Positions 1 to 64,000 of a stretch of 64,000 bases of DNA are shown here, one piece after another (position 1 is the stretch's first letter; each line of letters starts with the position of its first letter). The stretch is taken from assembly GCF_001510645.1 (NCBI RefSeq), contig NZ_LMVB01000001.1, positions 2,676,981-2,740,980 on the forward strand, written 5' to 3'. Under the pieces are notes generated by a model that worked only from the letters and a program-made list of their open reading frames with translations, made no database searches and was not told the DNA's origin. Origin of the DNA: Paenibacillus sp. FJAT-29882. Lineage in GTDB: Bacteria > Bacillota > Bacilli > Bacillales > DSM-1321. Both the position numbers and the translations under genes were made by a program.

Positions 1-1544
1 TTATACGTTTCTTCCGTAGGTTGTAATCCTTCTGATTCATTCGCCGCTTTATTTAGTTCATCTTTAAATGTTTGGGAACCTTCTTTAAGATCTGTTGTGC
101 CATTAGCAAGTTGCTTTGATCCATCTACTAATTGCGTAGATCCGTCAGCTAATGCTTTCGAACCTTCCTCTAATTGTCTAACTCCGCTCGTTAAGCTACT
201 AGCTCCTGCTACAAGCTTATCTCCGCCTGCTTTGGCCTCATTCAATTTACTTGAGAACGTCGTTAGTCCAGAACTTAACTGCTTTTGACCACTAAGCAAC
301 TGATCTGCACCAGTATCTAATTTAGCTGTTCCATTATTTAGATCCTGCAACCCGTTTTGAAGAGCCTTTTGTCCTTCGGTTAACGCTGCTAGATTGCTAG
401 AGACATTGGCTGAACCAGCGGCAAGTTTCCCTGCTGAAGCAGCGATATTCTCGTTACCAGCTTGGAGTGCAACTGTTCCTTGAGATAACTGTTCCAAAAG
501 CTGATTAATTCCCACTTGATCTTCTTCTGGAAGAGATGCAAGTACTGGTGCTAATTGAGTTTGCAGGACGACTAATCCATTCTTAACGTCCGTCGCGCCT
601 TGATAAGTCGAATTCGCTCCATCTTGAAGCTGCTTAAGACCATCTGTTACTTGATTAGAGCCTTCATTTAGCTTACTTGTACCCGAAATAGCCTCATCCA
701 TCTTCTGCACAATGGTGCTAATTCCTTGATGTGCTTGTTGAATTCCAACTTGTAAGCTTCTTGTTCCATCTTCCGCTTTCTTAGCGCCATCAACTAGCTG
801 AATTTGAGCTTTTGAAAGCTGACCTAATCCATTAGTAAGGACTTCAACCCCAGTTTTCAGCTCTTTAGTGCCGCTTTCCAATTTATTCGCACCACCAGTA
901 AATTCAACTTGTTTCTCAGCTAATAGCGCTAATTTTTCTTCAAGCGTTTTAGCACCACTATTTAAATCCGCCACACCAGTTAACAGTTTCCCCGCCGCTT
1001 CATCAGCCGTTTGGTAGCCATCTGCCATTTTTGTTAAGCTGTCGAACATCGTTTTGGCATAGGTTTCGGTCACTTTTTCTTGAAGATTCATTTGAATTTT
1101 TTGTATCGCTGTTTCACCGATTTGTGCCGATAAAAAGTTAAAACTTTCATTCGGTACATATTTCAATTCCAACTTTTTCGGTGTATCATCGAGCAAAGTT
1201 GTTGCATTTTTAGAGAAATTTTTAGGAATTTCAACAAGCAAATAATACTTTTGATCTTTTAAATTTTTATATCCGGTTTCATGATCGACAAATTTAAAGT
1301 TAAAATCCTTACTTTCCTTTAAATTCTTGACAAATTCCTCACCAATTTCATAGGTTTTACCATCAAGCACTGCGCCCTGATCATTATTAACGATAGCAAC
1401 AGGTAAATCGTCCAATTGTTGATATGGATCCCAAAATGCCCATAATAACATGCCACCATACATAATTGGTATAAATAATATAGCTACTATAGAAACAAGC
1501 AATTTTCGATTTGTAAAAATAGACTTCCATTCACTTTTCAACAT
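1..1544 (-). CDS. yhgE: YhgE/Pip-family membrane protein, partial (N-terminal ~514 residues)
   Basis: This is the N-terminal part of a YhgE/Pip protein; the C-terminus runs off the left edge. The start at 1544 follows a strong AAGGAGG. The protein opens with a hydrophobic membrane segment (about residues 14-36), then an extracytoplasmic domain. A very long region follows of regularly spaced repeats rich in G, L, S, N and Q (units like LxxGxxxLxxG), typical of the coiled extracellular part of this family. Family members resemble phage-infection protein and ABC-2 type exporters; the substrate is unknown. The gene lies 76 bp downstream of a TetR gene on the same strand, as yhgD-yhgE do in B. subtilis, and an operator-like palindrome sits just upstream. 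That suggests repression by the neighbour. Confidence 0.85.
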   Translation of the reverse strand, partial: MLKSEWKSIFTNRKLLVSIVAILFIPIMYGGMLLWAFWDPYQQLDDLPVAIVNNDQGAVLDGKTYEIGEEFVKNLKESKDFNFKFVDHETGYKNLKDQKYYLLVEIPKNFSKNATTLLDDTPKKLELKYVPNESFNFLSAQIGETAIQKIQMNLQEKVTETYAKTMFDSLTKMADGYQTADEAAGKLLTGVADLNSGAKTLEEKLALLAEKQVEFTGGANKLESGTKELKTGVEVLTNGLGQLSKAQIQLVDGAKKAEDGTRSLQVGIQQAHQGISTIVQKMDEAISGTSKLNEGSNQVTDGLKQLQDGANSTYQGATDVKNGLVVLQTQLAPVLASLPEEDQVGINQLLEQLSQGTVALQAGNENIAASAGKLAAGSANVSSNLAALTEGQKALQNGLQDLNNGTAKLDTGADQLLSGQKQLSSGLTTFSSKLNEAKAGGDKLVAGASSLTSGVRQLEEGSKALADGSTQLVDGSKQLANGTTDLKEGSQTFKDELNKAANESEGLQPTEETY

Positions 1545-1566
1545 AAACTGCCTCCTTGATTCACAA

Positions 1567-1589
1567 TGACCAATTTGTTCATTTGGTCA
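1567..1589. promoter_or_regulatory. Operator-like palindrome upstream of yhgE
   Basis: An imperfect 23-bp palindrome begins TGACCAA and ends TTTGGTCA. It lies between the TetR gene and the yhgE start. The same motif occurs upstream of the TetR gene at 2208-2230, so it is the obvious candidate binding site for that regulator. The site is seen directly; the regulator assignment is inferred. Confidence 0.6.
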
Positions 1590-1619
1590 TTAATCTGTAA
1601 AAAATGAGGATTACCCGTT

Positions 1620-2192
1620 TTAAAGTGATAATCCCTTAAATAAATATAGGTCGAATAATTCCGCTATCTCTTCTTTATTTAGAGGCTTCCTTATTCTCTC
1701 CCAATCTACAATAAGTGTGATATACATTTTCAGCATAAGAAATGCCGTCAATTCAGGGTCACACTCTTTAATGTACTTCTTCTGGATTGCTATCTTAATC
1801 TTCTGTGCGATAAAAGAAAGAATGGCATTTTCAATTTCCTCAACTATTTCCAATACAGCAGGCGTTCTTATTTCTCGCTCTTCTTGAAATAGCTTTATCA
1901 TCAATTGATGCTCACGCCTAAATTCTAATAGACGATAGAGTGTAAGATGAAGATTCTCCGTAAAGGTTAGCTCAGGATTAATAGCATCGTTCGCTTCTTG
2001 CTCCATCTCTACAATCATGTTATCAACAATTTCTTTAAATAATTCCTCCTTATTTGCATAAAACGTATAAATAGTCCCCTTACCAACATTCGCAATCTTG
2101 GCAACCTGATCCATCGTTGTTGCTTTATACCCAAATAATGAAAAAGACTTTGTGGCGGCCTCGATAATTAATTTTTTTCGATTAACTGACAT
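1620..2192 (-). CDS. yhgD: TetR/AcrR-family transcriptional regulator (YhgD-like)
   Basis: A 190-residue TetR-type repressor. The N-terminal DNA-binding domain (residues about 5-50) has the usual TetR helix-turn-helix pattern, with ATTMDQVAKIANVGKGTIY followed by YFYANKEELF-like sequence. The remainder is a helical ligand and dimer domain. I placed the start at 2192, after GAGGTGG; a longer in-frame extension to 2294 would run through the operator and has no good ribosome site. It precedes yhgE in the same orientation. Matching palindromes lie in front of both genes, so it probably represses itself and yhgE. The inducer is unknown. Confidence 0.85.
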   Translation of the reverse strand: MSVNRKKLIIEAATKSFSLFGYKATTMDQVAKIANVGKGTIYTFYANKEELFKEIVDNMIVEMEQEANDAINPELTFTENLHLTLYRLLEFRREHQLMIKLFQEEREIRTPAVLEIVEEIENAILSFIAQKIKIAIQKKYIKECDPELTAFLMLKMYITLIVDWERIRKPLNKEEIAELFDLYLFKGLSL

Positions 2193-2207
2193 CTTCCACC
2201 TCACAAT

Positions 2208-2230
2208 TGACCAAATGAACATTTCGGTCA
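2208..2230. promoter_or_regulatory. Operator-like palindrome upstream of the TetR gene
   Basis: A 23-bp imperfect palindrome has TGACCAAATG on one arm and CATTTCGGTCA on the other. It lies about 15 bp upstream of the chosen TetR start and closely matches the palindrome at 1567-1589. This supports autoregulation. Confidence 0.65.
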
Positions 2231-2373
2231 TTAAGTTCAGTAACATATTAACAAATTGGTTTTGAAATTGCAAATACCTAATACAAAAGATCAATCATTA
2301 CTACAGGAGAAAAATAATATTTAACAGTAAATCTCCACGTTCTTTGAGATAGCTTGCTTAGATTTTCTACTTA

Positions 2374-2480
2374 TAGAGGTTGTTCATAAAGTTCGGTAAT
2401 AATAGCTGTAGAATTTCTTCTTCGCTCTGTCTTTCCTCGAACTTCTCAGCTCTTTTTATCCTCCTTTTTAACACGCACTT
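2374..2480 (+). repeat. Repeat family A (degraded MITE-like copy)
   Basis: It starts with AGAGGTTGTTCATAAAGT and ends with CTCCTTTTTAACACGCACTT. The ends and the internal segment CGAACTTCTC.GCTCTTTTTATC match the better copies at 15311-15460 and, inverted, 56730-56907. No coding capacity is seen. Together with the family C copy that follows, it fills the space where B. subtilis has hemY. Confidence 0.6.
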
Positions 2481-2542
2481 ATAATTTTCCTACCGTTTTT
2501 CCGAACAAAAAGAGGACACTCCACGAAGTCGTTCTTCCATTT

Positions 2543-2671
2543 AGAGAGGTTGTCCCAAAAGGGTCTAACCTTCACACACTCTATACACCGTTTATTGTGT
2601 CATGTTCACGTCTTAAAAGGTATATAGTAGCTGTGATGTCTAAGCCTTTTGTTATAAGACAGCCTCTTTGG
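2543..2671 (-). repeat. Repeat family C copy with terminal inverted repeats
   Basis: The ends are inverted repeats: AGAGGTTGTCCCAAAAGG at the left and the complement of a similar sequence at the right. The interior resembles 8744-8862, 23416-23520 and 29182-29272 (segments such as TCTATACACCGTTTAT and GACGTGAA...GACAC in complement). It is non-coding and probably a non-autonomous mobile element. Confidence 0.6.
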
Positions 2672-2709
2672 AAATCGAATTCTATGGAATTATCCTCTTG
2701 TTTTGTTTT

Positions 2710-3645
2710 CTATTGTAGATTTAATTTTTTCATAATAATCGTTTTCAATGCGTCGATAAATGCAGCATCTACATTCGGCATATTGGGGCGATAGTAGCTT
2801 GCTCCTACTTCATCGGTTACAACCTTACACTCATAATCATTGTCATAAAGAACTTCTAGATGTTCGGCAATAAAACCGACTGGTATGTATATAAAAGCTT
2901 TATAACCTTGTTGAGCGTGAAGTTCTCTCGTTAAGTCCTGAACATCTGGTCCTAGCCAAGGCTCTGGTGTTTGTCCAGCACTTTGCCAACCTATTTCGTA
3001 ATTCTTAACATTTGCTGCTTTTGCGATTAGCTCAGCCGTTTCTTCCAATTGTTTAGGATACGGATCGCCATTTTGCAAGATTTTTTCTGGCAGACTATGA
3101 GCCGAAACAATTAAAACATAATGGTCTTTTTCTTCCGGTGTCATTTTCGCAAACGTTTCATTTAATTGATCAACCCAAAATTGAATAAACTTCGGTTCTT
3201 TATACCAGCTCTCAACAGATGTAATCGTTACATTCCCAAGCGACTCAGCTGCTTTTTTCGCACGTTCATTATAAGATTTAACACTGAACGTAGAAAAATG
3301 AGGTGCAAGAACAATGCTTACAGCTTCTGTAATACCATCTGCATGCATTTGCTGTACTGCATCTTCAATGAAAGGCTCAATATGTTTTAAGCCGATATAT
3401 GCTTTAAATTCAATATCGTTTTGCGCTTCGTTCAACATATTTTGTAGCCCTATTGCTTGACCTTCTGTAATTTTGGCAAGTGGAGAAATTCCGCCAATTG
3501 CTTTATAACGTCCGCGGAGATCTTCAAGTGCTTCCACAGAAGGCTTTCTTCCATGACGTATATGCGTATAATACCGTTCTATGTCTTCCTCTTTGTACGG
3601 AGTCCCGTAAGCCATTACTAAAAGACCCATTTTCTTTCTTGCCAT
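2710..3645 (-). CDS. hemH: Coproporphyrin III ferrochelatase
   Basis: A cytosolic enzyme of about 311 residues that inserts ferrous iron into coproporphyrin III (CpfC) in the Gram-positive haem pathway. It begins [20 protein letters not shown], as in the B. subtilis enzyme. It keeps [11 protein letters not shown], the catalytic-histidine motif [11 protein letters not shown] and the acidic region [13 protein letters not shown]. The start at 3645 uses TGAGGTG nine bases upstream; a GTG four codons earlier lies inside that ribosome site. The gene sits 116 bp downstream of hemE on the same strand, so the two are probably co-transcribed. The usual third gene hemY is not present after it. Confidence 0.95.
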
Positions 3646-3761
3646 TGTTGTTAACACCTCATTTAGAATAAACTATCTAACTTCACAATCTACATTTTTA
3701 ACGTACTACAAAGCAGTAGCGGACCTTAGTCGAAGTTCCTGAATAGCAACTTACTCTTTTC

Positions 3762-4799
3762 TTATTTCCATGAAGAATATTCATGTATAAAAGCAGTCAA
3801 CTTCTTCAGTGTTTCCGGATTAACTTCTGGGAAAACACCATGTCCAAGATTAAAGATGAAACCAGGTTGCTCCATGCCTTGATCTAGGATCTGTTTCGCT
3901 TTATCTTCAATCACTTCCCATGGTGCTAAAAGGTAAGATGGATCAAGATTTCCTTGTACAGCCTTTTTAATGCCCATTTCTCTTGCTTCTCTGATAGGAA
4001 GTCTCCAATCTAAGCCAACTACATCAATCGGAAGGTCATTCCACTCCAATGCCAAGTGCCTTGCACCTACTCCATGCATGATTAATGGAACATTTTCTTC
4101 ACGTAAAGCAGAGAATATTCGATTCATAACTGGTTTAATATACTTTCGGTAGTCCTCTACATTTAACGTACCTACCCAGGAATCAAAGATTTGGATTGCG
4201 CTTACACCCGCATTTATTTGCGCTTTAACATATGTAATGACCATCTCACCTAACTTATCCATTAAAGCAAACCAAGCTTGAGGCTCCGTATACATAAATG
4301 CTTTCGTTTTATGGTAATTTTTCGAAGGGCCACCTTCAATCATATACGACGCAATCGTAAATGGCGCACCTGAGAAACCAATTAATGGAACAGTTAACTG
4401 TTCTTTCGTTAACAACTTAATCGTATCCAACACATAAGCAATATCTTTTTCAGGGTTTAATTCACCCAGTCTACCGACATCTTCAATCGAACGAATAGGA
4501 TTATCAATCACTGGACCGATTCCAGATTTAATTTCCACATTAACGCCAAGTGCTGGCAGTGGTGTCATAATATCTTTATAAAGAACAGCAGCATCTACGT
4601 CATACTGCTCAACCGGTAGCCGTGTAACATAAGCACATAATTCCGGTTGATGAGTAATTTCAAACAAGGAATATTTTTCTTTAATTTTACGATACTCCGG
4701 CTGTGACCTACCAGCTTGGCGCATATACCAAACTGGAACATGGCTCGTCTTTTCCCCTCTTGCAGCCTGTAAAAAAGTATCATTCGTAATCTTAACCAT
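3762..4799 (-). CDS. hemE: Uroporphyrinogen decarboxylase
   Basis: A 345-residue cytosolic enzyme that removes four carboxyl groups from uroporphyrinogen III to give coproporphyrinogen III. The family signature [10 protein letters not shown] is at residues 22-31. The mid-protein substrate-pocket motif [17 protein letters not shown] and the C-terminal [10 protein letters not shown] are also present. Length and start match the family; AAAGGTGG precedes the ATG. It is the first gene of a hemE-hemH unit. A sigma-A-like promoter is visible about 55 bp upstream. Confidence 0.96.
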
Positions 4800-4854
4800 T
4801 CATATCCACCTTTCGAACATGACGAATTTTATCGATCATCGTCTTCCTAATATT

Positions 4855-4882
4855 AGAATAACAGAAGTCAGATTATTTTCAA
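4855..4882 (-). promoter_or_regulatory. Putative sigma-A promoter of hemE
   Basis: On the minus strand TTGAAA is followed after 16 bp by TATTCT, about 55 bp upstream of the hemE start. This is a reasonable but not perfect vegetative promoter. Confidence 0.4.
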
Positions 4883-5098
4883 ATGCAACTGCTTACTACT
4901 TTATGCTATTCCTTTATAGAAGTATAGAACTCCTCTGACATTGTCACTAATTCGACTTTTTTATTTGAAGGAATGACCTGAATAAAAAAGAAAACTGAAT
5001 AAACAAACATGTATTGTTTTGTATTGATAGTTTATTCTTGCTATGATTTAACCAAAGAAGTTTGAAAAGGTTACCAAAACAAAAAAGGTGGGAAACTA

Positions 5099-5614
5099 AT
5101 GAACATATTTATAACGACTGGAACACGAGAATTTCTACAAAAGGTAAAAGAAAAGCACGTAAATGAAAAACTTTATTTTATGGGAAATGCGGAACATGCA
5201 CTTTTACTACATGAGACAACTGGTAAAACCATCTTTTCGTCCCCAAGAAAGTTTGAAGTAGTGGATGGACGTGGTGAACTAAAGGAGATAGGGTATGTCG
5301 TGATGAACAACATCCCGGTTACAGAGGAGGGCCGACCAGGATTTGAATTCCGGTTTAAAAATCGAGCAGGCTTGATTGAAAAGGAACCTGGATTCACCGC
5401 ACTTCGAATTCTCAGACCTTTGAACTCAGATACGTATGTTATTTTGACGATGTGGGAAGATCAAGAAGCATTCACGAATTGGAAAAACTCAAATTCCTTC
5501 CACTCCGCTCATAATAAAGATAGTAAATCTCTTGATAATCCCGATTTGAATAAAAAGATTTTCTCAGGACCAGCTTATGTGACACAATATTCCTTAATAA
5601 GTGAGGAAGGCTAA
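5099..5614 (+). CDS. hmoB: Haem-degrading monooxygenase, HmoB type (antibiotic biosynthesis monooxygenase fold)
   Basis: A 171-residue protein matching B. subtilis HmoB (YhgC). The C-terminal ABM domain contains GRPGFEFRFKNRAGLIEKEPGF, here split over residues about 79-101, then RPLNSDTYVILTMWED and a later H-x-A-H-type segment. The family opens the porphyrin ring of haem and releases iron in the cytosol. The start follows AAGGTGGG. It is divergent from hemE-hemH, so haem synthesis and haem breakdown genes share one intergenic region of about 300 bp, which is AT-rich and may hold iron- or haem-responsive control. No clear Fur box was identified. Confidence 0.88.
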   Translation: MNIFITTGTREFLQKVKEKHVNEKLYFMGNAEHALLLHETTGKTIFSSPRKFEVVDGRGELKEIGYVVMNNIPVTEEGRPGFEFRFKNRAGLIEKEPGFTALRILRPLNSDTYVILTMWEDQEAFTNWKNSNSFHSAHNKDSKSLDNPDLNKKIFSGPAYVTQYSLISEEG

Positions 5615-5615
5615 T

Positions 5616-5674
5616 AAAGTAAAGTTTCCATCAGTGGGGGGTATCTCCTACTGATGGTTAATTGAACCAATCCA
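5616..5674 (+). repeat. Repeat family B copy
   Basis: It begins AAAGTAAAGTTTCCATCAGTG and folds into a hairpin (CCATCAGT with ACTGATGG), ending in TTAATTGAACC. This is the 5' part of the family best seen at 24653-24807. It lies directly after hmoB and may act as its terminator. Confidence 0.65.
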
Positions 5675-5821
5675 CCGATAAACCTCAGATTACTTTCGAT
5701 TTGGTATCAACTCCGCATAGTTTCCAACCACCAAAATCTAGGCAGGTCAAACACTAATCTAATCGCCCATCATATTCTGTATGAAAATCACGTTCTTTAC
5801 CAATACAGGGGAGGATTCTTT

Positions 5822-7213
5822 ATGGGCGTAGAATGGACAGCGCTGCATTGGATTTATATTGTATTCATCGTATTGATTATAGGTTTTATGGTAAAGAGGC
5901 GGGATACGACACTTATCTGTATACTTGGAATATTTTCTCTTGCTCTCATTGCAACAGGCAGTCTCTCTGCTTCAGTCAGCGGGATATTTAATAGCTTCAT
6001 CTTTGCAATTACCGAGCTAATGTCAACCATTCTTGTCATTTCTATCATTGTAGCTATGAGTCAAGTTTTAACGAAAACAGGAATTAATGATGCGATGATT
6101 TCACCGTTTACACGCTTTATTACATCACCTGCACTTGCCTATTGGATAATTGGTATCTTAATGATGGTCATTTCATGGTTCTTCTGGCCATCACCAGCCG
6201 TAGCATTACTCGGAGCTGTTTTATTACCAGTAGCCATTCGTGCGGGTTTACCAACTCTCGGCGTTGCCATGGCAATGAATTTGTTTGGTCACGGCATTGC
6301 TCTATCAAGCGATTTTATCATTCAGGCAGCACCTAAATTAACAGCTGATGCTGCTTCTCTTCCTGTTGGAGAAGTAATTAGTGCAAGTATTCCTCTCGTT
6401 ATCACAATGGGGCTTGTCACTACGATAACGGCATATTTTTTTCTTCGCAGAGACATGATACGTGGATCATTGCCTGTCAGCACCAGTATTCATGTAGAAA
6501 ATGAAAATATTCGATCAGAAGATTTTTTATCTTCAAGTCAGAAAAAGTTCTTTGCCGTTTTCATTCCTATCGCCTTTATTCTTGATGTTGTCGCCATGAG
6601 TGTTCTGAAGCTTCAGGGCGGGGATGCTACAGCTTTAGTAGGTGGGACAGCTGTATTCATTTTGATCATTCTTTCACTTTTTGCACATAAACAGCAAGGT
6701 TTGGAAAAAATTACGGCGTATCTAATTCAAGGTTTTCAATTCGGTTTTAAAGTATTCGGTCCAGTCATCCCTATAGCCGCTTTCTTTTATTTAGGAGATT
6801 CCGGCTTTCAGAAAATTTTAGGAGATCACCTGCCAGCAACATCACACGGGATTGTTAATGATCTTGGGATTGGATTGGCGGCTCTTGTGCCTTTATCGAA
6901 AGAAGTTGCAGCCATTACATTAACAATTACTGGTGCAATAACAGGCTTAGACGGTTCAGGTTTTTCTGGCATTTCATTAGCAGGTTCAGTAGCCAATTTA
7001 TTTGCTACTGCAATTGGAGGTGGCGCAGCTACTTTAACGGCACTTGGTCAAATTTCGGCCATTTGGGTCGGTGGCGGTACGCTAATTCCTTGGGCTTTAA
7101 TCCCAGCAGCAGCGATATGTAATGTAGATCCATTTGAACTAGCACGACGAAATCTATTGCCAGTGGCGATTGGATTAGTTGTTACGACCATTGTTGCAAT
7201 GTTTTTAATGTAA
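5822..7213 (+). CDS. yhfA: YhfA-like multi-spanning permease
   Basis: A 463-residue integral membrane protein with about 11-13 hydrophobic segments spread over its whole length. Length and sequence resemble B. subtilis YhfA, an uncharacterised transporter. Conserved-looking polar stretches inside the membrane part include FWPSPAVALLG, NLFGHGIALSSDFIIQAAP and ALVPLSKEVAAITLT. The internal duplication suggested by the two halves is typical of secondary transporters, but the substrate cannot be read from sequence. A good AGGGGAGG precedes the ATG. It ends before a strong bidirectional terminator shared with the convergent SOD gene. No operon partner is seen. Confidence 0.75.
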   Translation: MGVEWTALHWIYIVFIVLIIGFMVKRRDTTLICILGIFSLALIATGSLSASVSGIFNSFIFAITELMSTILVISIIVAMSQVLTKTGINDAMISPFTRFITSPALAYWIIGILMMVISWFFWPSPAVALLGAVLLPVAIRAGLPTLGVAMAMNLFGHGIALSSDFIIQAAPKLTADAASLPVGEVISASIPLVITMGLVTTITAYFFLRRDMIRGSLPVSTSIHVENENIRSEDFLSSSQKKFFAVFIPIAFILDVVAMSVLKLQGGDATALVGGTAVFILIILSLFAHKQQGLEKITAYLIQGFQFGFKVFGPVIPIAAFFYLGDSGFQKILGDHLPATSHGIVNDLGIGLAALVPLSKEVAAITLTITGAITGLDGSGFSGISLAGSVANLFATAIGGGAATLTALGQISAIWVGGGTLIPWALIPAAAICNVDPFELARRNLLPVAIGLVVTTIVAMFLM

Positions 7214-7292
7214 GAACCGTTACTTTCGTATTTTCCCTTAGTGTGAAAAAATATCCAAGATCATTAATAACTATTTTCTCACGAACTAGAAG

Positions 7293-7331
7293 AAGGATGC
7301 CTAAAAGGGTCACACTCTTTTAGGCATCCTT
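7293..7331. terminator. Bidirectional terminator between yhfA and sodC
   Basis: A perfect 15-bp stem (AAGGATGCCTAAAAG with its complement) and a 9-nt loop lie between two convergent genes. Confidence 0.8.
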
Positions 7332-7352
7332 CATTCTTATCTAGCTTCATTA

Positions 7353-8018
7353 TCATTCACCAATCACACCGCATGCGATGCGATCTCCTGCATCACCGGC
7401 TGGCTGGGATTTATTGTCGTCTGCTTTTGCATGTATCACAAGTGCCGAGCCATCTGAATCGAACAATGAATATTCTTGATGAGTCTTTAATGTAACGTGT
7501 TTAGCTATAACTTCTTCTTTAATCATGCCATCTTTTCCGACTTCAATATTGGGAAGGTCACCTGCATGTGGTCCCTCTTCATGATCTATACCGTGACTCG
7601 CATTTGTAGGATTAAAATGCCCGCCTGCTGTTTTAAAAGTAGGAGCAACACATGACGCTGTTTCATGAATATGAAAACCATGTATTCCTGGTGGCAAATT
7701 TGACGCCTCTAAACTGATGCGTACACCTGTATCAATTTCTTCTAGGTTGACTGTCCCAATTTTCACACCTTCCGTATTCTGTAAGTCAACAGTTACCAAT
7801 TCACCCTCACCTTTAACCTTTTCTTGAGGGTTATTTTGCTCTACACCTGCATTAGCTGGGTTCCCTTCTTGATTCATCCCTTCATCTGAGATTGACCGCT
7901 CGTCACTTTTTTCAGTATTGCTACCGCTATTATTATCACTATTGTCATTGCCGCTTCCGCAAGCCCCTAGCACAAACATTATGCCTATAAAAATTTTAAA
8001 AAAAAGGAAACGCTTCAT
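7353..8018 (-). CDS. sodC: Cu/Zn superoxide dismutase-like lipoprotein
   Basis: A 221-residue secreted lipoprotein. The signal peptide ends in the lipobox LGAC (Cys about residue 20), followed by a low-complexity N/S/G/E linker and a Cu/Zn SOD domain from about residue 70. Metal ligands appear intact: GFHIHE (two His), GGHFNP, the zinc loop with SHGIDHEEGPHAGDLPN (His, His, Asp) and LVIHAKADD. The disulphide Cys pair and the arginine in GDRIACGVI are also present. From memory, B. subtilis YojM has lost some copper ligands; this copy looks complete, so real dismutase activity is plausible. It would sit on the outer face of the membrane. Confidence 0.9.
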   Translation of the reverse strand: MKRFLFFKIFIGIMFVLGACGSGNDNSDNNSGSNTEKSDERSISDEGMNQEGNPANAGVEQNNPQEKVKGEGELVTVDLQNTEGVKIGTVNLEEIDTGVRISLEASNLPPGIHGFHIHETASCVAPTFKTAGGHFNPTNASHGIDHEEGPHAGDLPNIEVGKDGMIKEEVIAKHVTLKTHQEYSLFDSDGSALVIHAKADDNKSQPAGDAGDRIACGVIGE

Positions 8019-8198
8019 ATTTACCTACCCTTTCTCTATTTACGTTACTTCTACATACACTCTTTACAAAATTGACCATCTTTAAACATTTCTAAGTCTT
8101 AACACTATACAAGGATGTATTGCTCTTTTTTTCGTAACATTTTCAGTAGTAACATAATAGAACATGAAAAAATGAATATACACTTATATGGCTAAAAC

Positions 8199-8241
8199 AA
8201 AAACTACCTTTCCTGTTACACTCCAGAAAAAGGTAGTTTTT
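8199..8241. terminator. Hairpin terminator downstream of the small membrane protein gene
   Basis: The stem AAAAACTACCTTT pairs with AAAGGTAGTTTTT, with A/T runs on both sides, so it can act in either direction. It lies between the minus-strand gene at 8318-8572 and sodC. Confidence 0.7.
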
Positions 8242-8317
8242 CTCAAAAAACGGACAAATATTTCGATTCTTTTCATACTGCTTGAAGTTTATCTCTTTCG
8301 CTAAACATCTAAATTTA

Positions 8318-8572
8318 TTAAAATAAATGATGCCACTCATAATGTAATGTATTAAGAATTGTCGCTGCAAAAAAACCGAAAATAAACAAAGTCGAACGCT
8401 TACCAATCCACAATATCAATATGATTGCCAATCCCACAGCTGCTCCTATATACGCTAACCAAGGAAACTGAGCTGTAGATAGAGATAAATAATAGCCTAA
8501 ATTAGCAGCTAATAATACCCCTAGAAGTAATGGATTTAATAACCTCAATTCCGAAAATGCGTGATTTTCCAT
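8318..8572 (-). CDS. Small membrane protein of unknown function
   Basis: An 84-residue protein with three hydrophobic segments (about residues 12-30, 37-57 and 62-75) and a His-rich C-terminus ending YEWHHLF. I do not recognise the family. A strong GGAGG sits at good spacing before the ATG and a terminator hairpin lies downstream, so it is likely expressed. It stands alone on the minus strand between sodC and repeats. Confidence 0.55.
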   Translation of the reverse strand: MENHAFSELRLLNPLLLGVLLAANLGYYLSLSTAQFPWLAYIGAAVGLAIILILWIGKRSTLFIFGFFAATILNTLHYEWHHLF

Positions 8573-8625
8573 AGATAATCCCTCCTTGTTTTAAGTATTC
8601 GACGTTTAATGAATACTATTCAAAA

Positions 8626-8680
8626 GAAAGTGAAACTTCAATCAGTAGGGGGGCTTACTGCCTCTTAAGGATGGGATAAA
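8626..8680 (+). repeat. Repeat family B copy (short)
   Basis: It begins AAAGTGAAACTTCAATCAGT and ends GGATGGGATAAAAA, matching the two ends of the longer copy at 24653-24807 with most of the middle missing. Confidence 0.65.
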
Positions 8681-8743
8681 AATCTACGTATAGAAAATTT
8701 ACCTTGGTTACTTCAACTGTCATATTCATAAAAACAAAAAAAG

Positions 8744-8862
8744 CGAGGGTACCCCAAAAAAAGAAAGGGTCAGACCCACATCTACTTTAACGTTTATATG
8801 ACGTCTAATGTCACAATAACCGTTAAAGAGCGTGTAGATTAAACCCTTTTGGGATACCCTCG
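8744..8862. repeat. Repeat family C copy forming a long hairpin
   Basis: The ends are inverted (CGAGGGTACCCCAAAA and TTTTGGGATACCCTCG) and the interior carries GGGTCAGACCC and GTTTATATGACGTC segments shared with 23416-23520 and 29182-29272. It overlaps the last codons of the PAP2 gene. Confidence 0.75.
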
Positions 8863-9501
8863 ACCTTTATTCGTAAACCATGAGTAGAACAGAACGCATG
8901 CGATCACAATCGCTCCCCCAAGTGAATATCCTGCCAATACATCTGTCGGGTAATGTGCCTTTAAGACAATTCTGCTTAAACCGATTAGTAGAACGAGTAA
9001 ACAGAGAACGATTCTAAACAAATTTTTCAAAAAAGTGGACTTTATATGCTTCCCAATAAAATAAACAGCCAAACCGTAACAAGTAATGCTCACCATTGCA
9101 TGTCCGCTCGGGAAGCTGTACCCTACTGCATCTATCGCTGCATTAATACTCGGCCGGTCACGTTCGATAATTCCTTTCACAAACCGATTCAGCTGATCAG
9201 ACCCGGCAACCCCTATCGAAACGACAGCCATCGCGAGATAATCTTTTTTCGAGATCCACAGCCAAAGAACTAAAATCAACGCGCAAACTCCAAGTATAAT
9301 GGTTGAACCCATTTCTGTAAGCTTATAAAAAAAACCATACATCCATGTACCTGCTACACTTGAAATGAAAGGTAAAAAGGCTTGATCCAGCTTCAATGGC
9401 TGGCCACTTTGAACAGCTTTTGTAATGATCAAGTAAACAGTTAAACACATAAAAAAACCAATTAGAATAGTCGGTACATTCTTTTTATACTCTTTTCTCA
9501 T
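8839..9501 (-). CDS. PAP2-family membrane phosphatase
   Basis: A 220-residue protein with about six membrane spans. It carries the three-part PAP2 phosphatase signature: KGIIERDRP, PSGHA and SRIVLKAHYPTDV, giving the catalytic His and Asp. Such enzymes dephosphorylate undecaprenyl pyrophosphate, phosphatidylglycerol phosphate or related lipids at the outer membrane face; which substrate applies here is not clear. GGAGGGG precedes the ATG. The last eight or so residues (KGRGYPKRV) and the stop codon are encoded by a family C repeat, so the natural C-terminus was probably replaced when the repeat arrived. Confidence 0.87.
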   Translation of the reverse strand: MRKEYKKNVPTILIGFFMCLTVYLIITKAVQSGQPLKLDQAFLPFISSVAGTWMYGFFYKLTEMGSTIILGVCALILVLWLWISKKDYLAMAVVSIGVAGSDQLNRFVKGIIERDRPSINAAIDAVGYSFPSGHAMVSITCYGLAVYFIGKHIKSTFLKNLFRIVLCLLVLLIGLSRIVLKAHYPTDVLAGYSLGGAIVIACVLFYSWFTNKGRGYPKRV

Positions 9502-9566
9502 TTTCCCCTCCAGTTATTTGACTAAGAACATACCAAAACAGCTTGGCCTCCTTTCTAAACATTGTA

Positions 9567-9575
9567 TGCTATACT
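9567..9575 (+). promoter_or_regulatory. Extended -10 promoter element
   Basis: TGCTATACT matches an extended -10 (TGnTATAAT) about 45 bp upstream of the amidohydrolase gene. No convincing -35 was found, as is common for this type. Confidence 0.4.
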
Positions 9576-9618
9576 ATTCCCTATATAACAACTATTCACT
9601 TAATTACGGAGGTAAATT

Positions 9619-10803
9619 ATGATTGCTAAGTTACATACCCTTTTGGAAAATTCTTATGAAGAAATGGTCGCCATTCGTCGCTATTTACACCAACACCCTG
9701 AGCTTTCTTTTCAGGAAACGAAAACGGCTGCCTATATTACTGATTTTTATCAACAGCTTGGGATTGAAGTAAAATCAGGTATCGGTGGCAATGGCGTTGT
9801 GGCAAGAATATCAGGTGCTAAACCTGGTAAAACCGTCGCACTACGAGCTGATTTCGATGCATTACCGATACAAGATGAAAAGGATGTTCCTTATAAGTCT
9901 ACAGTGCCTGGTGTCATGCATGCATGTGGTCATGATGGACATACAGCGACTCTGTTGATTCTAGCAAAAGCGCTCCATACGATGAAAGATGAACTAGAAG
10001 GTGATTATGTACTTATTCATCAACATGCCGAGGAATACGCCCCAGGCGGTGCTAAGCCAATGATTGAAGATGGCTGTTTAGATGGAGTAGATGTCATTTT
10101 CGGTACTCATCTTTGGGCAACTGTACCAACTGGAACGATCCAACATCGAGTCGGTCCTTTCATGGCGGCAGCTGACCGCTTCGAAATAACTCTTTTTGGC
10201 CAAGGTGGACATGGTGCACAACCACATAAAACGAAAGATGCCATTGTGATTGGCGCTCAACTCGTATCAAACCTACAGCAAATTGTCAGTAGACGTGTTA
10301 GTCCACTCGATTCTGCTGTCGTTACTATTGCATCCTTTGCGGCTGAAAACGCCTTTAATGTGATAGCCGACAAAGCAACAATTGGCGGCACTGTACGGAC
10401 ATTTAGTGAAGATGTACGTGCCTTTATTGCAGAAGAGATTGAACGCATTGTGAAAGGAACCTGTCTTTCTGGAAATTGTACGTATGAATATATGTATGAT
10501 TATGGGTACCCTGCTGTTGTCAACCATGAAACAGAAACACATTTACTCGTAGAAGCAGCTGCTACAGTAGCAGAAGTAGATACGATTGAAGAAACGCTAC
10601 CTGATATGACAGGAGAAGACTTTTCGTATTATTTACAAAATGTGAAGGGAACATTCTTTTTCACTGGCGCTAAGCCGTATCCTGATTTTCCCTATGGTCA
10701 TCACCATCCGAAATTTGATATTGACGAAAAAGCAATGCTCATTGCAGCTAAAACATTGGGCAGTGCGGCGATTTCCTATCACCAAAGTAGTGAAAACAAA
10801 TAA
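9619..10803 (+). CDS. yhaA: M20-family amidohydrolase (YhaA-like N-acyl-amino acid hydrolase)
   Basis: A 394-residue cytosolic metallopeptidase-family enzyme. It has the M20D pattern: RADFDALPIQ around residue 77, the metal-binding HACGHDGHTA around 101, HQHAEE around 135 with the catalytic Glu, GGHGAQPH in the lid domain around 194 and TGEDFSYY near the C-terminus. Relatives remove acyl groups from amino acids or act on aminoacylated substrates. It resembles B. subtilis YhaA. The start follows ACGGAGG. It stands alone, with an extended -10 promoter in front. Confidence 0.88.
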   Translation: MIAKLHTLLENSYEEMVAIRRYLHQHPELSFQETKTAAYITDFYQQLGIEVKSGIGGNGVVARISGAKPGKTVALRADFDALPIQDEKDVPYKSTVPGVMHACGHDGHTATLLILAKALHTMKDELEGDYVLIHQHAEEYAPGGAKPMIEDGCLDGVDVIFGTHLWATVPTGTIQHRVGPFMAAADRFEITLFGQGGHGAQPHKTKDAIVIGAQLVSNLQQIVSRRVSPLDSAVVTIASFAAENAFNVIADKATIGGTVRTFSEDVRAFIAEEIERIVKGTCLSGNCTYEYMYDYGYPAVVNHETETHLLVEAAATVAEVDTIEETLPDMTGEDFSYYLQNVKGTFFFTGAKPYPDFPYGHHHPKFDIDEKAMLIAAKTLGSAAISYHQSSENK

Positions 10804-10913
10804 AGCCACTCTACTACCATTATTAGATAAGTTAATAAGAGTTTCCCGAATCACTCTAAAATTTCATATAAGCAAGTATACACTTTCGTAACTTAACTAC
10901 TGGAGGAGTCTAG

Positions 10914-11729
10914 ATGATTCAAGAAATAGATAGTCTTGTGATTCAACTGAACGAAATTATCTGGAACCGAGATAATAAGAAGATATTGAATGGGGTTTCC
11001 TGGAAGGTTAACAAGGGAGAACACTGGGCAATTTTAGGGTTAAATGGATCGGGGAAAACTTCTCTCCTAAAAATCATAACGGGCTATCAATGGCCAACTA
11101 AAGGGAATGTTTCCGTTTTGGGAAACATATTCGGAAAGACAAACATCCCTGAGCTTCGAAAAAAAATTGGATGGGTAAGCACTTCATTAGATGAAAAATT
11201 TCACTCCCGTCCAAGTGATACAGCTATAGAAGTCGTATTAAGTGGAAAAAATGCTTCGGTTGGATTGTATGAAGAAATAACGGAAATTGATGTTGAAAAA
11301 GCTAGTGAGCTTCTTCAACAGTTCAGAATTAGTGATTTAACTGACCAAGCTTTCTCGTCCCTCTCTCAAGGAGAAAAAAGGAAAGTAATGATCGCTCGAG
11401 CGCTCATGTCTTCACCAAGCTTACTTATCCTGGATGAACCATGCAATGGTCTAGATCTCTATTCAAAAGAAGAGCTTCTTTCAACGATCGAGAAGTTGAC
11501 CCAATCAGCTGAAGGTCCTACTCTATTATATGTAACCCATCATATCGAAGAACTCGTTCCATCTATTTCGCACGCTTTATTATTAAATAAAGGAAATGTT
11601 ATTGCGAATGGACAAAAAAAATCAGTCTTGACCGAGAAGTTATTAGAAAAGACTTTTGATCTCCCCATTTCATTGGGATGGGAAGATGAACGTCCTTGGA
11701 TTCGAATTAAATCAATGAATAAAGGATAA
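10914..11729 (+). CDS. ABC transporter ATP-binding protein (YlmA-like, orphan)
   Basis: A 271-residue ABC ATPase with Walker A GLNGSGKTS (about residue 43), Q-loop region, signature LSQGEKRKV (about 150), Walker B LLILDEP and the switch His in YVTHH. The sequence resembles YlmA and the ModF-like group, which often lack a cognate permease. No permease lies beside it here. TGGAGGAG precedes the ATG. The substrate is unknown, and it may not be a transporter component at all. Confidence 0.8.
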   Translation: MIQEIDSLVIQLNEIIWNRDNKKILNGVSWKVNKGEHWAILGLNGSGKTSLLKIITGYQWPTKGNVSVLGNIFGKTNIPELRKKIGWVSTSLDEKFHSRPSDTAIEVVLSGKNASVGLYEEITEIDVEKASELLQQFRISDLTDQAFSSLSQGEKRKVMIARALMSSPSLLILDEPCNGLDLYSKEELLSTIEKLTQSAEGPTLLYVTHHIEELVPSISHALLLNKGNVIANGQKKSVLTEKLLEKTFDLPISLGWEDERPWIRIKSMNKG

Positions 11730-11740
11730 ATTCCTTAATA

Positions 11741-11790
11741 GAGTGAAACTTCACTCAGCGGGTGGATTACTCCCCGTTAATGCGGGATAA
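11741..11790 (+). repeat. Repeat family B copy (short)
   Basis: It contains GAGTGAAACTTCACTCAGCG and CCCCGTTAATGCGGGATAAA, the two ends of family B, directly after the ABC ATPase gene. Confidence 0.65.
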
Positions 11791-11816
11791 ATTAAATGAT
11801 ATTTTAAAATATATAA

Positions 11817-11857
11817 GAGCCGCTTGTATCATCTGCTGCGATTGACACAAGCGGCTC
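11817..11857. terminator. Bidirectional terminator between the ABC ATPase gene and ecsC
   Basis: A perfect stem GAGCCGCTTGT/ACAAGCGGCTC sits between convergent genes, followed by T-rich sequence on each side. Confidence 0.8.
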
Positions 11858-11862
11858 ATTTC

Positions 11863-12585
11863 TTATGCTTTTTCAGAAAGAATTCGCAGGCGATACCCAT
11901 TCATCGCCGTTTCCCCTAGTTGATCCAACAATTGATGATTGGCGTAGGCCCCTACCGCTGCACCAATTCCCGGAACGAGCTGAAACATTTTGACGAAATC
12001 AATTTGATCTCTGTACTCTTGCTGAAACTGTTGCCAGTCTAATTCCTTAGCATGTTCAATATGATCCCAATTCTCAATAATATCCAGTGTTTCTCGTCGC
12101 TTGTCTTCACTAGAAAAAGCAAGCTGAAAAATATGAAGGATGAATAGTCGTTCTTCGTATTTCTTCGCGTCGAAGCCATACAATCCAGCAATTTCAAAGA
12201 GAAGTTTCATTTTAATCGTCAATAACAACGGAAAATCAGCAAGACCTAGTAAAATACCCCCTGCACCCGTACCTGCCCCTTCAATTACCGCCGTTTTTCG
12301 ATAGGTTACAATCGTTTCCTTCACCCATTGATCCTTTTGCTGCAAACTTAAGCAAGAAACATCTCTTTCCTTCGAAACAAATTTGGACCCTTTTAAAACA
12401 GCTTCAACAAGATTCCGGATGCTCTCGGTAATGACGCCATGTACCTTTTTAGGAATGAAGGTATTCATTTTATTTTGTGCGGTTTTGGAAATCCGCTCAA
12501 AGGTACCTGATTTCCGCAAAATTTTCTTTTTCCATGCCATAAGCTCACGATTGGTGATTTGTTCATACGTGTCGATTGCAATCAT
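11863..12585 (-). CDS. ecsC: EcsC family protein
   Basis: A 240-residue protein matching B. subtilis EcsC. A glycine-rich amphipathic segment lies in the middle (GAGTGAGGILLGLADFPLLL) and a second one near the C-terminus (VPGIGAAVGAYAN). Its role is unknown; it is normally the third gene of ecsABC. Here a repeat (family D) of about 170 bp separates it from ecsB, so it may depend on its own promoter or on read-through. The ribosome site is weak at this ATG (GGAG directly abuts it), so the exact start is uncertain. Confidence 0.88.
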   Translation of the reverse strand: MIAIDTYEQITNRELMAWKKKILRKSGTFERISKTAQNKMNTFIPKKVHGVITESIRNLVEAVLKGSKFVSKERDVSCLSLQQKDQWVKETIVTYRKTAVIEGAGTGAGGILLGLADFPLLLTIKMKLLFEIAGLYGFDAKKYEERLFILHIFQLAFSSEDKRRETLDIIENWDHIEHAKELDWQQFQQEYRDQIDFVKMFQLVPGIGAAVGAYANHQLLDQLGETAMNGYRLRILSEKA

Positions 12586-12596
12586 CTCCAGTTTTG

Positions 12597-12764
12597 TGTG
12601 AAGGATATGGGGACGGGGCTTCGCGACTTACTAATAAGCCCGCTACTTAGCAGGTATACTCATTTTATCAAGAAAGCATCCAAAACTCCGGCTCTGCATC
12701 GCCACCATTGTGATTAGGCCAGTGTCGCGTGCTACATGTGGTAAATGGTGGCGTTTAACGCCAT
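12597..12764 (-). repeat. Repeat family D copy 1
   Basis: An intergenic repeat of about 170 bp between ecsB and ecsC. It shares GGGGACGGGGCTTCGCGAC, the segment CGGCTCTGCA.CGCCACCATT, and the end GTGGCGTTTAACGCCAT with the opposite-strand copy at 61948-62144. The left end is degraded. No coding sequence is visible. Confidence 0.75.
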
Positions 12765-12778
12765 ATTCGTTTTGTATG

Positions 12779-13984
12779 TTAGAAACTCTTCAATTTTTTT
12801 GCAGAATAGCCTCTAAATAGTAGAATAAATACAATTGCTGCTAAGAATGACGCCCCAGCACCCCACCAATTTCCCGCAATAAGTAATACGAGGGCAAACA
12901 CGATTGCTTCAAAAAGTAAAAAGCAAGATACAAGTTGTATGACTGCTGTTTCTCGTAACTTAGCAGGCAGTGGATATAATGATACCCATATTTTCAACTC
13001 ATGCTGTTTCCAAACAGGAAGAATTTGAATTCCTGTCATATAAAGAAACAAAATCGTGACGAGTATACTCGCAACCATTGAAGGAAAGGTAAGCAATACA
13101 AACGATCCGATAACAGTCAGCCTTACTAGTAAGCCTACATAGTCATTGGCCCGGAGCATCGTCCGAGCATACAAGAACGTGTACGTTGATTTTTGACGAT
13201 AAGGTATTAAAGTGAGTAACCAGTCTAACCATTTTCGTCTGGCCACTTTTCCTCTCAGCTTAGGTACATCGGTGAATAGATTCGCAATCCGGTAAAACGA
13301 CATCATCCGCTTGCCCTCTAGTTCGATTAATCGCTCCCACTTAATGCCCTTCTTTGTCGTTGTATGCCTATAATAAAAGAATAAACCGCCCAAAAGTACG
13401 AGTAGTATTATACCTAAATGACTCGCATCGGCAAAAACTAAATAGAGTAAAACAATATTCACTAATAATCGGATAAAGAAGTCAATTTTGATCGCAGACG
13501 GCTCCGTATACTTCAGCATATACCAATGAATATGTATGTTGAAAAATTTAACAGCCAACAACAGGATGATAACGTAAAGACTGGAAACTTTACTAGGATC
13601 TGCTACCTTTGTATACATCGGCAGGAAGACAATGTACACAATTATCAACATAAAGCCCTGCATCATCGCACTCAACCAAATAGAATTTTTAAAATACATT
13701 CTAAGCTTCGTTTCTAGCGGCAATAGGAACACCACATCCGCTTCTTTCAAAAAAGTCATGATCGGGCTTCTTGTTAGGAAAAAACCAAGAACGACAGCCA
13801 TGATCCAAGCTGCTGGAAAATCAGCGGTCAAGGTCTTCACCCATTCGCTGTAATAAAAGCCGAGTCCGCCTAAACCAATCACCATAACAAACATTAAATG
13901 CCCGTTAAAAATATATCGTAAATACTTTTGCATTTCTTGGCTGTAGCCGAGGAATCGCTCTTTCCATAACCCTCGGCTATTCAT
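12779..13984 (-). CDS. ecsB: Ecs ABC transporter permease EcsB
   Basis: A 401-residue polytopic membrane protein with hydrophobic segments clustered at about residues 28-70, 100-200 and 290-395, matching EcsB. It pairs with EcsA as an ABC-type exporter. In B. subtilis, Ecs affects secretion, competence and intramembrane protease RasP-dependent processes; the transported substrate has been linked to peptides. The start codon overlaps the ecsA stop by 8 bp, so the two are translationally coupled. Confidence 0.92.
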   Translation of the reverse strand: MNSRGLWKERFLGYSQEMQKYLRYIFNGHLMFVMVIGLGGLGFYYSEWVKTLTADFPAAWIMAVVLGFFLTRSPIMTFLKEADVVFLLPLETKLRMYFKNSIWLSAMMQGFMLIIVYIVFLPMYTKVADPSKVSSLYVIILLLAVKFFNIHIHWYMLKYTEPSAIKIDFFIRLLVNIVLLYLVFADASHLGIILLVLLGGLFFYYRHTTTKKGIKWERLIELEGKRMMSFYRIANLFTDVPKLRGKVARRKWLDWLLTLIPYRQKSTYTFLYARTMLRANDYVGLLVRLTVIGSFVLLTFPSMVASILVTILFLYMTGIQILPVWKQHELKIWVSLYPLPAKLRETAVIQLVSCFLLFEAIVFALVLLIAGNWWGAGASFLAAIVFILLFRGYSAKKLKSF

Positions 13985-14720
13985 GTTTAGTTTCTTCCTT
14001 TGTCAGTTGAATATATAAGTCATCAAGTGTTGCCCCTGGCATATCAAATTGACTTCGAAGCTGTTCCAAATCACCTTTTGCACGAATTTCTCCATTGTGA
14101 AGAATGACGAAAGAATCACAATATCTTTCTGCTGTCGCAAGGATATGAGTAGACATTAAGATCCCCGCACCGCTTTCTTTCATATTTTGCATAAGGTCAA
14201 GCAACGACTGGATCCCGAGCGGGTCTAGTCCCACAAACGGTTCATCCACAATATACAAAGATGGTTGAACAAGAAACGCACACATAATCATCACCTTTTG
14301 CCGCATCCCTTTTGAAAAATGGGCTGGAAACCAAGATAAACGTTTCTCCATATGGAATTCCTTTAATAATTTCCCCATCCTATCTTTAAATACGGATTCC
14401 TCTAGACCGTATGCCATCGCAGTAAGCCTTAAATGCTCCTCTAGTGTAAGCTCATCATAAAGAATAGGTGTTTCAGGAATATAGGTATACTGCTTTCGAT
14501 ATTCATCTGGATTCTCAGCAAATGTTTTTCCTTTTATTGTAATTGAACCACTTTTCTCTTCCATCAATCCAATGATATGCTTAATCGTTGTACTCTTCCC
14601 CGCACCATTCAAACCTATAAGTCCAACAAGCTCATTCGGCCGAATGTCAAAGCTGATTCCTTTTAATACAGGAATTCTTGTATAACCTCCGACTAAGTTG
14701 TTTATTTCTAATAAGGACAT
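13977..14720 (-). CDS. ecsA: Ecs ABC transporter ATP-binding protein EcsA
   Basis: A 247-residue ABC ATPase. Walker A is GLNGAGKST near residue 38, the signature region is FSKGMRQKV, Walker B is LYIVDEP and the switch His is in MSTHILA. It begins MSLLEINNLVGGYTR, as in B. subtilis EcsA. I placed the start at 14720, using GGAAGGG; an in-frame ATG at 14756 would add 12 residues that the family lacks. It is the first gene of the ecs unit and is divergent from the tandem RNA locus and hit. Confidence 0.93.
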   Translation of the reverse strand: MSLLEINNLVGGYTRIPVLKGISFDIRPNELVGLIGLNGAGKSTTIKHIIGLMEEKSGSITIKGKTFAENPDEYRKQYTYIPETPILYDELTLEEHLRLTAMAYGLEESVFKDRMGKLLKEFHMEKRLSWFPAHFSKGMRQKVMIMCAFLVQPSLYIVDEPFVGLDPLGIQSLLDLMQNMKESGAGILMSTHILATAERYCDSFVILHNGEIRAKGDLEQLRSQFDMPGATLDDLYIQLTKEETKHE

Positions 14721-14870
14721 ATCAACGATCCCTTCCATAATGTACGTTAGTTCCATTTTAACAAATTCCGTTTTGTTTATCGAGTTAAGAAAGCTTTAGT
14801 TTTTTAACGAATTTTACTTTCTAACCTACAGCGCTTTTTTTAATGGTGAAAAAATATTTGGAATCCCCGT

Positions 14871-14899
14871 GTATATAATACTTAAATCGTGGCTATCAT
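14871..14899 (+). promoter_or_regulatory. Sigma-F/sigma-G-like promoter of RNA copy 1
   Basis: GTATA, a 15-bp spacer and GGCTATCAT. Spacing and -35 fit the forespore sigma-F consensus; the -10 matches at most positions. The same arrangement with the same spacer length precedes copy 2 at 15529-15557. Confidence 0.5.
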
Positions 14900-14905
14900 A
14901 AGTAG

Positions 14906-15270
14906 TGAAGAAGGGGTTCTTCATTAGACTTTTGATTTTATCATCTTGTCAAATGAGGTGTCAGTTAAAGACAACTAACTGCAATATACCAGAAACTTCA
15001 ATGAACCAAACGTTTATGCAAGGAGATGGTTGCTTTGCAAACATTAGACGAAAGAAACATTCATGCACGATCCAATACGCTTTATTGTTGCAAAACTTTA
15101 GAGTTATAGGAGATGGTTGCTTTGAATGCAAAAACTTTTTTTAAACGCTAAAACTTACTTTTAGTAAATGAGGTGTTTATCGGAGACAGTCTATGTAAAT
15201 AAACGTATTTGGAGTGTGACCCCTTTTTCATAGGCAGGGTGCAGCAATCAGCTGCATCCTGTTTCTTTTT
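14906..15270 (+). ncRNA. Candidate small RNA / leader RNA, tandem copy 1
   Basis: A transcription unit of about 365 bp with its own promoter-like element and intrinsic terminator. Sequence is strongly conserved with copy 2 (15564-15928), and the length is the same. Two motifs each occur twice per copy: AGGAGATGGTTGCTTTG (15021 and 15110) and AAATGAGGTGT (14956 and 15168), all resembling ribosome binding sites. Behind the first AGGAG motif a TTG opens a 24-codon frame (15035-15109), which has the same length in copy 2. A longer frame from GTG 14905 is not kept between copies because of a 2-bp indel. It may be a regulatory RNA, an mRNA for micro-peptides, or both. I know no named family that fits. 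Confidence 0.5.
15235..15270 (+). terminator. Intrinsic terminator of RNA copy 1
   Basis: CAGGGTGCAGC pairs with GCTGCATCCTG (one G-U pair), loop AATCA, then TTTCTTTTT. The hairpin is identical to that at 15893-15928. Confidence 0.85.
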
Positions 15271-15310
15271 AACATAAGAATACAAATATCTCCACCACTA
15301 CTTTCCTTCT

Positions 15311-15460
15311 AGAGGTTGTTCAAAAAGTCAAAAGCTTGAGAATTGCCTCAAAGCTCTTTCCCTTCAGCCCTCACGTATTACTGTATACGTGAAAGGTTCT
15401 CGAGATGCGCTCCTCGAACTTCTCGGCTCTTTTTATCCTCCTTTTTGAGTACGCACTTCT
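15311..15460 (+). repeat. Repeat family A copy (MITE-like)
   Basis: It begins AGAGGTTGTTCAAAAAGTC and ends CTCCTTTTTGAGTACGCACTT, so the ends form an imperfect inverted repeat (TTCAAAAAG near one end, CTTTTTGAG near the other). It sits between the two RNA copies. An inverted relative lies at 56730-56907. Confidence 0.7.
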
Positions 15461-15528
15461 ATATACATTTATTTCAATTTAGAAAATTTCGCTGTTTTTA
15501 TAGACACATGTTTTTTTAAATTGATCAT

Positions 15529-15557
15529 GTATATAAAACGTAAATCATGGCTATCAT
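15529..15557 (+). promoter_or_regulatory. Sigma-F/sigma-G-like promoter of RNA copy 2
   Basis: GTATA, a 15-bp spacer and GGCTATCAT, exactly as at 14871-14899, although the spacer sequence has drifted. Confidence 0.5.
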
Positions 15558-15563
15558 AAGTAG

Positions 15564-15928
15564 TGAAGAAGGGGTTCTTCATTAAACTTATGATTTCATC
15601 ATTTTGTCAAATGAGGTGTCAGTTAAAGACAACTAACTGCAATAAACCAGAAACTTCAATGAACCAAACGTTTTTATGCAAGGAGATGGTTGCTTTGCAC
15701 ACATTAGACGAAGTAAACATTCATGCACGATCCACTATACTTTACTGTTATAATGCTTTAGAGATATAGGAGATGGTTGCTTTGTATGCAAAAACTTTTT
15801 TAAACGCTAAACTTACTTTTAGTAAATGAGGTGTTTGTTAAAGAAAGTCTATGTAATGAAACGTATTGAAGTATGGCCCCTTTTTCAAGTCGCAGGGTGC
15901 AGCAATCAGCTGCATCCTGTTTCTTTTT
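15564..15928 (+). ncRNA. Candidate small RNA / leader RNA, tandem copy 2
   Basis: Second copy of the unit at 14906-15270, in the same orientation and of the same length. The repeated AGGAGATGGTTGCTTTG (15681 and 15770) and AAATGAGGTGT motifs are retained. The 24-codon TTG frame (15695-15769) keeps its length but shows mostly amino-acid-changing differences (about eight replacements, one silent), which argues weakly against protein selection. The terminator ends about 70 bp before hit, so the RNA is upstream of hit but should normally stop before it. Confidence 0.5.
15893..15928 (+). terminator. Intrinsic terminator of RNA copy 2
   Basis: Same 11-bp stem CAGGGTGCAGC/GCTGCATCCTG and AATCA loop as copy 1, followed by TTTCTTTTTCT. 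Confidence 0.85.
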
Positions 15929-15997
15929 CTTTCCGACTTTCATGTAGCTATGATAGGATAAGATTACCTAAACATTAACCAGGAAAGGATGTCAAAG

Positions 15998-16423
15998 ATG
16001 AGCGATTGTATTTTTTGTAAAATTATTACTGGAGAGATCCCGAGTACAAAAGTATTTGAAAATGAACATGTACTTGCCTTTCTTGACATTAGTCAAGTAA
16101 CGAAAGGTCATACATTGGTCATCCCAAAAGTACATAAAGAAAATGTTTATGAATTAACACCTGACATGGCAAAAAGTATTTTCGAAGTAGTGCCAGAAAT
16201 TGCTCGTGCTCTCAAAAAGGCGTTCAATCCAATTGGCTTGAATACTATTAACAATAACGGTGAAGCTGCCGGACAGTCCGTTTTCCATTACCATCTTCAT
16301 TTAATTCCACGCTACGGTGAAGGTGATGGATTCGGAGCCGTTTGGAAAACGCATACGAGTGAATACACACCTGAAGACTTGCAAGCTATGGCACAATCCA
16401 TTTCAAAAAACATGGAAAATTAA
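15998..16423 (+). CDS. hit: HIT-family nucleotide-binding protein
   Basis: A 141-residue cytosolic HIT protein. The histidine triad HYHLHLIPR is near residue 100, the N-terminal CIFCKI holds a likely zinc-binding Cys pair, and the central block HTLVIPKVHKENVYE is typical. HIT enzymes hydrolyse AMP-linked phosphoramidates or dinucleotides. I chose the ATG at 15998 because AAAGGA is well spaced from it; an ATG three codons earlier abuts the ribosome site. It lies between ecsA (divergent) and serC, as in B. subtilis. Confidence 0.93.
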   Translation: MSDCIFCKIITGEIPSTKVFENEHVLAFLDISQVTKGHTLVIPKVHKENVYELTPDMAKSIFEVVPEIARALKKAFNPIGLNTINNNGEAAGQSVFHYHLHLIPRYGEGDGFGAVWKTHTSEYTPEDLQAMAQSISKNMEN

Positions 16424-16427
16424 TCAT

Positions 16428-16468
16428 AAAAAATTCACCTTGGAGCCTAACTCAATGGTGAATTTTTT
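16428..16468 (+). terminator. Terminator of hit
   Basis: AAAAAATTCACC and GGTGAATTTTTT form a strong stem directly after the hit stop codon. Confidence 0.8.
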
Positions 16469-16528
16469 ATGATTTAAAGGAAATTTCAATCAAATCATGA
16501 TTATTTCACTAAACATTCTTTTTTTTCT

Positions 16529-16557
16529 TTCAACTTGTAAACATTTTCTGATAGGAT
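16529..16557 (+). promoter_or_regulatory. Putative sigma-A promoter of serC
   Basis: TTCAAC, 17-bp spacer, TAGGAT, about 43 bp upstream of the serC start. Confidence 0.4.
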
Positions 16558-16599
16558 AGAAACAATCAAGTCCTTTCACACATACAAGGAGGAATAAAT

Positions 16600-17706
16600 A
16601 TGAAAAGAGCACGTAATTTTAATGCAGGTCCTGCTGCTTTACCCGAAGAAGTTTTAAAAAGAGCGCAATCTGAATGGTTAAATATCGACAACACAGGGAT
16701 GTCGGTCATGGAATTAAGCCATCGCAGTGATACGTTTGAAACGATCCATAATCACGCCATTCAAACGCTTAAAGAACTAATGGATATTCCAGAAAATTAT
16801 GATGTTCTCTTCCTGCAAGGCGGTGCTAGCCTTCAATTCTCGATGATTCCAATGAACTTATTAAAAGCCGATAGTCAAGCGGACTACGTTCTAACTGGAA
16901 GTTGGTCGGAAAAGGCTTTACAAGAAGCGAAGAAAATCGGAACAACTAGAGTTGTAGCTTCTACAAAAGAGTCAAATTATACATTCATCCCGGAACTTTC
17001 TGATATCGTCTACAATCAAGATGCAGCTTATTTACATATCACTTCAAACAATACCATTTACGGAACGCAATGGAATGAATTTCCGGATGCAAAAAATGTT
17101 CCTTTAGTTGCGGATATGTCCAGTGATATTTTGAGTAAAAAAATAGATGTCAGCAAATTCGGTTTAATCTATGCCGGCGCGCAAAAAAACCTTGGTCCAT
17201 CTGGTATTACCGTTGTCATCATTCGTAAAGATCTTATTTCTGATTCTTTGGCTGAAATTCCAACTATGTTGAATTACCATACACATCAAGCTAGCAATTC
17301 ACTATATAATACGCCACCAACTTTAGCTATTTACCTCCTCTCACTTGTACTTGACTGGGCAAATGATTTAGGTGGTATTACCAAGATTGAAGAAATGAAC
17401 GCGAAGAAAGCAGAATTACTTTATCATGCCATTGATTCAAGCGATGGATTTTATAAAGGACATGCCGAGCTTAACAGCCGTTCTTATATGAATGTTACCT
17501 TTACCCTTCCGAACAAAGAAATTGAGCAGGAATTTTTGCAAAAAGCGAAAGAAACTGGGTTTATCGGCTTGAACGGCCACAGATCTGTCGGTGGCTGCCG
17601 TGCATCCATTTATAATGCCGTTCCACTTGAACATTGCCAGGAGCTTGCTGATTTTATGAATACATTTAAAGATACTTACCAGCATCAAGAAAAAAACTCC
17701 TTCTAA
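16600..17706 (+). CDS. serC: Phosphoserine aminotransferase
   Basis: A 368-residue PLP enzyme that converts 3-phosphohydroxypyruvate and glutamate to phosphoserine and 2-oxoglutarate in serine synthesis. It starts KRARNFNAGPAALPEEVL, typical of SerC. The PLP phosphate region LQGGASLQF is present, and the PLP lysine lies in IYAGAQKNLGPSG around residue 196. The C-terminal GHRSVGGCRASIYNA binds substrate. Length is normal and AAGGAGG precedes the ATG. It lies in the same place between hit and trpP as in B. subtilis. Confidence 0.95.
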   Translation: MKRARNFNAGPAALPEEVLKRAQSEWLNIDNTGMSVMELSHRSDTFETIHNHAIQTLKELMDIPENYDVLFLQGGASLQFSMIPMNLLKADSQADYVLTGSWSEKALQEAKKIGTTRVVASTKESNYTFIPELSDIVYNQDAAYLHITSNNTIYGTQWNEFPDAKNVPLVADMSSDILSKKIDVSKFGLIYAGAQKNLGPSGITVVIIRKDLISDSLAEIPTMLNYHTHQASNSLYNTPPTLAIYLLSLVLDWANDLGGITKIEEMNAKKAELLYHAIDSSDGFYKGHAELNSRSYMNVTFTLPNKEIEQEFLQKAKETGFIGLNGHRSVGGCRASIYNAVPLEHCQELADFMNTFKDTYQHQEKNSF

Positions 17707-17778
17707 AAAAAGGATAGTCATGATATACTATTTTAAACCTCTCGCAATAGGCAATAGTGCACTGTTGGGGAGAAACTT

Positions 17779-17806
17779 TAGACGAGATGAGAATAGGAGA
17801 GATGAG
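17779..17806 (+). promoter_or_regulatory. TRAP-type (G/U)AG triplet array over the trpP ribosome binding site
   Basis: Six triplets (TAG, GAG, GAG, TAG, GAG, GAG) are separated by exactly two bases each and end two bases before the trpP ATG, enclosing the ribosome binding site. Three more triplets (TAG 17748, TAG 17755, GAG 17770) lie upstream at looser spacing. This is the known layout of tryptophan-activated TRAP (MtrB) binding sites, which block translation of trpP in B. subtilis. Confidence 0.85.
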
Positions 17807-17808
17807 AA

Positions 17809-18330
17809 ATGAATACGAAAGTACTAGTGTCCTTATCCTTATTAATGGGGTTAGGTGCTGTTCTGCATCTAGTTGTCCCTGGAATTGCTTTTGGAGTTAA
17901 GCCCGATATGATGCTAACTATGATGTTTTTAGCCATTATCTTATTTCCAGAAAAGAAAAATGTCTTTTTAGTAGCAGTAACAGCCGGAGTCATTTCCGGA
18001 CTTACATCAACCTTCCCAGGTGGAGGTTTCATCCCGAACATTATCGATAAATTTATCACTGCCTTTCTATTTTATTTCATGTTTTTGGCTATTCGGAAAT
18101 TCACTAAATCATTTATCAGCATTGGATTTCTAACGGCGATTGGAACCCTAATTTCCGGTACGGTATTCCTTGCTGCAGCTCATTACATTGTGGGTCTACC
18201 AGAAGCATTCCTTTTAATGTTTGCTGGAGCTGTACTTCCGGCAATCGTATTGAACGTAATCGCAGTTGCTATCATTTATCCAATTGTGACTGGGCTTGTC
18301 AAGCGATCAAACATTCCTGCAAATATATAA
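17809..18330 (+). CDS. trpP: Tryptophan transporter TrpP
   Basis: A 173-residue membrane protein with about five hydrophobic segments covering nearly the whole length, as in the TrpP (YhaG) family. The conserved-looking loop TSTFPGGGFIPNIIDK lies about residues 66-81. It imports tryptophan. The translation start is embedded in a TRAP-type triplet array, independently supporting the identification: excess tryptophan would switch off synthesis of its own importer. It follows serC by about 100 bp and ends in a strong terminator. Confidence 0.93.
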   Translation: MNTKVLVSLSLLMGLGAVLHLVVPGIAFGVKPDMMLTMMFLAIILFPEKKNVFLVAVTAGVISGLTSTFPGGGFIPNIIDKFITAFLFYFMFLAIRKFTKSFISIGFLTAIGTLISGTVFLAAAHYIVGLPEAFLLMFAGAVLPAIVLNVIAVAIIYPIVTGLVKRSNIPANI

Positions 18331-18343
18331 TCTTAAACTTTTC

Positions 18344-18374
18344 AAAACACCGGATGTTTTTCCGGTGTTTTTTT
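18344..18374 (+). terminator. Terminator of trpP
   Basis: AAACACCGGA/TCCGGTGTTT stem followed by a T run, just after the stop codon. Confidence 0.85.
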
Positions 18375-18385
18375 AAAACCATCTA

Positions 18386-18562
18386 TTATATGACAAGCTG
18401 GATTAGAATGCCAATTAGAAGGAAAGCGATACTTGCTACACCTAAGATCAATACTCTTTGTTTTATAGTTTTTTTGGGCGGAAACATGCCTGGTCTTTGT
18501 AAAATAGCCAAATAAAAGAATGCCGCCATTAAAAACACGAGCGATAAAATAAAGAAAAACAA
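18386..18562 (-). CDS. Small two-span membrane protein (TTG start)
   Basis: A 58-residue protein starting at TTG 18562, with AAGGAGGAG seven bases upstream. It has two clear hydrophobic spans (residues about 2-21 and 37-58) joined by a basic loop LQRPGMFPPKKTIKQR. An overlapping ATG frame on the same strand (18342-18569) gives an unstructured, Cys/His-rich protein and is less likely. I do not recognise the family. It lies convergent to trpP, with the trpP terminator hairpin just past its stop. Confidence 0.6.
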   Translation of the reverse strand: MFFFILSLVFLMAAFFYLAILQRPGMFPPKKTIKQRVLILGVASIAFLLIGILIQLVI

Positions 18563-18837
18563 GACGCATCTCCTCCTTTTCGAAATCTTTTTGTCATGTA
18601 TATGTCAAGCCTCTACTTTTTATGAATTCCCAATCTCTAAACTATTTTTATATATTGAAAAAAATAAAGATGTTTAAAAAAACATTTTTGTGATATAAAG
18701 AATATATAAATTAACTCTTTCACTAATAAGAAAATTATGATATTTTAATAAAAAGATTACCAACTATTATTTTCTTACCTAGCAGGTTTTTTTAACTATA
18801 AGGCGAAATCAATATAGAAGAAAAATGAGGTGATCAT

Positions 18838-19203
18838 ATGAAGGCAAAATCAGTCATTCTTGGAGTAATAACAGGAACTATTGTTGGTGCAGCAGCAGCT
18901 CTTCTCACCGCACCAAGTTCTGGAACAGAGCTTCGCAGCCGTGTGAAAGCAAATACAACTGAAATTTCTAACTCCATTAAAGAGTTGAAGATCCAGTTGA
19001 TGAATTTAAAAGAAGATGCCATACACGCTTCGAAAATAAGCAAAGAGACCATCAAAGCTTTTATAGAAGATGTGAAAATATTGATTGAAGGCTGGAAAAA
19101 AGATATTGAACCAAATTCAGAAGAATTATCAAAAAACATAAAAGAAATTGAGGCGACGATTCAAGAACTCGAAATGATTGCTTCTCCTAAAATTGAATCA
19201 TGA
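18838..19203 (+). CDS. yhaH: YtxH-domain protein YhaH
   Basis: A 121-residue protein with an N-terminal glycine/alanine-rich membrane anchor (VILGVITGTIVGAAAALLTAP, residues 5-25), then SGTELR and a long helical, coiled-coil-like tail. This is the YtxH/YhaH pattern, associated with general stress. GAGGTG precedes the ATG. It lies between trpP and hpr, as in B. subtilis. The flanking intergenic regions contain two similar stretches (AGGTTTTTTTAAC at about 18784 and 19278); their role is unclear. Confidence 0.85.
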   Translation: MKAKSVILGVITGTIVGAAAALLTAPSSGTELRSRVKANTTEISNSIKELKIQLMNLKEDAIHASKISKETIKAFIEDVKILIEGWKKDIEPNSEELSKNIKEIEATIQELEMIASPKIES

Positions 19204-19449
19204 ATAACTAAAAAACAACTGCCGGCTTGCCTAATAACTTTTTTAGACAGAGTGTACATATTTCTTTAGTAAAAAACAGGTTTTTTTAACATTAAGCATT
19301 GCCGGCACTTTCACCTTTTCGTAGCAGCATAAGCTTATACAAAATTTTTATATGAAAAATTCTAAAAATTTCGCAAATTTAGCTTTATTAATCTTTACTT
19401 TATTGTCATAATAAAACTAGAGAATTCTGATAAGTAGGTGAGTGTATTC

Positions 19450-20028
19450 ATGCAGGAAAAAAATTATACTATGAAAGATGCTATGATCTTCAGCCAAAGA
19501 ATTGCTCAATTAAGTAAAGCACTTTGGAAGGCTGCGGAAAAGGATTGGCAACAATGGATTAAGCCCTTTGATTTAAACATTAACGAACATCACATCTTGT
19601 GGATTGCTTATCATTTAAACGGTGCCTCCATTTCAGATGTAGCTAAATTCGGAGTTATGCATGTTTCAACTGCATTTAACTTCTCCAAAAAGTTAGAGGA
19701 ACGCGGCTTATTAAGTTTTTCAAAGAAAGAAAATGACAAACGTAATACGTATATTCAAATTACCTTAGAGGGTGAAAGCATTTTATTAGATTTAATGGAA
19801 CAGTATGACCCCGCTAGCAATTCTGTTCTTTCAGGAACCCTTCCGATGCGAGAGCTTTATGGGAAATTCCCTGATATGATGGAGATGATGGCGATTATCC
19901 GAAATATTTATGGCGAGGATTTCATGGGGATATTTGAACGTTCATTTGATAGTATCAATCAAGAATTTACCGAAGAAGAAGGTAAAATTGCAAAAAAAAA
20001 GTCAGAGAAAGAAACTGAAGCTGTTTAA
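19450..20028 (+). CDS. hpr: HTH-type transition-state regulator Hpr/ScoC
   Basis: A 192-residue MarR-family repressor, nearly identical in its core to B. subtilis ScoC ([59 protein letters not shown]). In B. subtilis it represses protease, motility and sporulation genes and peptide transporters in the transition phase. The start at 19450 uses TAGGTGA; a GTG 12 bases earlier overlaps the ribosome site. It overlaps the convergent yhaI stop by 4 bp. Confidence 0.95.
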
Positions 20029-20360
20029 TTCTTTGCAATTTTCTCCATATCCTTCATGAAAGAAACATATAATCCTTGCTTTAAACAAGCTTCAATAAGT
20101 TCTTTTACTGTTACTTTTAGAGTCAACTCCATTGTAAGGCGGTTAAAAAGCGGTTGAAAATGTATATACCCTTCCGCTTTTTCTATTTCATATTGCTTGC
20201 TCAATGTATCACATAGTCTCAAAATCTCATGAGCTTCTGTTTCCGAAAGATTTTTTTCAAAAAAGATCACATCCAATTCCGCTTTCGGGTTCCGAATAAC
20301 GTTTAATAAGAGTGTTTGATGAAATTTCAGTCTATTAATTTCCCTCTCTAAGTCTCGCAT
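20025..20360 (-). CDS. yhaI: DUF1878 protein YhaI
   Basis: A 111-residue, largely helical cytosolic protein resembling YhaI (DUF1878), with RICD-like [12 protein letters not shown] in the middle and [15 protein letters not shown] near the C-terminus. Function is unknown. It converges on hpr with a 4-bp overlap of stop codons, an arrangement that lets the transcripts be antisense at their ends. Confidence 0.8.
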
Positions 20361-20575
20361 TTCCTGCCTCCACCAATCTTGTTCAATTACCGCTTTTCTC
20401 CATTATACATGATTTCTTTTACTTCTCCACGATTGAAAACGCATACGGATTATTTCATGTAATATTCTATTGATTTTTTTGCTTAATCATCGTAAAGTAT
20501 GGGAAGGATTTTATAAGAAAAGCATATAGGCTTTATCTTATTATCTATACTATCCCGCTTGTGGAGGCGAATTTT

Positions 20576-21118
20576 TTGAATAGCTGGAAGTCGATCAACT
20601 TGGATAGACAATTTGGGAATCAATTTATCTTATTTCTATCCATGATGACCACGTTATTTTCTTTTATTGTTATTTATTTAAGTATGAGCGCGTTTTTTCC
20701 TAATGTCTCCATGTCTGATGACTATGGCTGGGTGTTACTTTCTTCAGTGCTTCTCTTATATCCGATTCATAAACTAATGCACTACTGTCCATGTATTTTG
20801 GAATATCCAAAAATTAAACCGGCGTTGCATGTAAAATGGAGTGTTCTTCCACTTATTTCATTCAAGGTAGATGACCCCATTCCAAAACAACTGTACAGAT
20901 TAACCTTACTCTTTCCTTTTCTTGTATTAACGAGCGTTTTTATCGGTGGCGCATACACTTTCCCACATTACGCGCATTATTTTACCATACTGCTTTCCAT
21001 TCACACCGGATTATGCGTTTCTGATTTTATTGCGCTCAAATGTATGGCCGGATCACCTGAACAAAGCTTCGTAGAAGAAACAGAGCAAGGTTATGATATT
21101 CTTATTTTTAAAGATTAA
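20576..21118 (+). CDS. yhaJ: DUF3267 membrane protein YhaJ
   Basis: A 180-residue protein with about four membrane segments. Related DUF3267 proteins carry a zincin-like HExxH; here the corresponding place reads HKLMHY, so the catalytic Glu is replaced by Lys and protease activity is doubtful. I used TTG 20576 as start (GTGGAGG eight bases before it). It lies between yhaI and prsA, matching the B. subtilis order. Confidence 0.75.
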   Translation: MNSWKSINLDRQFGNQFILFLSMMTTLFSFIVIYLSMSAFFPNVSMSDDYGWVLLSSVLLLYPIHKLMHYCPCILEYPKIKPALHVKWSVLPLISFKVDDPIPKQLYRLTLLFPFLVLTSVFIGGAYTFPHYAHYFTILLSIHTGLCVSDFIALKCMAGSPEQSFVEETEQGYDILIFKD

Positions 21119-21231
21119 TTAGGTAATTTAAAAATGATGAATACAAGGAGTTACAAAGTTTTAAGTATCTTTTTATGAAATTATTTGGTATCGTAATGAT
21201 ACATACTTGTTCTAGAGGGAGGGATTCAGGA

Positions 21232-21414
21232 GTGATAATAATCGTGTTTATCATCTTCTCGGCCTTAATTCTATATAATATTAACAGAATGACAAACTCA
21301 TTATGTATCCAAAAAGAAATTCCTGAAGACCGCCAGACGAAAGTATTTCGGACTATTAATATCTTAATTACGATTTTACTATTGTCCTCGTATGTTGAAA
21401 TATCCTTTACATAA
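21232..21414 (+). CDS. Small two-span membrane protein
   Basis: A 60-residue protein beginning at GTG 21232 after GAGGGAGG, with hydrophobic segments at residues 2-17 and 42-57 and a charged middle (IQKEIPEDRQTK). It resembles the small YhzF-type proteins of Bacillus, but I am not certain. A strong terminator lies about 120 bp downstream. Confidence 0.55.
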   Translation: MIIIVFIIFSALILYNINRMTNSLCIQKEIPEDRQTKVFRTINILITILLLSSYVEISFT

Positions 21415-21536
21415 GTAATGTATAGGCGGCGGTCAGAATAACCGTTATCGATCCTTGATACAGCAAAAAAGGCCACCCTCGAGTGCCTTCTGACCCGTAG
21501 GTAGCAAGTGTAAGGTCAGACATCAAAACGAAGCGG

Positions 21537-21570
21537 AAAAAGGTGAACCCATTAACGGTTCACCTTTTTT
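21537..21570. terminator. Bidirectional terminator
   Basis: AAAAAGGTGAACC/GGTTCACCTTTTT stem with A and T runs on opposite sides, between the plus-strand small membrane protein gene and the minus-strand YjcZ gene. Confidence 0.8.
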
Positions 21571-21581
21571 AGTATCCAATT

Positions 21582-21665
21582 TTATAACCATGAAGCTCCG
21601 ATGATAATCAAAAGGATAAAAAGTACAACAATCAAAGCGAAACCTCCGCCGACCCCTCCAGACAT
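21582..21665 (-). CDS. YjcZ-family sporulation micro-protein, copy 1
   Basis: A 27-residue protein: a glycine-rich N-terminus (MSGGVGGGFALIV) and a single hydrophobic helix ending IIIGASW-L. This is the recognisable YjcZ/YtrI-like micro-protein pattern found in spore formers, often annotated as sporulation protein YjcZ. GAGGAGG sits before the ATG. It is far below normal gene-calling length. A second copy follows upstream on the same strand. Confidence 0.85.
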   Translation of the reverse strand: MSGGVGGGFALIVVLFILLIIIGASWL

Positions 21666-21819
21666 TGTGTATCCTCCTCTCAATGGTACATACATTCAAT
21701 CCCGTTTTCAGAAAACTGGTTGCTCTTTTTTTACAACCACCCCTTTAACGGCTACAATATTCTATTCAGCTTAGCTTTAAGAAGCGTGGGCTTTTTGTGT
21801 TTTTAATTAGAAGTGGTGT

Positions 21820-21906
21820 TTACCTGCAAAAAGAAGCACCAACGATGATCAATAAAATAAACAAAACCACCAACAAAGCAAACCCTCCGCCAAATCCATT
21901 GCCCAT
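21820..21906 (-). CDS. YjcZ-family sporulation micro-protein, copy 2
   Basis: A 28-residue protein with GNGFGGGFALLVVLFILLIIV followed by GASFCR, clearly paralogous to the one at 21582-21665 (central LFILLII block the same). AAAGGAGG precedes the ATG. Both are small membrane-inserted peptides likely made late in sporulation; their role is unknown. Confidence 0.85.
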   Translation of the reverse strand: MGNGFGGGFALLVVLFILLIIVGASFCR

Positions 21907-22096
21907 ATATATTACCTCCTTTATATTGATCGACAGCCTTTTGTTTAAGTACGTGCTGCCTAATCTGCATAGAACCGATATGAGTGAACGATCCTTACAT
22001 CATATGTATTGGTCATGTAGACGGATGGGCGTTTGCCTACTTTCTACAAATTAAGATGCAAAATTCGCACTTTAATTTTCGAAAAACTTCCAAATA

Positions 22097-22105
22097 TGGT
22101 ATAGT
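22097..22105 (+). promoter_or_regulatory. Extended -10 promoter element of prsA
   Basis: TGGTATAGT fits an extended -10 about 55 bp upstream of the prsA start. Confidence 0.45.
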
Positions 22106-22160
22106 AAGATTTGTGGATTCACACAACAGCCACGAATCTAGATAACAGGAGTTGTTCTAA

Positions 22161-23033
22161 ATGAAAAAATGGGCTTTATCCATAACGGTAATTGCAGGTC
22201 TTCTTGGACTAGCTGCTTGTAGCAATGGCGGCGATTCTGAAGCGGTGGCAACTTCCAAAGCTGGAGATATCACGAAAGTAGAACTTTATGATGTAATGAA
22301 AGAAAGGTACGGCGATGCAGTTTTACAAGAGCTCGTATACGAAAAGATTCTTTCAGATAAATATAAAGTAACCGATAAAGAGCTAGACAAAAAATTGGAC
22401 GAGCTTAAGACACAACTAGGCGAAAACTATGAGATGGCACTTGCTCAGTCTGGTATGGATGAAGCTGCCTTGAAAGATTCTATTAAAGTTCAAATGCTTC
22501 AAGAAAAAGCAGCACTTGCTAGTGTTAAAGTAACTGAAAAAGAAGTGAAAGAATACTACGATCAACAAAAACCTGAAATTCACGCAAGACACATCCTTGT
22601 TGAAGATGAAGCGACTGCTAAAGAAATAAAAGAAAAGCTGAACAAAGGCGAAGACTTTGCTAAGTTAGCGAAAGAATCTTCAAAGGATACTGGAAGTGCC
22701 GAAAATGGCGGAGATCTTGGATGGTTTGGTCAAGGAGCAATGCTTCCTGAATTTGAAAACGCTGCTTATGCTTTGAAAAAAGATGAAATCAGCGAACCTG
22801 TTAAAAGCCAGTATGGTTACCATATCATTCAACTTCTAGATAAAAAAGAAAAAAAATCTTTTGAAGAGTCAAAGGCTGAGATAGAAAAAGAATTAAAACT
22901 TTCTAAACTTGATGCTGCTTCAGTTCAAAAAGCCCTTAATAAAGAAGTGAAAGATGCAGATGTAAAAGTCAGCGATAAAGATTTGAAAGACACATTTAAA
23001 ACAGAAGAACCAGCAGAACCGGCTAAGAAATAA
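22161..23033 (+). CDS. prsA: Foldase lipoprotein PrsA (peptidyl-prolyl isomerase)
   Basis: A 290-residue membrane-anchored foldase that helps secreted proteins fold outside the membrane. The lipobox LAAC places the lipid-modified Cys at about residue 20. A parvulin PPIase domain spans about residues 133-225 (ARHILVEDEATAKEI, SSKDTGSAENGGDLGWF, GAMLPEFENAA, GYHIIQLL). It is flanked by NC helical domains; the C-terminus is rich in K, E and P. It ends before a strong terminator shared with convergent yhaL. Confidence 0.95.
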   Translation: MKKWALSITVIAGLLGLAACSNGGDSEAVATSKAGDITKVELYDVMKERYGDAVLQELVYEKILSDKYKVTDKELDKKLDELKTQLGENYEMALAQSGMDEAALKDSIKVQMLQEKAALASVKVTEKEVKEYYDQQKPEIHARHILVEDEATAKEIKEKLNKGEDFAKLAKESSKDTGSAENGGDLGWFGQGAMLPEFENAAYALKKDEISEPVKSQYGYHIIQLLDKKEKKSFEESKAEIEKELKLSKLDAASVQKALNKEVKDADVKVSDKDLKDTFKTEEPAEPAKK

Positions 23034-23110
23034 AACAGAAACACGTTTAAGAGTAAGAGCTGGATGTATACAAGCAACCTTCATATCAACTCCCAAATCT
23101 TAAGCAAACA

Positions 23111-23138
23111 AAAAGGCAGGTCTGATGACCTGCCTTTT
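23111..23138. terminator. Bidirectional terminator between prsA and yhaL
   Basis: AAAAGGCAGGT/ACCTGCCTTTT stem and 6-nt loop. It ends one base before the yhaL stop codon. Confidence 0.85.
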
Positions 23139-23327
23139 CTAATGTTCCATTCCTGGCTGCTGCTCTTTTTCTCGGCCCTCTTGTTCTTCCTTCATTCTCT
23201 CTATATACTTCTGCCCTTCCTGTTCAATCCACTCTTGCTCTTTTTTTCGGTCCTGCCTCGCCGTATAAACACTCATCCAAGCACTGACTAAAATCCCTGC
23301 AAATATAAACCAGATCCATATCGGCAT
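23139..23327 (-). CDS. yhaL: Sporulation protein YhaL
   Basis: A 62-residue protein with an N-terminal membrane span (IWIWFIFAGILVSAWMSV) followed by a highly charged, E/K/R/Q-rich helix, the YhaL pattern. AGGAG precedes the ATG. It is convergent with prsA, as in B. subtilis. Function is unknown; membership of the sporulation set is from the family. Confidence 0.85.
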   Translation of the reverse strand: MPIWIWFIFAGILVSAWMSVYTARQDRKKEQEWIEQEGQKYIERMKEEQEGREKEQQPGMEH

Positions 23328-23415
23328 GCTTTTACTCCTCTCGGGGATCTTGTCCCACTCGTATTACTAATGAATATGCATGGAGTGAAGATATATGTCA
23401 TATTTTTCATTGTAG

Positions 23416-23520
23416 ATGTCCCATAAAGAAAAAGTCAGACCTCCTATCTGCTATACATCATTGATATGACGTGAAGATGACACATTAACGGTCTATAAAG
23501 TGTAAGCTCTGACCCATTTC
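23416..23520 (-). repeat. Repeat family C copy
   Basis: It contains AAAGTCAGACCTCC, GATATGACGTGAAGATGACAC, here described in parts, and a matching inverted end CTCTGACCC. It shares the interior with 8744-8862 and 29182-29272 and lies between yhaL and yhaM. Confidence 0.6.
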
Positions 23521-23572
23521 TGATGAATACAAAAAAGCACCAATGCAAAATCTTCGCACGGTGCATGTATCA

Positions 23573-24517
23573 TTATTCAGAAAATGTCGGTTTGTAAAAT
23601 GAACGATTTTCAAGAGCAAATACTTTTTCAGTAAATTCGCCTGGTTTAGCCTTTTCAAGAGCACGGTTCATCATATTAATCTTCGCATCTAAGTTATCAA
23701 TATAGTGAAGAACTTCTGCTTCACGAACTAGAGGTGGTTTGGCACTCCCCCACTCTGCTTTGCCATGATGGCTCAAGACAAGATGTTGTAGAATCATGAT
23801 TTCTTCACTTTGGATATTCAATTCATCAGCGGCTTTGCCTATCTCATTGACCATAATCGTAATATGGCCTAGTAGATTGCCTTCAGTTGTATAAACAGTT
23901 GATACTGGACCTGATAGCTCTTTCACTTTACCAAGATCATGCAGAATAATTCCTGCATATAAAAGGTCTTTATCAAGTGTTGGATATAAAGCAGTGATCC
24001 CTTTCGCTAGGTCAAGCATGGAAACCACATGATAAGCAAGTCCTGAATAAAATTCATGATGGTTTTTTGTTGCAGCCGGGAATGTTAAGAAATCACTTTG
24101 GTATTTTTTCAGCAAATGACGTGTGACTCTTTGGATATTCGGATTTTTCATTTCAAAAATATACTGCGTGATTTTCCCCATCATTTCATCTTGGCTCAAT
24201 GGAGCTATTTGAATAAGATCTGCAGGTGTCACACCATCCTGTTCAGTAGTCAAACGGATATTCCGAATCTTCAATTGGCTGCGTCCTCGGAAATTCTGAA
24301 CCTCTCCTAGCACTTTGACCGTTTTTTCACCTGAAAAATTACGCTCATCATCTTCAGAAACATCCCATAGCTTTGCTTCTATTTCTCCTGTTTTATCAGA
24401 AAGGATCAGTGTCAGAAAGGGCTTGCCATTACTAGCCACTGCCTTGGTACTGCTTTTTATATACATATATGTATCCATTGACTCACCAACACCGAAGTGA
24501 ATGATGCCTTTTTGCAT
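23573..24517 (-). CDS. yhaM: 3'-5' exoribonuclease YhaM
   Basis: A 314-residue nuclease with the same length as the B. subtilis enzyme. An N-terminal OB-fold ([20 protein letters not shown] onward, residues about 20-100) binds nucleic acid; an HD phosphohydrolase domain follows, with [21 protein letters not shown] and LSHHGK holding metal ligands. It degrades RNA and single-stranded DNA from the 3' end. The start at 24517 gives the family N-terminus [12 protein letters not shown]; an upstream ATG adds 11 atypical residues. Confidence 0.95.
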
Positions 24518-24652
24518 GTGTATATACCCCCGTTCTAAGTTAAGTATCAATAGTATACCATATCGCGCAATAGTACGGTTTCAACTTATTCGATTTTCAC
24601 GAAAAACAGCATGTCTATTATTTGTTCATAAAGAGGCACCCATAGGATTAGA

Positions 24653-24807
24653 TAAAGTGAAACTTCAATCAGTGGGGGTTTTCTTTATCCCCACTGATTG
24701 TTAGTTGAACCAATCGGGCTTTTACGGGCAGTTTATCCCTCACCTACGCTTCTTCGATTCCTCAAGCCTTGAGGTGGGGGTTTTACTGCCCGTTAATGCG
24801 GGATAAA
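24653..24807 (+). repeat. Repeat family B, longest copy
   Basis: A 155-bp element: AAAGTGAAACTTCAATCAGT, a hairpin (CAATCAGTGGGG with CCCCACTGATTG), TTAGTTGAACC, then a second foldback (ACGGGCAGTTTATCCC against CCCGTTAATGCGGGATAAA) enclosing CTCAAGCCTTGAG. Shorter versions occur at 5616, 8626, 11741, 37018, 37604 and 59381. The right end supplies the last codons and stop of yhaN on the other strand. Confidence 0.8.
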
Positions 24808-27782
24808 TAGGTCAAGCTTCCTTGTGAAAAATGGTTGAGTAGATGTTCATGGCATGTAAAGAAAATAATTTGCCTTTGTTCAGATATTTTTGCTAATAAA
24901 GCAATCGTGTTTCCTGTTCGTTTACTGTCAAAATTCACGAAGCTATCATCAATGATAAGCGGAAAAGGATCCTCCTTGAATGTGTGGTCCGCGAGCGCAA
25001 GGCGAATCGCTACGTATATTTGTTCGGCAGTGCCACGACTCACTTCATTGACATCAAACATCAGATGATCAGAGCGCTGGACAGTGAATCCTTCCGTATC
25101 ATGATTCAAGAAAATTCGGCTATACTGTCCATCCGTTAAATAGGAAAAATACTCTTCTGCTTTGTTTATAACACTAGGGAGACGTTCTTTTTTGAACGTA
25201 TCAATCGTTTGATTCAGCAAACTTCGTGCAACAGCATATTTGGCCCAGTCTTTGGCATCTTCGTTAAACACTTGGCGCGCTTCATGAAATTGATGCATTC
25301 TATCATCATATAATCCACCCTCTTCAAGCTGTTTAATTCTATGTTTCCAATCCGATTGTTTCTCTAGCAACGTCGATTGTCTACTAGTGATTTCATTTCG
25401 GATTGCTTCAAGATTTTCAATCGTATACTTACTAATATCCATTCCCATATACTCAGTTAGCTGTTTCCCTTGTAAACGTGACTGCTCCAGTTGCATGACG
25501 ACAAGCTTCAGTTGGCTAAGAAGCTGTAGTCTTTCTTCAGCCCGTAATGCTTTTTCGCGAAAATCATCTTCATCCGCCACATTCGCTTTGTCGTACAATT
25601 CTTGTATTTGCCCGATGACATAATCCTTTTCAGATTTGTGATTCTCAAGTTCAACCATTGTTTTCGTTTCTTCCTCAACATGCTGTTTCAGTTGAATTCT
25701 CTTTTCGAACAAATCATTTAATGCTCTTTTTAAAATAGTAAGAGCTTCCTGCCAAGTACCCGGATATTCGCCCAGCTCCCCTGTATAATAAAACAATGTT
25801 TTCTTCCTATTTTGTATTTCACTATGAATATACTCATTGTTTTTACGAATCACATTTCTTTCTTCTACTTTCACTTTTAATTTTTCAAGTAAGCCAAAGA
25901 CTTCCTCTAGGTCATGCTCGATCGCTTCATCTGGGATACCCCATACCTTAACAATAGTCATCGCTTCTGCCTGAACTGTTTTCCATGATGATTCCCAAGT
26001 TTCAAAATCGTGAATCACATCATCAAATGCTTGTTCCCGTTCTTCCTTCTTAAATGCTTCATTGGCTATTAATCTTTCTAGTTCACGATCTTGTTCAAGT
26101 AAACGCAAAGCTGGATCTGACTCATATTCCATTGAACGAGTTTGAGATTCTTCCTTCTCAATGGACGCCCTCTTTTCTTTAGCCTCAGAAAGTCTCCGTA
26201 TATCATCGGCTAACGTGTGTTTCTCCTTAAAAAAGAAGAAACCTATCCAAATAGCAACCAGCGCAACTACAAAGAAAAACGTAAGTATTGTCTGCTTAGT
26301 AAAAATCGAATAGAACGATAGGCCTAATAGAATCAAGCTAATGAAAGAAAAAATACCACGTTTTTTACTAAGTTGATCCCGCTCTTTTTTTTCCTGTACC
26401 TTATAGTTCCGCTCCAAGTCCGCAATTTGTTCATCCAGCATTTCTTTTTTCACTATATGATACTGTTTATTTTGCCTTTGATCTTTTGCTGTTTCGAGCT
26501 TTAGCCTCTGCTCCTTTGGCAAGCGTCTACAGTTTAGTTCTTCAAGCCTCAGTTCAGACTGTTCTAACCGTCCCTTTACTAGTTTATACCGCTCATCAAG
26601 CTGCTCTTTTTCATTACGTAACACTCGTTTTTTTTGAGCAAGCGTTCTTATTTTCTCCTTCATAAAAGTGCTGAAATCTAGCTGTAGGATTGCTTCTATA
26701 TGGTCTTTAAAGGACAAATCATCCTTAAGATTGTCGATTTCCTTACTTACTAGTTCTAAAGCTTTGTCCTCTTTATGTTTATCAAGCTCCAATTGTTCAA
26801 GTAGTGCAGAACTCTCGATAGCTGTTTCGATACTTTCCTTATGTTCTTCTAAAAAAGGTGAAAGGGCCATCTTTTCCTTTCTAGTCATCAGTTCTTGATA
26901 CTGTTGTTGAAGTGAAACTTGCTTGGCCTCATGCAGAATAAGAAGAGAGTTTAGCTGTTCCAGCCGTTTTAAACCGCCAATCGGAAAAACTTGATCACCT
27001 AACCGGTCCAGTCTCGATTGGAGGACAGTCTGTTCTTTTGTAAGCGGCTTGATTCGAAGATATTCCCCTGTATAAAATAGCTGTTCTTCATTAACTTGAA
27101 ATTGTTGCTTTAGCTCTTCAAGTTTTTCACCAATTTCTTTTAACCCATTTTGAAGTTCGTTATAGTTCAGCTGATCATCACCTGAATGTTTCATATTTTG
27201 TTGAAGCACTTTCAACTGCTTCATTTGGCTATTTAGTAACGGTTTCTGTCCAGAAGGTTTAAACCGTAGATCCAGCTCTTTTTGCAAACTCCCTTCTGCA
27301 TCCAAAATCCTATCATTGCCAACTAAACCAGCAGAAAGTAAATATTTGCCAATTTCTCCTTCTCCCAGCATATGAAGCCCTTGTAGACCTTGTAGGTCAA
27401 AAGAAAAAATTGATTGATAATAGGCCTTATCCATGCCATGTAGGATATTGTTAAGTATTTCTTCTCCAGCAACTTCACCATTTTCAAAAGTGACAGATAC
27501 ATCCCCCGTTGCTTTTCCTTTTACCCGTTCAATTCTTATCTCGCCATATTGCTTTGTTGCAACAATAAGAAGCCCACCATATTTAGCGTGCATTTTCGGT
27601 TCATACCGTAACTCGTTTTGTACTTTGGTTGGAAAGCCAAATAATATACTGTGGATAAACGACATGATTGTCGATTTGCCTGCTTCATTTTTCCCGAAAA
27701 ACACATGCAATTCAGTCAAATTTGTAAACCGTTCATTTTCCATTTTTCCATACCCATATACGTATATCTCTCTTATTCTCAA
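24783..27782 (-). CDS. yhaN: SbcC/Rad50-like ATPase YhaN
   Basis: A 999-residue SMC-like protein. Walker A FGKNEAGKST is at residues 29-38 and the distal half carries the ABC-type end (SRGTAEQIYVAIRLALADH signature, then LIIDDSFVNFD as Walker B). Long coiled coils lie between. Two hydrophobic spans sit in the middle (about residues 475-520), typical of YhaN and unlike true SbcC. It partners YhaO, and the pair resembles SbcCD/Mre11-Rad50 DNA-end processing complexes. Start is TTG 27782 with GGGGGAGAG, 13 bp after the yhaO stop. The C-terminal YLSRINGQ is encoded by a family B repeat. Confidence 0.92.
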   Translation of the reverse strand: MRIREIYVYGYGKMENERFTNLTELHVFFGKNEAGKSTIMSFIHSILFGFPTKVQNELRYEPKMHAKYGGLLIVATKQYGEIRIERVKGKATGDVSVTFENGEVAGEEILNNILHGMDKAYYQSIFSFDLQGLQGLHMLGEGEIGKYLLSAGLVGNDRILDAEGSLQKELDLRFKPSGQKPLLNSQMKQLKVLQQNMKHSGDDQLNYNELQNGLKEIGEKLEELKQQFQVNEEQLFYTGEYLRIKPLTKEQTVLQSRLDRLGDQVFPIGGLKRLEQLNSLLILHEAKQVSLQQQYQELMTRKEKMALSPFLEEHKESIETAIESSALLEQLELDKHKEDKALELVSKEIDNLKDDLSFKDHIEAILQLDFSTFMKEKIRTLAQKKRVLRNEKEQLDERYKLVKGRLEQSELRLEELNCRRLPKEQRLKLETAKDQRQNKQYHIVKKEMLDEQIADLERNYKVQEKKERDQLSKKRGIFSFISLILLGLSFYSIFTKQTILTFFFVVALVAIWIGFFFFKEKHTLADDIRRLSEAKEKRASIEKEESQTRSMEYESDPALRLLEQDRELERLIANEAFKKEEREQAFDDVIHDFETWESSWKTVQAEAMTIVKVWGIPDEAIEHDLEEVFGLLEKLKVKVEERNVIRKNNEYIHSEIQNRKKTLFYYTGELGEYPGTWQEALTILKRALNDLFEKRIQLKQHVEEETKTMVELENHKSEKDYVIGQIQELYDKANVADEDDFREKALRAEERLQLLSQLKLVVMQLEQSRLQGKQLTEYMGMDISKYTIENLEAIRNEITSRQSTLLEKQSDWKHRIKQLEEGGLYDDRMHQFHEARQVFNEDAKDWAKYAVARSLLNQTIDTFKKERLPSVINKAEEYFSYLTDGQYSRIFLNHDTEGFTVQRSDHLMFDVNEVSRGTAEQIYVAIRLALADHTFKEDPFPLIIDDSFVNFDSKRTGNTIALLAKISEQRQIIFFTCHEHLLNHFSQGSLTYLSRINGQ

Positions 27783-27795
27783 ACCACTCTCCCCC

Positions 27796-29004
27796 TTAAT
27801 GCAGCATTTGCAAAAGCATCCGTTTGGCGTCTTTTAGAATTTGTTCTTGCTCCTCTTCCGTCAGAGAATCAAGCCATTTCTTAGCAATCCCATGCCGATA
27901 TAGAGGCTGTAGGGCTTCTTCAAATTCTGTAAAACGTTCCACCTTTGAAAGGAGCTCTGATGTAAACGGAGTGTCCTGTAAAACAGCTGGCATCGTGTCC
28001 TTGTGAACTGTCATCCGATATGGCCACACATTCCATTCCTCATGCTCTGACTGCTCTTGTAAAATAGAGAGAATGTCTGCTAGAAATTCTTCACTACATA
28101 CATTAGGATGATGAACATTTCTACCATCTATTATAAGCTCAAGTAAATATTTTTCTGTAAAAGTATGATACTTTGTTAACCTATTCTTGCATTCAGTAAG
28201 GATCGAATCGAATGTACTTGTTTCAGGAATCATTACAGTTGCTGTATCCCAAATCATTTCTGCCGTTCGAATAAATCTGTGTTTCCAATCAGCACCATTC
28301 AGCTCGATGATATAGCAGCCCTTTTCTCCACTTTCCTTGCGATTCCTTCCCTGAATATTTCCTGGGTAAATAGCGAGTGGTTGCTCAGCGACAATTTGCC
28401 TTTTATGAATATGACCAAGCGCCCAATAATCGAAATTCTTCTCCGTTAAATCTCGTAAGGAGAACGGAGCATAGGGGCTATGAGCTGTAAAGCCTTCTAA
28501 ATTTCCGTGTAGAAGTCCAATATGATAATCGGCTCCCTCTATTTTTACATATGTATCGATCATTTTCTCAGTTACATGTCGCTTCGGATAGCTGAATCCA
28601 TAAAGATGAACTAGCGTACCATCACTTTTGTGAAACGACTTCATTTCCGCTTTTTCCGAAAATACATGAACATTATCAGGAAAATCCACATGTATCCATG
28701 ACCCGCTCAAATGATCGTGATTACCGTGAATGATATATACAGGAACCCCAGCAGCCTTCAATCGCTCCATTTCCCTTCGAAACCTCACTTGAGTTCGTAA
28801 GCTTCTATTTTCACCGTCATATAAGTCACCCGATAAAAGCAGAAAGTCTACCTTCTGGTGAATGGCCGTATCAATGATGCTGCGAAACGCCTTAAACGGA
28901 CTTTCCCGTAACTCGTCTGCCCATGCTTGAGGCACAGATTTTAGTCCCGTAAACGGACTGTCCAAATGCAAATCTGCCGCATGTAAAAAAACAATCGGTC
29001 TCAT
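27796..29004 (-). CDS. yhaO: SbcD/Mre11-like nuclease YhaO
   Basis: A 402-residue calcineurin-like metallophosphoesterase. Metal motifs are visible in order: FLHAADLHLDSPF (D-x-H), LLLSGDLYDGE (GD), YIIHGNHDH (GNHD), LLHGNLEG and ALGHIHKR (GHxH). This is the SbcD/Mre11 fold, and the gene directly precedes yhaN. In B. subtilis YhaO has been linked to DNA repair foci. I used ATG 29004 (AGGTTTGGGT before it); the TTG two codons earlier is less likely. Confidence 0.92.
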   Translation of the reverse strand: MRPIVFLHAADLHLDSPFTGLKSVPQAWADELRESPFKAFRSIIDTAIHQKVDFLLLSGDLYDGENRSLRTQVRFRREMERLKAAGVPVYIIHGNHDHLSGSWIHVDFPDNVHVFSEKAEMKSFHKSDGTLVHLYGFSYPKRHVTEKMIDTYVKIEGADYHIGLLHGNLEGFTAHSPYAPFSLRDLTEKNFDYWALGHIHKRQIVAEQPLAIYPGNIQGRNRKESGEKGCYIIELNGADWKHRFIRTAEMIWDTATVMIPETSTFDSILTECKNRLTKYHTFTEKYLLELIIDGRNVHHPNVCSEEFLADILSILQEQSEHEEWNVWPYRMTVHKDTMPAVLQDTPFTSELLSKVERFTEFEEALQPLYRHGIAKKWLDSLTEEEQEQILKDAKRMLLQMLH

Positions 29005-29181
29005 ACCCAAACCTCGATTCCGTTTTGATTCTTGTCTCTAGTTTATCCTAATTGTAGCACAAACAGAACACACCTTCCCATTTTTATCATTCATGAAAAA
29101 GAAAAGTCTCTCTCCTAACAAAAATGTTTATGTGACGAGAACGGACATAATAGACAGTGTATAGAGTGTGAGGACGACAAA

Positions 29182-29272
29182 AAGGTCAGACCCCATATCT
29201 ACTATTTATTGTTTATATGAAGTGAAGAGACTATAAACAGTGTATAGAGTATGGGGTCAGACTCTTAATTTT
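29182..29272. repeat. Repeat family C copy
   Basis: It runs from AGGTCAGACCCCATATCTAC to AGTATGGGGTCAGAC with the family interior between; a partial second copy lies at about 29118-29172. The right end abuts the yhaP stop codon. Confidence 0.65.
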
Positions 29273-30515
29273 TCTTTGATAATTGTAAGGCGTTTTTAAT
29301 GCTTTTTAAAGATTTTGAGCTTCCGTACATCAAGACGCCACCACGATAGATTCTAGCTCCAACAATACCTAACAGGATAATTGTCGCAATTAATAAGCCA
29401 ATACTTATGGCGATTTCCCAGAAAGGAACATTAAGCATGCCAACGCGTAAAAACATGATCATCGGACTGAAAAATGGAATAAATGATGTGATCGTAATAT
29501 AACTAGCTGAAGGATTGCCAAGGCCAAACATCGCAATCAGGAAAGCAATGACAACAAGCATCGTCATCGGTGAAATCATTTGCTGTACATCTTCTATTTT
29601 ACTGACGACGGAGCCAAGACATGCGGCAAGTGTCGCATACAACAGATAACCAAGCATCGCGAATATGATCGCATAAATAATAGTCGATATATTCGTGTTA
29701 CCAAAACCAAAAATCGCGAAGAATCCTTCATTCATATCGGTCAAATTTCGTTTAATCGAGACATACCCCACTCCGAAAAATAAGATCATTTGGGTAAGGC
29801 TAAGCAAGGCAACACCTAATATTTTCGCAAACATCTGAGTAATGGGCGAGACACTTGAAATCAAAATTTCCATCACTCGTGATGTTTTTTCTGTGGCCAC
29901 TTCCATCGCAATCATCGTTGCGTACATTAACACACCAAAATAAATAACGAACAAAAGCACATAAACGAGACCTCGAGCTTGATTTAAGTCTTCCTCTGAT
30001 TTTGCATTTTCTGCAAGAGCAATCGTTTCATAGGCTGGAGGTGTATTCAATTGTACGATTTGCTGATCCGTCAAGCTCAATTCGCTTGCTGTACGTTTAC
30101 TTTTCAATTGAGAAAGTGCTAGAAATAAATCATCGCTAATCATTGAATCTGATATTTGATTGGCTTTATACGTTCCTTTTAAGCCATTGTCCACGTCTTT
30201 TTCAAGAAGTAAATAGCCGCTGATTTCTTCGTCTATTACCTTTTTCTCTGCATTTTCTTCATCTTGAGAAGCGATAATCGTAATTTCGTCGTTCACGACG
30301 GCTACTTCAGCTTTATAGCCATCAAATAAATGCTCTCCCGTTTGATCGATGATGGCAACCTGCTCTCTGTCATCACTTCCGAATGTCTTCAAAATATTCG
30401 TCATGTTAGAAAGAATAAGAACTAAGGCCATCATAATGACTGTAGTAATGATGAAAGATTTCGATTTTAATTTTGATAAATAGGTATGCGAAAGCACAAT
30501 CCAAAATTTATTCAT
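29265..30515 (-). CDS. yhaP: NatB-type ABC transporter permease YhaP
   Basis: A 416-residue ABC-2 type permease: one N-terminal span (residues about 15-38), a large extracytoplasmic loop, then five or six spans in the C-terminal half including VYVLLFVIYFGVLMYATMI. It resembles YhaP and NatB (Na+ efflux). It probably forms an exporter with YhaQ. ATG 30515 overlaps the yhaQ stop by 8 bp, so the two are coupled; this is preferred to a GTG three codons earlier. Confidence 0.9.
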   Translation of the reverse strand: MNKFWIVLSHTYLSKLKSKSFIITTVIMMALVLILSNMTNILKTFGSDDREQVAIIDQTGEHLFDGYKAEVAVVNDEITIIASQDEENAEKKVIDEEISGYLLLEKDVDNGLKGTYKANQISDSMISDDLFLALSQLKSKRTASELSLTDQQIVQLNTPPAYETIALAENAKSEEDLNQARGLVYVLLFVIYFGVLMYATMIAMEVATEKTSRVMEILISSVSPITQMFAKILGVALLSLTQMILFFGVGYVSIKRNLTDMNEGFFAIFGFGNTNISTIIYAIIFAMLGYLLYATLAACLGSVVSKIEDVQQMISPMTMLVVIAFLIAMFGLGNPSASYITITSFIPFFSPMIMFLRVGMLNVPFWEIAISIGLLIATIILLGIVGARIYRGGVLMYGSSKSLKSIKNALQLSKKN

Positions 30516-31407
30516 AGGCTGCACCCACTTTTTCGATAAAGATATCTGTCAATGACGGCTCTTCCAATTCAAATTTCCGGACAAACCCTCTTGGTACAAG
30601 ATCACGAATGATATCAGCAGCAACATCCTCACCCGTCACCTGTAGAATCTTCCCTTCCATCGTTGTCTTGACTTTCGTTACACCAGGATAAGCATCCAAG
30701 AAAGATAGATCAAAATCGGCTCGAATCGACACATTCTTTTTCCCAAATGAACGCTTAATTTCTTTCAGTTTACCTTCAACTACAGGTGATCCCTTATGCA
30801 TAATGCAAAGATGCTCACACATTTCTTCAACATGCTCCATACGATGGCTCGAGAAAACGATCGTCGTGCCACTATCTCGCAAATCGATGACCGCCTCTTT
30901 CAACATCTCCACATTCACCGGATCTAGCCCGCTAAATGGTTCATCAAGAATAAGCAATTCCGGTTTGTGAATCATGGAAGCGATCAACTGAATTTTTTGC
31001 TGATTTCCTTTAGATAGTTCTTCAACACGCTTATCGATATATTCTGGAACCTTAAAGCGGTCAAGCCAATATTCTAGCTCCTTCAAAGCCTTTCCTTTGT
31101 TCATTCCTCTTAATCTTGCCAGATAAACAATCTGATCGCGCACCTTTAGCTTCGGGTAAAGACCACGTTCCTCAGGAAGATAGCCGATTAAAGAGCTGCT
31201 CGCATAATCTATCTTCTTTCCATTCCAAACAATTTCCCCTTCTGTTGGGTCAAGAAGACCAAGAATCATCCGAAACGTCGTTGTTTTACCAGCACCGTTG
31301 CCACCTAAAAAACCAAACATTTCTTTCTCAGGAATTGTGAAATTAAGATTATTGACAGCAGTAAATTCCCCAAACTTTTTTGTGACTCCTTTAATTTGTA
31401 AAGCCAA
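30508..31407 (-). CDS. yhaQ: NatA-type ABC transporter ATP-binding protein YhaQ
   Basis: A 299-residue ABC ATPase with Walker A GGNGAGKTT (about residue 36), signature LSKGNQQKI (about 133), Walker B LLILDEP and H-loop FSSHR, plus a C-terminal extension typical of DrrA/NatA proteins. It heads a two-gene unit with yhaP and likely powers export of Na+ or a drug-like compound; the substrate is not established. Confidence 0.92.
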   Translation of the reverse strand: MALQIKGVTKKFGEFTAVNNLNFTIPEKEMFGFLGGNGAGKTTTFRMILGLLDPTEGEIVWNGKKIDYASSSLIGYLPEERGLYPKLKVRDQIVYLARLRGMNKGKALKELEYWLDRFKVPEYIDKRVEELSKGNQQKIQLIASMIHKPELLILDEPFSGLDPVNVEMLKEAVIDLRDSGTTIVFSSHRMEHVEEMCEHLCIMHKGSPVVEGKLKEIKRSFGKKNVSIRADFDLSFLDAYPGVTKVKTTMEGKILQVTGEDVAADIIRDLVPRGFVRKFELEEPSLTDIFIEKVGAAYE

Positions 31408-31426
31408 CAGATTCCCCCCTATAAAA

Positions 31427-31520
31427 TAGCACTTCCATCAGTAGTTTTTTTATCCGCACCTATTTTCTCACAAAAAAATGAATGTAAGCTATTATTGCCA
31501 ATTAAAATGGGATAAAGCAC
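31427..31520 (+). repeat. Degraded repeat family B-like remnant
   Basis: It has AGCACTTCCATCAGTAG at one end and AAAATGGGATAAAGC at the other, weakly matching family B ends. It lies in the intergenic space upstream of yhaQ. Confidence 0.35.
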
Positions 31521-31581
31521 CATTCCCCTTTCATCTTAACGGAATTCCTATCCATGTACAACACGCAAATCCTAATATTAA

Positions 31582-31590
31582 TGGTATAAT
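31582..31590 (+). promoter_or_regulatory. Extended -10 promoter element of yhzD
   Basis: TGGTATAAT is a perfect extended -10 about 70 bp upstream of the yhzD start. Confidence 0.5.
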
Positions 31591-31657
31591 CCTTAAATAA
31601 AACTGAAAATTAAAAATGTTCAGTGTGTGTCATTCTAGAGTAAAAGGAGAGTTTTAC

Positions 31658-31846
31658 ATGAGCAGAACCTATAAGTTGACAGTCTTTGAACCTACTGGGG
31701 AAAAATTGTTAGATGAGGCTTTTACAGCTGAAAATGATAACTTGGCAAAAGAAATAGGTCAGCAATTATTAATTGAAAAAAACTTTGAACATAAAACACA
31801 CCGTTGCACTTCTTCCGCAGGTAAACTTCTTCTCTTTCACCGTTAA
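31658..31846 (+). CDS. yhzD: YhzD-like small protein
   Basis: A 62-residue protein: SRTYKLTVFEPTGEKLLDE at the start and KTHRCTSSAGKLLLFHR at the end, matching my recollection of the YhzD family. It is soluble and of unknown function. AAAGGAGAG precedes ATG 31658; an in-frame start 14 codons earlier lacks a ribosome site. A weak hairpin with AAAAGC/GCTTTT arms lies about 30 bp downstream. Confidence 0.75.
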   Translation: MSRTYKLTVFEPTGEKLLDEAFTAENDNLAKEIGQQLLIEKNFEHKTHRCTSSAGKLLLFHR

Positions 31847-32133
31847 AAAGACAAACGTCAACAAAAGCTGGTGCATGAACCACATCGGCTTTTGAATACA
31901 AACAATTGGGCGTTCAGACCACTTTTCATGGGGAACCATAATCACTGCTGCTTCAAACATCATTCATGCATTCTCTAAATCAAAAGATGACATCTATTCA
32001 CCACCGCTTTTATTAAGGCTAAATTCTCCATGGTTCTATTCTCTTTCTTTTTCTTAAATCCTTTAATTCATAATGTTTTCTAAGAGGGAATAAAGGAAAG
32101 AATAAAAGAAAAAGTCCAATTAGGGGGATATGC

Positions 32134-32982
32134 ATGTTAATAGGTCATGATGCCGCAAGCTATTGCACGAGTGAATACGATCTTTTAAAAAAAGTGATTG
32201 TCTGTGAACCACAATATATGGAAATCCGCGAAGTGATCAATGAAACTCAAAAGCGATTCAAAAATGAAAATATTAATCGAAAACTGGCAATGCAGCAACA
32301 TGAGCAATTTATTGAACGATTAAAAGAATTAGACGTGAAAGTATATAAACTTCCCGCTCTTGAAGCATTTCCTGAACAAGTTTTCACACGTGACATCGGG
32401 TTCACCATTGGAAAAACTGTATTTGTTGCCGAAATGGCGACTCATTTGCGACATGGTGAGGACAAGGTATTAAAGTCTTGGCTTATCGAGGAACATCTGC
32501 CATTTTACGACTTAACAAAGGAGCATATTGAAGGTGGAGATGTATTGATTGACAGAAAATCGATTTACATTGGTGTCAGTTCTCGAACCCATGAAAAGTC
32601 TATCCGACAACTGCAAAGTCTCCTTCCGCATTTTGAAATCATTTCCATGCCTTTTCAGGAAAAATTCCTGCACCTAGATTGTGTATTCAATATCCTTTCG
32701 CCGACCGAAGCACTGATTTTCCCAGAAGCATTTGAACAAAGGGAAATCGATATGCTTCGTTCACGTTTTGATCTGATTGAAATTAATGACGAAGAACAAT
32801 TTACATTAGGTACAAACGTGCTTTCAATAGGTAGAAAAAAAGTCTTCAGTCTTCCTTGCAATAAGATGGTGAATAATCAGCTCCGTATGAGAGGGTACGA
32901 ATTAATTGAAGTAGACATTTCCGAAATTATTAAATCAGGTGGTTCATTTAGATGCTGCACAATGCCACTTGTACGGGAATAA
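32134..32982 (+). CDS. Dimethylarginine dimethylaminohydrolase / amidinotransferase-fold hydrolase
   Basis: A 282-residue guanidino-group modifying enzyme. Visible motifs: FTRDIGF in the N-terminal part, HIEGGDV in the middle, the catalytic His in LHLDCVFNIL and the nucleophilic Cys near the C-terminus in GGSFRCCTMPL. The length and motifs match the DDAH-like group (B. subtilis YkgA). It likely hydrolyses a methylated arginine or related guanidine to citrulline-type products; the substrate is not certain. GGGGG precedes the ATG. It is a single gene. Confidence 0.82.
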   Translation: MLIGHDAASYCTSEYDLLKKVIVCEPQYMEIREVINETQKRFKNENINRKLAMQQHEQFIERLKELDVKVYKLPALEAFPEQVFTRDIGFTIGKTVFVAEMATHLRHGEDKVLKSWLIEEHLPFYDLTKEHIEGGDVLIDRKSIYIGVSSRTHEKSIRQLQSLLPHFEIISMPFQEKFLHLDCVFNILSPTEALIFPEAFEQREIDMLRSRFDLIEINDEEQFTLGTNVLSIGRKKVFSLPCNKMVNNQLRMRGYELIEVDISEIIKSGGSFRCCTMPLVRE

Positions 32983-33114
32983 TGCACGGCTCGTCGATGG
33001 GATAGGCGCTCTTGATTAAAGATATATTTGTATCTTGACACATAAATCTTGGATTTGACGCATATTTGCTAATTCCACAACATTCCGGATGATTATTAAC
33101 ACAAATTCAAAAAA

Positions 33115-33153
33115 AGAACCCTCAGCACCATTTCAATCATGGTCTAGGGTTCT
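33115..33153 (-). terminator. Terminator of hemZ
   Basis: AGAACCCT/AGGGTTCT outer stem plus an inner ACCAT/ATGGT stem. On the minus strand it is followed by a T run, directly after hemZ. Confidence 0.8.
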
Positions 33154-33157
33154 TCTG

Positions 33158-34666
33158 TTATTTTTGTACAATCCCAAATAGTTCTTCAAGAATCTCTATT
33201 TTCTTCTCTGTATAGTGTTCAAAATTGTCATTGTATGACTTAGGATCCTTCGGGTTTGCAAAATGAGTAATCTTCCCTGTGACTGGGTCAAGGAACTTAC
33301 TTGCCGCCCCACAGCCAAGCCCGATAATGGTTTGTTGTTCTTCCATGATCATGATGTTATACAAGCTTTCTTGACCTGGGAAGGAATAGCCGACATTTTC
33401 AAGGTTGCCAAGAATATTCTTCTGGCGATATAAGTAATATGGCGTGTACCCATGCTTTTCTGTCCAGCTTTCGGCCGTTCGCATCATTTTCTCAGCTTCC
33501 TCACGTGAAGCTACTTGATACTTTTGCTTATTGCGTGTCATTTCCGAAGCACGTTTGAACGATAACGTATGCACAGTCAGTGATTCGGGCAGTAGCTTTT
33601 CCGTCTCATCCAAGGTTACCTGGAATTCAGGTAGCTCCTCTCCAGGCAAGCCAATAATTAAATCCATATTAATATTATTCATGCCCATTTTTCTTGAAAG
33701 ATGGAACTTCGTAATCGTTTCTTCAACCGTATGATGGCGCCCGATTGCCTTCAGTGTCTCTTGAATATACGATTGCGGATTCACACTAATGCGGTCAATG
33801 TTCCACTTTTTCAATACTTCGAGCTTTTCTGGTGTAATCGTATCAGGACGCCCTGCTTCAACTGTTATTTCACGAACCTTTTCAACATCCGGGAAACTTG
33901 CATACATTTCTTCGTACAGCATATCCATTTCTTCCGCAGTAATACTTGTTGGTGTGCCACCACCATAATAAATCGTGGTGATTTTGACATCATGTTCCTT
34001 CATCCAACGGCCCATTTCTTTAATTTCATAATGAAGACCGCCAAGAAATGAAGTCACAGAACCTTGTCTACCATTAATCGCATAGGCAGGGAACGTACAA
34101 TATGCACATTTTGTTGGACAAAATGGAATCCCAATATAGATGCTCACTTCTTTTTTCAATTCGTATAAGTCCGGTATAGCTGCCAATTGACGATCGACGA
34201 TACGCTGCATTAGATCAATTTTCTCATCAGAAATTAAATAATCTTCACGGAGTTCAGCATGTGCTTGTTCTTTCGATAGCCCTTGCTGAAGTTTTTGATG
34301 GAGGAGTTTTGTGGGACGAATTCCTGTTAAGATACCCCATTTCTGTGTGATGCCTGTGATCTTCTGAAGCACATCCAAATACACATGGGAAACAACTCGC
34401 TTCACTTGTTTAAACTGCTCTTTATCTGTTTTTGCTGGAATCAGCTCTTGCTCATAACCAGCTGTATAGTTTTTTTGCGTAGCTTTTACCAGAAGTGCTG
34501 CGGTCACGATAATTTTATCGGTTACTTCATACTGAAGTGTCACCTCAAAATCAGCATCACTAGCCTCGCCAAAAACAATTTCCGTTTCTTCATAAAATAA
34601 GTTCGCAATATTTCGAAGCGGACGTTCAAACCGCTCATCATGTAATCCCTTTATTTCAATTTGCAA
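33158..34666 (-). CDS. hemZ: HemZ, radical SAM coproporphyrinogen III oxidase-like protein
   Basis: A 502-residue radical SAM protein. The iron-sulphur motif CPTKCAYC is near residue 173, followed by YYGGGTPTSI and EAGRPDTI, then the HemN-type C-terminus. It matches B. subtilis HemZ (YhaV) closely from TTG 34666 (MQIEIKGLHDERF). The family is oxygen-independent coproporphyrinogen dehydrogenase-like, although in the coproporphyrin-dependent pathway its real role is debated. The AGGTGA ribosome site favours this TTG. Confidence 0.92.
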   Translation of the reverse strand: MQIEIKGLHDERFERPLRNIANLFYEETEIVFGEASDADFEVTLQYEVTDKIIVTAALLVKATQKNYTAGYEQELIPAKTDKEQFKQVKRVVSHVYLDVLQKITGITQKWGILTGIRPTKLLHQKLQQGLSKEQAHAELREDYLISDEKIDLMQRIVDRQLAAIPDLYELKKEVSIYIGIPFCPTKCAYCTFPAYAINGRQGSVTSFLGGLHYEIKEMGRWMKEHDVKITTIYYGGGTPTSITAEEMDMLYEEMYASFPDVEKVREITVEAGRPDTITPEKLEVLKKWNIDRISVNPQSYIQETLKAIGRHHTVEETITKFHLSRKMGMNNINMDLIIGLPGEELPEFQVTLDETEKLLPESLTVHTLSFKRASEMTRNKQKYQVASREEAEKMMRTAESWTEKHGYTPYYLYRQKNILGNLENVGYSFPGQESLYNIMIMEEQQTIIGLGCGAASKFLDPVTGKITHFANPKDPKSYNDNFEHYTEKKIEILEELFGIVQK

Positions 34667-34927
34667 AATGATCACCTGTTTAATTTTATTTCGTAAATAT
34701 CCTTCTCATTTTACAGAATTGGACTAGTTCGGTCAATGTTAACAACAACCAAAGCAATTTGCTAGTGACTAATCCATCGTTTCATCTGAATATTTAGAAG
34801 CGATACTTTTCCGACCTTTTATAAAGAATTTCGGCCGATAACTGAACGGCAGGTAAACGAAAGCTTTGTTAAAAGGTATACATATCTTACTTTTTTTCTG
34901 GATAACCGTTTTCAAACGTTATTAAAT

Positions 34928-34967
34928 AAAAAACTCTGGAGATGAACTCATCCCCAGAGTTTTTTTA
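34928..34967 (-). terminator. Terminator downstream of the HU gene
   Basis: AAAAACTCTGG.GATGA/TCATCCCCAGAGTTTTT stem with one mismatch, with A/T runs on both sides. Confidence 0.8.
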
Positions 34968-34988
34968 CACAATTGTAAATAGAATTAC

Positions 34989-35261
34989 TTATTTAACAGC
35001 TTCTTTTAATTCCTTACCTGGTTTAAATGCGGGAACTTTGGAAGCAGCGATTTGAATTTCTTCACCTGTTTGTGGGTTTCTACCTGTACGAGCTGCTCTG
35101 TCGCGCACTTCAAATGTGCCAAATCCAACTAATTGGATTTTTTCTTCTTTAGAAAGCGTAGTAGAGATCGTTTCAATCAACGCATCTACCGCTTTTTTAG
35201 CATCTTCTTTTGTTAATTCTGCTTGTGCTGCTACAGCACTGACTAATTCAGTTTTGTTCAT
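34989..35261 (-). CDS. HU-family DNA-binding protein
   Basis: A 90-residue histone-like protein with the HU signature [21 protein letters not shown] and the DNA-arm segment ending [12 protein letters not shown]. It compacts and bends DNA as a dimer. The main Bacillus hbs gene is elsewhere beside mtrB in B. subtilis, so this may be a second HU paralogue. GGACGAGGTG precedes the ATG. Confidence 0.93.
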
Positions 35262-35552
35262 AGTCTTACACCTCGTCCTTTATTCTTAAATAGTATGTAG
35301 AAATGAAACCATAACATATTATCTCTATATCTGTCACCTAGTAAGGCTAAGAAAAGGCAAACTAAATTCCTGTAACTATTGTTAAGTTGAAAATTACAGT
35401 ATTTTTTGTTTGTTGTTTCGATTGATTTCGTATATCTTGTGTATTGATTAAAATTTGAACAGTAGTTCCCTCTATCAGTCTGTCCAAAAACATTGGATAG
35501 TATAAGTATACTTAACTTATAATGATTAGATCATGTCAGAAAAACATAAATA

Positions 35553-35604
35553 AATCAACAAAAAACACATGGCTAACTGCAAAACCATGTGTTTTTTGTT
35601 GATT
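35553..35604. terminator. Perfect 20-bp stem terminator
   Basis: AATCAACAAAAAACACATGG and its exact complement are separated by 12 nt. It lies 25 bp beyond the stop codon of the minus-strand gene at 35629-35847. Confidence 0.8.
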
Positions 35605-35628
35605 TGTTAGTATAGAAAGATAATAAAA

Positions 35629-35847
35629 TTAAGATTCGCAGCCTTCACACTGAAAAATTTGTTTTTCTGCGTCTAATACTTTTAATAACTGTCCAATCAC
35701 CACATCTTCATCCTCAGTAAATTCCAAGTCGACGATTCTTTCGTGGATCAATGCTTTCGCCTGTTCTTCTGTTTCGGCTACTTGACTAAATTCACCTTTT
35801 TTCTGAGTGGAAAGCACTTCATACTCAAAAAGATACCGTTGTTTCAT
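35629..35847 (-). CDS. Small acidic protein of unknown function
   Basis: A 72-residue soluble protein beginning MKQRYLFEYEVLST. It is acidic in the second half (LEFTEDEDVVIG) and ends in a Cys pair (FQCEGCES) that might bind a metal or form a disulphide. I do not recognise the family. It has its own terminator and upstream spacing, so it is likely a real monocistronic gene. Confidence 0.6.
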   Translation of the reverse strand: MKQRYLFEYEVLSTQKKGEFSQVAETEEQAKALIHERIVDLEFTEDEDVVIGQLLKVLDAEKQIFQCEGCES

Positions 35848-36003
35848 CGTATCACTCCTATCCTCTTGTTAATCTTCTATTATAATGATTAACTTCGAGA
35901 AAGAAGAATGATCTGCTCTATAAAAATGAAATTACCCATCATTTTTACCTATATAGCTTTTGTTAGGTTTGTTGAAAGGAAACTAGAAATTATTCTTTGT
36001 TAA

Positions 36004-36870
36004 TTATTTCAACATGTTCATCTTTGTTAAAAATTCAATATCATACTGCTTTCTAAAAAACTCCTTCAGCATATACGCCACGCCATGTTCATCATTCGTA
36101 CGAGTTACCCATGCAGCAGCAAGCTTCACATCATTTGGAGCATTGCCCATAGCAACTCCAAGTCCTGATTCTGAAATCATTTCGAAGTCATCCTCATCAT
36201 CACCAATTGCGACAATTTCATTTCTTTTAACGCCTAAATAGTCCGCTAAATAAAGAATCCCATTCCATTTAGAAACACCTTTTGGAACAATCGTAATTTT
36301 TTGATAATGTTTTTCGATTACTTCCACTTCGGGGAATAGTTCTTTAAATAAGATTAACAAATCAGCTTGATCTTTACGACTTTTAAAAATCACATCGATT
36401 TTCACTGGTGAAAACGGCTGTTCGTTTAACTCTTCGCTTAAAACATCTACAAAGTTCTGCGAATATACACTTGGCTCATTATTGTAGATGATCGTTTTTC
36501 CTAGCAAATTTTCAGGAAGATTCATTCGATTACCTATCAAGGATTTTTCCCGGATTAATTGAATCTGACATTCAGTTTTTTCAAGCAGCTGAACCATTTC
36601 AAGTGTTAATTCTTCACTCATTCTTTTTATAAAAATTGGTTTCTCAATCGTTGAACCGACAAAGGCTCCTTGATGAGCAATCAGCATCGGATTAATTTTC
36701 AACGCTTTCGCTACTTTTTTTGCTGAGAGATAATTTCTTGACGTTACAAGGGCTACATTCACACCTTTTTGATGTACATATTCAATAGCTTCCCTCGTGG
36801 ATTTATGTAAACGGCCATTCGATTGAAGCAATGTCCCATCAATATTCACGGCAAGTAAGCGATACACCAT
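36004..36870 (-). CDS. yhaX: Cof-type HAD hydrolase-like protein YhaX
   Basis: A 288-residue protein with the HAD/Cof architecture and the same length as B. subtilis YhaX. Motif I reads AVNIDGTL, so the position of the usual nucleophilic Asp is Asn; motif II is VTSRN, the motif III Lys lies in VPKGVSKWNG, and motif IV is AIGDDEDDFEM. From memory the B. subtilis homologue has a similar motif I, so phosphatase activity of the group is uncertain. ATG 36870 follows GGAGGGGTGG. Confidence 0.85.
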   Translation of the reverse strand: MVYRLLAVNIDGTLLQSNGRLHKSTREAIEYVHQKGVNVALVTSRNYLSAKKVAKALKINPMLIAHQGAFVGSTIEKPIFIKRMSEELTLEMVQLLEKTECQIQLIREKSLIGNRMNLPENLLGKTIIYNNEPSVYSQNFVDVLSEELNEQPFSPVKIDVIFKSRKDQADLLILFKELFPEVEVIEKHYQKITIVPKGVSKWNGILYLADYLGVKRNEIVAIGDDEDDFEMISESGLGVAMGNAPNDVKLAAAWVTRTNDEHGVAYMLKEFFRKQYDIEFLTKMNMLK

Positions 36871-37017
36871 GTTGACCACCCCTCCTATTCCAATTTATGA
36901 AGGATAAATTGGCGGTAGAACATATGGATAGCAAGAATTTTTCCATTTTGATTTCGGGTTCACTTACAAGTTGCCAGACAGAAGAAAGCTAACTAAATCA
37001 CATGGCCTATTAGAAAA

Positions 37018-37065
37018 AAAGTGAAACTTCCATCAATTTTTCTCATCCCCCACTGATGTCCCGTT
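37018..37065 (+). repeat. Repeat family B copy (rearranged)
   Basis: AAAGTGAAACTTCCATCAA, then CCCCCACTGATG, matching the first hairpin of family B with a deletion. Confidence 0.55.
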
Positions 37066-37084
37066 CTACTTTCGCTAAAAATGA

Positions 37085-37128
37085 AATAAAAAAACATGAT
37101 CATTTAAAAATGGCCATGTTTTTTTATT
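37085..37128 (-). terminator. Terminator of yheA
   Basis: AATAAAAAAACATG/CATGTTTTTTTATT stem about 50 bp downstream of the yheA stop. Confidence 0.75.
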
Positions 37129-37179
37129 TGTTTAATTGCACCTTGATATGAGTCCGTTACGAATTAACAAAGTAAACGA

Positions 37180-37530
37180 TTATTGTTGTGGAGAACCGTA
37201 AAGATCTTCTAGCGGTTTCATGATAATTTTGTTTAAATCAGCAATTGCCATGCTCATTCGTTGTTCGGCTTCCATCAGTTTTGAAATGGCTTCATGTTGT
37301 TGAACTAATGCCACCGTTTTTTGCGCTTGTTCGACTTCTTCTGGCGTGATTTCTTGTCCAGTCATTTGCTTTTGTTGTAAGTTCATCTGCATATTACGGA
37401 AGTTCTCGAACATCCCTTTAGCAGATTCATCACTGTTTACTTGATCAAATAGGCTTTTTAGCTCCTTGTATTCATTGCTCTCACGGATTGCTTTTTCTAA
37501 ATCATATGCTGAATCATATAGATTACTCAT
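37180..37530 (-). CDS. yheA: YlbF/YmcA-family protein YheA
   Basis: A 116-residue helical protein (NLYDSAYDLEKAIRESNEYK, MQMNLQQKQMTG, LMEAEQRMSMAI), typical of the YlbF/YmcA fold (DUF964). Paralogues form the Y-complex that controls RNase Y and developmental mRNA processing; YheA itself is not characterised. It lies downstream of yheB on the same strand, separated by a family B repeat. Confidence 0.88.
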   Translation of the reverse strand: MSNLYDSAYDLEKAIRESNEYKELKSLFDQVNSDESAKGMFENFRNMQMNLQQKQMTGQEITPEEVEQAQKTVALVQQHEAISKLMEAEQRMSMAIADLNKIIMKPLEDLYGSPQQ

Positions 37531-37603
37531 TCATATTCCCCCATTCATGGATTTCTCTTCTCCACTATACCAAATCTAAACTGAAAATCACACATATTCC
37601 CCC

Positions 37604-37700
37604 ATAAAGTGAAACTTCAATTCAGTGGGGTGTTCTTCCCGACCTACGATTCCTCTAAGCCTTAAGGCGGGGATTTTGACTTTCCGTTAATGCGGGATAA
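37604..37700 (+). repeat. Repeat family B copy
   Basis: AAAGTGAAACTTCAATTCAGTG to CCGTTAATGCGGGATAAA, here described by its ends, with TCTAAGCCTTAAGGCGGGG inside. The right end overlaps the last codons of yheB on the other strand. Confidence 0.7.
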
Positions 37701-38825
37701 AAACAGCAATTAATCCCTGAACGATCCCGATAATTCCTCCTAATAAAGCACCTAAATACGTAATCATCGATAGTTCTTTTTTTGCAATCGATAAAACAAT
37801 TTTTTCAAGATGCTCCATTGGGAAACTTGCAACTTGTTCTTCAACTATTTTTGCGATTTGTAGCTTTGCAATTAATGGTGTAATATGCTTGCTTAAATAG
37901 CCAATACCATGGTCAAGCACAGCTGGAACCATTTTTTCTATAATTAGCTCTTCCACATTACTTGTGATCTCTTTAAGCGGTTTATTCATTATTTCTTCAA
38001 TGGCGAGTGACTCTGCCGTTTTTTCTAATAGCAATGCTTTGATTTTTTCATTACCGAACATATCCTCGACTTTACTAAACTCCCATTGCTTCACTTTGCT
38101 CCATTCGCCAACCATTAGAACGGTGATCAATTCTGCCGTTTTCTTTTGCTTAAGAAATTTGATTAGTTCTGGCTGCACCTTATCAACAAGTTTTCCATTG
38201 CCAACGAACATTTGAATCATATTGCCGAACATGCCTCTGTTTTTAAAGAAGTCGTTAACCATAAACTCTAGTCGCGCTTTTCCTTCCTCACTAATAAAGT
38301 ATTCTTTTCCTTTCTGCAATATGTACGTGGAGAGTGTCGGAATTGTTTCTGAAACTTTTTCTTTGATTTTGGGAGGCAATACCTCATCCAAGGTTTGATG
38401 GCGATATTCGGTAATCCAGTTATCATATTTATTCAAAACAAATTCTTTAGCATAGTTTTCTAATTTTTCTCCAGGTTGATGTACTCCGAATTGAGTGAAC
38501 ATTGCATCCAGACTTTTTTCAGTTGTTATGACTTTTTTACTTCTCCTTGTATCCATTCATTCATATCCTTTTTAAAGGAAGCGTTCATAATCTTATTCTG
38601 AATGCTTTTAGGTGTAAGTAAATGATCAACTACGACTTTTCCAAGCTGTGTAGCCAATTCCTCTTGGCGTTTAGGCAATAGACCTGGTGTAAAGGGGAGG
38701 CGTTTTCCAAATAAATAAACAGCCTTGTAGGGATGAAAAAGCATCTTAATCGCTAAATAGTTGGTCGATCCGCCTATGATGGCTCCAATCAAGACCATAA
38801 AGATGATGGTTAATAGTAAATTCAT
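37687..38825 (-). pseudogene. yheB: yheB, DUF445 membrane protein, interrupted by a frameshift
   Basis: Two overlapping frames together make one YheB (DUF445) protein. The first (start 38825, after AAAGGAG) gives the membrane-anchored N-terminus with [21 protein letters not shown] and [17 protein letters not shown], and stops at 38526 after EVKKS. The second continues from [12 protein letters not shown] to the C-terminal membrane anchor, ending at 37687. The break is at a run of six A (about 38535-38540 on this strand); seven A would restore one frame of about 380 residues, the family length. It may be a sequencing error, a recent mutation or a slippage site. The last residues FIPH and the stop come from a family B repeat. 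Confidence 0.8.
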
Positions 38826-39012
38826 GAAGTTTCTCCTTTTATTCGGGTTTAACAAACCGACAGCGGGAAAAACATCGCTGATGGAAGTTACAAATATTAA
38901 CGGGCTGTTGCACACATTCTTTATTCATTAATCATACAATAACCCAGAATAGCAAAATCGCCTTAAATAGGTGGTATGACTTATCTAAACCGAGCGTAAA
39001 CGGGGAATGACA

Positions 39013-40377
39013 ATGAAGGTATTATACGACAACGTTTCAATAATTGCAGATAAAAGTACTGCGGGTCGTACTCCCACTATTTATGTCCCTCCATTTCTTT
39101 TAAAAAAGTGGCAGCTAACAGACTCCACCCGTGTCTCATTACAAGTAGGTTCCAAACAAATAGACGTGTTCGTACGGATCCATCAAGATCATTTAGCACA
39201 ACTTAAGATTCCCGAAAATGTACTTCAGTTTCTAGCACTTCCTAATCGATCATTCTCTGTGCAAATAGGCTTTTGTCCGATAAATTCCAAGCTTCAAATT
39301 GGACCTATTCTAGCACTCCTCACCCATCAGACACCAAGTGAAACGAATGGATTTGGAGATATGGAAATTTTTTTTAGAGAATTGTACAGGTTTTGTTGCA
39401 TGAATGGATTTCTTTTTTTTATCATTCCCCTGCAAACTCTTGAAAAACCAAAGGAATTAACAGGTTACCTTCCAAATGATGAAGGTTGGGAACGGATGTC
39501 TGTGCCCATTCCCGATGTTGTATATAACCGAATCCATTCAAGAAAATTGGAAAACACAGAATTATTCATTCGTTTCCGTACATTATTAAAAGAAGCTTCT
39601 ATTCCCTTTTTCAATGGAAGTTTTCTGTCTAAATGGGAAACTCATGAACTACTATTAACTGAAGATTCACTTAATCCATACTTGCCTGAAACCATCCTGC
39701 TCCAGTCAGAAGCAGACTTTGTCACTTTTTTGCAAACTCATACAGAAGTATTTGTAAAGCCTGTATTTGGAAGTCAAGGTCGCAATATTTGTAAGCTATC
39801 ACGTGTTTTTGAAGGATGGGTCCTAGAGCATTCAAGCAATATACAGGACACTCATCTAATCGAAACCGAGGAACGCCTTTATCAAATCCTAATGAAAAAC
39901 ACAAAAAAGCGTTCCTATATCGTTCAAAGAGGCATCCCATTACTCGATATTGATGGGCATAAAACGGATTTTCGAGTGCTACTTAATAAAAGTAAAAAGC
40001 AAGAATGGACGATCACATCCATTGTTGCAAGGCTTGGTAATGCTGGACACATTGTTTCAAATCTCGCTCAAGGAGGCGAAATGAAAAATGCTGCTGCATT
40101 TCTCTCCTCTGTTTTCGAACGACCAGAAGCGATTCGGATTTATAAAAGCTTATCCAGCCTTGCTTTAAACGTTGCCAAAACAGTTGAAAGCAAGCGAGAG
40201 GATTTATTCGGGGAGCTCGGTATTGATTTGGCACTTGACTCAGACAATCATCCTTGGATTCTTGAAGTGAACTCAAAACCTTCGAAGAAATTTCATGCAG
40301 ACTCTGATAAAATTCGTCCCTCTGTAAAACGCATCGTTGAATATATGAACACTTTGTATGTAAGTAAGGGACCTTAA
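39013..40377 (+). CDS. YheC/YheD-family ATP-grasp protein 1
   Basis: A 454-residue ATP-grasp enzyme of the spore-coat-associated YheC/YheD family. An N-terminal domain (about 100 residues) precedes the NRIHSRK motif, then the ATP-grasp fold: KPVFGSQGRNI (ATP-binding loop), HKTDFRVLLNK, and ELGIDLAL with EVNSKPS for metal binding. Such enzymes join a carboxylate to an amine using ATP; the substrate is unknown. It is the first of four tandem paralogues and is divergent from yheB. ATG 39013 is favoured by CGGGGA six bases before it. Confidence 0.87.
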   Translation: MKVLYDNVSIIADKSTAGRTPTIYVPPFLLKKWQLTDSTRVSLQVGSKQIDVFVRIHQDHLAQLKIPENVLQFLALPNRSFSVQIGFCPINSKLQIGPILALLTHQTPSETNGFGDMEIFFRELYRFCCMNGFLFFIIPLQTLEKPKELTGYLPNDEGWERMSVPIPDVVYNRIHSRKLENTELFIRFRTLLKEASIPFFNGSFLSKWETHELLLTEDSLNPYLPETILLQSEADFVTFLQTHTEVFVKPVFGSQGRNICKLSRVFEGWVLEHSSNIQDTHLIETEERLYQILMKNTKKRSYIVQRGIPLLDIDGHKTDFRVLLNKSKKQEWTITSIVARLGNAGHIVSNLAQGGEMKNAAAFLSSVFERPEAIRIYKSLSSLALNVAKTVESKREDLFGELGIDLALDSDNHPWILEVNSKPSKKFHADSDKIRPSVKRIVEYMNTLYVSKGP

Positions 40378-40410
40378 TCTAATCATGACCAATGGAAAGG
40401 AGCGGGAACT

Positions 40411-41517
40411 ATGGTTTCCCTAGGCATCATGTTATCCGATTTATCAAAGGAGCAGCGTTATAGTACTGAAATTGCAAAAAGAGCAAGTAAAAGTGGGTGG
40501 AAGGTATTTCGATTCAAGTCTTCTGGTATTGACACGGAAGCTAAAACGATACAAGGTGAATCGTACAATCCGGTAACTAATCTTTGGGATGTAAAAAAGT
40601 TTACGATCCCAACATTTATCTATGACCGTAGCTTTCATGGATTAACTAGAGACGATCAAAAAGCTCGAAATAAAATAACTTGGCTAAAAGGGCAGGCTCA
40701 ATTTCTCGGTCATGGCCTTCCTAGCAAATGGGAAATTTATACTAAACTTAAGGATTTGCCACTGCTCCAAGCTTATATCCCCGTAACAGCACAGGCAACA
40801 GATGCAAAAACCGTTTGGAATCATCTTCATGAATATGAACAGATTCTTCTAAAACCATCATTCGGCTCGAGAGGAATCGGAATTTATCTTTTATCTAAGG
40901 TTGAAGATGGAACCGTCGTAACGATGACAAAACATGAAAAACGATATGAAAGACACTTTAAATCAAAAGAACAGCTTCATAGATGGATTGAATCACTCTT
41001 AAACAAATTCCAATTCCTTATTCAGCCTTATTTACCATTATCCAATCTTGATAACGAACCATTCGATCTGCGCATTCTCCTGCAAAAAGATGCAACCAAT
41101 CACTGGGTAGAACAAGGTAGGGGAATTCGTAAGGGGAACAAGGATTGTATCACATCAAACTTAGCGACAGGCGGTAAGGCCATCACCTATGAAAAATTTA
41201 TCAAAGAAATTGCCCATCCCCATCAAAAATATATTGAACTTACCATTGGGCATATCCTTCGTACGCTACCTGAGGAACTCGAAGCAAAATTTCAGCCACT
41301 TTTTGAACTAGGGATTGATCTTGGCATTGATCGAAAAAATCGAGTTTGGATTCTTGATATCAACTCCAAACCTGGTCGGAAAATCATTGAAACATTGCAA
41401 CCAGATAAGAAAGATGACTTATATCATGCTCCAATTGCTTATTGTCAATATCTATCTGACAACTTAGTGAAAGCAGGTGAAACCGTTGAAGAAAATCTAT
41501 CCCTGCGAAATAACTGA
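40411..41517 (+). CDS. yheC: YheC/YheD-family ATP-grasp protein 2 (YheC-like)
   Basis: A 368-residue member of the family lacking the N-terminal domain of its neighbours, which fits YheC. Motifs: FIYDRSFHG, KPSFGSRGIGIYLLSK, EPFDLRILLQK, ELGIDLGID and VWILDINSKPGRK. The metal-binding pair reads D-I-N instead of the usual E-x-N. GGAAAGGAG precedes the ATG. It lies 33 bp after the first paralogue and overlaps the next gene by about 32 bp, so the cluster is an operon. Confidence 0.87.
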   Translation: MVSLGIMLSDLSKEQRYSTEIAKRASKSGWKVFRFKSSGIDTEAKTIQGESYNPVTNLWDVKKFTIPTFIYDRSFHGLTRDDQKARNKITWLKGQAQFLGHGLPSKWEIYTKLKDLPLLQAYIPVTAQATDAKTVWNHLHEYEQILLKPSFGSRGIGIYLLSKVEDGTVVTMTKHEKRYERHFKSKEQLHRWIESLLNKFQFLIQPYLPLSNLDNEPFDLRILLQKDATNHWVEQGRGIRKGNKDCITSNLATGGKAITYEKFIKEIAHPHQKYIELTIGHILRTLPEELEAKFQPLFELGIDLGIDRKNRVWILDINSKPGRKIIETLQPDKKDDLYHAPIAYCQYLSDNLVKAGETVEENLSLRNN

Positions 41518-42862
41518 TATGCTGGGAGATGTTTTTTATTACCCGTCTGAGCTAGAAGGGGTTGTCAATTTTACAGATAAGGAAGCCGTGTGCTTTGGTC
41601 ATCGTGCACATCAGGCTGACATAAGAAGCAACCCTTCTATTCGGCAAACTTTCGCTCTTTCGCAATCGCTTGCAAAAGCCCTATACTTTCCAGAATCAGA
41701 AACTTCCTTGCATGTGTTCCTATATCAGAACAGCATTCATATCGGGCCACTAGTCGGCATCTTTTCAGCGGGCTTTGGACCTTTTTTAACTAAACCATTG
41801 GGTGAACGCTCATCATTTTTTTCTAAACTTCTATCTCTAAATAAAACAACTGGCTGCATTCCCTTCATTTTTGGTGAAAATCACATCAACTGGGAGCAAG
41901 AAACGATTCGTGGCTATGTGTATCAGGACAATCAATGGGACATCTGTGAATTTCCTTTTCCAAATGTCATCTATGACCGTCTTCCTAACCGAAAAACAGA
42001 GAATAAAACGGGTCCAAAGGAAGTGAAACGAAAATTCCAAACCGACTATTCCATTCCTTGGTATAATCCAGGCTTTTTTAATAAATGGGATGTATATGAG
42101 CGTCTAATAGATGATGAACGCGCTACCCCCTACTTACCAGTCACCTATCCATTTCAGTCTTTTTCAATTGTTGAAACATTACTTTCTGAACATCGTCAAG
42201 TTTATATTAAACCGATTCATGGCAGCCTTGGATTAGGGATTCACCAAGTTCTTTATGATAAGCATGGAGACATGTATTACTGCCGTTATCGTGATCATGA
42301 GAATGAAAACCGATTAAAACGCTTCTCCACCCTTGAATCGATGCTAAAGCATGTGTTTAAAAACAAACGGATTGACCATTTAATCGTACAACAAGGGATA
42401 TCCTTAATCCGTAATAACCGCCGCCCAATTGACTTTCGGGTCCATACGAATAAAGACCTTGATGGGGATTGGCAAGTTACTGCAATTGCCGCAAAAATTG
42501 CTGGTGAAGGTAGCCTCACAACCCATGTGAAAAATGGCGGGACGATCATGACACTTGATGAACTTTTTGGTGATGATGATACAGTATTTGAAGTCCATCA
42601 ACAATTATCAAAAGCCGCACTTATCTTAAGTGAGGCGATCGAAGAGCACTTGGATGGGATCGTTGCTGAAATCGGTTTTGACTTAGGGTTAGATAAGCAA
42701 GGGCAAGTCTGGATGTTTGAAGCCAATTCAAAGCCTGGACGGTCGATTTTTTCTCATCCTAAATTGCGTGAATTTGAATTATTAACAAGGAAGCTTGCTC
42801 TAGACTATGCCGTCTATTTAACAGAGCAATCACTCGCCAGCACTGGCGGCTTACAGAAATGA
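41486..42862 (+). CDS. yheD: YheC/YheD-family ATP-grasp protein 3 (YheD-like)
   Basis: A 458-residue protein with an N-terminal domain and then the ATP-grasp fold. Motifs: VIYDRLPNRK, IKPIHGSLGLGI, RPIDFRVHTNK, AEIGFDLGLD and FEANSKPGRS. The length fits YheD. I took TTG 41486 as start (AGGTGA five bases before it), which overlaps the upstream gene. The stop overlaps the next start as ATGA. Confidence 0.87.
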   Translation: MKKIYPCEITDMLGDVFYYPSELEGVVNFTDKEAVCFGHRAHQADIRSNPSIRQTFALSQSLAKALYFPESETSLHVFLYQNSIHIGPLVGIFSAGFGPFLTKPLGERSSFFSKLLSLNKTTGCIPFIFGENHINWEQETIRGYVYQDNQWDICEFPFPNVIYDRLPNRKTENKTGPKEVKRKFQTDYSIPWYNPGFFNKWDVYERLIDDERATPYLPVTYPFQSFSIVETLLSEHRQVYIKPIHGSLGLGIHQVLYDKHGDMYYCRYRDHENENRLKRFSTLESMLKHVFKNKRIDHLIVQQGISLIRNNRRPIDFRVHTNKDLDGDWQVTAIAAKIAGEGSLTTHVKNGGTIMTLDELFGDDDTVFEVHQQLSKAALILSEAIEEHLDGIVAEIGFDLGLDKQGQVWMFEANSKPGRSIFSHPKLREFELLTRKLALDYAVYLTEQSLASTGGLQK

Positions 42863-44058
42863 AATTGTATTACGATTTAACTAATCATTTATGGTCGCAT
42901 TGCTCTTTTGGTCAAAAGGCCTATTTTGGTCAAGAATCTTCACAAATCCATTTTAATGAAGAAATTCCATCACCATCATTTTCCATACAATCAAAACTGG
43001 AGCACAGAAACCGAATATTGACCGTTGGGATCATGACCTGCCAAAACAAAAAGAACGATTTCGGTATTGCTGGAAACTTGCCATTATTTTATGACTTGCA
43101 CCAAGAGCTTTTAAAGCATGGGATCTTCTCATTTATTTTTACTGCAGAAGACGCTTTAGCAAATACCGGACTTGGTCTCGTTTATAGTGCTGATCATGAG
43201 AAATGGATGAAGGTCGCCGTTCCCAAGCCATGTGTCATCTACAACCGGATTCCCTTCCGTTCATTTGAAGAAACTACTTCGTTCCAATCATTACTGAATG
43301 ATTTTAAAGCCCGTAACATTGCGGTTTTCAATCCTGGTTTTTTTCATAAATACGATATGTTTGAAGCGTTAGCTAAAAGTCCCGGACTAAGTCCATTTTT
43401 ACCAGAAACCATTCTTCTATCTACATCCCAAGTGCTTAAAGATTTCCTTGAAAATCATCGTGAAATTTATGTGAAGCCAGGAAAAGGAAATCGTGGATAC
43501 GGCATTGCAACACTTTCCTTAACAAATCATTCAGCGATACTTGTAAAAAAAACGAGTGGCACAGAAACCTACCCTGCTTTCGAAGATTATTGGAAGTCTG
43601 AAGCAGACAGACTATTACGAAAAAAGTATATCGCTCAACGTGCAATAGAACCGAAAAAAATACGAGGCCATCGCTTTGATTATCGAATCCTTGTCCATTA
43701 CCAGAATGGAGTCCATCTTGTCACAGGCAAAGCGGTTCGGATGTCTCAAACCCAGGAAGTTACCACACATATTCCAAGAGGCGGAAAACTTTATCCATAT
43801 ACTCGATTGCAATCGGCAGAACTTGACGAGCAATTTAAAACGATTGCTGAACAATGCGGCATCATTCTTTCGAAGTCATTTGGTTTTTTCGGAGAATTTT
43901 CAATTGATATTGGTGAAGATCTTAATGGGAATCTTTTCATTTATGAAGTAAACGCAAAGCCCATGCAATTCGATGAGCTGGAAATCGAAGCAGCCCGTCA
44001 TAAGCATTTGCGACAAATATTCAGAGAAATCGGGCTACCAAAGCTTCTTCCAAGATAG
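42859..44058 (+). CDS. YheC/YheD-family ATP-grasp protein 4
   Basis: A 399-residue paralogue starting in the ATGA overlap with the preceding gene, so translation is coupled. Motifs: VIYNRIPFRS, YVKPGKGNRGYGIATLS, HRFDYRILVHY, GEFSIDIGED and YEVNAKPMQFD. The last motif has NAKP where the others have NSKP. It is the most divergent of the four and may act on a different substrate. Confidence 0.87.
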   Translation: MKLYYDLTNHLWSHCSFGQKAYFGQESSQIHFNEEIPSPSFSIQSKLEHRNRILTVGIMTCQNKKNDFGIAGNLPLFYDLHQELLKHGIFSFIFTAEDALANTGLGLVYSADHEKWMKVAVPKPCVIYNRIPFRSFEETTSFQSLLNDFKARNIAVFNPGFFHKYDMFEALAKSPGLSPFLPETILLSTSQVLKDFLENHREIYVKPGKGNRGYGIATLSLTNHSAILVKKTSGTETYPAFEDYWKSEADRLLRKKYIAQRAIEPKKIRGHRFDYRILVHYQNGVHLVTGKAVRMSQTQEVTTHIPRGGKLYPYTRLQSAELDEQFKTIAEQCGIILSKSFGFFGEFSIDIGEDLNGNLFIYEVNAKPMQFDELEIEAARHKHLRQIFREIGLPKLLPR

Positions 44059-44115
44059 CAATACAGCGTGCTCTTCCTTTATACGACTAATAATCCCATT
44101 TATGGGGGTAATCAT

Positions 44116-44325
44116 GTGATCACTCATTTTCAGCTGGCGCCATTATATAAAGACAAACAATTGCCTGGTTGGACGATTTCCTTTTATTATGATAAAAAAT
44201 ATTATCAAGCCATTTATCATCCTGATGGAAGGATTGAGTATCGAAATTCAGAACCCGCTCGCGCCAATATGAATCAGCTAACAAGCAGGATTCACGACTT
44301 AATGGTCTTTCACGTTTATGAATAA
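44116..44325 (+). CDS. yheE: YheE-like small protein
   Basis: A 69-residue protein from GTG 44116, preceded by GGGGG, beginning MITHFQLAPLYKDKQLPGW and ending RIHDLMVFHVYE, as in the YheE family. A longer frame from 44068 has no ribosome site. In B. subtilis yheE follows yheD, so it belongs to the same operon. Function is unknown. Confidence 0.78.
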   Translation: MITHFQLAPLYKDKQLPGWTISFYYDKKYYQAIYHPDGRIEYRNSEPARANMNQLTSRIHDLMVFHVYE

Positions 44326-44387
44326 TGACTTTTTCTTCGGTAAAACTATAATCACGTGCAAAAGTGCCATTATAGGAGGAAAGCTAC

Positions 44388-44573
44388 ATGAAAGAAAAGT
44401 ACACATTTCTCAAAGATACTGATTACGAAGGAAAAGATACAGCCTATTTAGATGTTGATCGAATTATTAACGAAGGTATGGCCGGCGGTAACGTCTATCA
44501 AGCAGGAAGCAAGCAAAATATTGAGGAGTCGCATGATTTTTATGACGAAGATCCTCCTCAAATAAGTAACTAA
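44388..44573 (+). CDS. Small acidic protein, possibly DUF4025 (YozQ-like)
   Basis: A 61-residue soluble acidic protein with INEGMAGGNVYQAG in the middle and an acidic tail (ESHDFYDEDPP). The central block resembles DUF4025/YozQ, but I am not sure. A strong TAGGAGG precedes the ATG and a terminator follows directly, closing the YheC/YheD gene cluster. Its position at the end of four ATP-grasp genes raises the possibility that it is linked to them. Confidence 0.6.
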   Translation: MKEKYTFLKDTDYEGKDTAYLDVDRIINEGMAGGNVYQAGSKQNIEESHDFYDEDPPQISN

Positions 44574-44582
44574 CAGGATGCG

Positions 44583-44620
44583 AAAGAGACTGAACCCATC
44601 ATGGGTCTGTCTCTTTCTTA
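44583..44620 (+). terminator. Terminator closing the YheC/YheD cluster
   Basis: AAAGAGAC..AACCCA/TGGGT..GTCTCTTT stem followed by CTTAATA. Confidence 0.8.
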
Positions 44621-44722
44621 ATAACTCCATTATTCCCCTCTTCGCTATTCTAATGTTTTAAAAAAAGTCTTTCCTCACTCAATTTACTACTTATCCCTAA
44701 AATTGATAAAAAATACATCAAA

Positions 44723-44752
44723 TTGTTCTAATAATTAAAACTTCGTTATAAT
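44723..44752 (+). promoter_or_regulatory. Putative promoter of the PucR-type regulator
   Basis: TTGTTC, 18-bp spacer, TATAAT, about 43 bp upstream of the ATG. Confidence 0.45.
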
Positions 44753-44795
44753 AAAGAATACTTCCCCTGAATACAAACAAGAAAGGTAGTTCATT

Positions 44796-45686
44796 ATGAT
44801 AGAAAAATTACTTAACAAATATCCAAATTCAATTGCTCATAAACAGGATGCTCCTTACGTTGAAAAATACTTTTGGTTTAGAGATGATAATGGCAATGAA
44901 ATCGGGATACCTAAATCAGCCATTACACCTGAAGAGATCAACCTTCTTAGCCTCTTATTCCATACAGACTTTTTCGACGGGCGAAACGATTCTTCGACCA
45001 AACAGCCTTGGAGTGATTTCTTGTTACATAAGAATGGGAAATTGCCCAAAACACGCTGGGAACATGTTCGTTTCACCCACTTTCACTTTGATCACAATGA
45101 CTTTTCTGGTCGTGATTTTGAAGATGCGCTACTGTCATTCGTTTCATCAAATGCTATATTAGTATGGACGAGTGATAAATCTGGATCTTTAATCGAGGGA
45201 AAAACAGAAGATGGTTTAGACAAAGAAGAACTAATGGCCATGCTTTCAACATTGGAAAGTGATTTTTATACAAAGATTGAAATATTCCTAGGCAGCTTTC
45301 ATTTTGTAGATAAAGAGTTAGCCTCTCACTATGAAATGGAAAAGAAATTCTATCCTAAAGCGAAGAATTTTATCCAAAACCGGAAAATGATAGTTCTTGC
45401 TGATCTACTTCCGTTCCTTTTTTTAGAGGGCATAACAGAAGAAGAAAAAAAATGGTTTACTATTGCATTACTCGGCGAGACTTTACTAGATAAAGAATTA
45501 ATTGGTACAGTGAAAACCTATATTGAATGCAATTCAAATGCAAGTTTAGCTGCTAAGAGACTTTATATTCACCGCAACAGTTTGCAATATCGCATCGATA
45601 AATTTATTGATAAAACAGGCCTTGATGTACGAACCTTTAATCATGCATTACCCGCTTATTTACTAATTTTGTTATCAGAATTTTAA
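44796..45686 (+). CDS. PucR/CdaR-type transcriptional regulator
   Basis: A 296-residue protein. The last 60 residues form a PucR-type helix-turn-helix (TYIECNSNASLAAKRLYIHRNSLQYRID), usual for the CdaR/PucR/SdaR group. The N-terminal 200 residues do not show a recognisable sensor domain. It sits 115 bp upstream of an MsmX/UgpC-like ATPase gene, so it is a candidate regulator of that gene. GAAAGG precedes the ATG. Confidence 0.78.
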   Translation: MIEKLLNKYPNSIAHKQDAPYVEKYFWFRDDNGNEIGIPKSAITPEEINLLSLLFHTDFFDGRNDSSTKQPWSDFLLHKNGKLPKTRWEHVRFTHFHFDHNDFSGRDFEDALLSFVSSNAILVWTSDKSGSLIEGKTEDGLDKEELMAMLSTLESDFYTKIEIFLGSFHFVDKELASHYEMEKKFYPKAKNFIQNRKMIVLADLLPFLFLEGITEEEKKWFTIALLGETLLDKELIGTVKTYIECNSNASLAAKRLYIHRNSLQYRIDKFIDKTGLDVRTFNHALPAYLLILLSEF

Positions 45687-45746
45687 ATCTATGGCAACTT
45701 GCATAAAAACATACTATCATTTTTGTGCACCCTGTCTATATTATTT

Positions 45747-45760
45747 TGAATACGCTTCCA
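45747..45760 (+). promoter_or_regulatory. Candidate cre (CcpA) site upstream of msmX
   Basis: TGAATACGCTTCCA matches the catabolite-responsive element consensus TGWNANCGNTNWCA except at two positions. It lies about 40 bp upstream of the msmX start, a position compatible with glucose control. Confidence 0.35.
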
Positions 45761-45801
45761 ATACAATAGATTCATAGACAAGAGATTGGGAGGTTTTATA
45801 A

Positions 45802-46938
45802 ATGGCAGAATTACAATTAGAACATATTTTTAAAATCTACGATAATAAAGTAACGGCTGTAGAAGATTTCAATCTACAAATTGAAGATAAGGAATTTATC
45901 GTTTTCGTAGGACCTTCTGGCTGCGGTAAATCGACAACATTACGTATGATCGCAGGACTTGAAGAAATTTCAAAAGGTGATTTCTACATTGATGGAAAAC
46001 GTGTAAATGATGTTCCACCTAAAGATCGCGATATCGCGATGGTCTTCCAAAACTATGCACTATACCCACATATGTCTGTATATGATAATATGGCATTCGG
46101 GCTAAAACTTCGCAAAATGCCGAAAGCAGAAATTGATCAACGCGTGAAAGATGCGGCGAAAATTCTTGGTCTCGAAGTATACTTGGATCGTAAACCTAAA
46201 GCCCTTTCCGGTGGTCAACGTCAACGTGTTGCCCTTGGTCGTGCAATCGTCCGTGACGCAAAAGTCTTCCTGATGGATGAGCCATTGTCGAACCTTGATG
46301 CTAAGCTACGTGTGCAAATGCGTGCTGAAATTGCAAAACTGCACAAACGCTTAAACACAACAACAATTTATGTTACCCATGACCAAACAGAAGCAATGAC
46401 GATGGCCACACGCCTTGTCGTTATGAAAGACGGTATTATCCAACAAGTTGGTGCTCCTAAAGATGTGTACGAAAGACCTGAAAATGTTTTTGTAGGCGGT
46501 TTCATCGGCTCTCCAGCCATGAACTTCTTAAATGGAAAACTAGAAAATGGTTTTGTTAAAATTGGTGACCAATCTATCGCAGTCCCTGAAGGCAAAATGA
46601 AGCTTCTTCGTGATCAAGGCTATGTAGGAAAAGAGATCATTTTGGGAATTCGCCCTGAAGACTTCCACGATGAGCCTTTATTCATTGAATCTTCTCCAGA
46701 AACGAGAATGAGTGCCCACATTGAAGTAGCTGAGCTAATGGGTGCAGAGTTCATGCTTTACTCTTCACTAGGTGGCCAAGACTTCGTTGCACGTGTTGAT
46801 GCTCGTACAATCGTTCAAGCAGGCGATAATTTGGAAATGGCACTGGATATGAATAAAGCGCATTTCTTCGATGTCGAAACAGAACAACGCATCAGACCTG
46901 TATCGGAATTAAACCAGCTAAAAGAGGCAGTCAGATAA
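45802..46938 (+). CDS. msmX: Multi-sugar ABC transporter ATPase, MsmX/UgpC type
   Basis: A 378-residue ABC ATPase. Walker [10 protein letters not shown] is at about 38-46, signature LSGGQRQRV at about 136, Walker [13 protein letters not shown] at about 155 and H-loop YVTHDQ. A C-terminal TOBE/MalK-like regulatory domain follows. In Bacillus one such ATPase powers many carbohydrate importers whose operons lack their own ATPase. No permease is adjacent here, consistent with that shared role; the Ugp-like binding protein and permease at the right end of the window are candidate clients. It carries a strong GGGAGG, a possible cre site and its own terminator. Confidence 0.92.
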
Positions 46939-46989
46939 TTTCAGCTTTCCTCTTTTAGAGTGAAAAAGCTATGAAAACTTATAAAGGAG

Positions 46990-47025
46990 CAGTGCATTTC
47001 ACCTATGAAATTGCACTGTTTTTTT
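46990..47025 (+). terminator. Terminator of msmX
   Basis: CAGTGCA-TTTCA/TGAAATTGCACTG stem with one bulge, then a run of seven T. Confidence 0.8.
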
Positions 47026-47213
47026 GTTCTCAATGAACGCTAACTTACACTTAACTCCTTCATTTCTATCTATTTTTAGCCTCTAGTTTATTAAGTAAAC
47101 GGATTAACTCATCCAAACCGACCAAATCTTCAGCCCATAGTAGATATCGCTAACACCGCTTACCCTTTCCCGCCCATTCAATAAAAAAAGTCGCCGAAGC
47201 AATCTTGGCAAAC

Positions 47214-47372
47214 TTATTTATGTCGGCAGTTTTTACATACTTGAATGATGTTTTTTGTTTCCGTTTTATGAGAGTATAATAATTTAATTCTTTTTCGATT
47301 ACACAACGGACAGTCCCCTCGTCCTTTTGAAGGGAGCTTACTTAATGTTTTTCCCCGGTATCTTTTCGCCAT
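47214..47372 (-). CDS. Small zinc-ribbon protein
   Basis: A 52-residue basic protein (MAKRYRGKTLSKLP...) with two Cys pairs, CPLC and CKNC, about 24 residues apart, forming a likely zinc ribbon. GAGGGATGG precedes the chosen ATG; a longer frame to 47456 is possible. I do not recognise a specific family; binding to nucleic acid is plausible from the basic charge. Confidence 0.55.
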   Translation of the reverse strand: MAKRYRGKTLSKLPSKGRGDCPLCNRKRIKLLYSHKTETKNIIQVCKNCRHK

Positions 47373-47568
47373 TTCCATCCATCCCTCATATAAAAATTCA
47401 TCCTTCCCTTTATTTAATGAAGAACTGCAAAGAATATTGTTGGGCATTTTAATCAATTCCCATTTTTTAGGATCTAAATATTTCGTTAGCGCTAAACATA
47501 AGTACCCGTTCGGGTCAGCTTAAATAGATTCAGGATTTCCAGGAACAATCCCTCACAAAAAAAGGGGA

Positions 47569-47601
47569 AATTCGGATATAAGAACATCTTATATCCGAAT
47601 T
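47569..47601. other. Perfect 14-bp palindrome upstream of the EamA transporter gene
   Basis: AATTCGGATATAAG and its exact complement with a 5-nt loop (AACAT), 80 bp before the transporter start and upstream of the minus-strand zinc-ribbon gene. No T run follows on the plus strand, so it is more like an operator or an RNA hairpin than a terminator. Confidence 0.6.
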
Positions 47602-47680
47602 ATTAAAATAGTATACGGAACAAGCTATTACGTTTATAATAGACCAATGGCATTTTGTTAGAGGTACGGTGATGATTTAA

Positions 47681-48553
47681 ATGTTAAAAGCTTATTCTTG
47701 GCTGATTTTATGTGTTGTTGTATGGGGAAGTAATTTTGTCTTTGGTAAGATATTAGTTCAAGATTTCTCCCCAACTATGCTAACTATGCTGAGACTACTG
47801 TTTATTGTCCTAGTGTTAATTGGATTATCTTTGTACAAAAAAGGATTTAGACGTGTGAATAATGTAGATTTGATGTGGCTTTTTGTTTTGGGAGTTATTG
47901 GTGTATTTATTAATCAATGGTCTTTTTTTATGGGATTACAAACAGCTGATCCAACAACATCTGCATTAATTTTAGCTACTACTCCTATTTTAACTAGCTT
48001 TTTAGCCGCTGTATTTTTAAAAGAAAAATTAACGACCCGTATGTTAATGGGTTCCTTTCTTGCGGTCATCGGCATTTATTTTGTTGTAACGAAAGGTAAT
48101 TTATCAACGATTCACATTGATAAAGGATTATTATGGATTGTTGTAACGATGATTACTTTCGCCATTATGATAATTATGACAAGAGTACTCTCGCAAAGAG
48201 TAGACCCTCTTACGATTACTTTATATTCAAATCTTGTTGGATTTATTGTAGCGATCCCATTTGCTTTTTCATTAGACGCTCCAATTCGGATCAGCTTTGA
48301 TATATCTGATTGGGCTTTATTAATCGGAACAGCAGTTATTGTGCATGGCATAGCCACACTTATTTGGAATAATAATATTCGACATGTCGATGCTTCAAAG
48401 GCATCTATATTATCTAATTTAGAGCCCTTTGTCGCCATGGTTACAGGATTCATTTTACTATCCAAACCAATTACCAGTGTAGAATTATTAGGGTCCCTAT
48501 TCATTGTGGGAGGAGTCGTGCTTTCTACTTATCAACGAAAAAAAGCTATTTAA
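47681..48553 (+). CDS. EamA/DMT-family transporter
   Basis: A 290-residue protein with ten hydrophobic segments in two repeated EamA halves (VVWGSNFVFGKILV near the start, LWIVVTMITFAIMIIMTRVLSQ at the start of the second half), the usual drug/metabolite transporter layout. It probably exports a small metabolite; the substrate is unknown. A perfect palindrome lies upstream and two terminator hairpins lie downstream. Confidence 0.87.
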   Translation: MLKAYSWLILCVVVWGSNFVFGKILVQDFSPTMLTMLRLLFIVLVLIGLSLYKKGFRRVNNVDLMWLFVLGVIGVFINQWSFFMGLQTADPTTSALILATTPILTSFLAAVFLKEKLTTRMLMGSFLAVIGIYFVVTKGNLSTIHIDKGLLWIVVTMITFAIMIIMTRVLSQRVDPLTITLYSNLVGFIVAIPFAFSLDAPIRISFDISDWALLIGTAVIVHGIATLIWNNNIRHVDASKASILSNLEPFVAMVTGFILLSKPITSVELLGSLFIVGGVVLSTYQRKKAI

Positions 48554-48556
48554 ACA

Positions 48557-48587
48557 AACTTCTTCTGGTAAGTAACCAGAAGAAGTT
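48557..48587 (+). terminator. Hairpin directly after the EamA gene
   Basis: AACTTCTTCTGGT/ACCAGAAGAAGTT perfect stem, loop AAGTA, 4 bp after the stop codon. No strong T run follows. Confidence 0.6.
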
Positions 48588-48650
48588 GATAGGATTTCTA
48601 ATGATCCTTATGTGTATAGGAGTTATTAAAACACTCAATAGATCACAGTC

Positions 48651-48690
48651 AGATTGTAGTGAAAAGAGATTTTCACTACAATCTTTTTTT
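48651..48690 (+). terminator. Strong terminator between the EamA and GNAT genes
   Basis: AGATTGTAGTGAAAA/TTTTCACTACAATCT perfect stem with a GAGA tetraloop and a T run on the plus strand. Confidence 0.85.
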
Positions 48691-48697
48691 GTTCGCC

Positions 48698-49150
48698 TTA
48701 TAAATCCTGAGATAATCGAACCATATCCCTGCACTGTATACCATTCTCAAAAATGTCTTCTTGATAATGCTTAATAAAAAAGTCCTTATCGATATCAACC
48801 ATTCTAAAGCCACATTTTTGATAAAGTGCTAACTGTCCTATGCTTGAATTCCCAGTACCAACTTCTATTGTTTTATATCCTTTTCGCTTGGCGGATTGAA
48901 CTGCATCCAATACTAACTGCTTCCCTATCCCTCTATGTTGATGCTGTTCTGCTACAGCAACATTCACCAATTCCACCATCTCGGGACGTGTTAGTAGTAG
49001 CACATAAACGCCAATAATTTGTTGATCAATTTCAGCTACAAAACATTCTCCCCTAGCGATATATTGTTCAACCATTTTGCGCGAAGGATCAGCTAATAAC
49101 AATAAATCCATTGGCAGTATTTCATTTACATTTAATTTTCTTATATCCAT
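48698..49150 (-). CDS. GNAT-family N-acetyltransferase
   Basis: A 150-residue acetyltransferase. The acetyl-CoA binding loop reads QHQHRGIGKQLV (Q/RxxGxG/A pattern) at about residues 69-80, preceded by the beta-4 strand ELVNVAV and followed by ALYQKCGFRMVDID. The substrate is unknown. GGAGAG precedes the ATG. It converges with the transporter gene. Confidence 0.85.
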   Translation of the reverse strand: MDIRKLNVNEILPMDLLLLADPSRKMVEQYIARGECFVAEIDQQIIGVYVLLLTRPEMVELVNVAVAEQHQHRGIGKQLVLDAVQSAKRKGYKTIEVGTGNSSIGQLALYQKCGFRMVDIDKDFFIKHYQEDIFENGIQCRDMVRLSQDL

Positions 49151-49234
49151 ATTCTCTCCTCTAATACCCGGCTTTCTCTCTTAAAATGCTAGTAGGTTAA
49201 AAACTTATTCCAAGCTCTGAACACAAAATATCGG

Positions 49235-50263
49235 TTATCCCTCCATATATTCTTCTATTGCTTTCATTACTTGATAAGAACCTGTACATTTGTTTGAAGG
49301 AATTGCAACGATAATCCCGAATTCAGGATATACCGCTGAATGGAAACTCACACCAGGATCATAGCCCATTACATGATATTTGTAGATGGATTGATTCCGT
49401 TTGTTAATCCAAACCCCATACCCGTAATCTACGCCCTCTTTCACATGCATGTGTGAAGTCAAAAGCAAATTCGTATTTGTTTCATTTAATAGCTGAAAAT
49501 TAAATAATGCTTCCCAAAGCTTAATCATGTCCGGAGCAGTAATATAGGCTCCTCCATCTGCACCACCTTGGATAGGAATTGAGTAGACATTCGTTTTCCA
49601 TGTCCCATCCTCATGATCGATGTATCCGTAAGAGGTGTTTTTAGGAAGCTGATCTAAAGAAAAATAACCAGAATCATTCATTCCACATCGTTTAAAAACA
49701 TTCTTTACAACATAGTCTGAAAAAGAATAGCCTGTTTGTTGCTCAACAATCAACCCTAGAACTATGAATGCAGCATTATTATAATGAAATTTCTCTCCAG
49801 GCTTGAACAACATGTTGCCATTTTGGAAAAGTGGTAGAAAATCTTTTAAACTTTTTAATAGATACATAGGTGTTGTCTTCCAAAGATCTTCAAAGTCAGC
49901 CATTATCTCTTCATCAAAATAGTCTGGAATTCCTGAGCTATGTGTTAAGAGATGGTGGATCAATACATTTTCATTAAAATGAGGGAATTCTATATCCAAA
50001 CAGTCTTTAAGTCGTGTATCAAAAGATAATTGGCCATTTTCAACTAATTGGCAGATCGCAATTGCAGTAAACAACTTACAACCTGAAGCGATGCTAAAGC
50101 GTGTATGAACGGTATTCAGCTGTTCATCCACCCGATTGGCAAAACCAGATGCTGACTCCAAAATCACTTCCGTTTTATCCTTAACTATGACAACTCCAGA
50201 AAAATCCTCATTGTTCAAGAGCTTTTCAATCGATGTATTAATCTTTAAATCTCTATTCTTCAT
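49235..50263 (-). CDS. Beta-lactamase-fold serine hydrolase
   Basis: A 342-residue protein of the class C beta-lactamase/esterase superfamily. The catalytic SxxK is SGCK at 60-63, YxN is YNN at 161-163, and a late HVMGYDPG fits the third motif. No signal peptide is seen, so it is probably cytosolic and more likely an esterase or peptidase than an antibiotic resistance enzyme. Confidence 0.83.
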   Translation of the reverse strand: MKNRDLKINTSIEKLLNNEDFSGVVIVKDKTEVILESASGFANRVDEQLNTVHTRFSIASGCKLFTAIAICQLVENGQLSFDTRLKDCLDIEFPHFNENVLIHHLLTHSSGIPDYFDEEIMADFEDLWKTTPMYLLKSLKDFLPLFQNGNMLFKPGEKFHYNNAAFIVLGLIVEQQTGYSFSDYVVKNVFKRCGMNDSGYFSLDQLPKNTSYGYIDHEDGTWKTNVYSIPIQGGADGGAYITAPDMIKLWEALFNFQLLNETNTNLLLTSHMHVKEGVDYGYGVWINKRNQSIYKYHVMGYDPGVSFHSAVYPEFGIIVAIPSNKCTGSYQVMKAIEEYMEG

Positions 50264-50410
50264 CTTCTACACCACCATCTAATAATTTGCCTTTAATTAT
50301 TAAATTTCGCTTGTATATTTTTCTGGTAATCATTCCAACACATTGCACTTCACTATTTTACCTTTATACCAAAAAAAATTGCTAATAAATAGCAATTTTT
50401 TCATATCATT

Positions 50411-52156
50411 TTAGTTTTCAATGCATGGGATGACCGGTAACAAAATATGAGAGGAGTACTCTTCATTGTGATAAATGGTTTGGTTAGCTATCTGATACTT
50501 TGTGGCTTCCAACATCGTTGTACCATTGTTAAAGTTCACATCGAAGCGCGGAAAGTTACTGGACGAAATTTCCACTCTTATTTGGTGGCCAGGCAGAAAC
50601 ACATTACTTGTTGCCCATAAATCGATCTCATATTGAACGACTTCATCATTTATGTCTTCTTCCTGCTTCTGTCCATTTCGATACGTCGTACGAACAATAC
50701 CATCTGTTAAATTATAAGCTCTTCCATCGGGCATAACGTCGATTAATTTCGCGGTAAAGTCCGTGTCTTGCGCATCTGTTTTTGCCCAAAGCTTCACTTT
50801 GATTGGGCCTGTCACTTCAAGTGCTCGCTCTAAAGGCTCTGATGTATAAACTAATACATCATCTCTTTTTTCAATTTCTCGCTGATCAAGAGGTCCCAAC
50901 GTGTTAACACCGGAAAACAAGGTTGCTCCCCCATTTGATGGAACTGGATTCGCAGGATCATACACAAATGTATCGACTCGTTCATTTTCCGGCTTTTCAA
51001 ACCTTAAACGTCCATCACCAAAGCGAGTATTTGCTCCCCCCTCACTATGTAAATAAAAAGGAGTATACTTTGTTCGAGCTAACGGCCATTCATTTTCACT
51101 ACGCCACTTATTAATCCCCATAACAAACAATTTAATCGGCGCCTCTTCAAACACAGTCGAATTCTTGTCTTTTAACCAATGATCAAACCATCGAATATGT
51201 AAATTAGTCAAGTCTTCTTTTTGATCAATCCAATCGCCAGATGCATGAATGCCAAAAGACCTTTCACCTAGTACAGAACTAAATAAACCGTGTCCCCATG
51301 GACCAATAATTAATTTTTGATCGGACTCCACCATGTCACTCAACTTCGTATAATTTTGAAGCGTTGCTTGTAAAAAGTTATCATACCAGCCAGCAATATG
51401 ATAAGCCGGAACTTCGATATTGTGATATTTGTTTGTAATATTCACTCGATCCCATTGATCTTCACTCCATGTATCACCAACAAGATCATAAAAGAAGCCA
51501 GCTACTCCTAGCTCTTTGAGTGGAGGCCAATCCTGAATTGGCTTGTAATGATACCATTCTTCTATCTGGTTGTCATATTCCGCCATTTTCTCCATCATCT
51601 CAGCATACTTTTTCGGATCTTTATATTTTCGACTAATCTGATCTGGTGCGACTGATTGAAGTGCCCATGTTTCTGAAGAACCGACCAAGAACTTCCCACC
51701 CTTTTCTACTGTGTTCTCACGCCAGTCATATAACGTCATGGCAGGGGCAATCGCATGCAAATGTGGTGGTCGTTCCGTAGCAGCCAGCAACTGCGTAAAG
51801 CCATAATAGGACAAACCAAACATCCCCACTTTTCCATTTGAAAAAGAGAGTTTTGCCGCCCATTCCACCGTATCATATCCATCTTCGGCTTCATGTAAAA
51901 ATGGGACAAAATTGCCTTCAGATGCAAAGCGTCCTCTGACATCCTGAACAATGACTACATATCCATTTTGTACCATCCGGTTTGTATCGAGATACCGATG
52001 TGAATACATAGGCAAAGCTTTATTATAAGGCAGTCGGGTCAGCAGAACCGGAAAAGTTCCTTCCTTATTAGGGCGATAAATGTCTGCATATAGAACCGTA
52101 CCATCCCGTAACGTACAAGGAACATCTTTCTCTAGTAAAATTTGTACAATAGTCAC
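50411..52156 (-). CDS. CocE/NonD-family alpha/beta hydrolase (X-Pro dipeptidyl peptidase S15-like)
   Basis: A 581-residue hydrolase. The N-terminal S15 domain has RDGTVLYADIYRP, VQDVRGRFASEG (oxyanion side) and the nucleophile elbow GLSYYGF with Ser near residue 116; a C-terminal jelly-roll domain (SGPIKVKLWAKTDAQDTDF onward) is typical. Members cleave acyl or proline-linked bonds. GTG 52156 is preferred (AAAGGAGG upstream); a longer frame to 52276 reaches back almost to the opuCD stop and has no family support. It lies about 100 bp downstream of the opuC-type operon. Confidence 0.85.
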   Translation of the reverse strand: MTIVQILLEKDVPCTLRDGTVLYADIYRPNKEGTFPVLLTRLPYNKALPMYSHRYLDTNRMVQNGYVVIVQDVRGRFASEGNFVPFLHEAEDGYDTVEWAAKLSFSNGKVGMFGLSYYGFTQLLAATERPPHLHAIAPAMTLYDWRENTVEKGGKFLVGSSETWALQSVAPDQISRKYKDPKKYAEMMEKMAEYDNQIEEWYHYKPIQDWPPLKELGVAGFFYDLVGDTWSEDQWDRVNITNKYHNIEVPAYHIAGWYDNFLQATLQNYTKLSDMVESDQKLIIGPWGHGLFSSVLGERSFGIHASGDWIDQKEDLTNLHIRWFDHWLKDKNSTVFEEAPIKLFVMGINKWRSENEWPLARTKYTPFYLHSEGGANTRFGDGRLRFEKPENERVDTFVYDPANPVPSNGGATLFSGVNTLGPLDQREIEKRDDVLVYTSEPLERALEVTGPIKVKLWAKTDAQDTDFTAKLIDVMPDGRAYNLTDGIVRTTYRNGQKQEEDINDEVVQYEIDLWATSNVFLPGHQIRVEISSSNFPRFDVNFNNGTTMLEATKYQIANQTIYHNEEYSSHILLPVIPCIEN

Positions 52157-52256
52157 ATGAGTTCCTCCTTTTTCCTCTCTAAGATCTTGTTCAAAAAGGC
52201 TGGTAAAAAGTTTACAATTTCTTCGTCGCTCATTAATGACATTCTGTTCAGAAAGG

Positions 52257-52940
52257 CTATACTGCAAGCTCTTCAACTTGCTTTACGGTACCCTTTCTCT
52301 TTTTCATGGGTGATAACTTTCGTTCTATCCAACCCATCACAACATCAGCGATAACGGCCATCAATGCAGTAGGGATTGCCCCTGCTAAAATAATCGCAGT
52401 CCCATCTGTAGCATTTGTTCCTCGTAAAATGATATCACCTAATCCGCCAGCACCAATGAACGTACCAATGGTCGCAATACCTATTGTAATAACTAAAGCA
52501 GTTCGTAATCCTGCCATTATAACTGACAAAGCAAGTGGGAGCTCAACCAGTCGTAACACTTGTAACTTGGTCATCCCCATCGCTTTCCCGGACTCTAGTA
52601 AAGCATGATCAACATTTCGAATGCCGGTATACGTGTTTTTTATAATTGGTAAAAGGGAATAGAGAAACAGAGCAAACACAACTGTATTCGTTCCAAGTCC
52701 CATTACCAACATGAGCACAGCTAACATGGCCAATGCCGGGATCGTTTGGATAATGTTTGCTAAAGACATGACCCAGACACTTAACTTATGGTATCTGGCA
52801 ATTAAAATTCCAACCGGTATTGCGACGATCGCTGCTAAAATCACACCATAAGCAGCCATTAAAAAATGCCGATAAAATTGTTCCCATACATATCCCGCAT
52901 TTTGAGAATAATAATATATAACCTCCTGTATCGTTTCCAT
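52257..52940 (-). CDS. opuCD: Osmoprotectant ABC transporter permease OpuCD-like
   Basis: A 227-residue permease with five or six membrane segments and the BPD-transport EAA-type loop (ALLESGKAMGMTKLQVLRLVELPLAL). It is the last gene of an OpuC-type operon (ATPase, permease, binding protein, permease), matching the gene order of B. subtilis opuCA-CB-CC-CD. The start at 52940 follows AGGGGGGTGA. It would transport glycine betaine, carnitine or related quaternary amines. Confidence 0.9.
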   Translation of the reverse strand: METIQEVIYYYSQNAGYVWEQFYRHFLMAAYGVILAAIVAIPVGILIARYHKLSVWVMSLANIIQTIPALAMLAVLMLVMGLGTNTVVFALFLYSLLPIIKNTYTGIRNVDHALLESGKAMGMTKLQVLRLVELPLALSVIMAGLRTALVITIGIATIGTFIGAGGLGDIILRGTNATDGTAIILAGAIPTALMAVIADVVMGWIERKLSPMKKRKGTVKQVEELAV

Positions 52941-52958
52941 CAATAGTCACCCCCCTAA

Positions 52959-53876
<918 letters not shown>

Positions 53877-53891
53877 TCATGTTCCCCCTTC

Positions 53892-54545
53892 CTAAACAGC
53901 TTCTTTCATTTTTCTAATTCCCTTAGGTGTTACTTTTTCTTCAATACGACCTAAGAGAAGATCAACCAATAAGGCTAAAATTGTAACCGGAACCGCTCCA
54001 GCCACAATGAATTCGGCTTGGTATAAGCTAAGACCACTAAATATGTAATCACCTAGTCCACCAGCTCCGATATAAGCTGCTAAAGTTGCCCAACCAATTA
54101 AATATACAGTGGACAAACGAATACCTGCCATAATAATAGGAATGGCTAGTGGCACTTCAACGTAACGGATACGTTCCCATCCAGTCATACCCATCCCGCG
54201 TCCTGCTTCTAGCAAACTACGTTTAACACCATTGATACCTGTATATGTGTTCCTCAAGATAGGTAGGACTGAATAGAAAAATAAAGCGATAATAGCTGGA
54301 ACTTTACCAACGCCTAGAATTGGAATAAAAAAGGCTAAAATTGCAAAACTCGGAAATGTTTGAATAACGCCTAAAATCCCCATCACAAAGCCGGCACCTT
54401 TTGGAAAACGAGTTAGTGCAACCCCAAGTGGAACAGCTATAATGATCCCTAATAGTGCCGCAATTAATGATATATATAAATGTTCCCAAGTTTTAAATAA
54501 CATTTCGCCGCCATAATTAGTAAAAAATTCGATAATACGATTCAT
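53892..54545 (-). CDS. opuCB: Osmoprotectant ABC transporter permease OpuCB-like
   Basis: A 217-residue permease, paralogous to OpuCD. The EAA loop reads [26 protein letters not shown] and [12 protein letters not shown] is near the C-terminal third. GGAGGGAGAGG precedes ATG 54545. It is the second gene of the operon, 19 bp downstream of the ATPase gene. Confidence 0.9.
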
Positions 54546-54564
54546 CACCTCTCCCTCCTTTCAA

Positions 54565-55698
54565 TTATTGTTCAATCTCTTCTTCGCCCCAAATAGAATC
54601 ATAGACAATATCAACAAGACTTGCCCTTGTAACAATCCCAACAAGACGTTGTCTTTGATCAATAACAGGAACATATTTCATCCCTTTTTTCAAAATATTT
54701 CGAATTGCATCACGAACCAATGTATCTTTATCAACTGTTAGTAATTCTGTCACCAATACATCCCCAACATGTGTCGCTTTTTTACGGGTTTGATCAATGA
54801 TTTCAACATCAATATATCCTTTAAGCACTTGCTTTTCATCAATAACCAGTAAGGAATCAACCCTTTGTTGCTTCATTATTTGAATTGCTTCAGATAATGT
54901 TCTGTCCTCTGTCACAGTAACAGGTTTTGGATTCATGACCTGCTCAACTGTTTGAATATTAGGTCTAGCTTGAACTAACCGTTCTTTCCCAATAAATTCT
55001 TCAACAAAATCATTTACCGGATTGCGTAATATTTCATCAGGAGTACCTACCTGTACCAATTGACCATCTCGCAATATCACAATTTGATCAGCCAATTTAA
55101 GGGCTTCATCCATATCATGCGTAACGAACACAATTGTTTTCCCTAGTTTTTTTTGCAATTTTTTGAACTCTTCTTGTAAAGCATCTCTGGTAATAGGATC
55201 TAATGCACCAAATGGCTCATCCATTAAAATAAGAGACTGATCAGCTGCCAATGCTCGTAGCACACCAATGCGTTGTTGTTGCCCACCACTTAGTTCATGT
55301 GGAAAGCGGTCTAAGTATTCTGGTGTCATATCAACAAGTTCTAACAACTCTCTTGCACGTGTACGACGTTTTTCTTCCGGCCATTTCAACAATTTTGGAA
55401 CGAGTGAAATATTTTCTTGAATCGTCATATGAGGGAATAATCCAATTTGTTGAATTACATATCCAATTTCGCGTCTAAGTTGTACTGGATCTTTTTCTAA
55501 AATGTTTTCTCCATTAATATAAATGCTTCCTTCAGAAGGTTCGATTAAGCGGTTAATCATTTTCATTGTTGTCGTTTTACCACAGCCACTTGGTCCGATA
55601 AAAACAATAAATTCTCCTTTTTTAAACTCTAAGGATAAGTCGTTAACCGCCTTTTTTCCTCCCTTATACATTTTTGAAACGTGGTCGAATTTCAGCAA
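54565..55698 (-). CDS. opuCA: Osmoprotectant ABC transporter ATPase OpuCA-like with CBS domains
   Basis: A 377-residue ATPase. Walker A GPSGCGKTT, signature ELSGGQQQRI, Walker B LILMDEPFGALD and H-loop FVTHDMDEA are present, followed by two CBS motifs in the last 120 residues (PVTVTEDRTLSEAIQIMKQQ and LLTVDKDTLVRDAIRNI). In OpuCA the CBS pair senses ionic strength or cyclic di-AMP. It starts at TTG 55698 after GGAGGTG and heads the operon, divergent from the OpcR-like regulator. Confidence 0.92.
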   Translation of the reverse strand: MLKFDHVSKMYKGGKKAVNDLSLEFKKGEFIVFIGPSGCGKTTTMKMINRLIEPSEGSIYINGENILEKDPVQLRREIGYVIQQIGLFPHMTIQENISLVPKLLKWPEEKRRTRARELLELVDMTPEYLDRFPHELSGGQQQRIGVLRALAADQSLILMDEPFGALDPITRDALQEEFKKLQKKLGKTIVFVTHDMDEALKLADQIVILRDGQLVQVGTPDEILRNPVNDFVEEFIGKERLVQARPNIQTVEQVMNPKPVTVTEDRTLSEAIQIMKQQRVDSLLVIDEKQVLKGYIDVEIIDQTRKKATHVGDVLVTELLTVDKDTLVRDAIRNILKKGMKYVPVIDQRQRLVGIVTRASLVDIVYDSIWGEEEIEQ

Positions 55699-55791
55699 AT
55701 GTAAGACACCTCCATTATTTTCCCTACATTTATTTAATATAAGGACTTAACCGTGAAAAATTTTTAGTGACCTCTTAAGTGTAAAGTAAAG

Positions 55792-55844
55792 TTTGTAAAT
55801 TAAAAAGTTTACAAATTGTACGAATTGTACGAAATTTACGTAAA
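55792..55844. promoter_or_regulatory. Palindrome and direct-repeat cluster between opuC and opcR
   Basis: In 53 bp there are TTTGTAAA...TTTACAAA (55792 and 55808), two adjacent copies of TTGTACGAA (55816-55833) and the palindrome TTTACGTAAA (55835-55844). It lies between divergent genes where OpcR/GbsR-type repressors act in B. subtilis. The assignment is inferred. Confidence 0.6.
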
Positions 55845-55986
55845 CTTTTCATTGCACAAAGTTTAAGCAAGACATTCCTTATAAATGCTCGACAATCTGT
55901 TCATTTCCTTCCAAATACTAATTTTCCAGTTTTATTCAAATGTGATACAGTGACATATGCAGCTGGCAATTGGAAGGATGATCATT

Positions 55987-56523
55987 GTGGATGAAAAACA
56001 AATTAGTAAAATTAAACAAGCGGAAGATCAATTTGTCGAGAAAATTGCGGATAATATGCACACATTCGGGGTCTCAACAACAGTTGGCCGAGTGCTTGGT
56101 ATTATCTATATGAATAGAAAAGCGATGACCCTTGATGAATTATCAGAAGCAACAGGCATGAGTAAAACGCGCATGAGCCAAGTGGTTCGTGAAATGCTAG
56201 ATCTCAATATTGCTGAAAAAGTCTTTGAAAAAGGCGTCCGTAAAGACCTTTATAATGTTGAGCAAGACTATTACCAGACCTTTGTTTCGTTATTCACTTC
56301 CAACTGGCAAAAGACCATCAAAAAAAATAAACTGTTCGAGAAAAAATTATCAACCGAATTAAAGGCCATGCTCGAGAATGAAACTTTAACAGAAGAAATA
56401 GAACAAAAAGTCAATGACTTACTCAAAGAAACAAAGGAATGGTTGGATTATTACCATTGGTTAACACGCTTAGTCGATTTCTTTGATAGCGGGGAAATTT
56501 TCAAGCATGTTCCAAAATCATAA
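55987..56523 (+). CDS. opcR: GbsR/OpcR-family transcriptional regulator
   Basis: A 178-residue MarR-like GbsR-family protein. The core TVGRVLGIIYMNRKAMTLDE, TGMSKTRMSQVVREMLDLN and EKGVRKDLYNVEQDYYQTF is closely similar to B. subtilis OpcR and GbsR, which repress osmoprotectant import and choline oxidation genes. GTG 55987 fits GGAAGGA; an ATG three codons earlier abuts it. It is divergent from opuC and 400 bp upstream of the carnitine catabolic genes, and could control both. Confidence 0.9.
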   Translation: MDEKQISKIKQAEDQFVEKIADNMHTFGVSTTVGRVLGIIYMNRKAMTLDELSEATGMSKTRMSQVVREMLDLNIAEKVFEKGVRKDLYNVEQDYYQTFVSLFTSNWQKTIKKNKLFEKKLSTELKAMLENETLTEEIEQKVNDLLKETKEWLDYYHWLTRLVDFFDSGEIFKHVPKS

Positions 56524-56576
56524 TTCATTTCTAAAATGGAAGATAAATTAAATATACCTGTGATCCGAACCTAATT

Positions 56577-56725
56577 AGGGGTGGAGTAAGAGCAAACTAA
56601 AACACGTTGCCCATGCCGCCTTAATCTTATTACGAACTATTTTGAATTTAGTAATAAGGTAAGCGGGTTCCAGTCCTTTATTTAAAAAGAAAATGGTGAA
56701 ACACTGTCCATTTTCTTTTTTTTTT
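56577..56725 (+). ncRNA. Structured element with terminator upstream of the carnitine genes (uncharacterised)
   Basis: A GC-richer segment begins GGGGTGGAGTAAGAGC and leads into a long stem (CCGC.TTA..CTTATTAC at 56617-56633 pairing with GTAATAAG.TAA.GCGG at 56650-56665). It then ends in a strong terminator, AAAAAGAAAATGG/CCATTTTCTTTTT with an uninterrupted T run (56685-56725). The shape resembles a terminator-controlled leader or a small RNA. I cannot match it to a known riboswitch or T-box, and it could also be a transposon remnant. Confidence 0.35.
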
Positions 56726-56729
56726 TGTA

Positions 56730-56907
56730 CAAGTGCGTGTTCAAAAAGGAAGATAAAAGAGCAAAGAAGTTCTGCGAGCGATAGTCTGCGCGTATACAAT
56801 AATACGTGAGGACTGGACTTGCTTGCACAGGACGTGCGCGATTTTAACAGAAGGTCATTCATGAGCATTCACAAGCTTCTTTACCGGACTTTTTGAACAA
56901 CCTCTAC
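56730..56907 (-). repeat. Repeat family A copy (inverted)
   Basis: It starts AAGTGCGTGTTCAAAAAGGA and ends GACTTTTTGAACAACCTCTA, the inverse of 15311-15460, with shared interior segments (GTATACAATAATACGTGAGG). It ends 39 bp before the BKACE start, so it lies in the promoter region of the carnitine genes. Confidence 0.7.
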
Positions 56908-56945
56908 AAGTGAATGTTTTTAAAAAGAAGAACAGGAGGATCGAT

Positions 56946-57839
56946 ATGAGTAAAAAAGTAATCGTAACATCCGCAGTAACTGGTGCAGGCGATACAACAA
57001 AAAAGAGCCATCATGTTCCAATCACACCAAAGGAAATTGCAAATGCTGCGATTGCATCAGCAAAAGCTGGAGCAACAATCGCCCATATCCATGTCCGCGA
57101 TCCAAAAACCGGTGCTCTAAGTCATGATCCGCAACTTTTTCGTGAAGTGGTGGAACGAGTCCGTGAATCCGACACTGATGTCATTCTTAACCTTACAGCA
57201 GGTGGTGGTGGTGACTGGATTCCTAGCCAAGAAGACCCAACAGTCGGTGGGCCAGGAACTGATATCCAAACGCCTGAGGAACGTCATGAACCTGTTGGTA
57301 CATTATTACCAGAGATTTGTACACTTGATTGTGGCAGCCTTAACTTTGGCAATCAACTTTATATAAGTCCAACTAACTGGCTTCGCAAACAAGCTCGTCT
57401 CATTCAACACAGTGGTGTTAAGCCAGAATTGGAATGCTTTGATACTGGGCATCTTCGCTTTGCTAAACAATTAATGGATGAAGGTCTTATTGACGGGGAT
57501 CCTATGTTTCAATTTTGCCTAGGTATTCCTTGGGGAGCTGATGCGGATGCGGAAACAATGCTATACATGCGAGATAAGCTTCCCAAAAATGCTCACTGGT
57601 CTGCATTTGGGATCGGACGCCATCAAATGCCAATAGCGATTCAATCAATGCTGCTTGGTGGAAATGTCCGCGTAGGTCTCGAAGACAACCTTTACCTTGA
57701 TAAAGGGGTATTTGCAACAAATGGCCAGTTAGTAGAAAAAGTTATCACAATCATGGATGGTCTTGGTACCAAGCCGATGACACCTCAAGAAGCAAGAATA
57801 CACCTCCAATTAAATAATCCTCACGGAAAGGCTGAATAG
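56946..57839 (+). CDS. Beta-keto acid cleavage enzyme (BKACE; probable 3-dehydrocarnitine cleavage)
   Basis: A 297-residue TIM-barrel enzyme of the BKACE family (formerly DUF849). [12 protein letters not shown] provides zinc-binding His residues near 46-48, NLTAGGGGD and [11 protein letters not shown] follow, and [14 protein letters not shown] near 250 carries the family Glu. Members use acetyl-CoA to cleave a beta-keto acid. Being directly followed by a carnitine dehydrogenase and a thioesterase, it most likely turns 3-dehydrocarnitine plus acetyl-CoA into betainyl-CoA plus acetoacetate. ATG 56946 follows AGGAGG; the longer frame to 56910 lies partly beside a repeat. Confidence 0.87.
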
Positions 57840-57840
57840 T

Positions 57841-58803
57841 ATGGATTCAAATTTGATCAAACAAGTAACCGTTGTTGGTACAGGAGTTATCGGGAATGGC
57901 TGGATTACTCGTTTTCTTGCTCAAGGCTATGATGTAATCGCAACAGATCCAGCAGAAACTGCTGAGGCACGCATGCGAACAGCAATCGATAAAGCATGGC
58001 CAGCTCTTGAAAAAAAAGGGTTAGCTGCCGGAGCTTCAAAAGATCGACTTATATTTGAACCCAATCTTACAAAAGCCATCGCGAACGCAGATCTCATTCA
58101 AGAAAACGCACCAGAACGCGAAGCATTAAAACAAACACTATTAGCAATGATCGATCAACATGCAAAACCCGATGCGATCATTGCATCAAGTACATCTGGC
58201 ATTATGCCTACCACATTACAGGAAAAATGCGAAAAACCAGAACGTATCATTGTTGCTCATCCGTTCAACCCCGTGTATTTAGTGCCACTTGTAGAAATTG
58301 TTGGTGGGAAAAATACTTCCTCTGACGTTATAAAACGGGCAGAACATTTCTATGAATCAATCGGGATGAAACCGCTTGTTATATCTAACGAAATCGAAGG
58401 GCATATTGCGGATCGTCTTATGGAAGCAATTTGGCGCGAAGCATTACATCTTGTAAATGACGGCATCGCTACAACAGAAGAAATAGATGCGGCAATTGTT
58501 TATGGTCCTGGGTTACGCTGGGCATTAATGGGACCTTTCTTAACTCTGCACCTCGCTGGCGGTGAACAAGGGATGAAGCATATGCTCGAACAATTTGGAC
58601 CTGCATTAAAACTTCCTTGGACTAAACTCGTTGCACCTGAACTAACGGAGGGGCTAACGAATAAAGTTGTGGCTGGCTGTGAACAGCAAACAGCTGGACA
58701 TCCAATATCTCAACTTGAACAGCGTCGTGATGATTTTCTGATCGAACTCCTTCAACTACTAGAAAAATATTGGCCAGGAGCAAACTTAAGCGGGAAAGTA
58801 TAA
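57841..58803 (+). CDS. L-carnitine dehydrogenase (3-hydroxyacyl-CoA dehydrogenase family)
   Basis: A 320-residue NAD-dependent dehydrogenase. The Rossmann motif GTGVIGNGW is at 13-21, QENAPER near 96, and HPFNPVYLVPLVEIVGG (catalytic His region) near 140. The C-terminal half has GPGLRWALMGPFLTLHLAGGEQG, typical of L-carnitine dehydrogenase. It oxidises L-carnitine to 3-dehydrocarnitine. It starts one base after the BKACE stop, so the genes are co-translated. Confidence 0.88.
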   Translation: MDSNLIKQVTVVGTGVIGNGWITRFLAQGYDVIATDPAETAEARMRTAIDKAWPALEKKGLAAGASKDRLIFEPNLTKAIANADLIQENAPEREALKQTLLAMIDQHAKPDAIIASSTSGIMPTTLQEKCEKPERIIVAHPFNPVYLVPLVEIVGGKNTSSDVIKRAEHFYESIGMKPLVISNEIEGHIADRLMEAIWREALHLVNDGIATTEEIDAAIVYGPGLRWALMGPFLTLHLAGGEQGMKHMLEQFGPALKLPWTKLVAPELTEGLTNKVVAGCEQQTAGHPISQLEQRRDDFLIELLQLLEKYWPGANLSGKV

Positions 58804-58821
58804 AGGGAGGAAGGGTGCGAA

Positions 58822-59298
58822 ATGTCTCAAACCGTAAAACCGTTGCTAGAAGACATCGTTCGAAAGGATTGGATCGACTATAACGGACATATGACTGATG
58901 CTGCTTATGCAATCGTATTTAGCATGGCCGTTGATCGTCTAATGATCGTGTTAGGGATCAATGCTGACTTTCGTAATCAATATCATTATTCGATCTATAC
59001 ATTAGAAACACATCTCCTGTTTATAAAAGAGGCACATGAAGGTCAAGGCCTTCGTGTCACAATCCATCTGTTAGACCACGACGCCAAACGACTACATGTA
59101 TTTTTCGTCATGGAAAATGACCAGGGTGATCGCTTAGCAACAAGTGAACAAATGTTGATGGGAATGGACATGACCGAAGGACGCCCTGCTCCGTTTCCAG
59201 CATCTATCAAAACACGGGTTGAAAATATGGCAAACGATTATCAGTCCCACCCCATGCCTAATGAGGCTGGTCGGAAGATTGGAATCCGTAAGAATTAA
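58822..59298 (+). CDS. Hotdog-fold thioesterase (probable betainyl-CoA thioesterase)
   Basis: A 158-residue 4-hydroxybenzoyl-CoA thioesterase-like protein with the N-terminal motif DWIDYNGHMTDAAYA and the strand YSIYTLETHLLFIKEAHEGQ. In carnitine pathways of other bacteria such an enzyme releases glycine betaine from betainyl-CoA. GGGAGGAAGGG lies 19 bp after the dehydrogenase stop. No obvious terminator follows; a family B repeat lies 80 bp downstream. Confidence 0.85.
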   Translation: MSQTVKPLLEDIVRKDWIDYNGHMTDAAYAIVFSMAVDRLMIVLGINADFRNQYHYSIYTLETHLLFIKEAHEGQGLRVTIHLLDHDAKRLHVFFVMENDQGDRLATSEQMLMGMDMTEGRPAPFPASIKTRVENMANDYQSHPMPNEAGRKIGIRKN

Positions 59299-59714
59299 TT
59301 AAAACATTCCCTCCTGATGTCTCTCAGGGATCTTTGTTACGGGCTATTCATAAGCGCAACTCGGAGAAATAGCGCAAAAATTCAATCAGTGGGGGGCTTC
59401 ATCCCCCACCTACGCTTCATTAAGATTCAGGTTCTATAAGTAATATCCTTCCTCTTGTGCAAGAAAATAGAACTATATAAAACTGCCCCATTAAGGAAAT
59501 GGTAATCCATACATATCGACCTTCTCATATCCCTAAAAAGTCCTTTTCTCCCGCTTTAATAAAGGCTCTTTTTGACGAGTTTCTTCTATTTTTAGAGTGG
59601 ATCATCAGCACCCGTGATAAATAGATTCCGTCCACTCAACAGTTCCCTTCAACTTTTCAAAACAAATCTTACCCAAGGGCTTTTTATATGGCTTTTACTA
59701 TATGTTGTCCACTA
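59299..59714. other. Intergenic region, 416 bp, repeat remnant only
   Basis: It contains a short family B copy at 59381-59420 (TTCAATCAGTGGGGG with CCCCCACCTACGC). I see no gene, clear promoter or RNA in the rest. Confidence 0.5.
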
Positions 59715-60614
59715 TTACTCATAATTTGTCGGGGCTGGAACCTCTTTGCTTGCCTGAACTAGCCGGTCAGCCAAATCCGTAAACGCACCTGTAATGCCAT
59801 ACCCAATTAACTTTTTCATATCTTCTTGGTTATCAATTGTGTACGGATGGATCCACAAGCCAGCCTTTCTTATCGTATGAATGTAGTTTTTATCAATCTT
59901 TCGATAGTTCGGTCCAACCCCACTTGCATACTCTTTCCATCTCTTGATTTGACTATTTGAGACTTTGGCTCTCCCTTGATATTTTATCAATTGAATGAGC
60001 GGAATATCTGGATTACTTGCATGAATCTTGCGAAGGCTTTTTTCGCTAAATGATTGAATGATTACTCTTCCTTTTATAGCATCTGAACCTATTAATCCAT
60101 TTTCATTTAATATTTTGAGTAATTCTTTTTCCATACCTGGATATTTGTCTGGATTCTTCGTTTCGATATAATAATTGGCTGTTTCTCCAAACGTATCAAT
60201 AATTTCGTCTAATGAAGGCACCTTCAAATTCTCGTAAACTGAATCGGCAAACTTCTTATGTTCTATGTTAAACCATGACCCCGCATCAAGCTCTTGAAGT
60301 TCTGCGAGTGTATAAGTAGATACTTTTCCTTTACCGTTGGTAGTCCGATCAACCAAGTCATCATGCATTGCAACTAACTTTCCATCTTTCGTCATCTGCA
60401 AATCGATTTCCAAATAATCCGCACCTAGTTTTAAAGCAAGTTCATAAGAAGGAATTGTATGCTCGGGAGCATATCCTGAAGCACCGCGATGTCCGATCAC
60501 AATAAACGAATTCATGTCAACTTCTGCTCGGTTCTGCACCCATTGACTATCTATTGTGACATACACTCCGAAAATGAAAAATAAACAGATAATAGTAGGC
60601 AATATTTTTTTCAT
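59715..60614 (-). CDS. Glycerophosphodiester phosphodiesterase, exported or membrane-anchored (GlpQ-like)
   Basis: A 299-residue GDPD enzyme. An N-terminal hydrophobic segment (ILPTIICLFFIFGVYVTI, residues 3-20) acts as a signal or anchor. The catalytic parts are GHRGASGYAPEHT, YLEIDLQMTKDG, MHDD and, later, YIETKNP. It hydrolyses glycerophosphodiesters outside the cell to glycerol-3-phosphate and an alcohol. ATG 60614 is preferred; the upstream ATG overlaps the ribosome site GAAGGAG. Confidence 0.88.
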   Translation of the reverse strand: MKKILPTIICLFFIFGVYVTIDSQWVQNRAEVDMNSFIVIGHRGASGYAPEHTIPSYELALKLGADYLEIDLQMTKDGKLVAMHDDLVDRTTNGKGKVSTYTLAELQELDAGSWFNIEHKKFADSVYENLKVPSLDEIIDTFGETANYYIETKNPDKYPGMEKELLKILNENGLIGSDAIKGRVIIQSFSEKSLRKIHASNPDIPLIQLIKYQGRAKVSNSQIKRWKEYASGVGPNYRKIDKNYIHTIRKAGLWIHPYTIDNQEDMKKLIGYGITGAFTDLADRLVQASKEVPAPTNYE

Positions 60615-60639
60615 CTCGGTTATCTCCTTCATAAAATGA

Positions 60640-61144
60640 TTTACAACACCCTAAAATTGGAGGTTTTCAACTTCCAGTTATTTATACAATAGAATCTGAT
60701 AAAAAGCTAGAAAGGCAAGTTACAGGTATTTTGTAACCAGCACAAAAAATTTTAATCAATCTTTTCTATCTTTCACCTATATACCTTCGTAATAAACACA
60801 CTTGTTCAATATTGTTTATTACACTAGTTTTATGATTCGTTCATTCAAAGGAGATGGGGTAGTTGAAGTAAATTAAACTTCCAAGTATTTCAAAACCCAC
60901 GAATAGGTAGTACGTTTGAACTCCGTGACATTAAAAATAAAAGCAGATGGAAAAGCGGAGGTCTATTACAAGATCCCCCTTACTCCATCTGCTCATTATT
61001 TAGCTTGTTTTATCAACGCAGCACTCCACATGCATTCGTGATTACTTGAATTGAATCGTTCCTCAAATAATTACATAGATATTTAACAGCGTATTTCTTT
61101 CGGGTGGTGCTAGTCATCAGGTATCTTAAAACAAAAATCTGAAA
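60640..61144. other. Intergenic region, ~500 bp, with two hairpins
   Basis: An inverted repeat GTAATAAAC/GTTTATTAC lies at 60789-60822, followed by AAAGGAGATGGGG at 60848 without a useful reading frame. A long hairpin with AGCAGATGGA/TCCATCTGCT ends lies at about 60942-60994. No gene is seen on either strand. Confidence 0.45.
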
Positions 61145-61912
61145 TCAAAATTTTACTGAGTGAGCATTTCTTAAGAAAAGAGCTTCCTTTGGAAAATCTG
61201 TCATAATGGTATCTATATTATTCATGTTTACTAGTTGTTCCATTTCTTTTGGATCATTTACTGTCCACGCTCTGATCTTAAAATCATCTGCACTGATACC
61301 ATAATTCCCTTTGTTTAATAGTAAATCTTTATGAAGATGTAATCCTTCTAATGCTAAACTTTGAATATATTCAGAAGGACGGCTGAGTTCATAAACTAAT
61401 AACCATGCAATTCTTGCATTTGGCTCAAGTTTTTTCAATTTTAGTATAGTTGGTAAATGAAATGAAGAATAAATTACTTTATCGGCGTAATCAAATTGAT
61501 GAACAATCGCTAAAACCTTTTCCTCAATCCCATCGTAAGGAAACATATCTGTTTTTAATTCTATATTTAATTCAATTTGATAAGGTGTAATCATTTCTAA
61601 GACTTCTTCTAGGGTTGGTATACGTTCTTTAGACCAAACATGTTTATCAAACAAGGCTAAATTAGAGAATTTTACTCCTGCACTAAACTGTTTTAATTCT
61701 TGTAGAGTATAGTCCTTCACATAACCTGTACCATCTGTCGTTCTATCGATTGTTTCATCATGAATCACTACTAATTCTCCGTCTTTTGTCAATTGTACAT
61801 CGAGTTCAATACCATCTACCCCCCACTCACATGCCTGAAGGAATCCCAATAGAGTGTTTTCTGGCATAGTGCCCATACTTCCACGGTGACCAAATATTTT
61901 AGTTTGAATCAT
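61145..61912 (-). CDS. Glycerophosphodiester phosphodiesterase, cytosolic
   Basis: A 255-residue GDPD without a signal peptide: IFGHRGSMGTMPENT, GIELDVQLTKDG, IHDETIDRTT and LNIELKT are the catalytic parts. It probably cleaves imported glycerophosphodiesters, complementing the exported enzyme encoded at 59715-60614. The ATG at 61912 gives the family N-terminus, though AAAGGA is a little far (about 12 bp). It is downstream of the Ugp-like binding protein gene on the same strand, separated by a family D repeat. Confidence 0.88.
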   Translation of the reverse strand: MIQTKIFGHRGSMGTMPENTLLGFLQACEWGVDGIELDVQLTKDGELVVIHDETIDRTTDGTGYVKDYTLQELKQFSAGVKFSNLALFDKHVWSKERIPTLEEVLEMITPYQIELNIELKTDMFPYDGIEEKVLAIVHQFDYADKVIYSSFHLPTILKLKKLEPNARIAWLLVYELSRPSEYIQSLALEGLHLHKDLLLNKGNYGISADDFKIRAWTVNDPKEMEQLVNMNNIDTIMTDFPKEALFLRNAHSVKF

Positions 61913-61947
61913 GATTAACACAATCCTTTCTTTCTTATTAAATGAAT

Positions 61948-62144
61948 ATGGTGTTAAAACGCCACCATTTAACATGAAGAATCTATACATTAAGCACGCT
62001 ACACTCGCCTAATCACAATGGTGGCGGTGCAGAGCCGGATTCTGAAGTACTTTGGATATCTGCAAAATAGATGGTCTATAGATACGTCGCGAAGCCCCGT
62101 CCCCATGCCCTTCATTCAAAATCGATATAGTATTTTAACGCCAT
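61948..62144 (+). repeat. Repeat family D copy 2 (intact ends)
   Basis: A 197-bp element with terminal inverted repeats ATGGTGTTAAAA and TTTTAACGCCAT. The interior, on the opposite strand, matches 12597-12764. It is non-coding and MITE-like. Confidence 0.8.
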
Positions 62145-62300
62145 GAATTAATATGAAGGAAGTTTACGTCTTAATAGCAAAACCAACCTAATAAGATGTC
62201 GTAAGCAGTGCCAAGTATCTATACAATTTTCAACTATTCTAATTTTTCCCAATAAAATTGATTAAACTTACCAAATGAGGCCGCCCCTTGTACTTAGGGA

Positions 62301-62350
62301 TAAAGAAATAGAGAACAAAGCATTTTTTCGCTTTATTCTCTATTTCTTTA
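62301..62350 (-). terminator. Terminator downstream of the Ugp-like binding protein gene
   Basis: TAAAGAAATAGAGAA/TTCTCTATTTCTTTA perfect 15-bp outer stem with an inner AAAGC/GCTTT, 18 bp beyond the stop codon. Confidence 0.85.
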
Positions 62351-62367
62351 TCAACGATCATTAAAAA

Positions 62368-63711
62368 TTACTTTCCTCTTGCTGCATTAGATTGTTCAAT
62401 CGCTGCATTCACCTGCTCAACCGCACTATTGAATGCTTCATCTACATCTCCACCGTTATAAACTGTTTCAAGTGCGGTTTCGATAATTTTACGTTCTGCC
62501 GGAATCATATCCATTAATGCGCCTTGTGTCGCAAAAGACGGTTTTGTCGCTTGAAGCTGTTGTACAGAAACTTGTAATTGTGGCATTTCTTTGTATGCAT
62601 CTTTAACAACTTGCTCATCATAAGCAGCTGGATTAATGGCAAAGTAGCCTGTTCCTACATGCCATTTAGCTTGTACTGCTGGTGTTTGTAAATATTTCAT
62701 AAATTCCCAAGCTGCATTTTGTTCTGCTTCTTCTTTGCCGCTTGACATCCATAAACTTGCACCGCCAATTGCAACACCTTGACGTTCTTCAGCTTCAGGG
62801 TGAGGTAAGAAAGCTACGCCCACTTCAAAAGGAGCATTGTCAATCACGTCTCTTGAAGAAGCTGATGATTGTAAGAACATCGCTACATCGCCTGCTAAGA
62901 AACCAGAAAGCATATTATCAGAGTTTGTTCCATAGTTTGCAAAAGTTCCAGCATCCGTCATTCTTTTTGCCCATTCGAAGATTGATTTCCCTTTTTCATT
63001 ATCAAATTCGACTGCTGTAGGTGTATCTGTGCGACCATTGTCGTTATTTAACAGTAATCCACCTTGATTAGCTAATAACTCTTCAAATAACCAACCATAT
63101 GCTTGTAAAGCGAATCCTTTCATTTGGTCATTACTTTTAACAATTTTCTTACCTGCTTCTTCTACTTCTTCAAACGTTTCTGGAGCTTTTTCAGGATCTA
63201 ATCCAGCTTTTTTAAATGCATCTTTATTGTAGTACATGACAGGTGTTGAGGAGTTAAAAGGCATGGAATAGAATTTGTCATCTACTTTGTAATAGTTAAT
63301 AATATTTTCTTCGAGACCACTCATATCATAATTTTCAGCATCGATGAATTTTTGAATAGCTTCAATATTCCCACTATTAATCATAGACATTGAACCAATT
63401 TCTTGTACTTGAATCATGGTCGGAGCATCTTTCGTTCCACCAACACTATGAAACTTCGGAAGTGACTCTTCATACGTTCCTTGGAATTCTGCATTTACTT
63501 GAACCTTATCTTGGGAACTATTATATTCCTCTACAATACTATTTAATGTTTCTTGAGGCACGCCACTCATGGAATGCCAGAATGTAACAACTTGTTTGTC
63601 ATCTTTTTCAGATGTAGATCCTTTCTCAGTACTTGATGTTTGATTTGAACCACAACCAGCTAGAATCACTAATAGACTTGCCATAATTAAAGCGAAAAAC
63701 TTTTTTATCAT
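62368..63711 (-). CDS. ugpB: Extracellular solute-binding lipoprotein, UgpB-like
   Basis: A 447-residue family 1 binding protein. The signal peptide ends with lipobox LAGC (Cys about 20), followed by an S/T/K/E linker and VTFWHSMSGVPQETLNSIVEEYN, characteristic of UgpB (glycerol-3-phosphate/glycerophosphodiester) binding proteins. The C-terminal half has SGKEEAEQNAAWEFMKYL and FATQGALMDMIPAERKIIE. With two GDPD genes next door, a glycerol-3-phosphate or glycerophosphocholine role is likely. It lies downstream of the permease gene. Confidence 0.87.
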   Translation of the reverse strand: MIKKFFALIMASLLVILAGCGSNQTSSTEKGSTSEKDDKQVVTFWHSMSGVPQETLNSIVEEYNSSQDKVQVNAEFQGTYEESLPKFHSVGGTKDAPTMIQVQEIGSMSMINSGNIEAIQKFIDAENYDMSGLEENIINYYKVDDKFYSMPFNSSTPVMYYNKDAFKKAGLDPEKAPETFEEVEEAGKKIVKSNDQMKGFALQAYGWLFEELLANQGGLLLNNDNGRTDTPTAVEFDNEKGKSIFEWAKRMTDAGTFANYGTNSDNMLSGFLAGDVAMFLQSSASSRDVIDNAPFEVGVAFLPHPEAEERQGVAIGGASLWMSSGKEEAEQNAAWEFMKYLQTPAVQAKWHVGTGYFAINPAAYDEQVVKDAYKEMPQLQVSVQQLQATKPSFATQGALMDMIPAERKIIETALETVYNGGDVDEAFNSAVEQVNAAIEQSNAARGK

Positions 63712-63762
63712 TGTAATAGTCTCCTTTAGTTTTTTTCTATTTGATAATCATTGAACCCATCG

Positions 63763-64000
63763 TTATTTAAGTGCACCTTCAGCTAACCCTTTTTGGAGTC
63801 TCTTTTGCCCTACGAATAATAAAATCAGCGTAGGAATGGCCACAACCATGGCACCAGCCATTACAACTCCCCATTGATTGACTGTTTCTTGTGATTGCAA
63901 TTGCTTTAAGCCAATTTGAACGGTTCGTACATTATCATTTGTTGTGGATAAAAGCGGCCATAAGTACATATTCCAAGCCGTTAAGAAGCCATAAAGTGCT
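63763..64000 (-). CDS. ugpE: Carbohydrate/glycerol-3-phosphate ABC permease, C-terminal part (UgpE/MalG type)
   Basis: The last ~78 residues of a MalG/UgpE-type permease, cut by the right edge. ALYGFLTAWNMYLWPLL is the span after the EAA loop; a final span (GVVMAGAMVVAIPTLILLFVG) and the tail QKRLQKGLAEGALK are typical. It ends 51 bp before the ugpB start. No ATPase gene is seen in this part of the window; MsmX at 45802 could serve. Confidence 0.85.
   Translation of the reverse strand, partial: ALYGFLTAWNMYLWPLLSTTNDNVRTVQIGLKQLQSQETVNQWGVVMAGAMVVAIPTLILLFVGQKRLQKGLAEGALK

Follow-up and report, generated by a model that had tools for sequence, protein, structure and literature searches.

Putative tandem members of the S357/Bvs196 forespore RNA family upstream of hit, with a modular array of two conserved motifs

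The findings presented here suggest that two tandem units of about 365 nt, located between ecsA and hit in a 64,000-nt window of the Paenibacillus sp. FJAT-29882 genome, are paralogues of the S357/Bvs196 RNA. The RNA family is known and the units of the window are new tandem members of it. Its modular design, in which a motif A (AAATGAGGTGTYTGTYAAAGAC, with variants) and a motif B (AAGGRGATGRTNNNN[T/A]TGAAC) are repeated along the RNA, is newly described, and we did not find it described in the open-access literature. This A/B array, the start-codon signature of B and its complementarity to the small RNA RoxS are additions to the initial annotation of this DNA.

Layout and duplication of the units

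Self-comparison of the window matched 14870-15270 with 15528-15928 in blocks of 82-95% identity at an offset of 657-660, and in a DNA search unit 2 was 90% identical to unit 1 over 401 nt of the query. The two units share the promoter GTATA-15-GGCTATCAT, which we take to be of the sigma-F/G type, and a common 3′ end, CAGGGTGCAGCAATCAGCTGCATCCTG followed by a T-run. The direct copies of equal length, the closely matching bodies and the common promoter and terminator of the initial annotation were thus all recovered. Both units folded more stably than their shuffled sequences (z of -6.7 for unit 1 and -5.8 for unit 2), none of 100 shuffles being as stable. The features of the region are the following:

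13977-14756, minus strand: ecsA, ABC transporter ATPase, divergent neighbour (open reading frame; name from the locus in PMC9147052)
14871-14899, plus strand: unit 1 forespore-type promoter (GTATA at 14871-14875, GGCTATCAT at 14891-14899), with related forms at own-genus loci
14906-15270, plus strand: unit 1 RNA, about 365 nt, start deduced from the promoter
14907-14916, plus strand: unit 1 end stem P1, 5′ strand (folding; covariation across families)
14951-14972, plus strand: unit 1 A module (AAATGAGGTGTCAGTTAAAGAC), with a 6-codon GTG frame starting at 14958
15020-15037, plus strand: unit 1 B1 module, SD AAGGAG, TTG at 15035-15037, frame of 24 codons
15107-15124, plus strand: unit 1 B2 module, TTG at 15122-15124, frame of 9 codons
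15166-15187, plus strand: unit 1 second A module, with a 9-codon GTG frame starting at 15173
15220-15229, plus strand: unit 1 end stem P1, 3′ strand (CCCCTTTTTC; folding)
15235-15270, plus strand: unit 1 intrinsic terminator (sequence, folding)
15529-15557, plus strand: unit 2 forespore-type promoter (GTATA at 15529-15533, 15 bp, GGCTATCAT at 15549-15557)
15564-15928, plus strand: unit 2 RNA, about 365 nt, start deduced in the same way
15609-15630, plus strand: unit 2 A module, with a 6-codon GTG frame starting at 15616
15680-15697, plus strand: unit 2 B1 module, TTG at 15695-15697, frame of 24 codons
15767-15784, plus strand: unit 2 B2 module, TTG at 15782-15784, frame of 15 codons that ends inside the next A module
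15824-15845, plus strand: unit 2 second A module, with a 12-codon GTG frame starting at 15831
15893-15928, plus strand: unit 2 intrinsic terminator (sequence)
15989-16423, plus strand: hit/hinT, HIT family, downstream neighbour (open reading frame)

In both units the 24-codon B1 frame ends on a stop codon that overlaps the B2 SD (15107-15109 and 15767-15769), and in unit 2 the stop of the B2 frame (15827-15829) falls inside the following A module, arrangements that resemble coupled translation. Directly 3′ of hit, a 24-nt inverted repeat (16422-16474) is a likely terminator, and sub-threshold matches to the Rfam family mir-186 were found there.

A DNA search of the strain's own genome returned the two units of the window and no other copy. 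The same kind of search matched the units in all 36 own-genus genomes and in 2 of 25 others, so conservation extended beyond the strain. Tandem whole units were present in three genomes (this one, G009 and G029), and duplication was also visible at other scales. Within the own genus, A modules were spaced 75-76 nt apart in 20 of 33 units, one unit having four in a row. Direct repeats of 378-451 nt with A motifs occurred in three Gottfriedia contigs, one of them with three copies (L192), and in three contigs labelled Bacillus sp.; altogether, a self-repeat of at least 120 nt containing an A motif was present at 16 of 183 loci. In some own-genus genomes an extra copy of the RNA, with a similar promoter, lay away from hit (L393-L396).

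As the initial annotation had noted, the two units are separated by a repeat (15315 to about 15430). Its first 15 nt (15315-15329) recur exactly at 56887-56901 on the minus strand, and two further occurrences, at 2379 and 52186, carry two mismatches. The units of G029 are 30 nt apart, which leaves no room for such a repeat, so the repeat probably postdates the duplication.

A modular array within a known forespore RNA family

We scanned 103 hit-upstream loci from 35 families, a subset of the 297 out of 299 genomes with a hit match, three genomes being included twice. At least two modules were found at 68 loci, in 24 families, while the other 35 loci, among them all loci of 11 families, had fewer than two. 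The patterns used for scanning impose a core on the motifs, and the module sets were de-replicated without placement on a tree. In checks without this core, 52 of 55 spacers lying after RGGRG and before [TA]TGA started with ATGGT, ATGAT or ATGTT, and of the 142 places that matched the 3′ half of A, 141 were preceded by ATG[AG]GGTG. The exact 22-mer of A was present in 119 stretches of the genome contigs, with 89 matches in the 80 loci examined. By pattern, 86 of these matches had hit downstream (72) and/or ecsA upstream (78); the remaining three lay 1-431 nt from the end of the locus, where neither hit nor ecsA was found. Throughout the window the B pattern matched the four B modules only and the extended A pattern three of the four A modules only, while the 9-mer core of A occurred at three further places. 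By sequence, A is the more general part of the array, because the B. subtilis-group loci that we read keep A without B. Some contigs labelled Chryseobacterium and Paenibacillus contained the order ecsA-RNA-hit and one labelled Pseudomonas contained ecsA and the RNA (L189, L166 and L200); these contigs are perhaps mislabelled.

The ends of the RNA form a predicted stem, P1, that covaries across families. Both ends could be located in 47 of 106 loci, and with one locus per family the own strands paired better than strands crossed between families in 18 of 21 cases (-20.1 versus -14.2 kcal/mol; p = 5e-5), in agreement with the covarying stem that the initial annotation had proposed to look for among homologues upstream of hit. 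The cores of A and B, on the other hand, are linear, since their flanks pair with them no better than shuffled flanks do. B was rejected as a hairpin, as covariation was absent, and so was A, for which fixed-column covariation was weak and the flanks again did no better than shuffles. Neither core was predicted to be sequestered by its flanks more than in shuffles. The predicted unpaired value of A was 0.25 versus 0.37 for the RNA (71 sites), and TCATT was enriched upstream of it (0.23 versus 0.05).

The initial annotation knew of no described RNA of this form at the locus, and this part of its interpretation did not hold. PMC9147052 maps Bvs196 of B. velezensis, a forespore-specific RNA of 294 nt, to the hinT-ecsA intergenic region, reports that its expression depends on sigma-F and mainly on sigma-G and that it gives an independent band of about 300 nt, and states its homology to S357 of B. 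subtilis, which is the same as ncr1670 (PMC4410918). An Hfq enrichment of 2.77-fold was reported for ncr1670 (PMC3574147). The discussion of PMC9147052 writes S547 as the homologue, a name that PMC8216469 gives to CsfG. The remaining claims of the interpretation, namely that there are two units of transcription, that their promoter is of the forespore type and that they are conserved, were borne out at the level of sequence. In the Rfam search that the initial annotation had suggested, the units had no match in Rfam 15 at E <= 1 (cmscan), and seven homologous loci gave none at E <= 0.5.

Support for assigning the units to S357/Bvs196 comes from their locus and promoter type, and from motif A, the end stem and the terminator. 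The units lie between divergent ecsA and hit, as S357/Bvs196 does, and their promoter has a sequence of the sigma-F/G type. In the ecsA-hit gap of one further locus (L143) there are three A motifs together with a forespore-type promoter and a terminator, and an end stem was recognised by eye; the P1 comparison described above included family f43. The genome of locus L143 is presumably B. subtilis-like, its Hit being 99% identical to that of B. subtilis. From the position of S357/Bvs196 and these like features we took the units of the window to be its tandem paralogues. They differ from S357/ncr1670 and Bvs196 in being duplicated in tandem, with two A and two B modules per unit; A was present in the B. 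subtilis-group loci read, and no B module was found there. The repeated A motifs, the most conserved parts of the RNA, go unmentioned in the consulted sections of PMC9147052.

Start-site likeness of B and candidate partners of the array

Judged from its sequence, B looks like a complete translation start, with an SD, 9 nt and TTG or ATG. Among 173 unique strict matches, the triplet 13 nt from the GG of B was TTG in 154 and ATG in 10; by eye, the other nine comprised four hit coding sequences, four RNA ends and one degenerate B. Nine ATG cases that were inspected came from f44, f30, own-genus relatives and a Neobacillus. One explanation is that the RNA is a forespore mRNA of mini-ORFs, in which B and perhaps A (through its GTG) are translated, mostly for 6-18 codons, and the act of translation or the peptides matter. 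Besides the start triplet in 164 of the 173 matches, this is favoured by stops placed 4-10 codons past the motif: they occurred in the B frame in 65 of 102 cases, the other two frames giving 22 and 27, and in the GTG frame of A in 155 of 241 versus 72 of 236 and 80 of 237, although the Fisher values (3e-11 and 3e-16) are optimistic, the modules being related. By family label, in-frame stops were more frequent in 17 of 24 families for B (4 ties) and in 21 of 28 for A (3 ties). However, TAA (rank 1 in both motifs) and TAG (ranks 4 and 8) were enriched among the in-frame stops and TGA (ranks 31 and 55) was not, and G is nearly absent directly upstream of A, which leaves its GTG without an SD. Purifying selection on the peptides was not seen in the own genus, where pN/pS was 1.8 for B1 (9 of 20 unique) and 1.9 for B2 (11 of 18), and substitutions at codon positions 1, 2 and 3 numbered 134, 143 and 153 in A and 62, 91 and 108 in B. 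Conserved peptides were ruled out on these two grounds, and we regard the mini-ORF explanation as unlikely. It seems that the start and the shortness of the frames are kept and not the product.

The explanation that we favour, tentatively, is capture of forespore RoxS by an RNA that serves as an array of start-site mimics. This explanation draws on the match between B and region 3 of RoxS, on the ability of this region to bind an SD and block or exclude the 30S subunit (PMC4409812), and on the precedent of RosA. Region 3, CUCCCAUCCCC, was present by pattern in 25 of 29 RoxS sequences, and the commonest form of B, AAGGGGATGG, is fully complementary to region 3 plus the UU that usually follows it. 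For 143 unique loose B matches, which include a few non-B modules, the mean pairing energy was -16.7 kcal/mol with region 3 and -12.6 with the anti-SD, RoxS being the better partner in 121. In contrast, the SDs of hit (n = 103) gave -8.2 with region 3 and -11.2 with the anti-SD, with RoxS better in 15. None of 1000 composition-preserving permutations of region 3 did as well on 60 of the 143 B sequences, the best of them coming within 0.1 kcal/mol.

According to this sponge model, the RNA would be a modular array of start-site mimics enclosed by the stem of its 5′ and 3′ ends, and its B modules (SD, 9 nt, TTG/ATG) would present the sequence paired by the C-rich region 3. Transcribed from sigma-F/G promoters, it would bind forespore RoxS through several B sites and so free the RoxS targets from repression. 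The A modules would make up another kind of SD-like site, for which the best candidate partner tried is the anti-SD of 16S rRNA, and tandem units and extra modules would raise the number of sites. That such an array, with throw-away mini-ORFs, captures RoxS through B and a second anti-SD partner (possibly 30S) through A, thereby resetting inherited vegetative translation control in the spore compartment, we consider rather doubtful.

Several results count against RoxS capture. The match depends on the class of B: the GGGGATGG class (82 of 143 unique B) reaches -19.3 kcal/mol with region 3, the GGAGATGG class, which is that of the window (32 of 143), has one mismatch to RoxS and ties with the anti-SD at -12.4, and the GGAGATGA class (11 of 143) prefers the anti-SD. 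Energies of -12.1 to -13.5 kcal/mol were obtained for the four B modules of the window with the two RoxS copies of the genome. Covariation with RoxS was absent: nine of ten genomes with GGAGATG in B and with RoxS keep CCCATCCCC, and in the tenth (G045) RoxS had changed without restoring the pairing. Region 3 was missing by pattern from four of the 29 RoxS sequences (G014, G045, G088 and the second copy of G021), and the copy of G014, of the own genus, was the sole one found there. RoxS was detected in 26 of 29 genomes searched; the other three belong to f46, in which a conserved B-like site, AAGGAGATGRTTCTCTTGGA with TTG, lies upstream of hit without A modules (L070-L079), and the lack of a RoxS match in these three genomes also weighs against a sponge. 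So do the B. subtilis-group loci with A and without B, and the published targets of Bvs196, which are mRNAs (PMC9147052). Long duplexes between array and RoxS were no better than shuffles in 11 genomes, and the predicted unpaired value of B did not exceed that of the whole RNA (0.32 versus 0.38, 34 sites), so the prediction did not show the accessible single-stranded sites expected of a RosA-like sponge. Two RoxS matches occurred in this genome, in G029 and in G021 (both below the cut-off in G021). Those of this genome are in tandem (G000:C1:2600099-2600218 and 2600462-2600584; L315 and L319), and G029 likewise combines tandem RoxS with tandem array units; the two genomes are close kin and perhaps reflect one event.

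Among known sponges, the array resembles RosA (S345), the RoxS/FsrA sponge of B. subtilis, in being a stand-alone RNA and in carrying several G-rich sites whose complementarity to C-rich regions of RoxS is, in the window, interrupted by a mismatch. RosA differs in its sigma-A promoter under CcpA, its length of about 229 nt and its use of mainly region 1 (PMC8216469), whereas the array matches region 3 and has a forespore-type promoter. RsaI of S. aureus is also G-rich, and an interaction with the RoxS homologue RsaE has been reported for it, but it is CcpA-regulated and said to be conserved in Staphylococcus and not in Bacilli (PMC8216469). We found no open-access paper that treats this RNA as a forespore sponge.

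Other partners were considered. FsrA was rejected: of 12 genomes, 3 had a match above the Rfam cut-off, and its pairing with B (-12.1 kcal/mol) was weaker than that of RoxS region 3. A separate partner for GGAGATGG was sought with an 11-mer in three genomes, where none of nine contexts outside arrays was convincing. For A no partner was found. A small RNA carrying its reverse complement was discarded, as ACACCTCATT had 9 + 10 sites in the own genome versus 8 + 5 for the control and 3 + 6 versus 1 + 3 in the B. subtilis-like genome, and the 22 sites inspected outside arrays had no small RNA in common. The anti-SD of 16S rRNA paired best with A among seven segments tried (-11.7 kcal/mol, 247 unique A), and 22 of 1000 permutations were as good on 60 of the 247, a value of 0.022 before correction for seven partners. 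This would fit a 30S decoy, with A and B as SD mimics that titrate initiating ribosomes in the forespore. Yet A keeps a mismatch to the anti-SD (the T in AAATGAGG) and its conserved 3′ half pairs with no segment tried, and we judge a decoy quite improbable. Slightly less probable still is an mRNA-pairing sRNA as published for Bvs196: microscale thermophoresis and deletion phenotypes speak for it (PMC9147052), but the published pairing stretches (nt 74-131 and 109-124) were estimated to fall in the A1-A2 interval and not in the conserved motifs, and the same source calls the Bvs196 loops variable.

In favour of a sponge for CsfG, this sRNA is C-rich and, as the array would be, under sigma-F/G control (PMC8216469), and it was found in all 32 genomes searched. 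CsfG itself differs from the array in being C-rich and in its other locus, on the reverse strand of RF00516, a family with no match at 10000-22000 of the window and one elsewhere in the own genome. Whole-length pairing between array and CsfG was near that of shuffles (z of -1.6 to 1.5, 16 genomes), and CsfG segments bound B worse than RoxS region 3 did and A worse than the anti-SD did, which makes this sponge very improbable. Hardly any weight is left for reading the units as a hit leader or attenuator, or as a mobile repeat: they adjoin hit and are duplicated, but have their own promoter and a terminator before hit, Bvs196 gives its own independent band (PMC9147052), synteny was kept in the 86 of 89 exact A matches, and no transposase-like ORF was noticed on inspecting the ORF list.

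Implications of a possible start-site-mimic array

Bvs196/S357 has been treated as an mRNA-pairing sRNA (PMC9147052). If the capture of RoxS by the array is true, the RNA would be a sporulation-specific sponge, and it would raise the question of why start codons and short frames, unlike the peptides, are kept. The array offers testable motifs, a named candidate partner in RoxS and a possible reason for its recurrent duplication.
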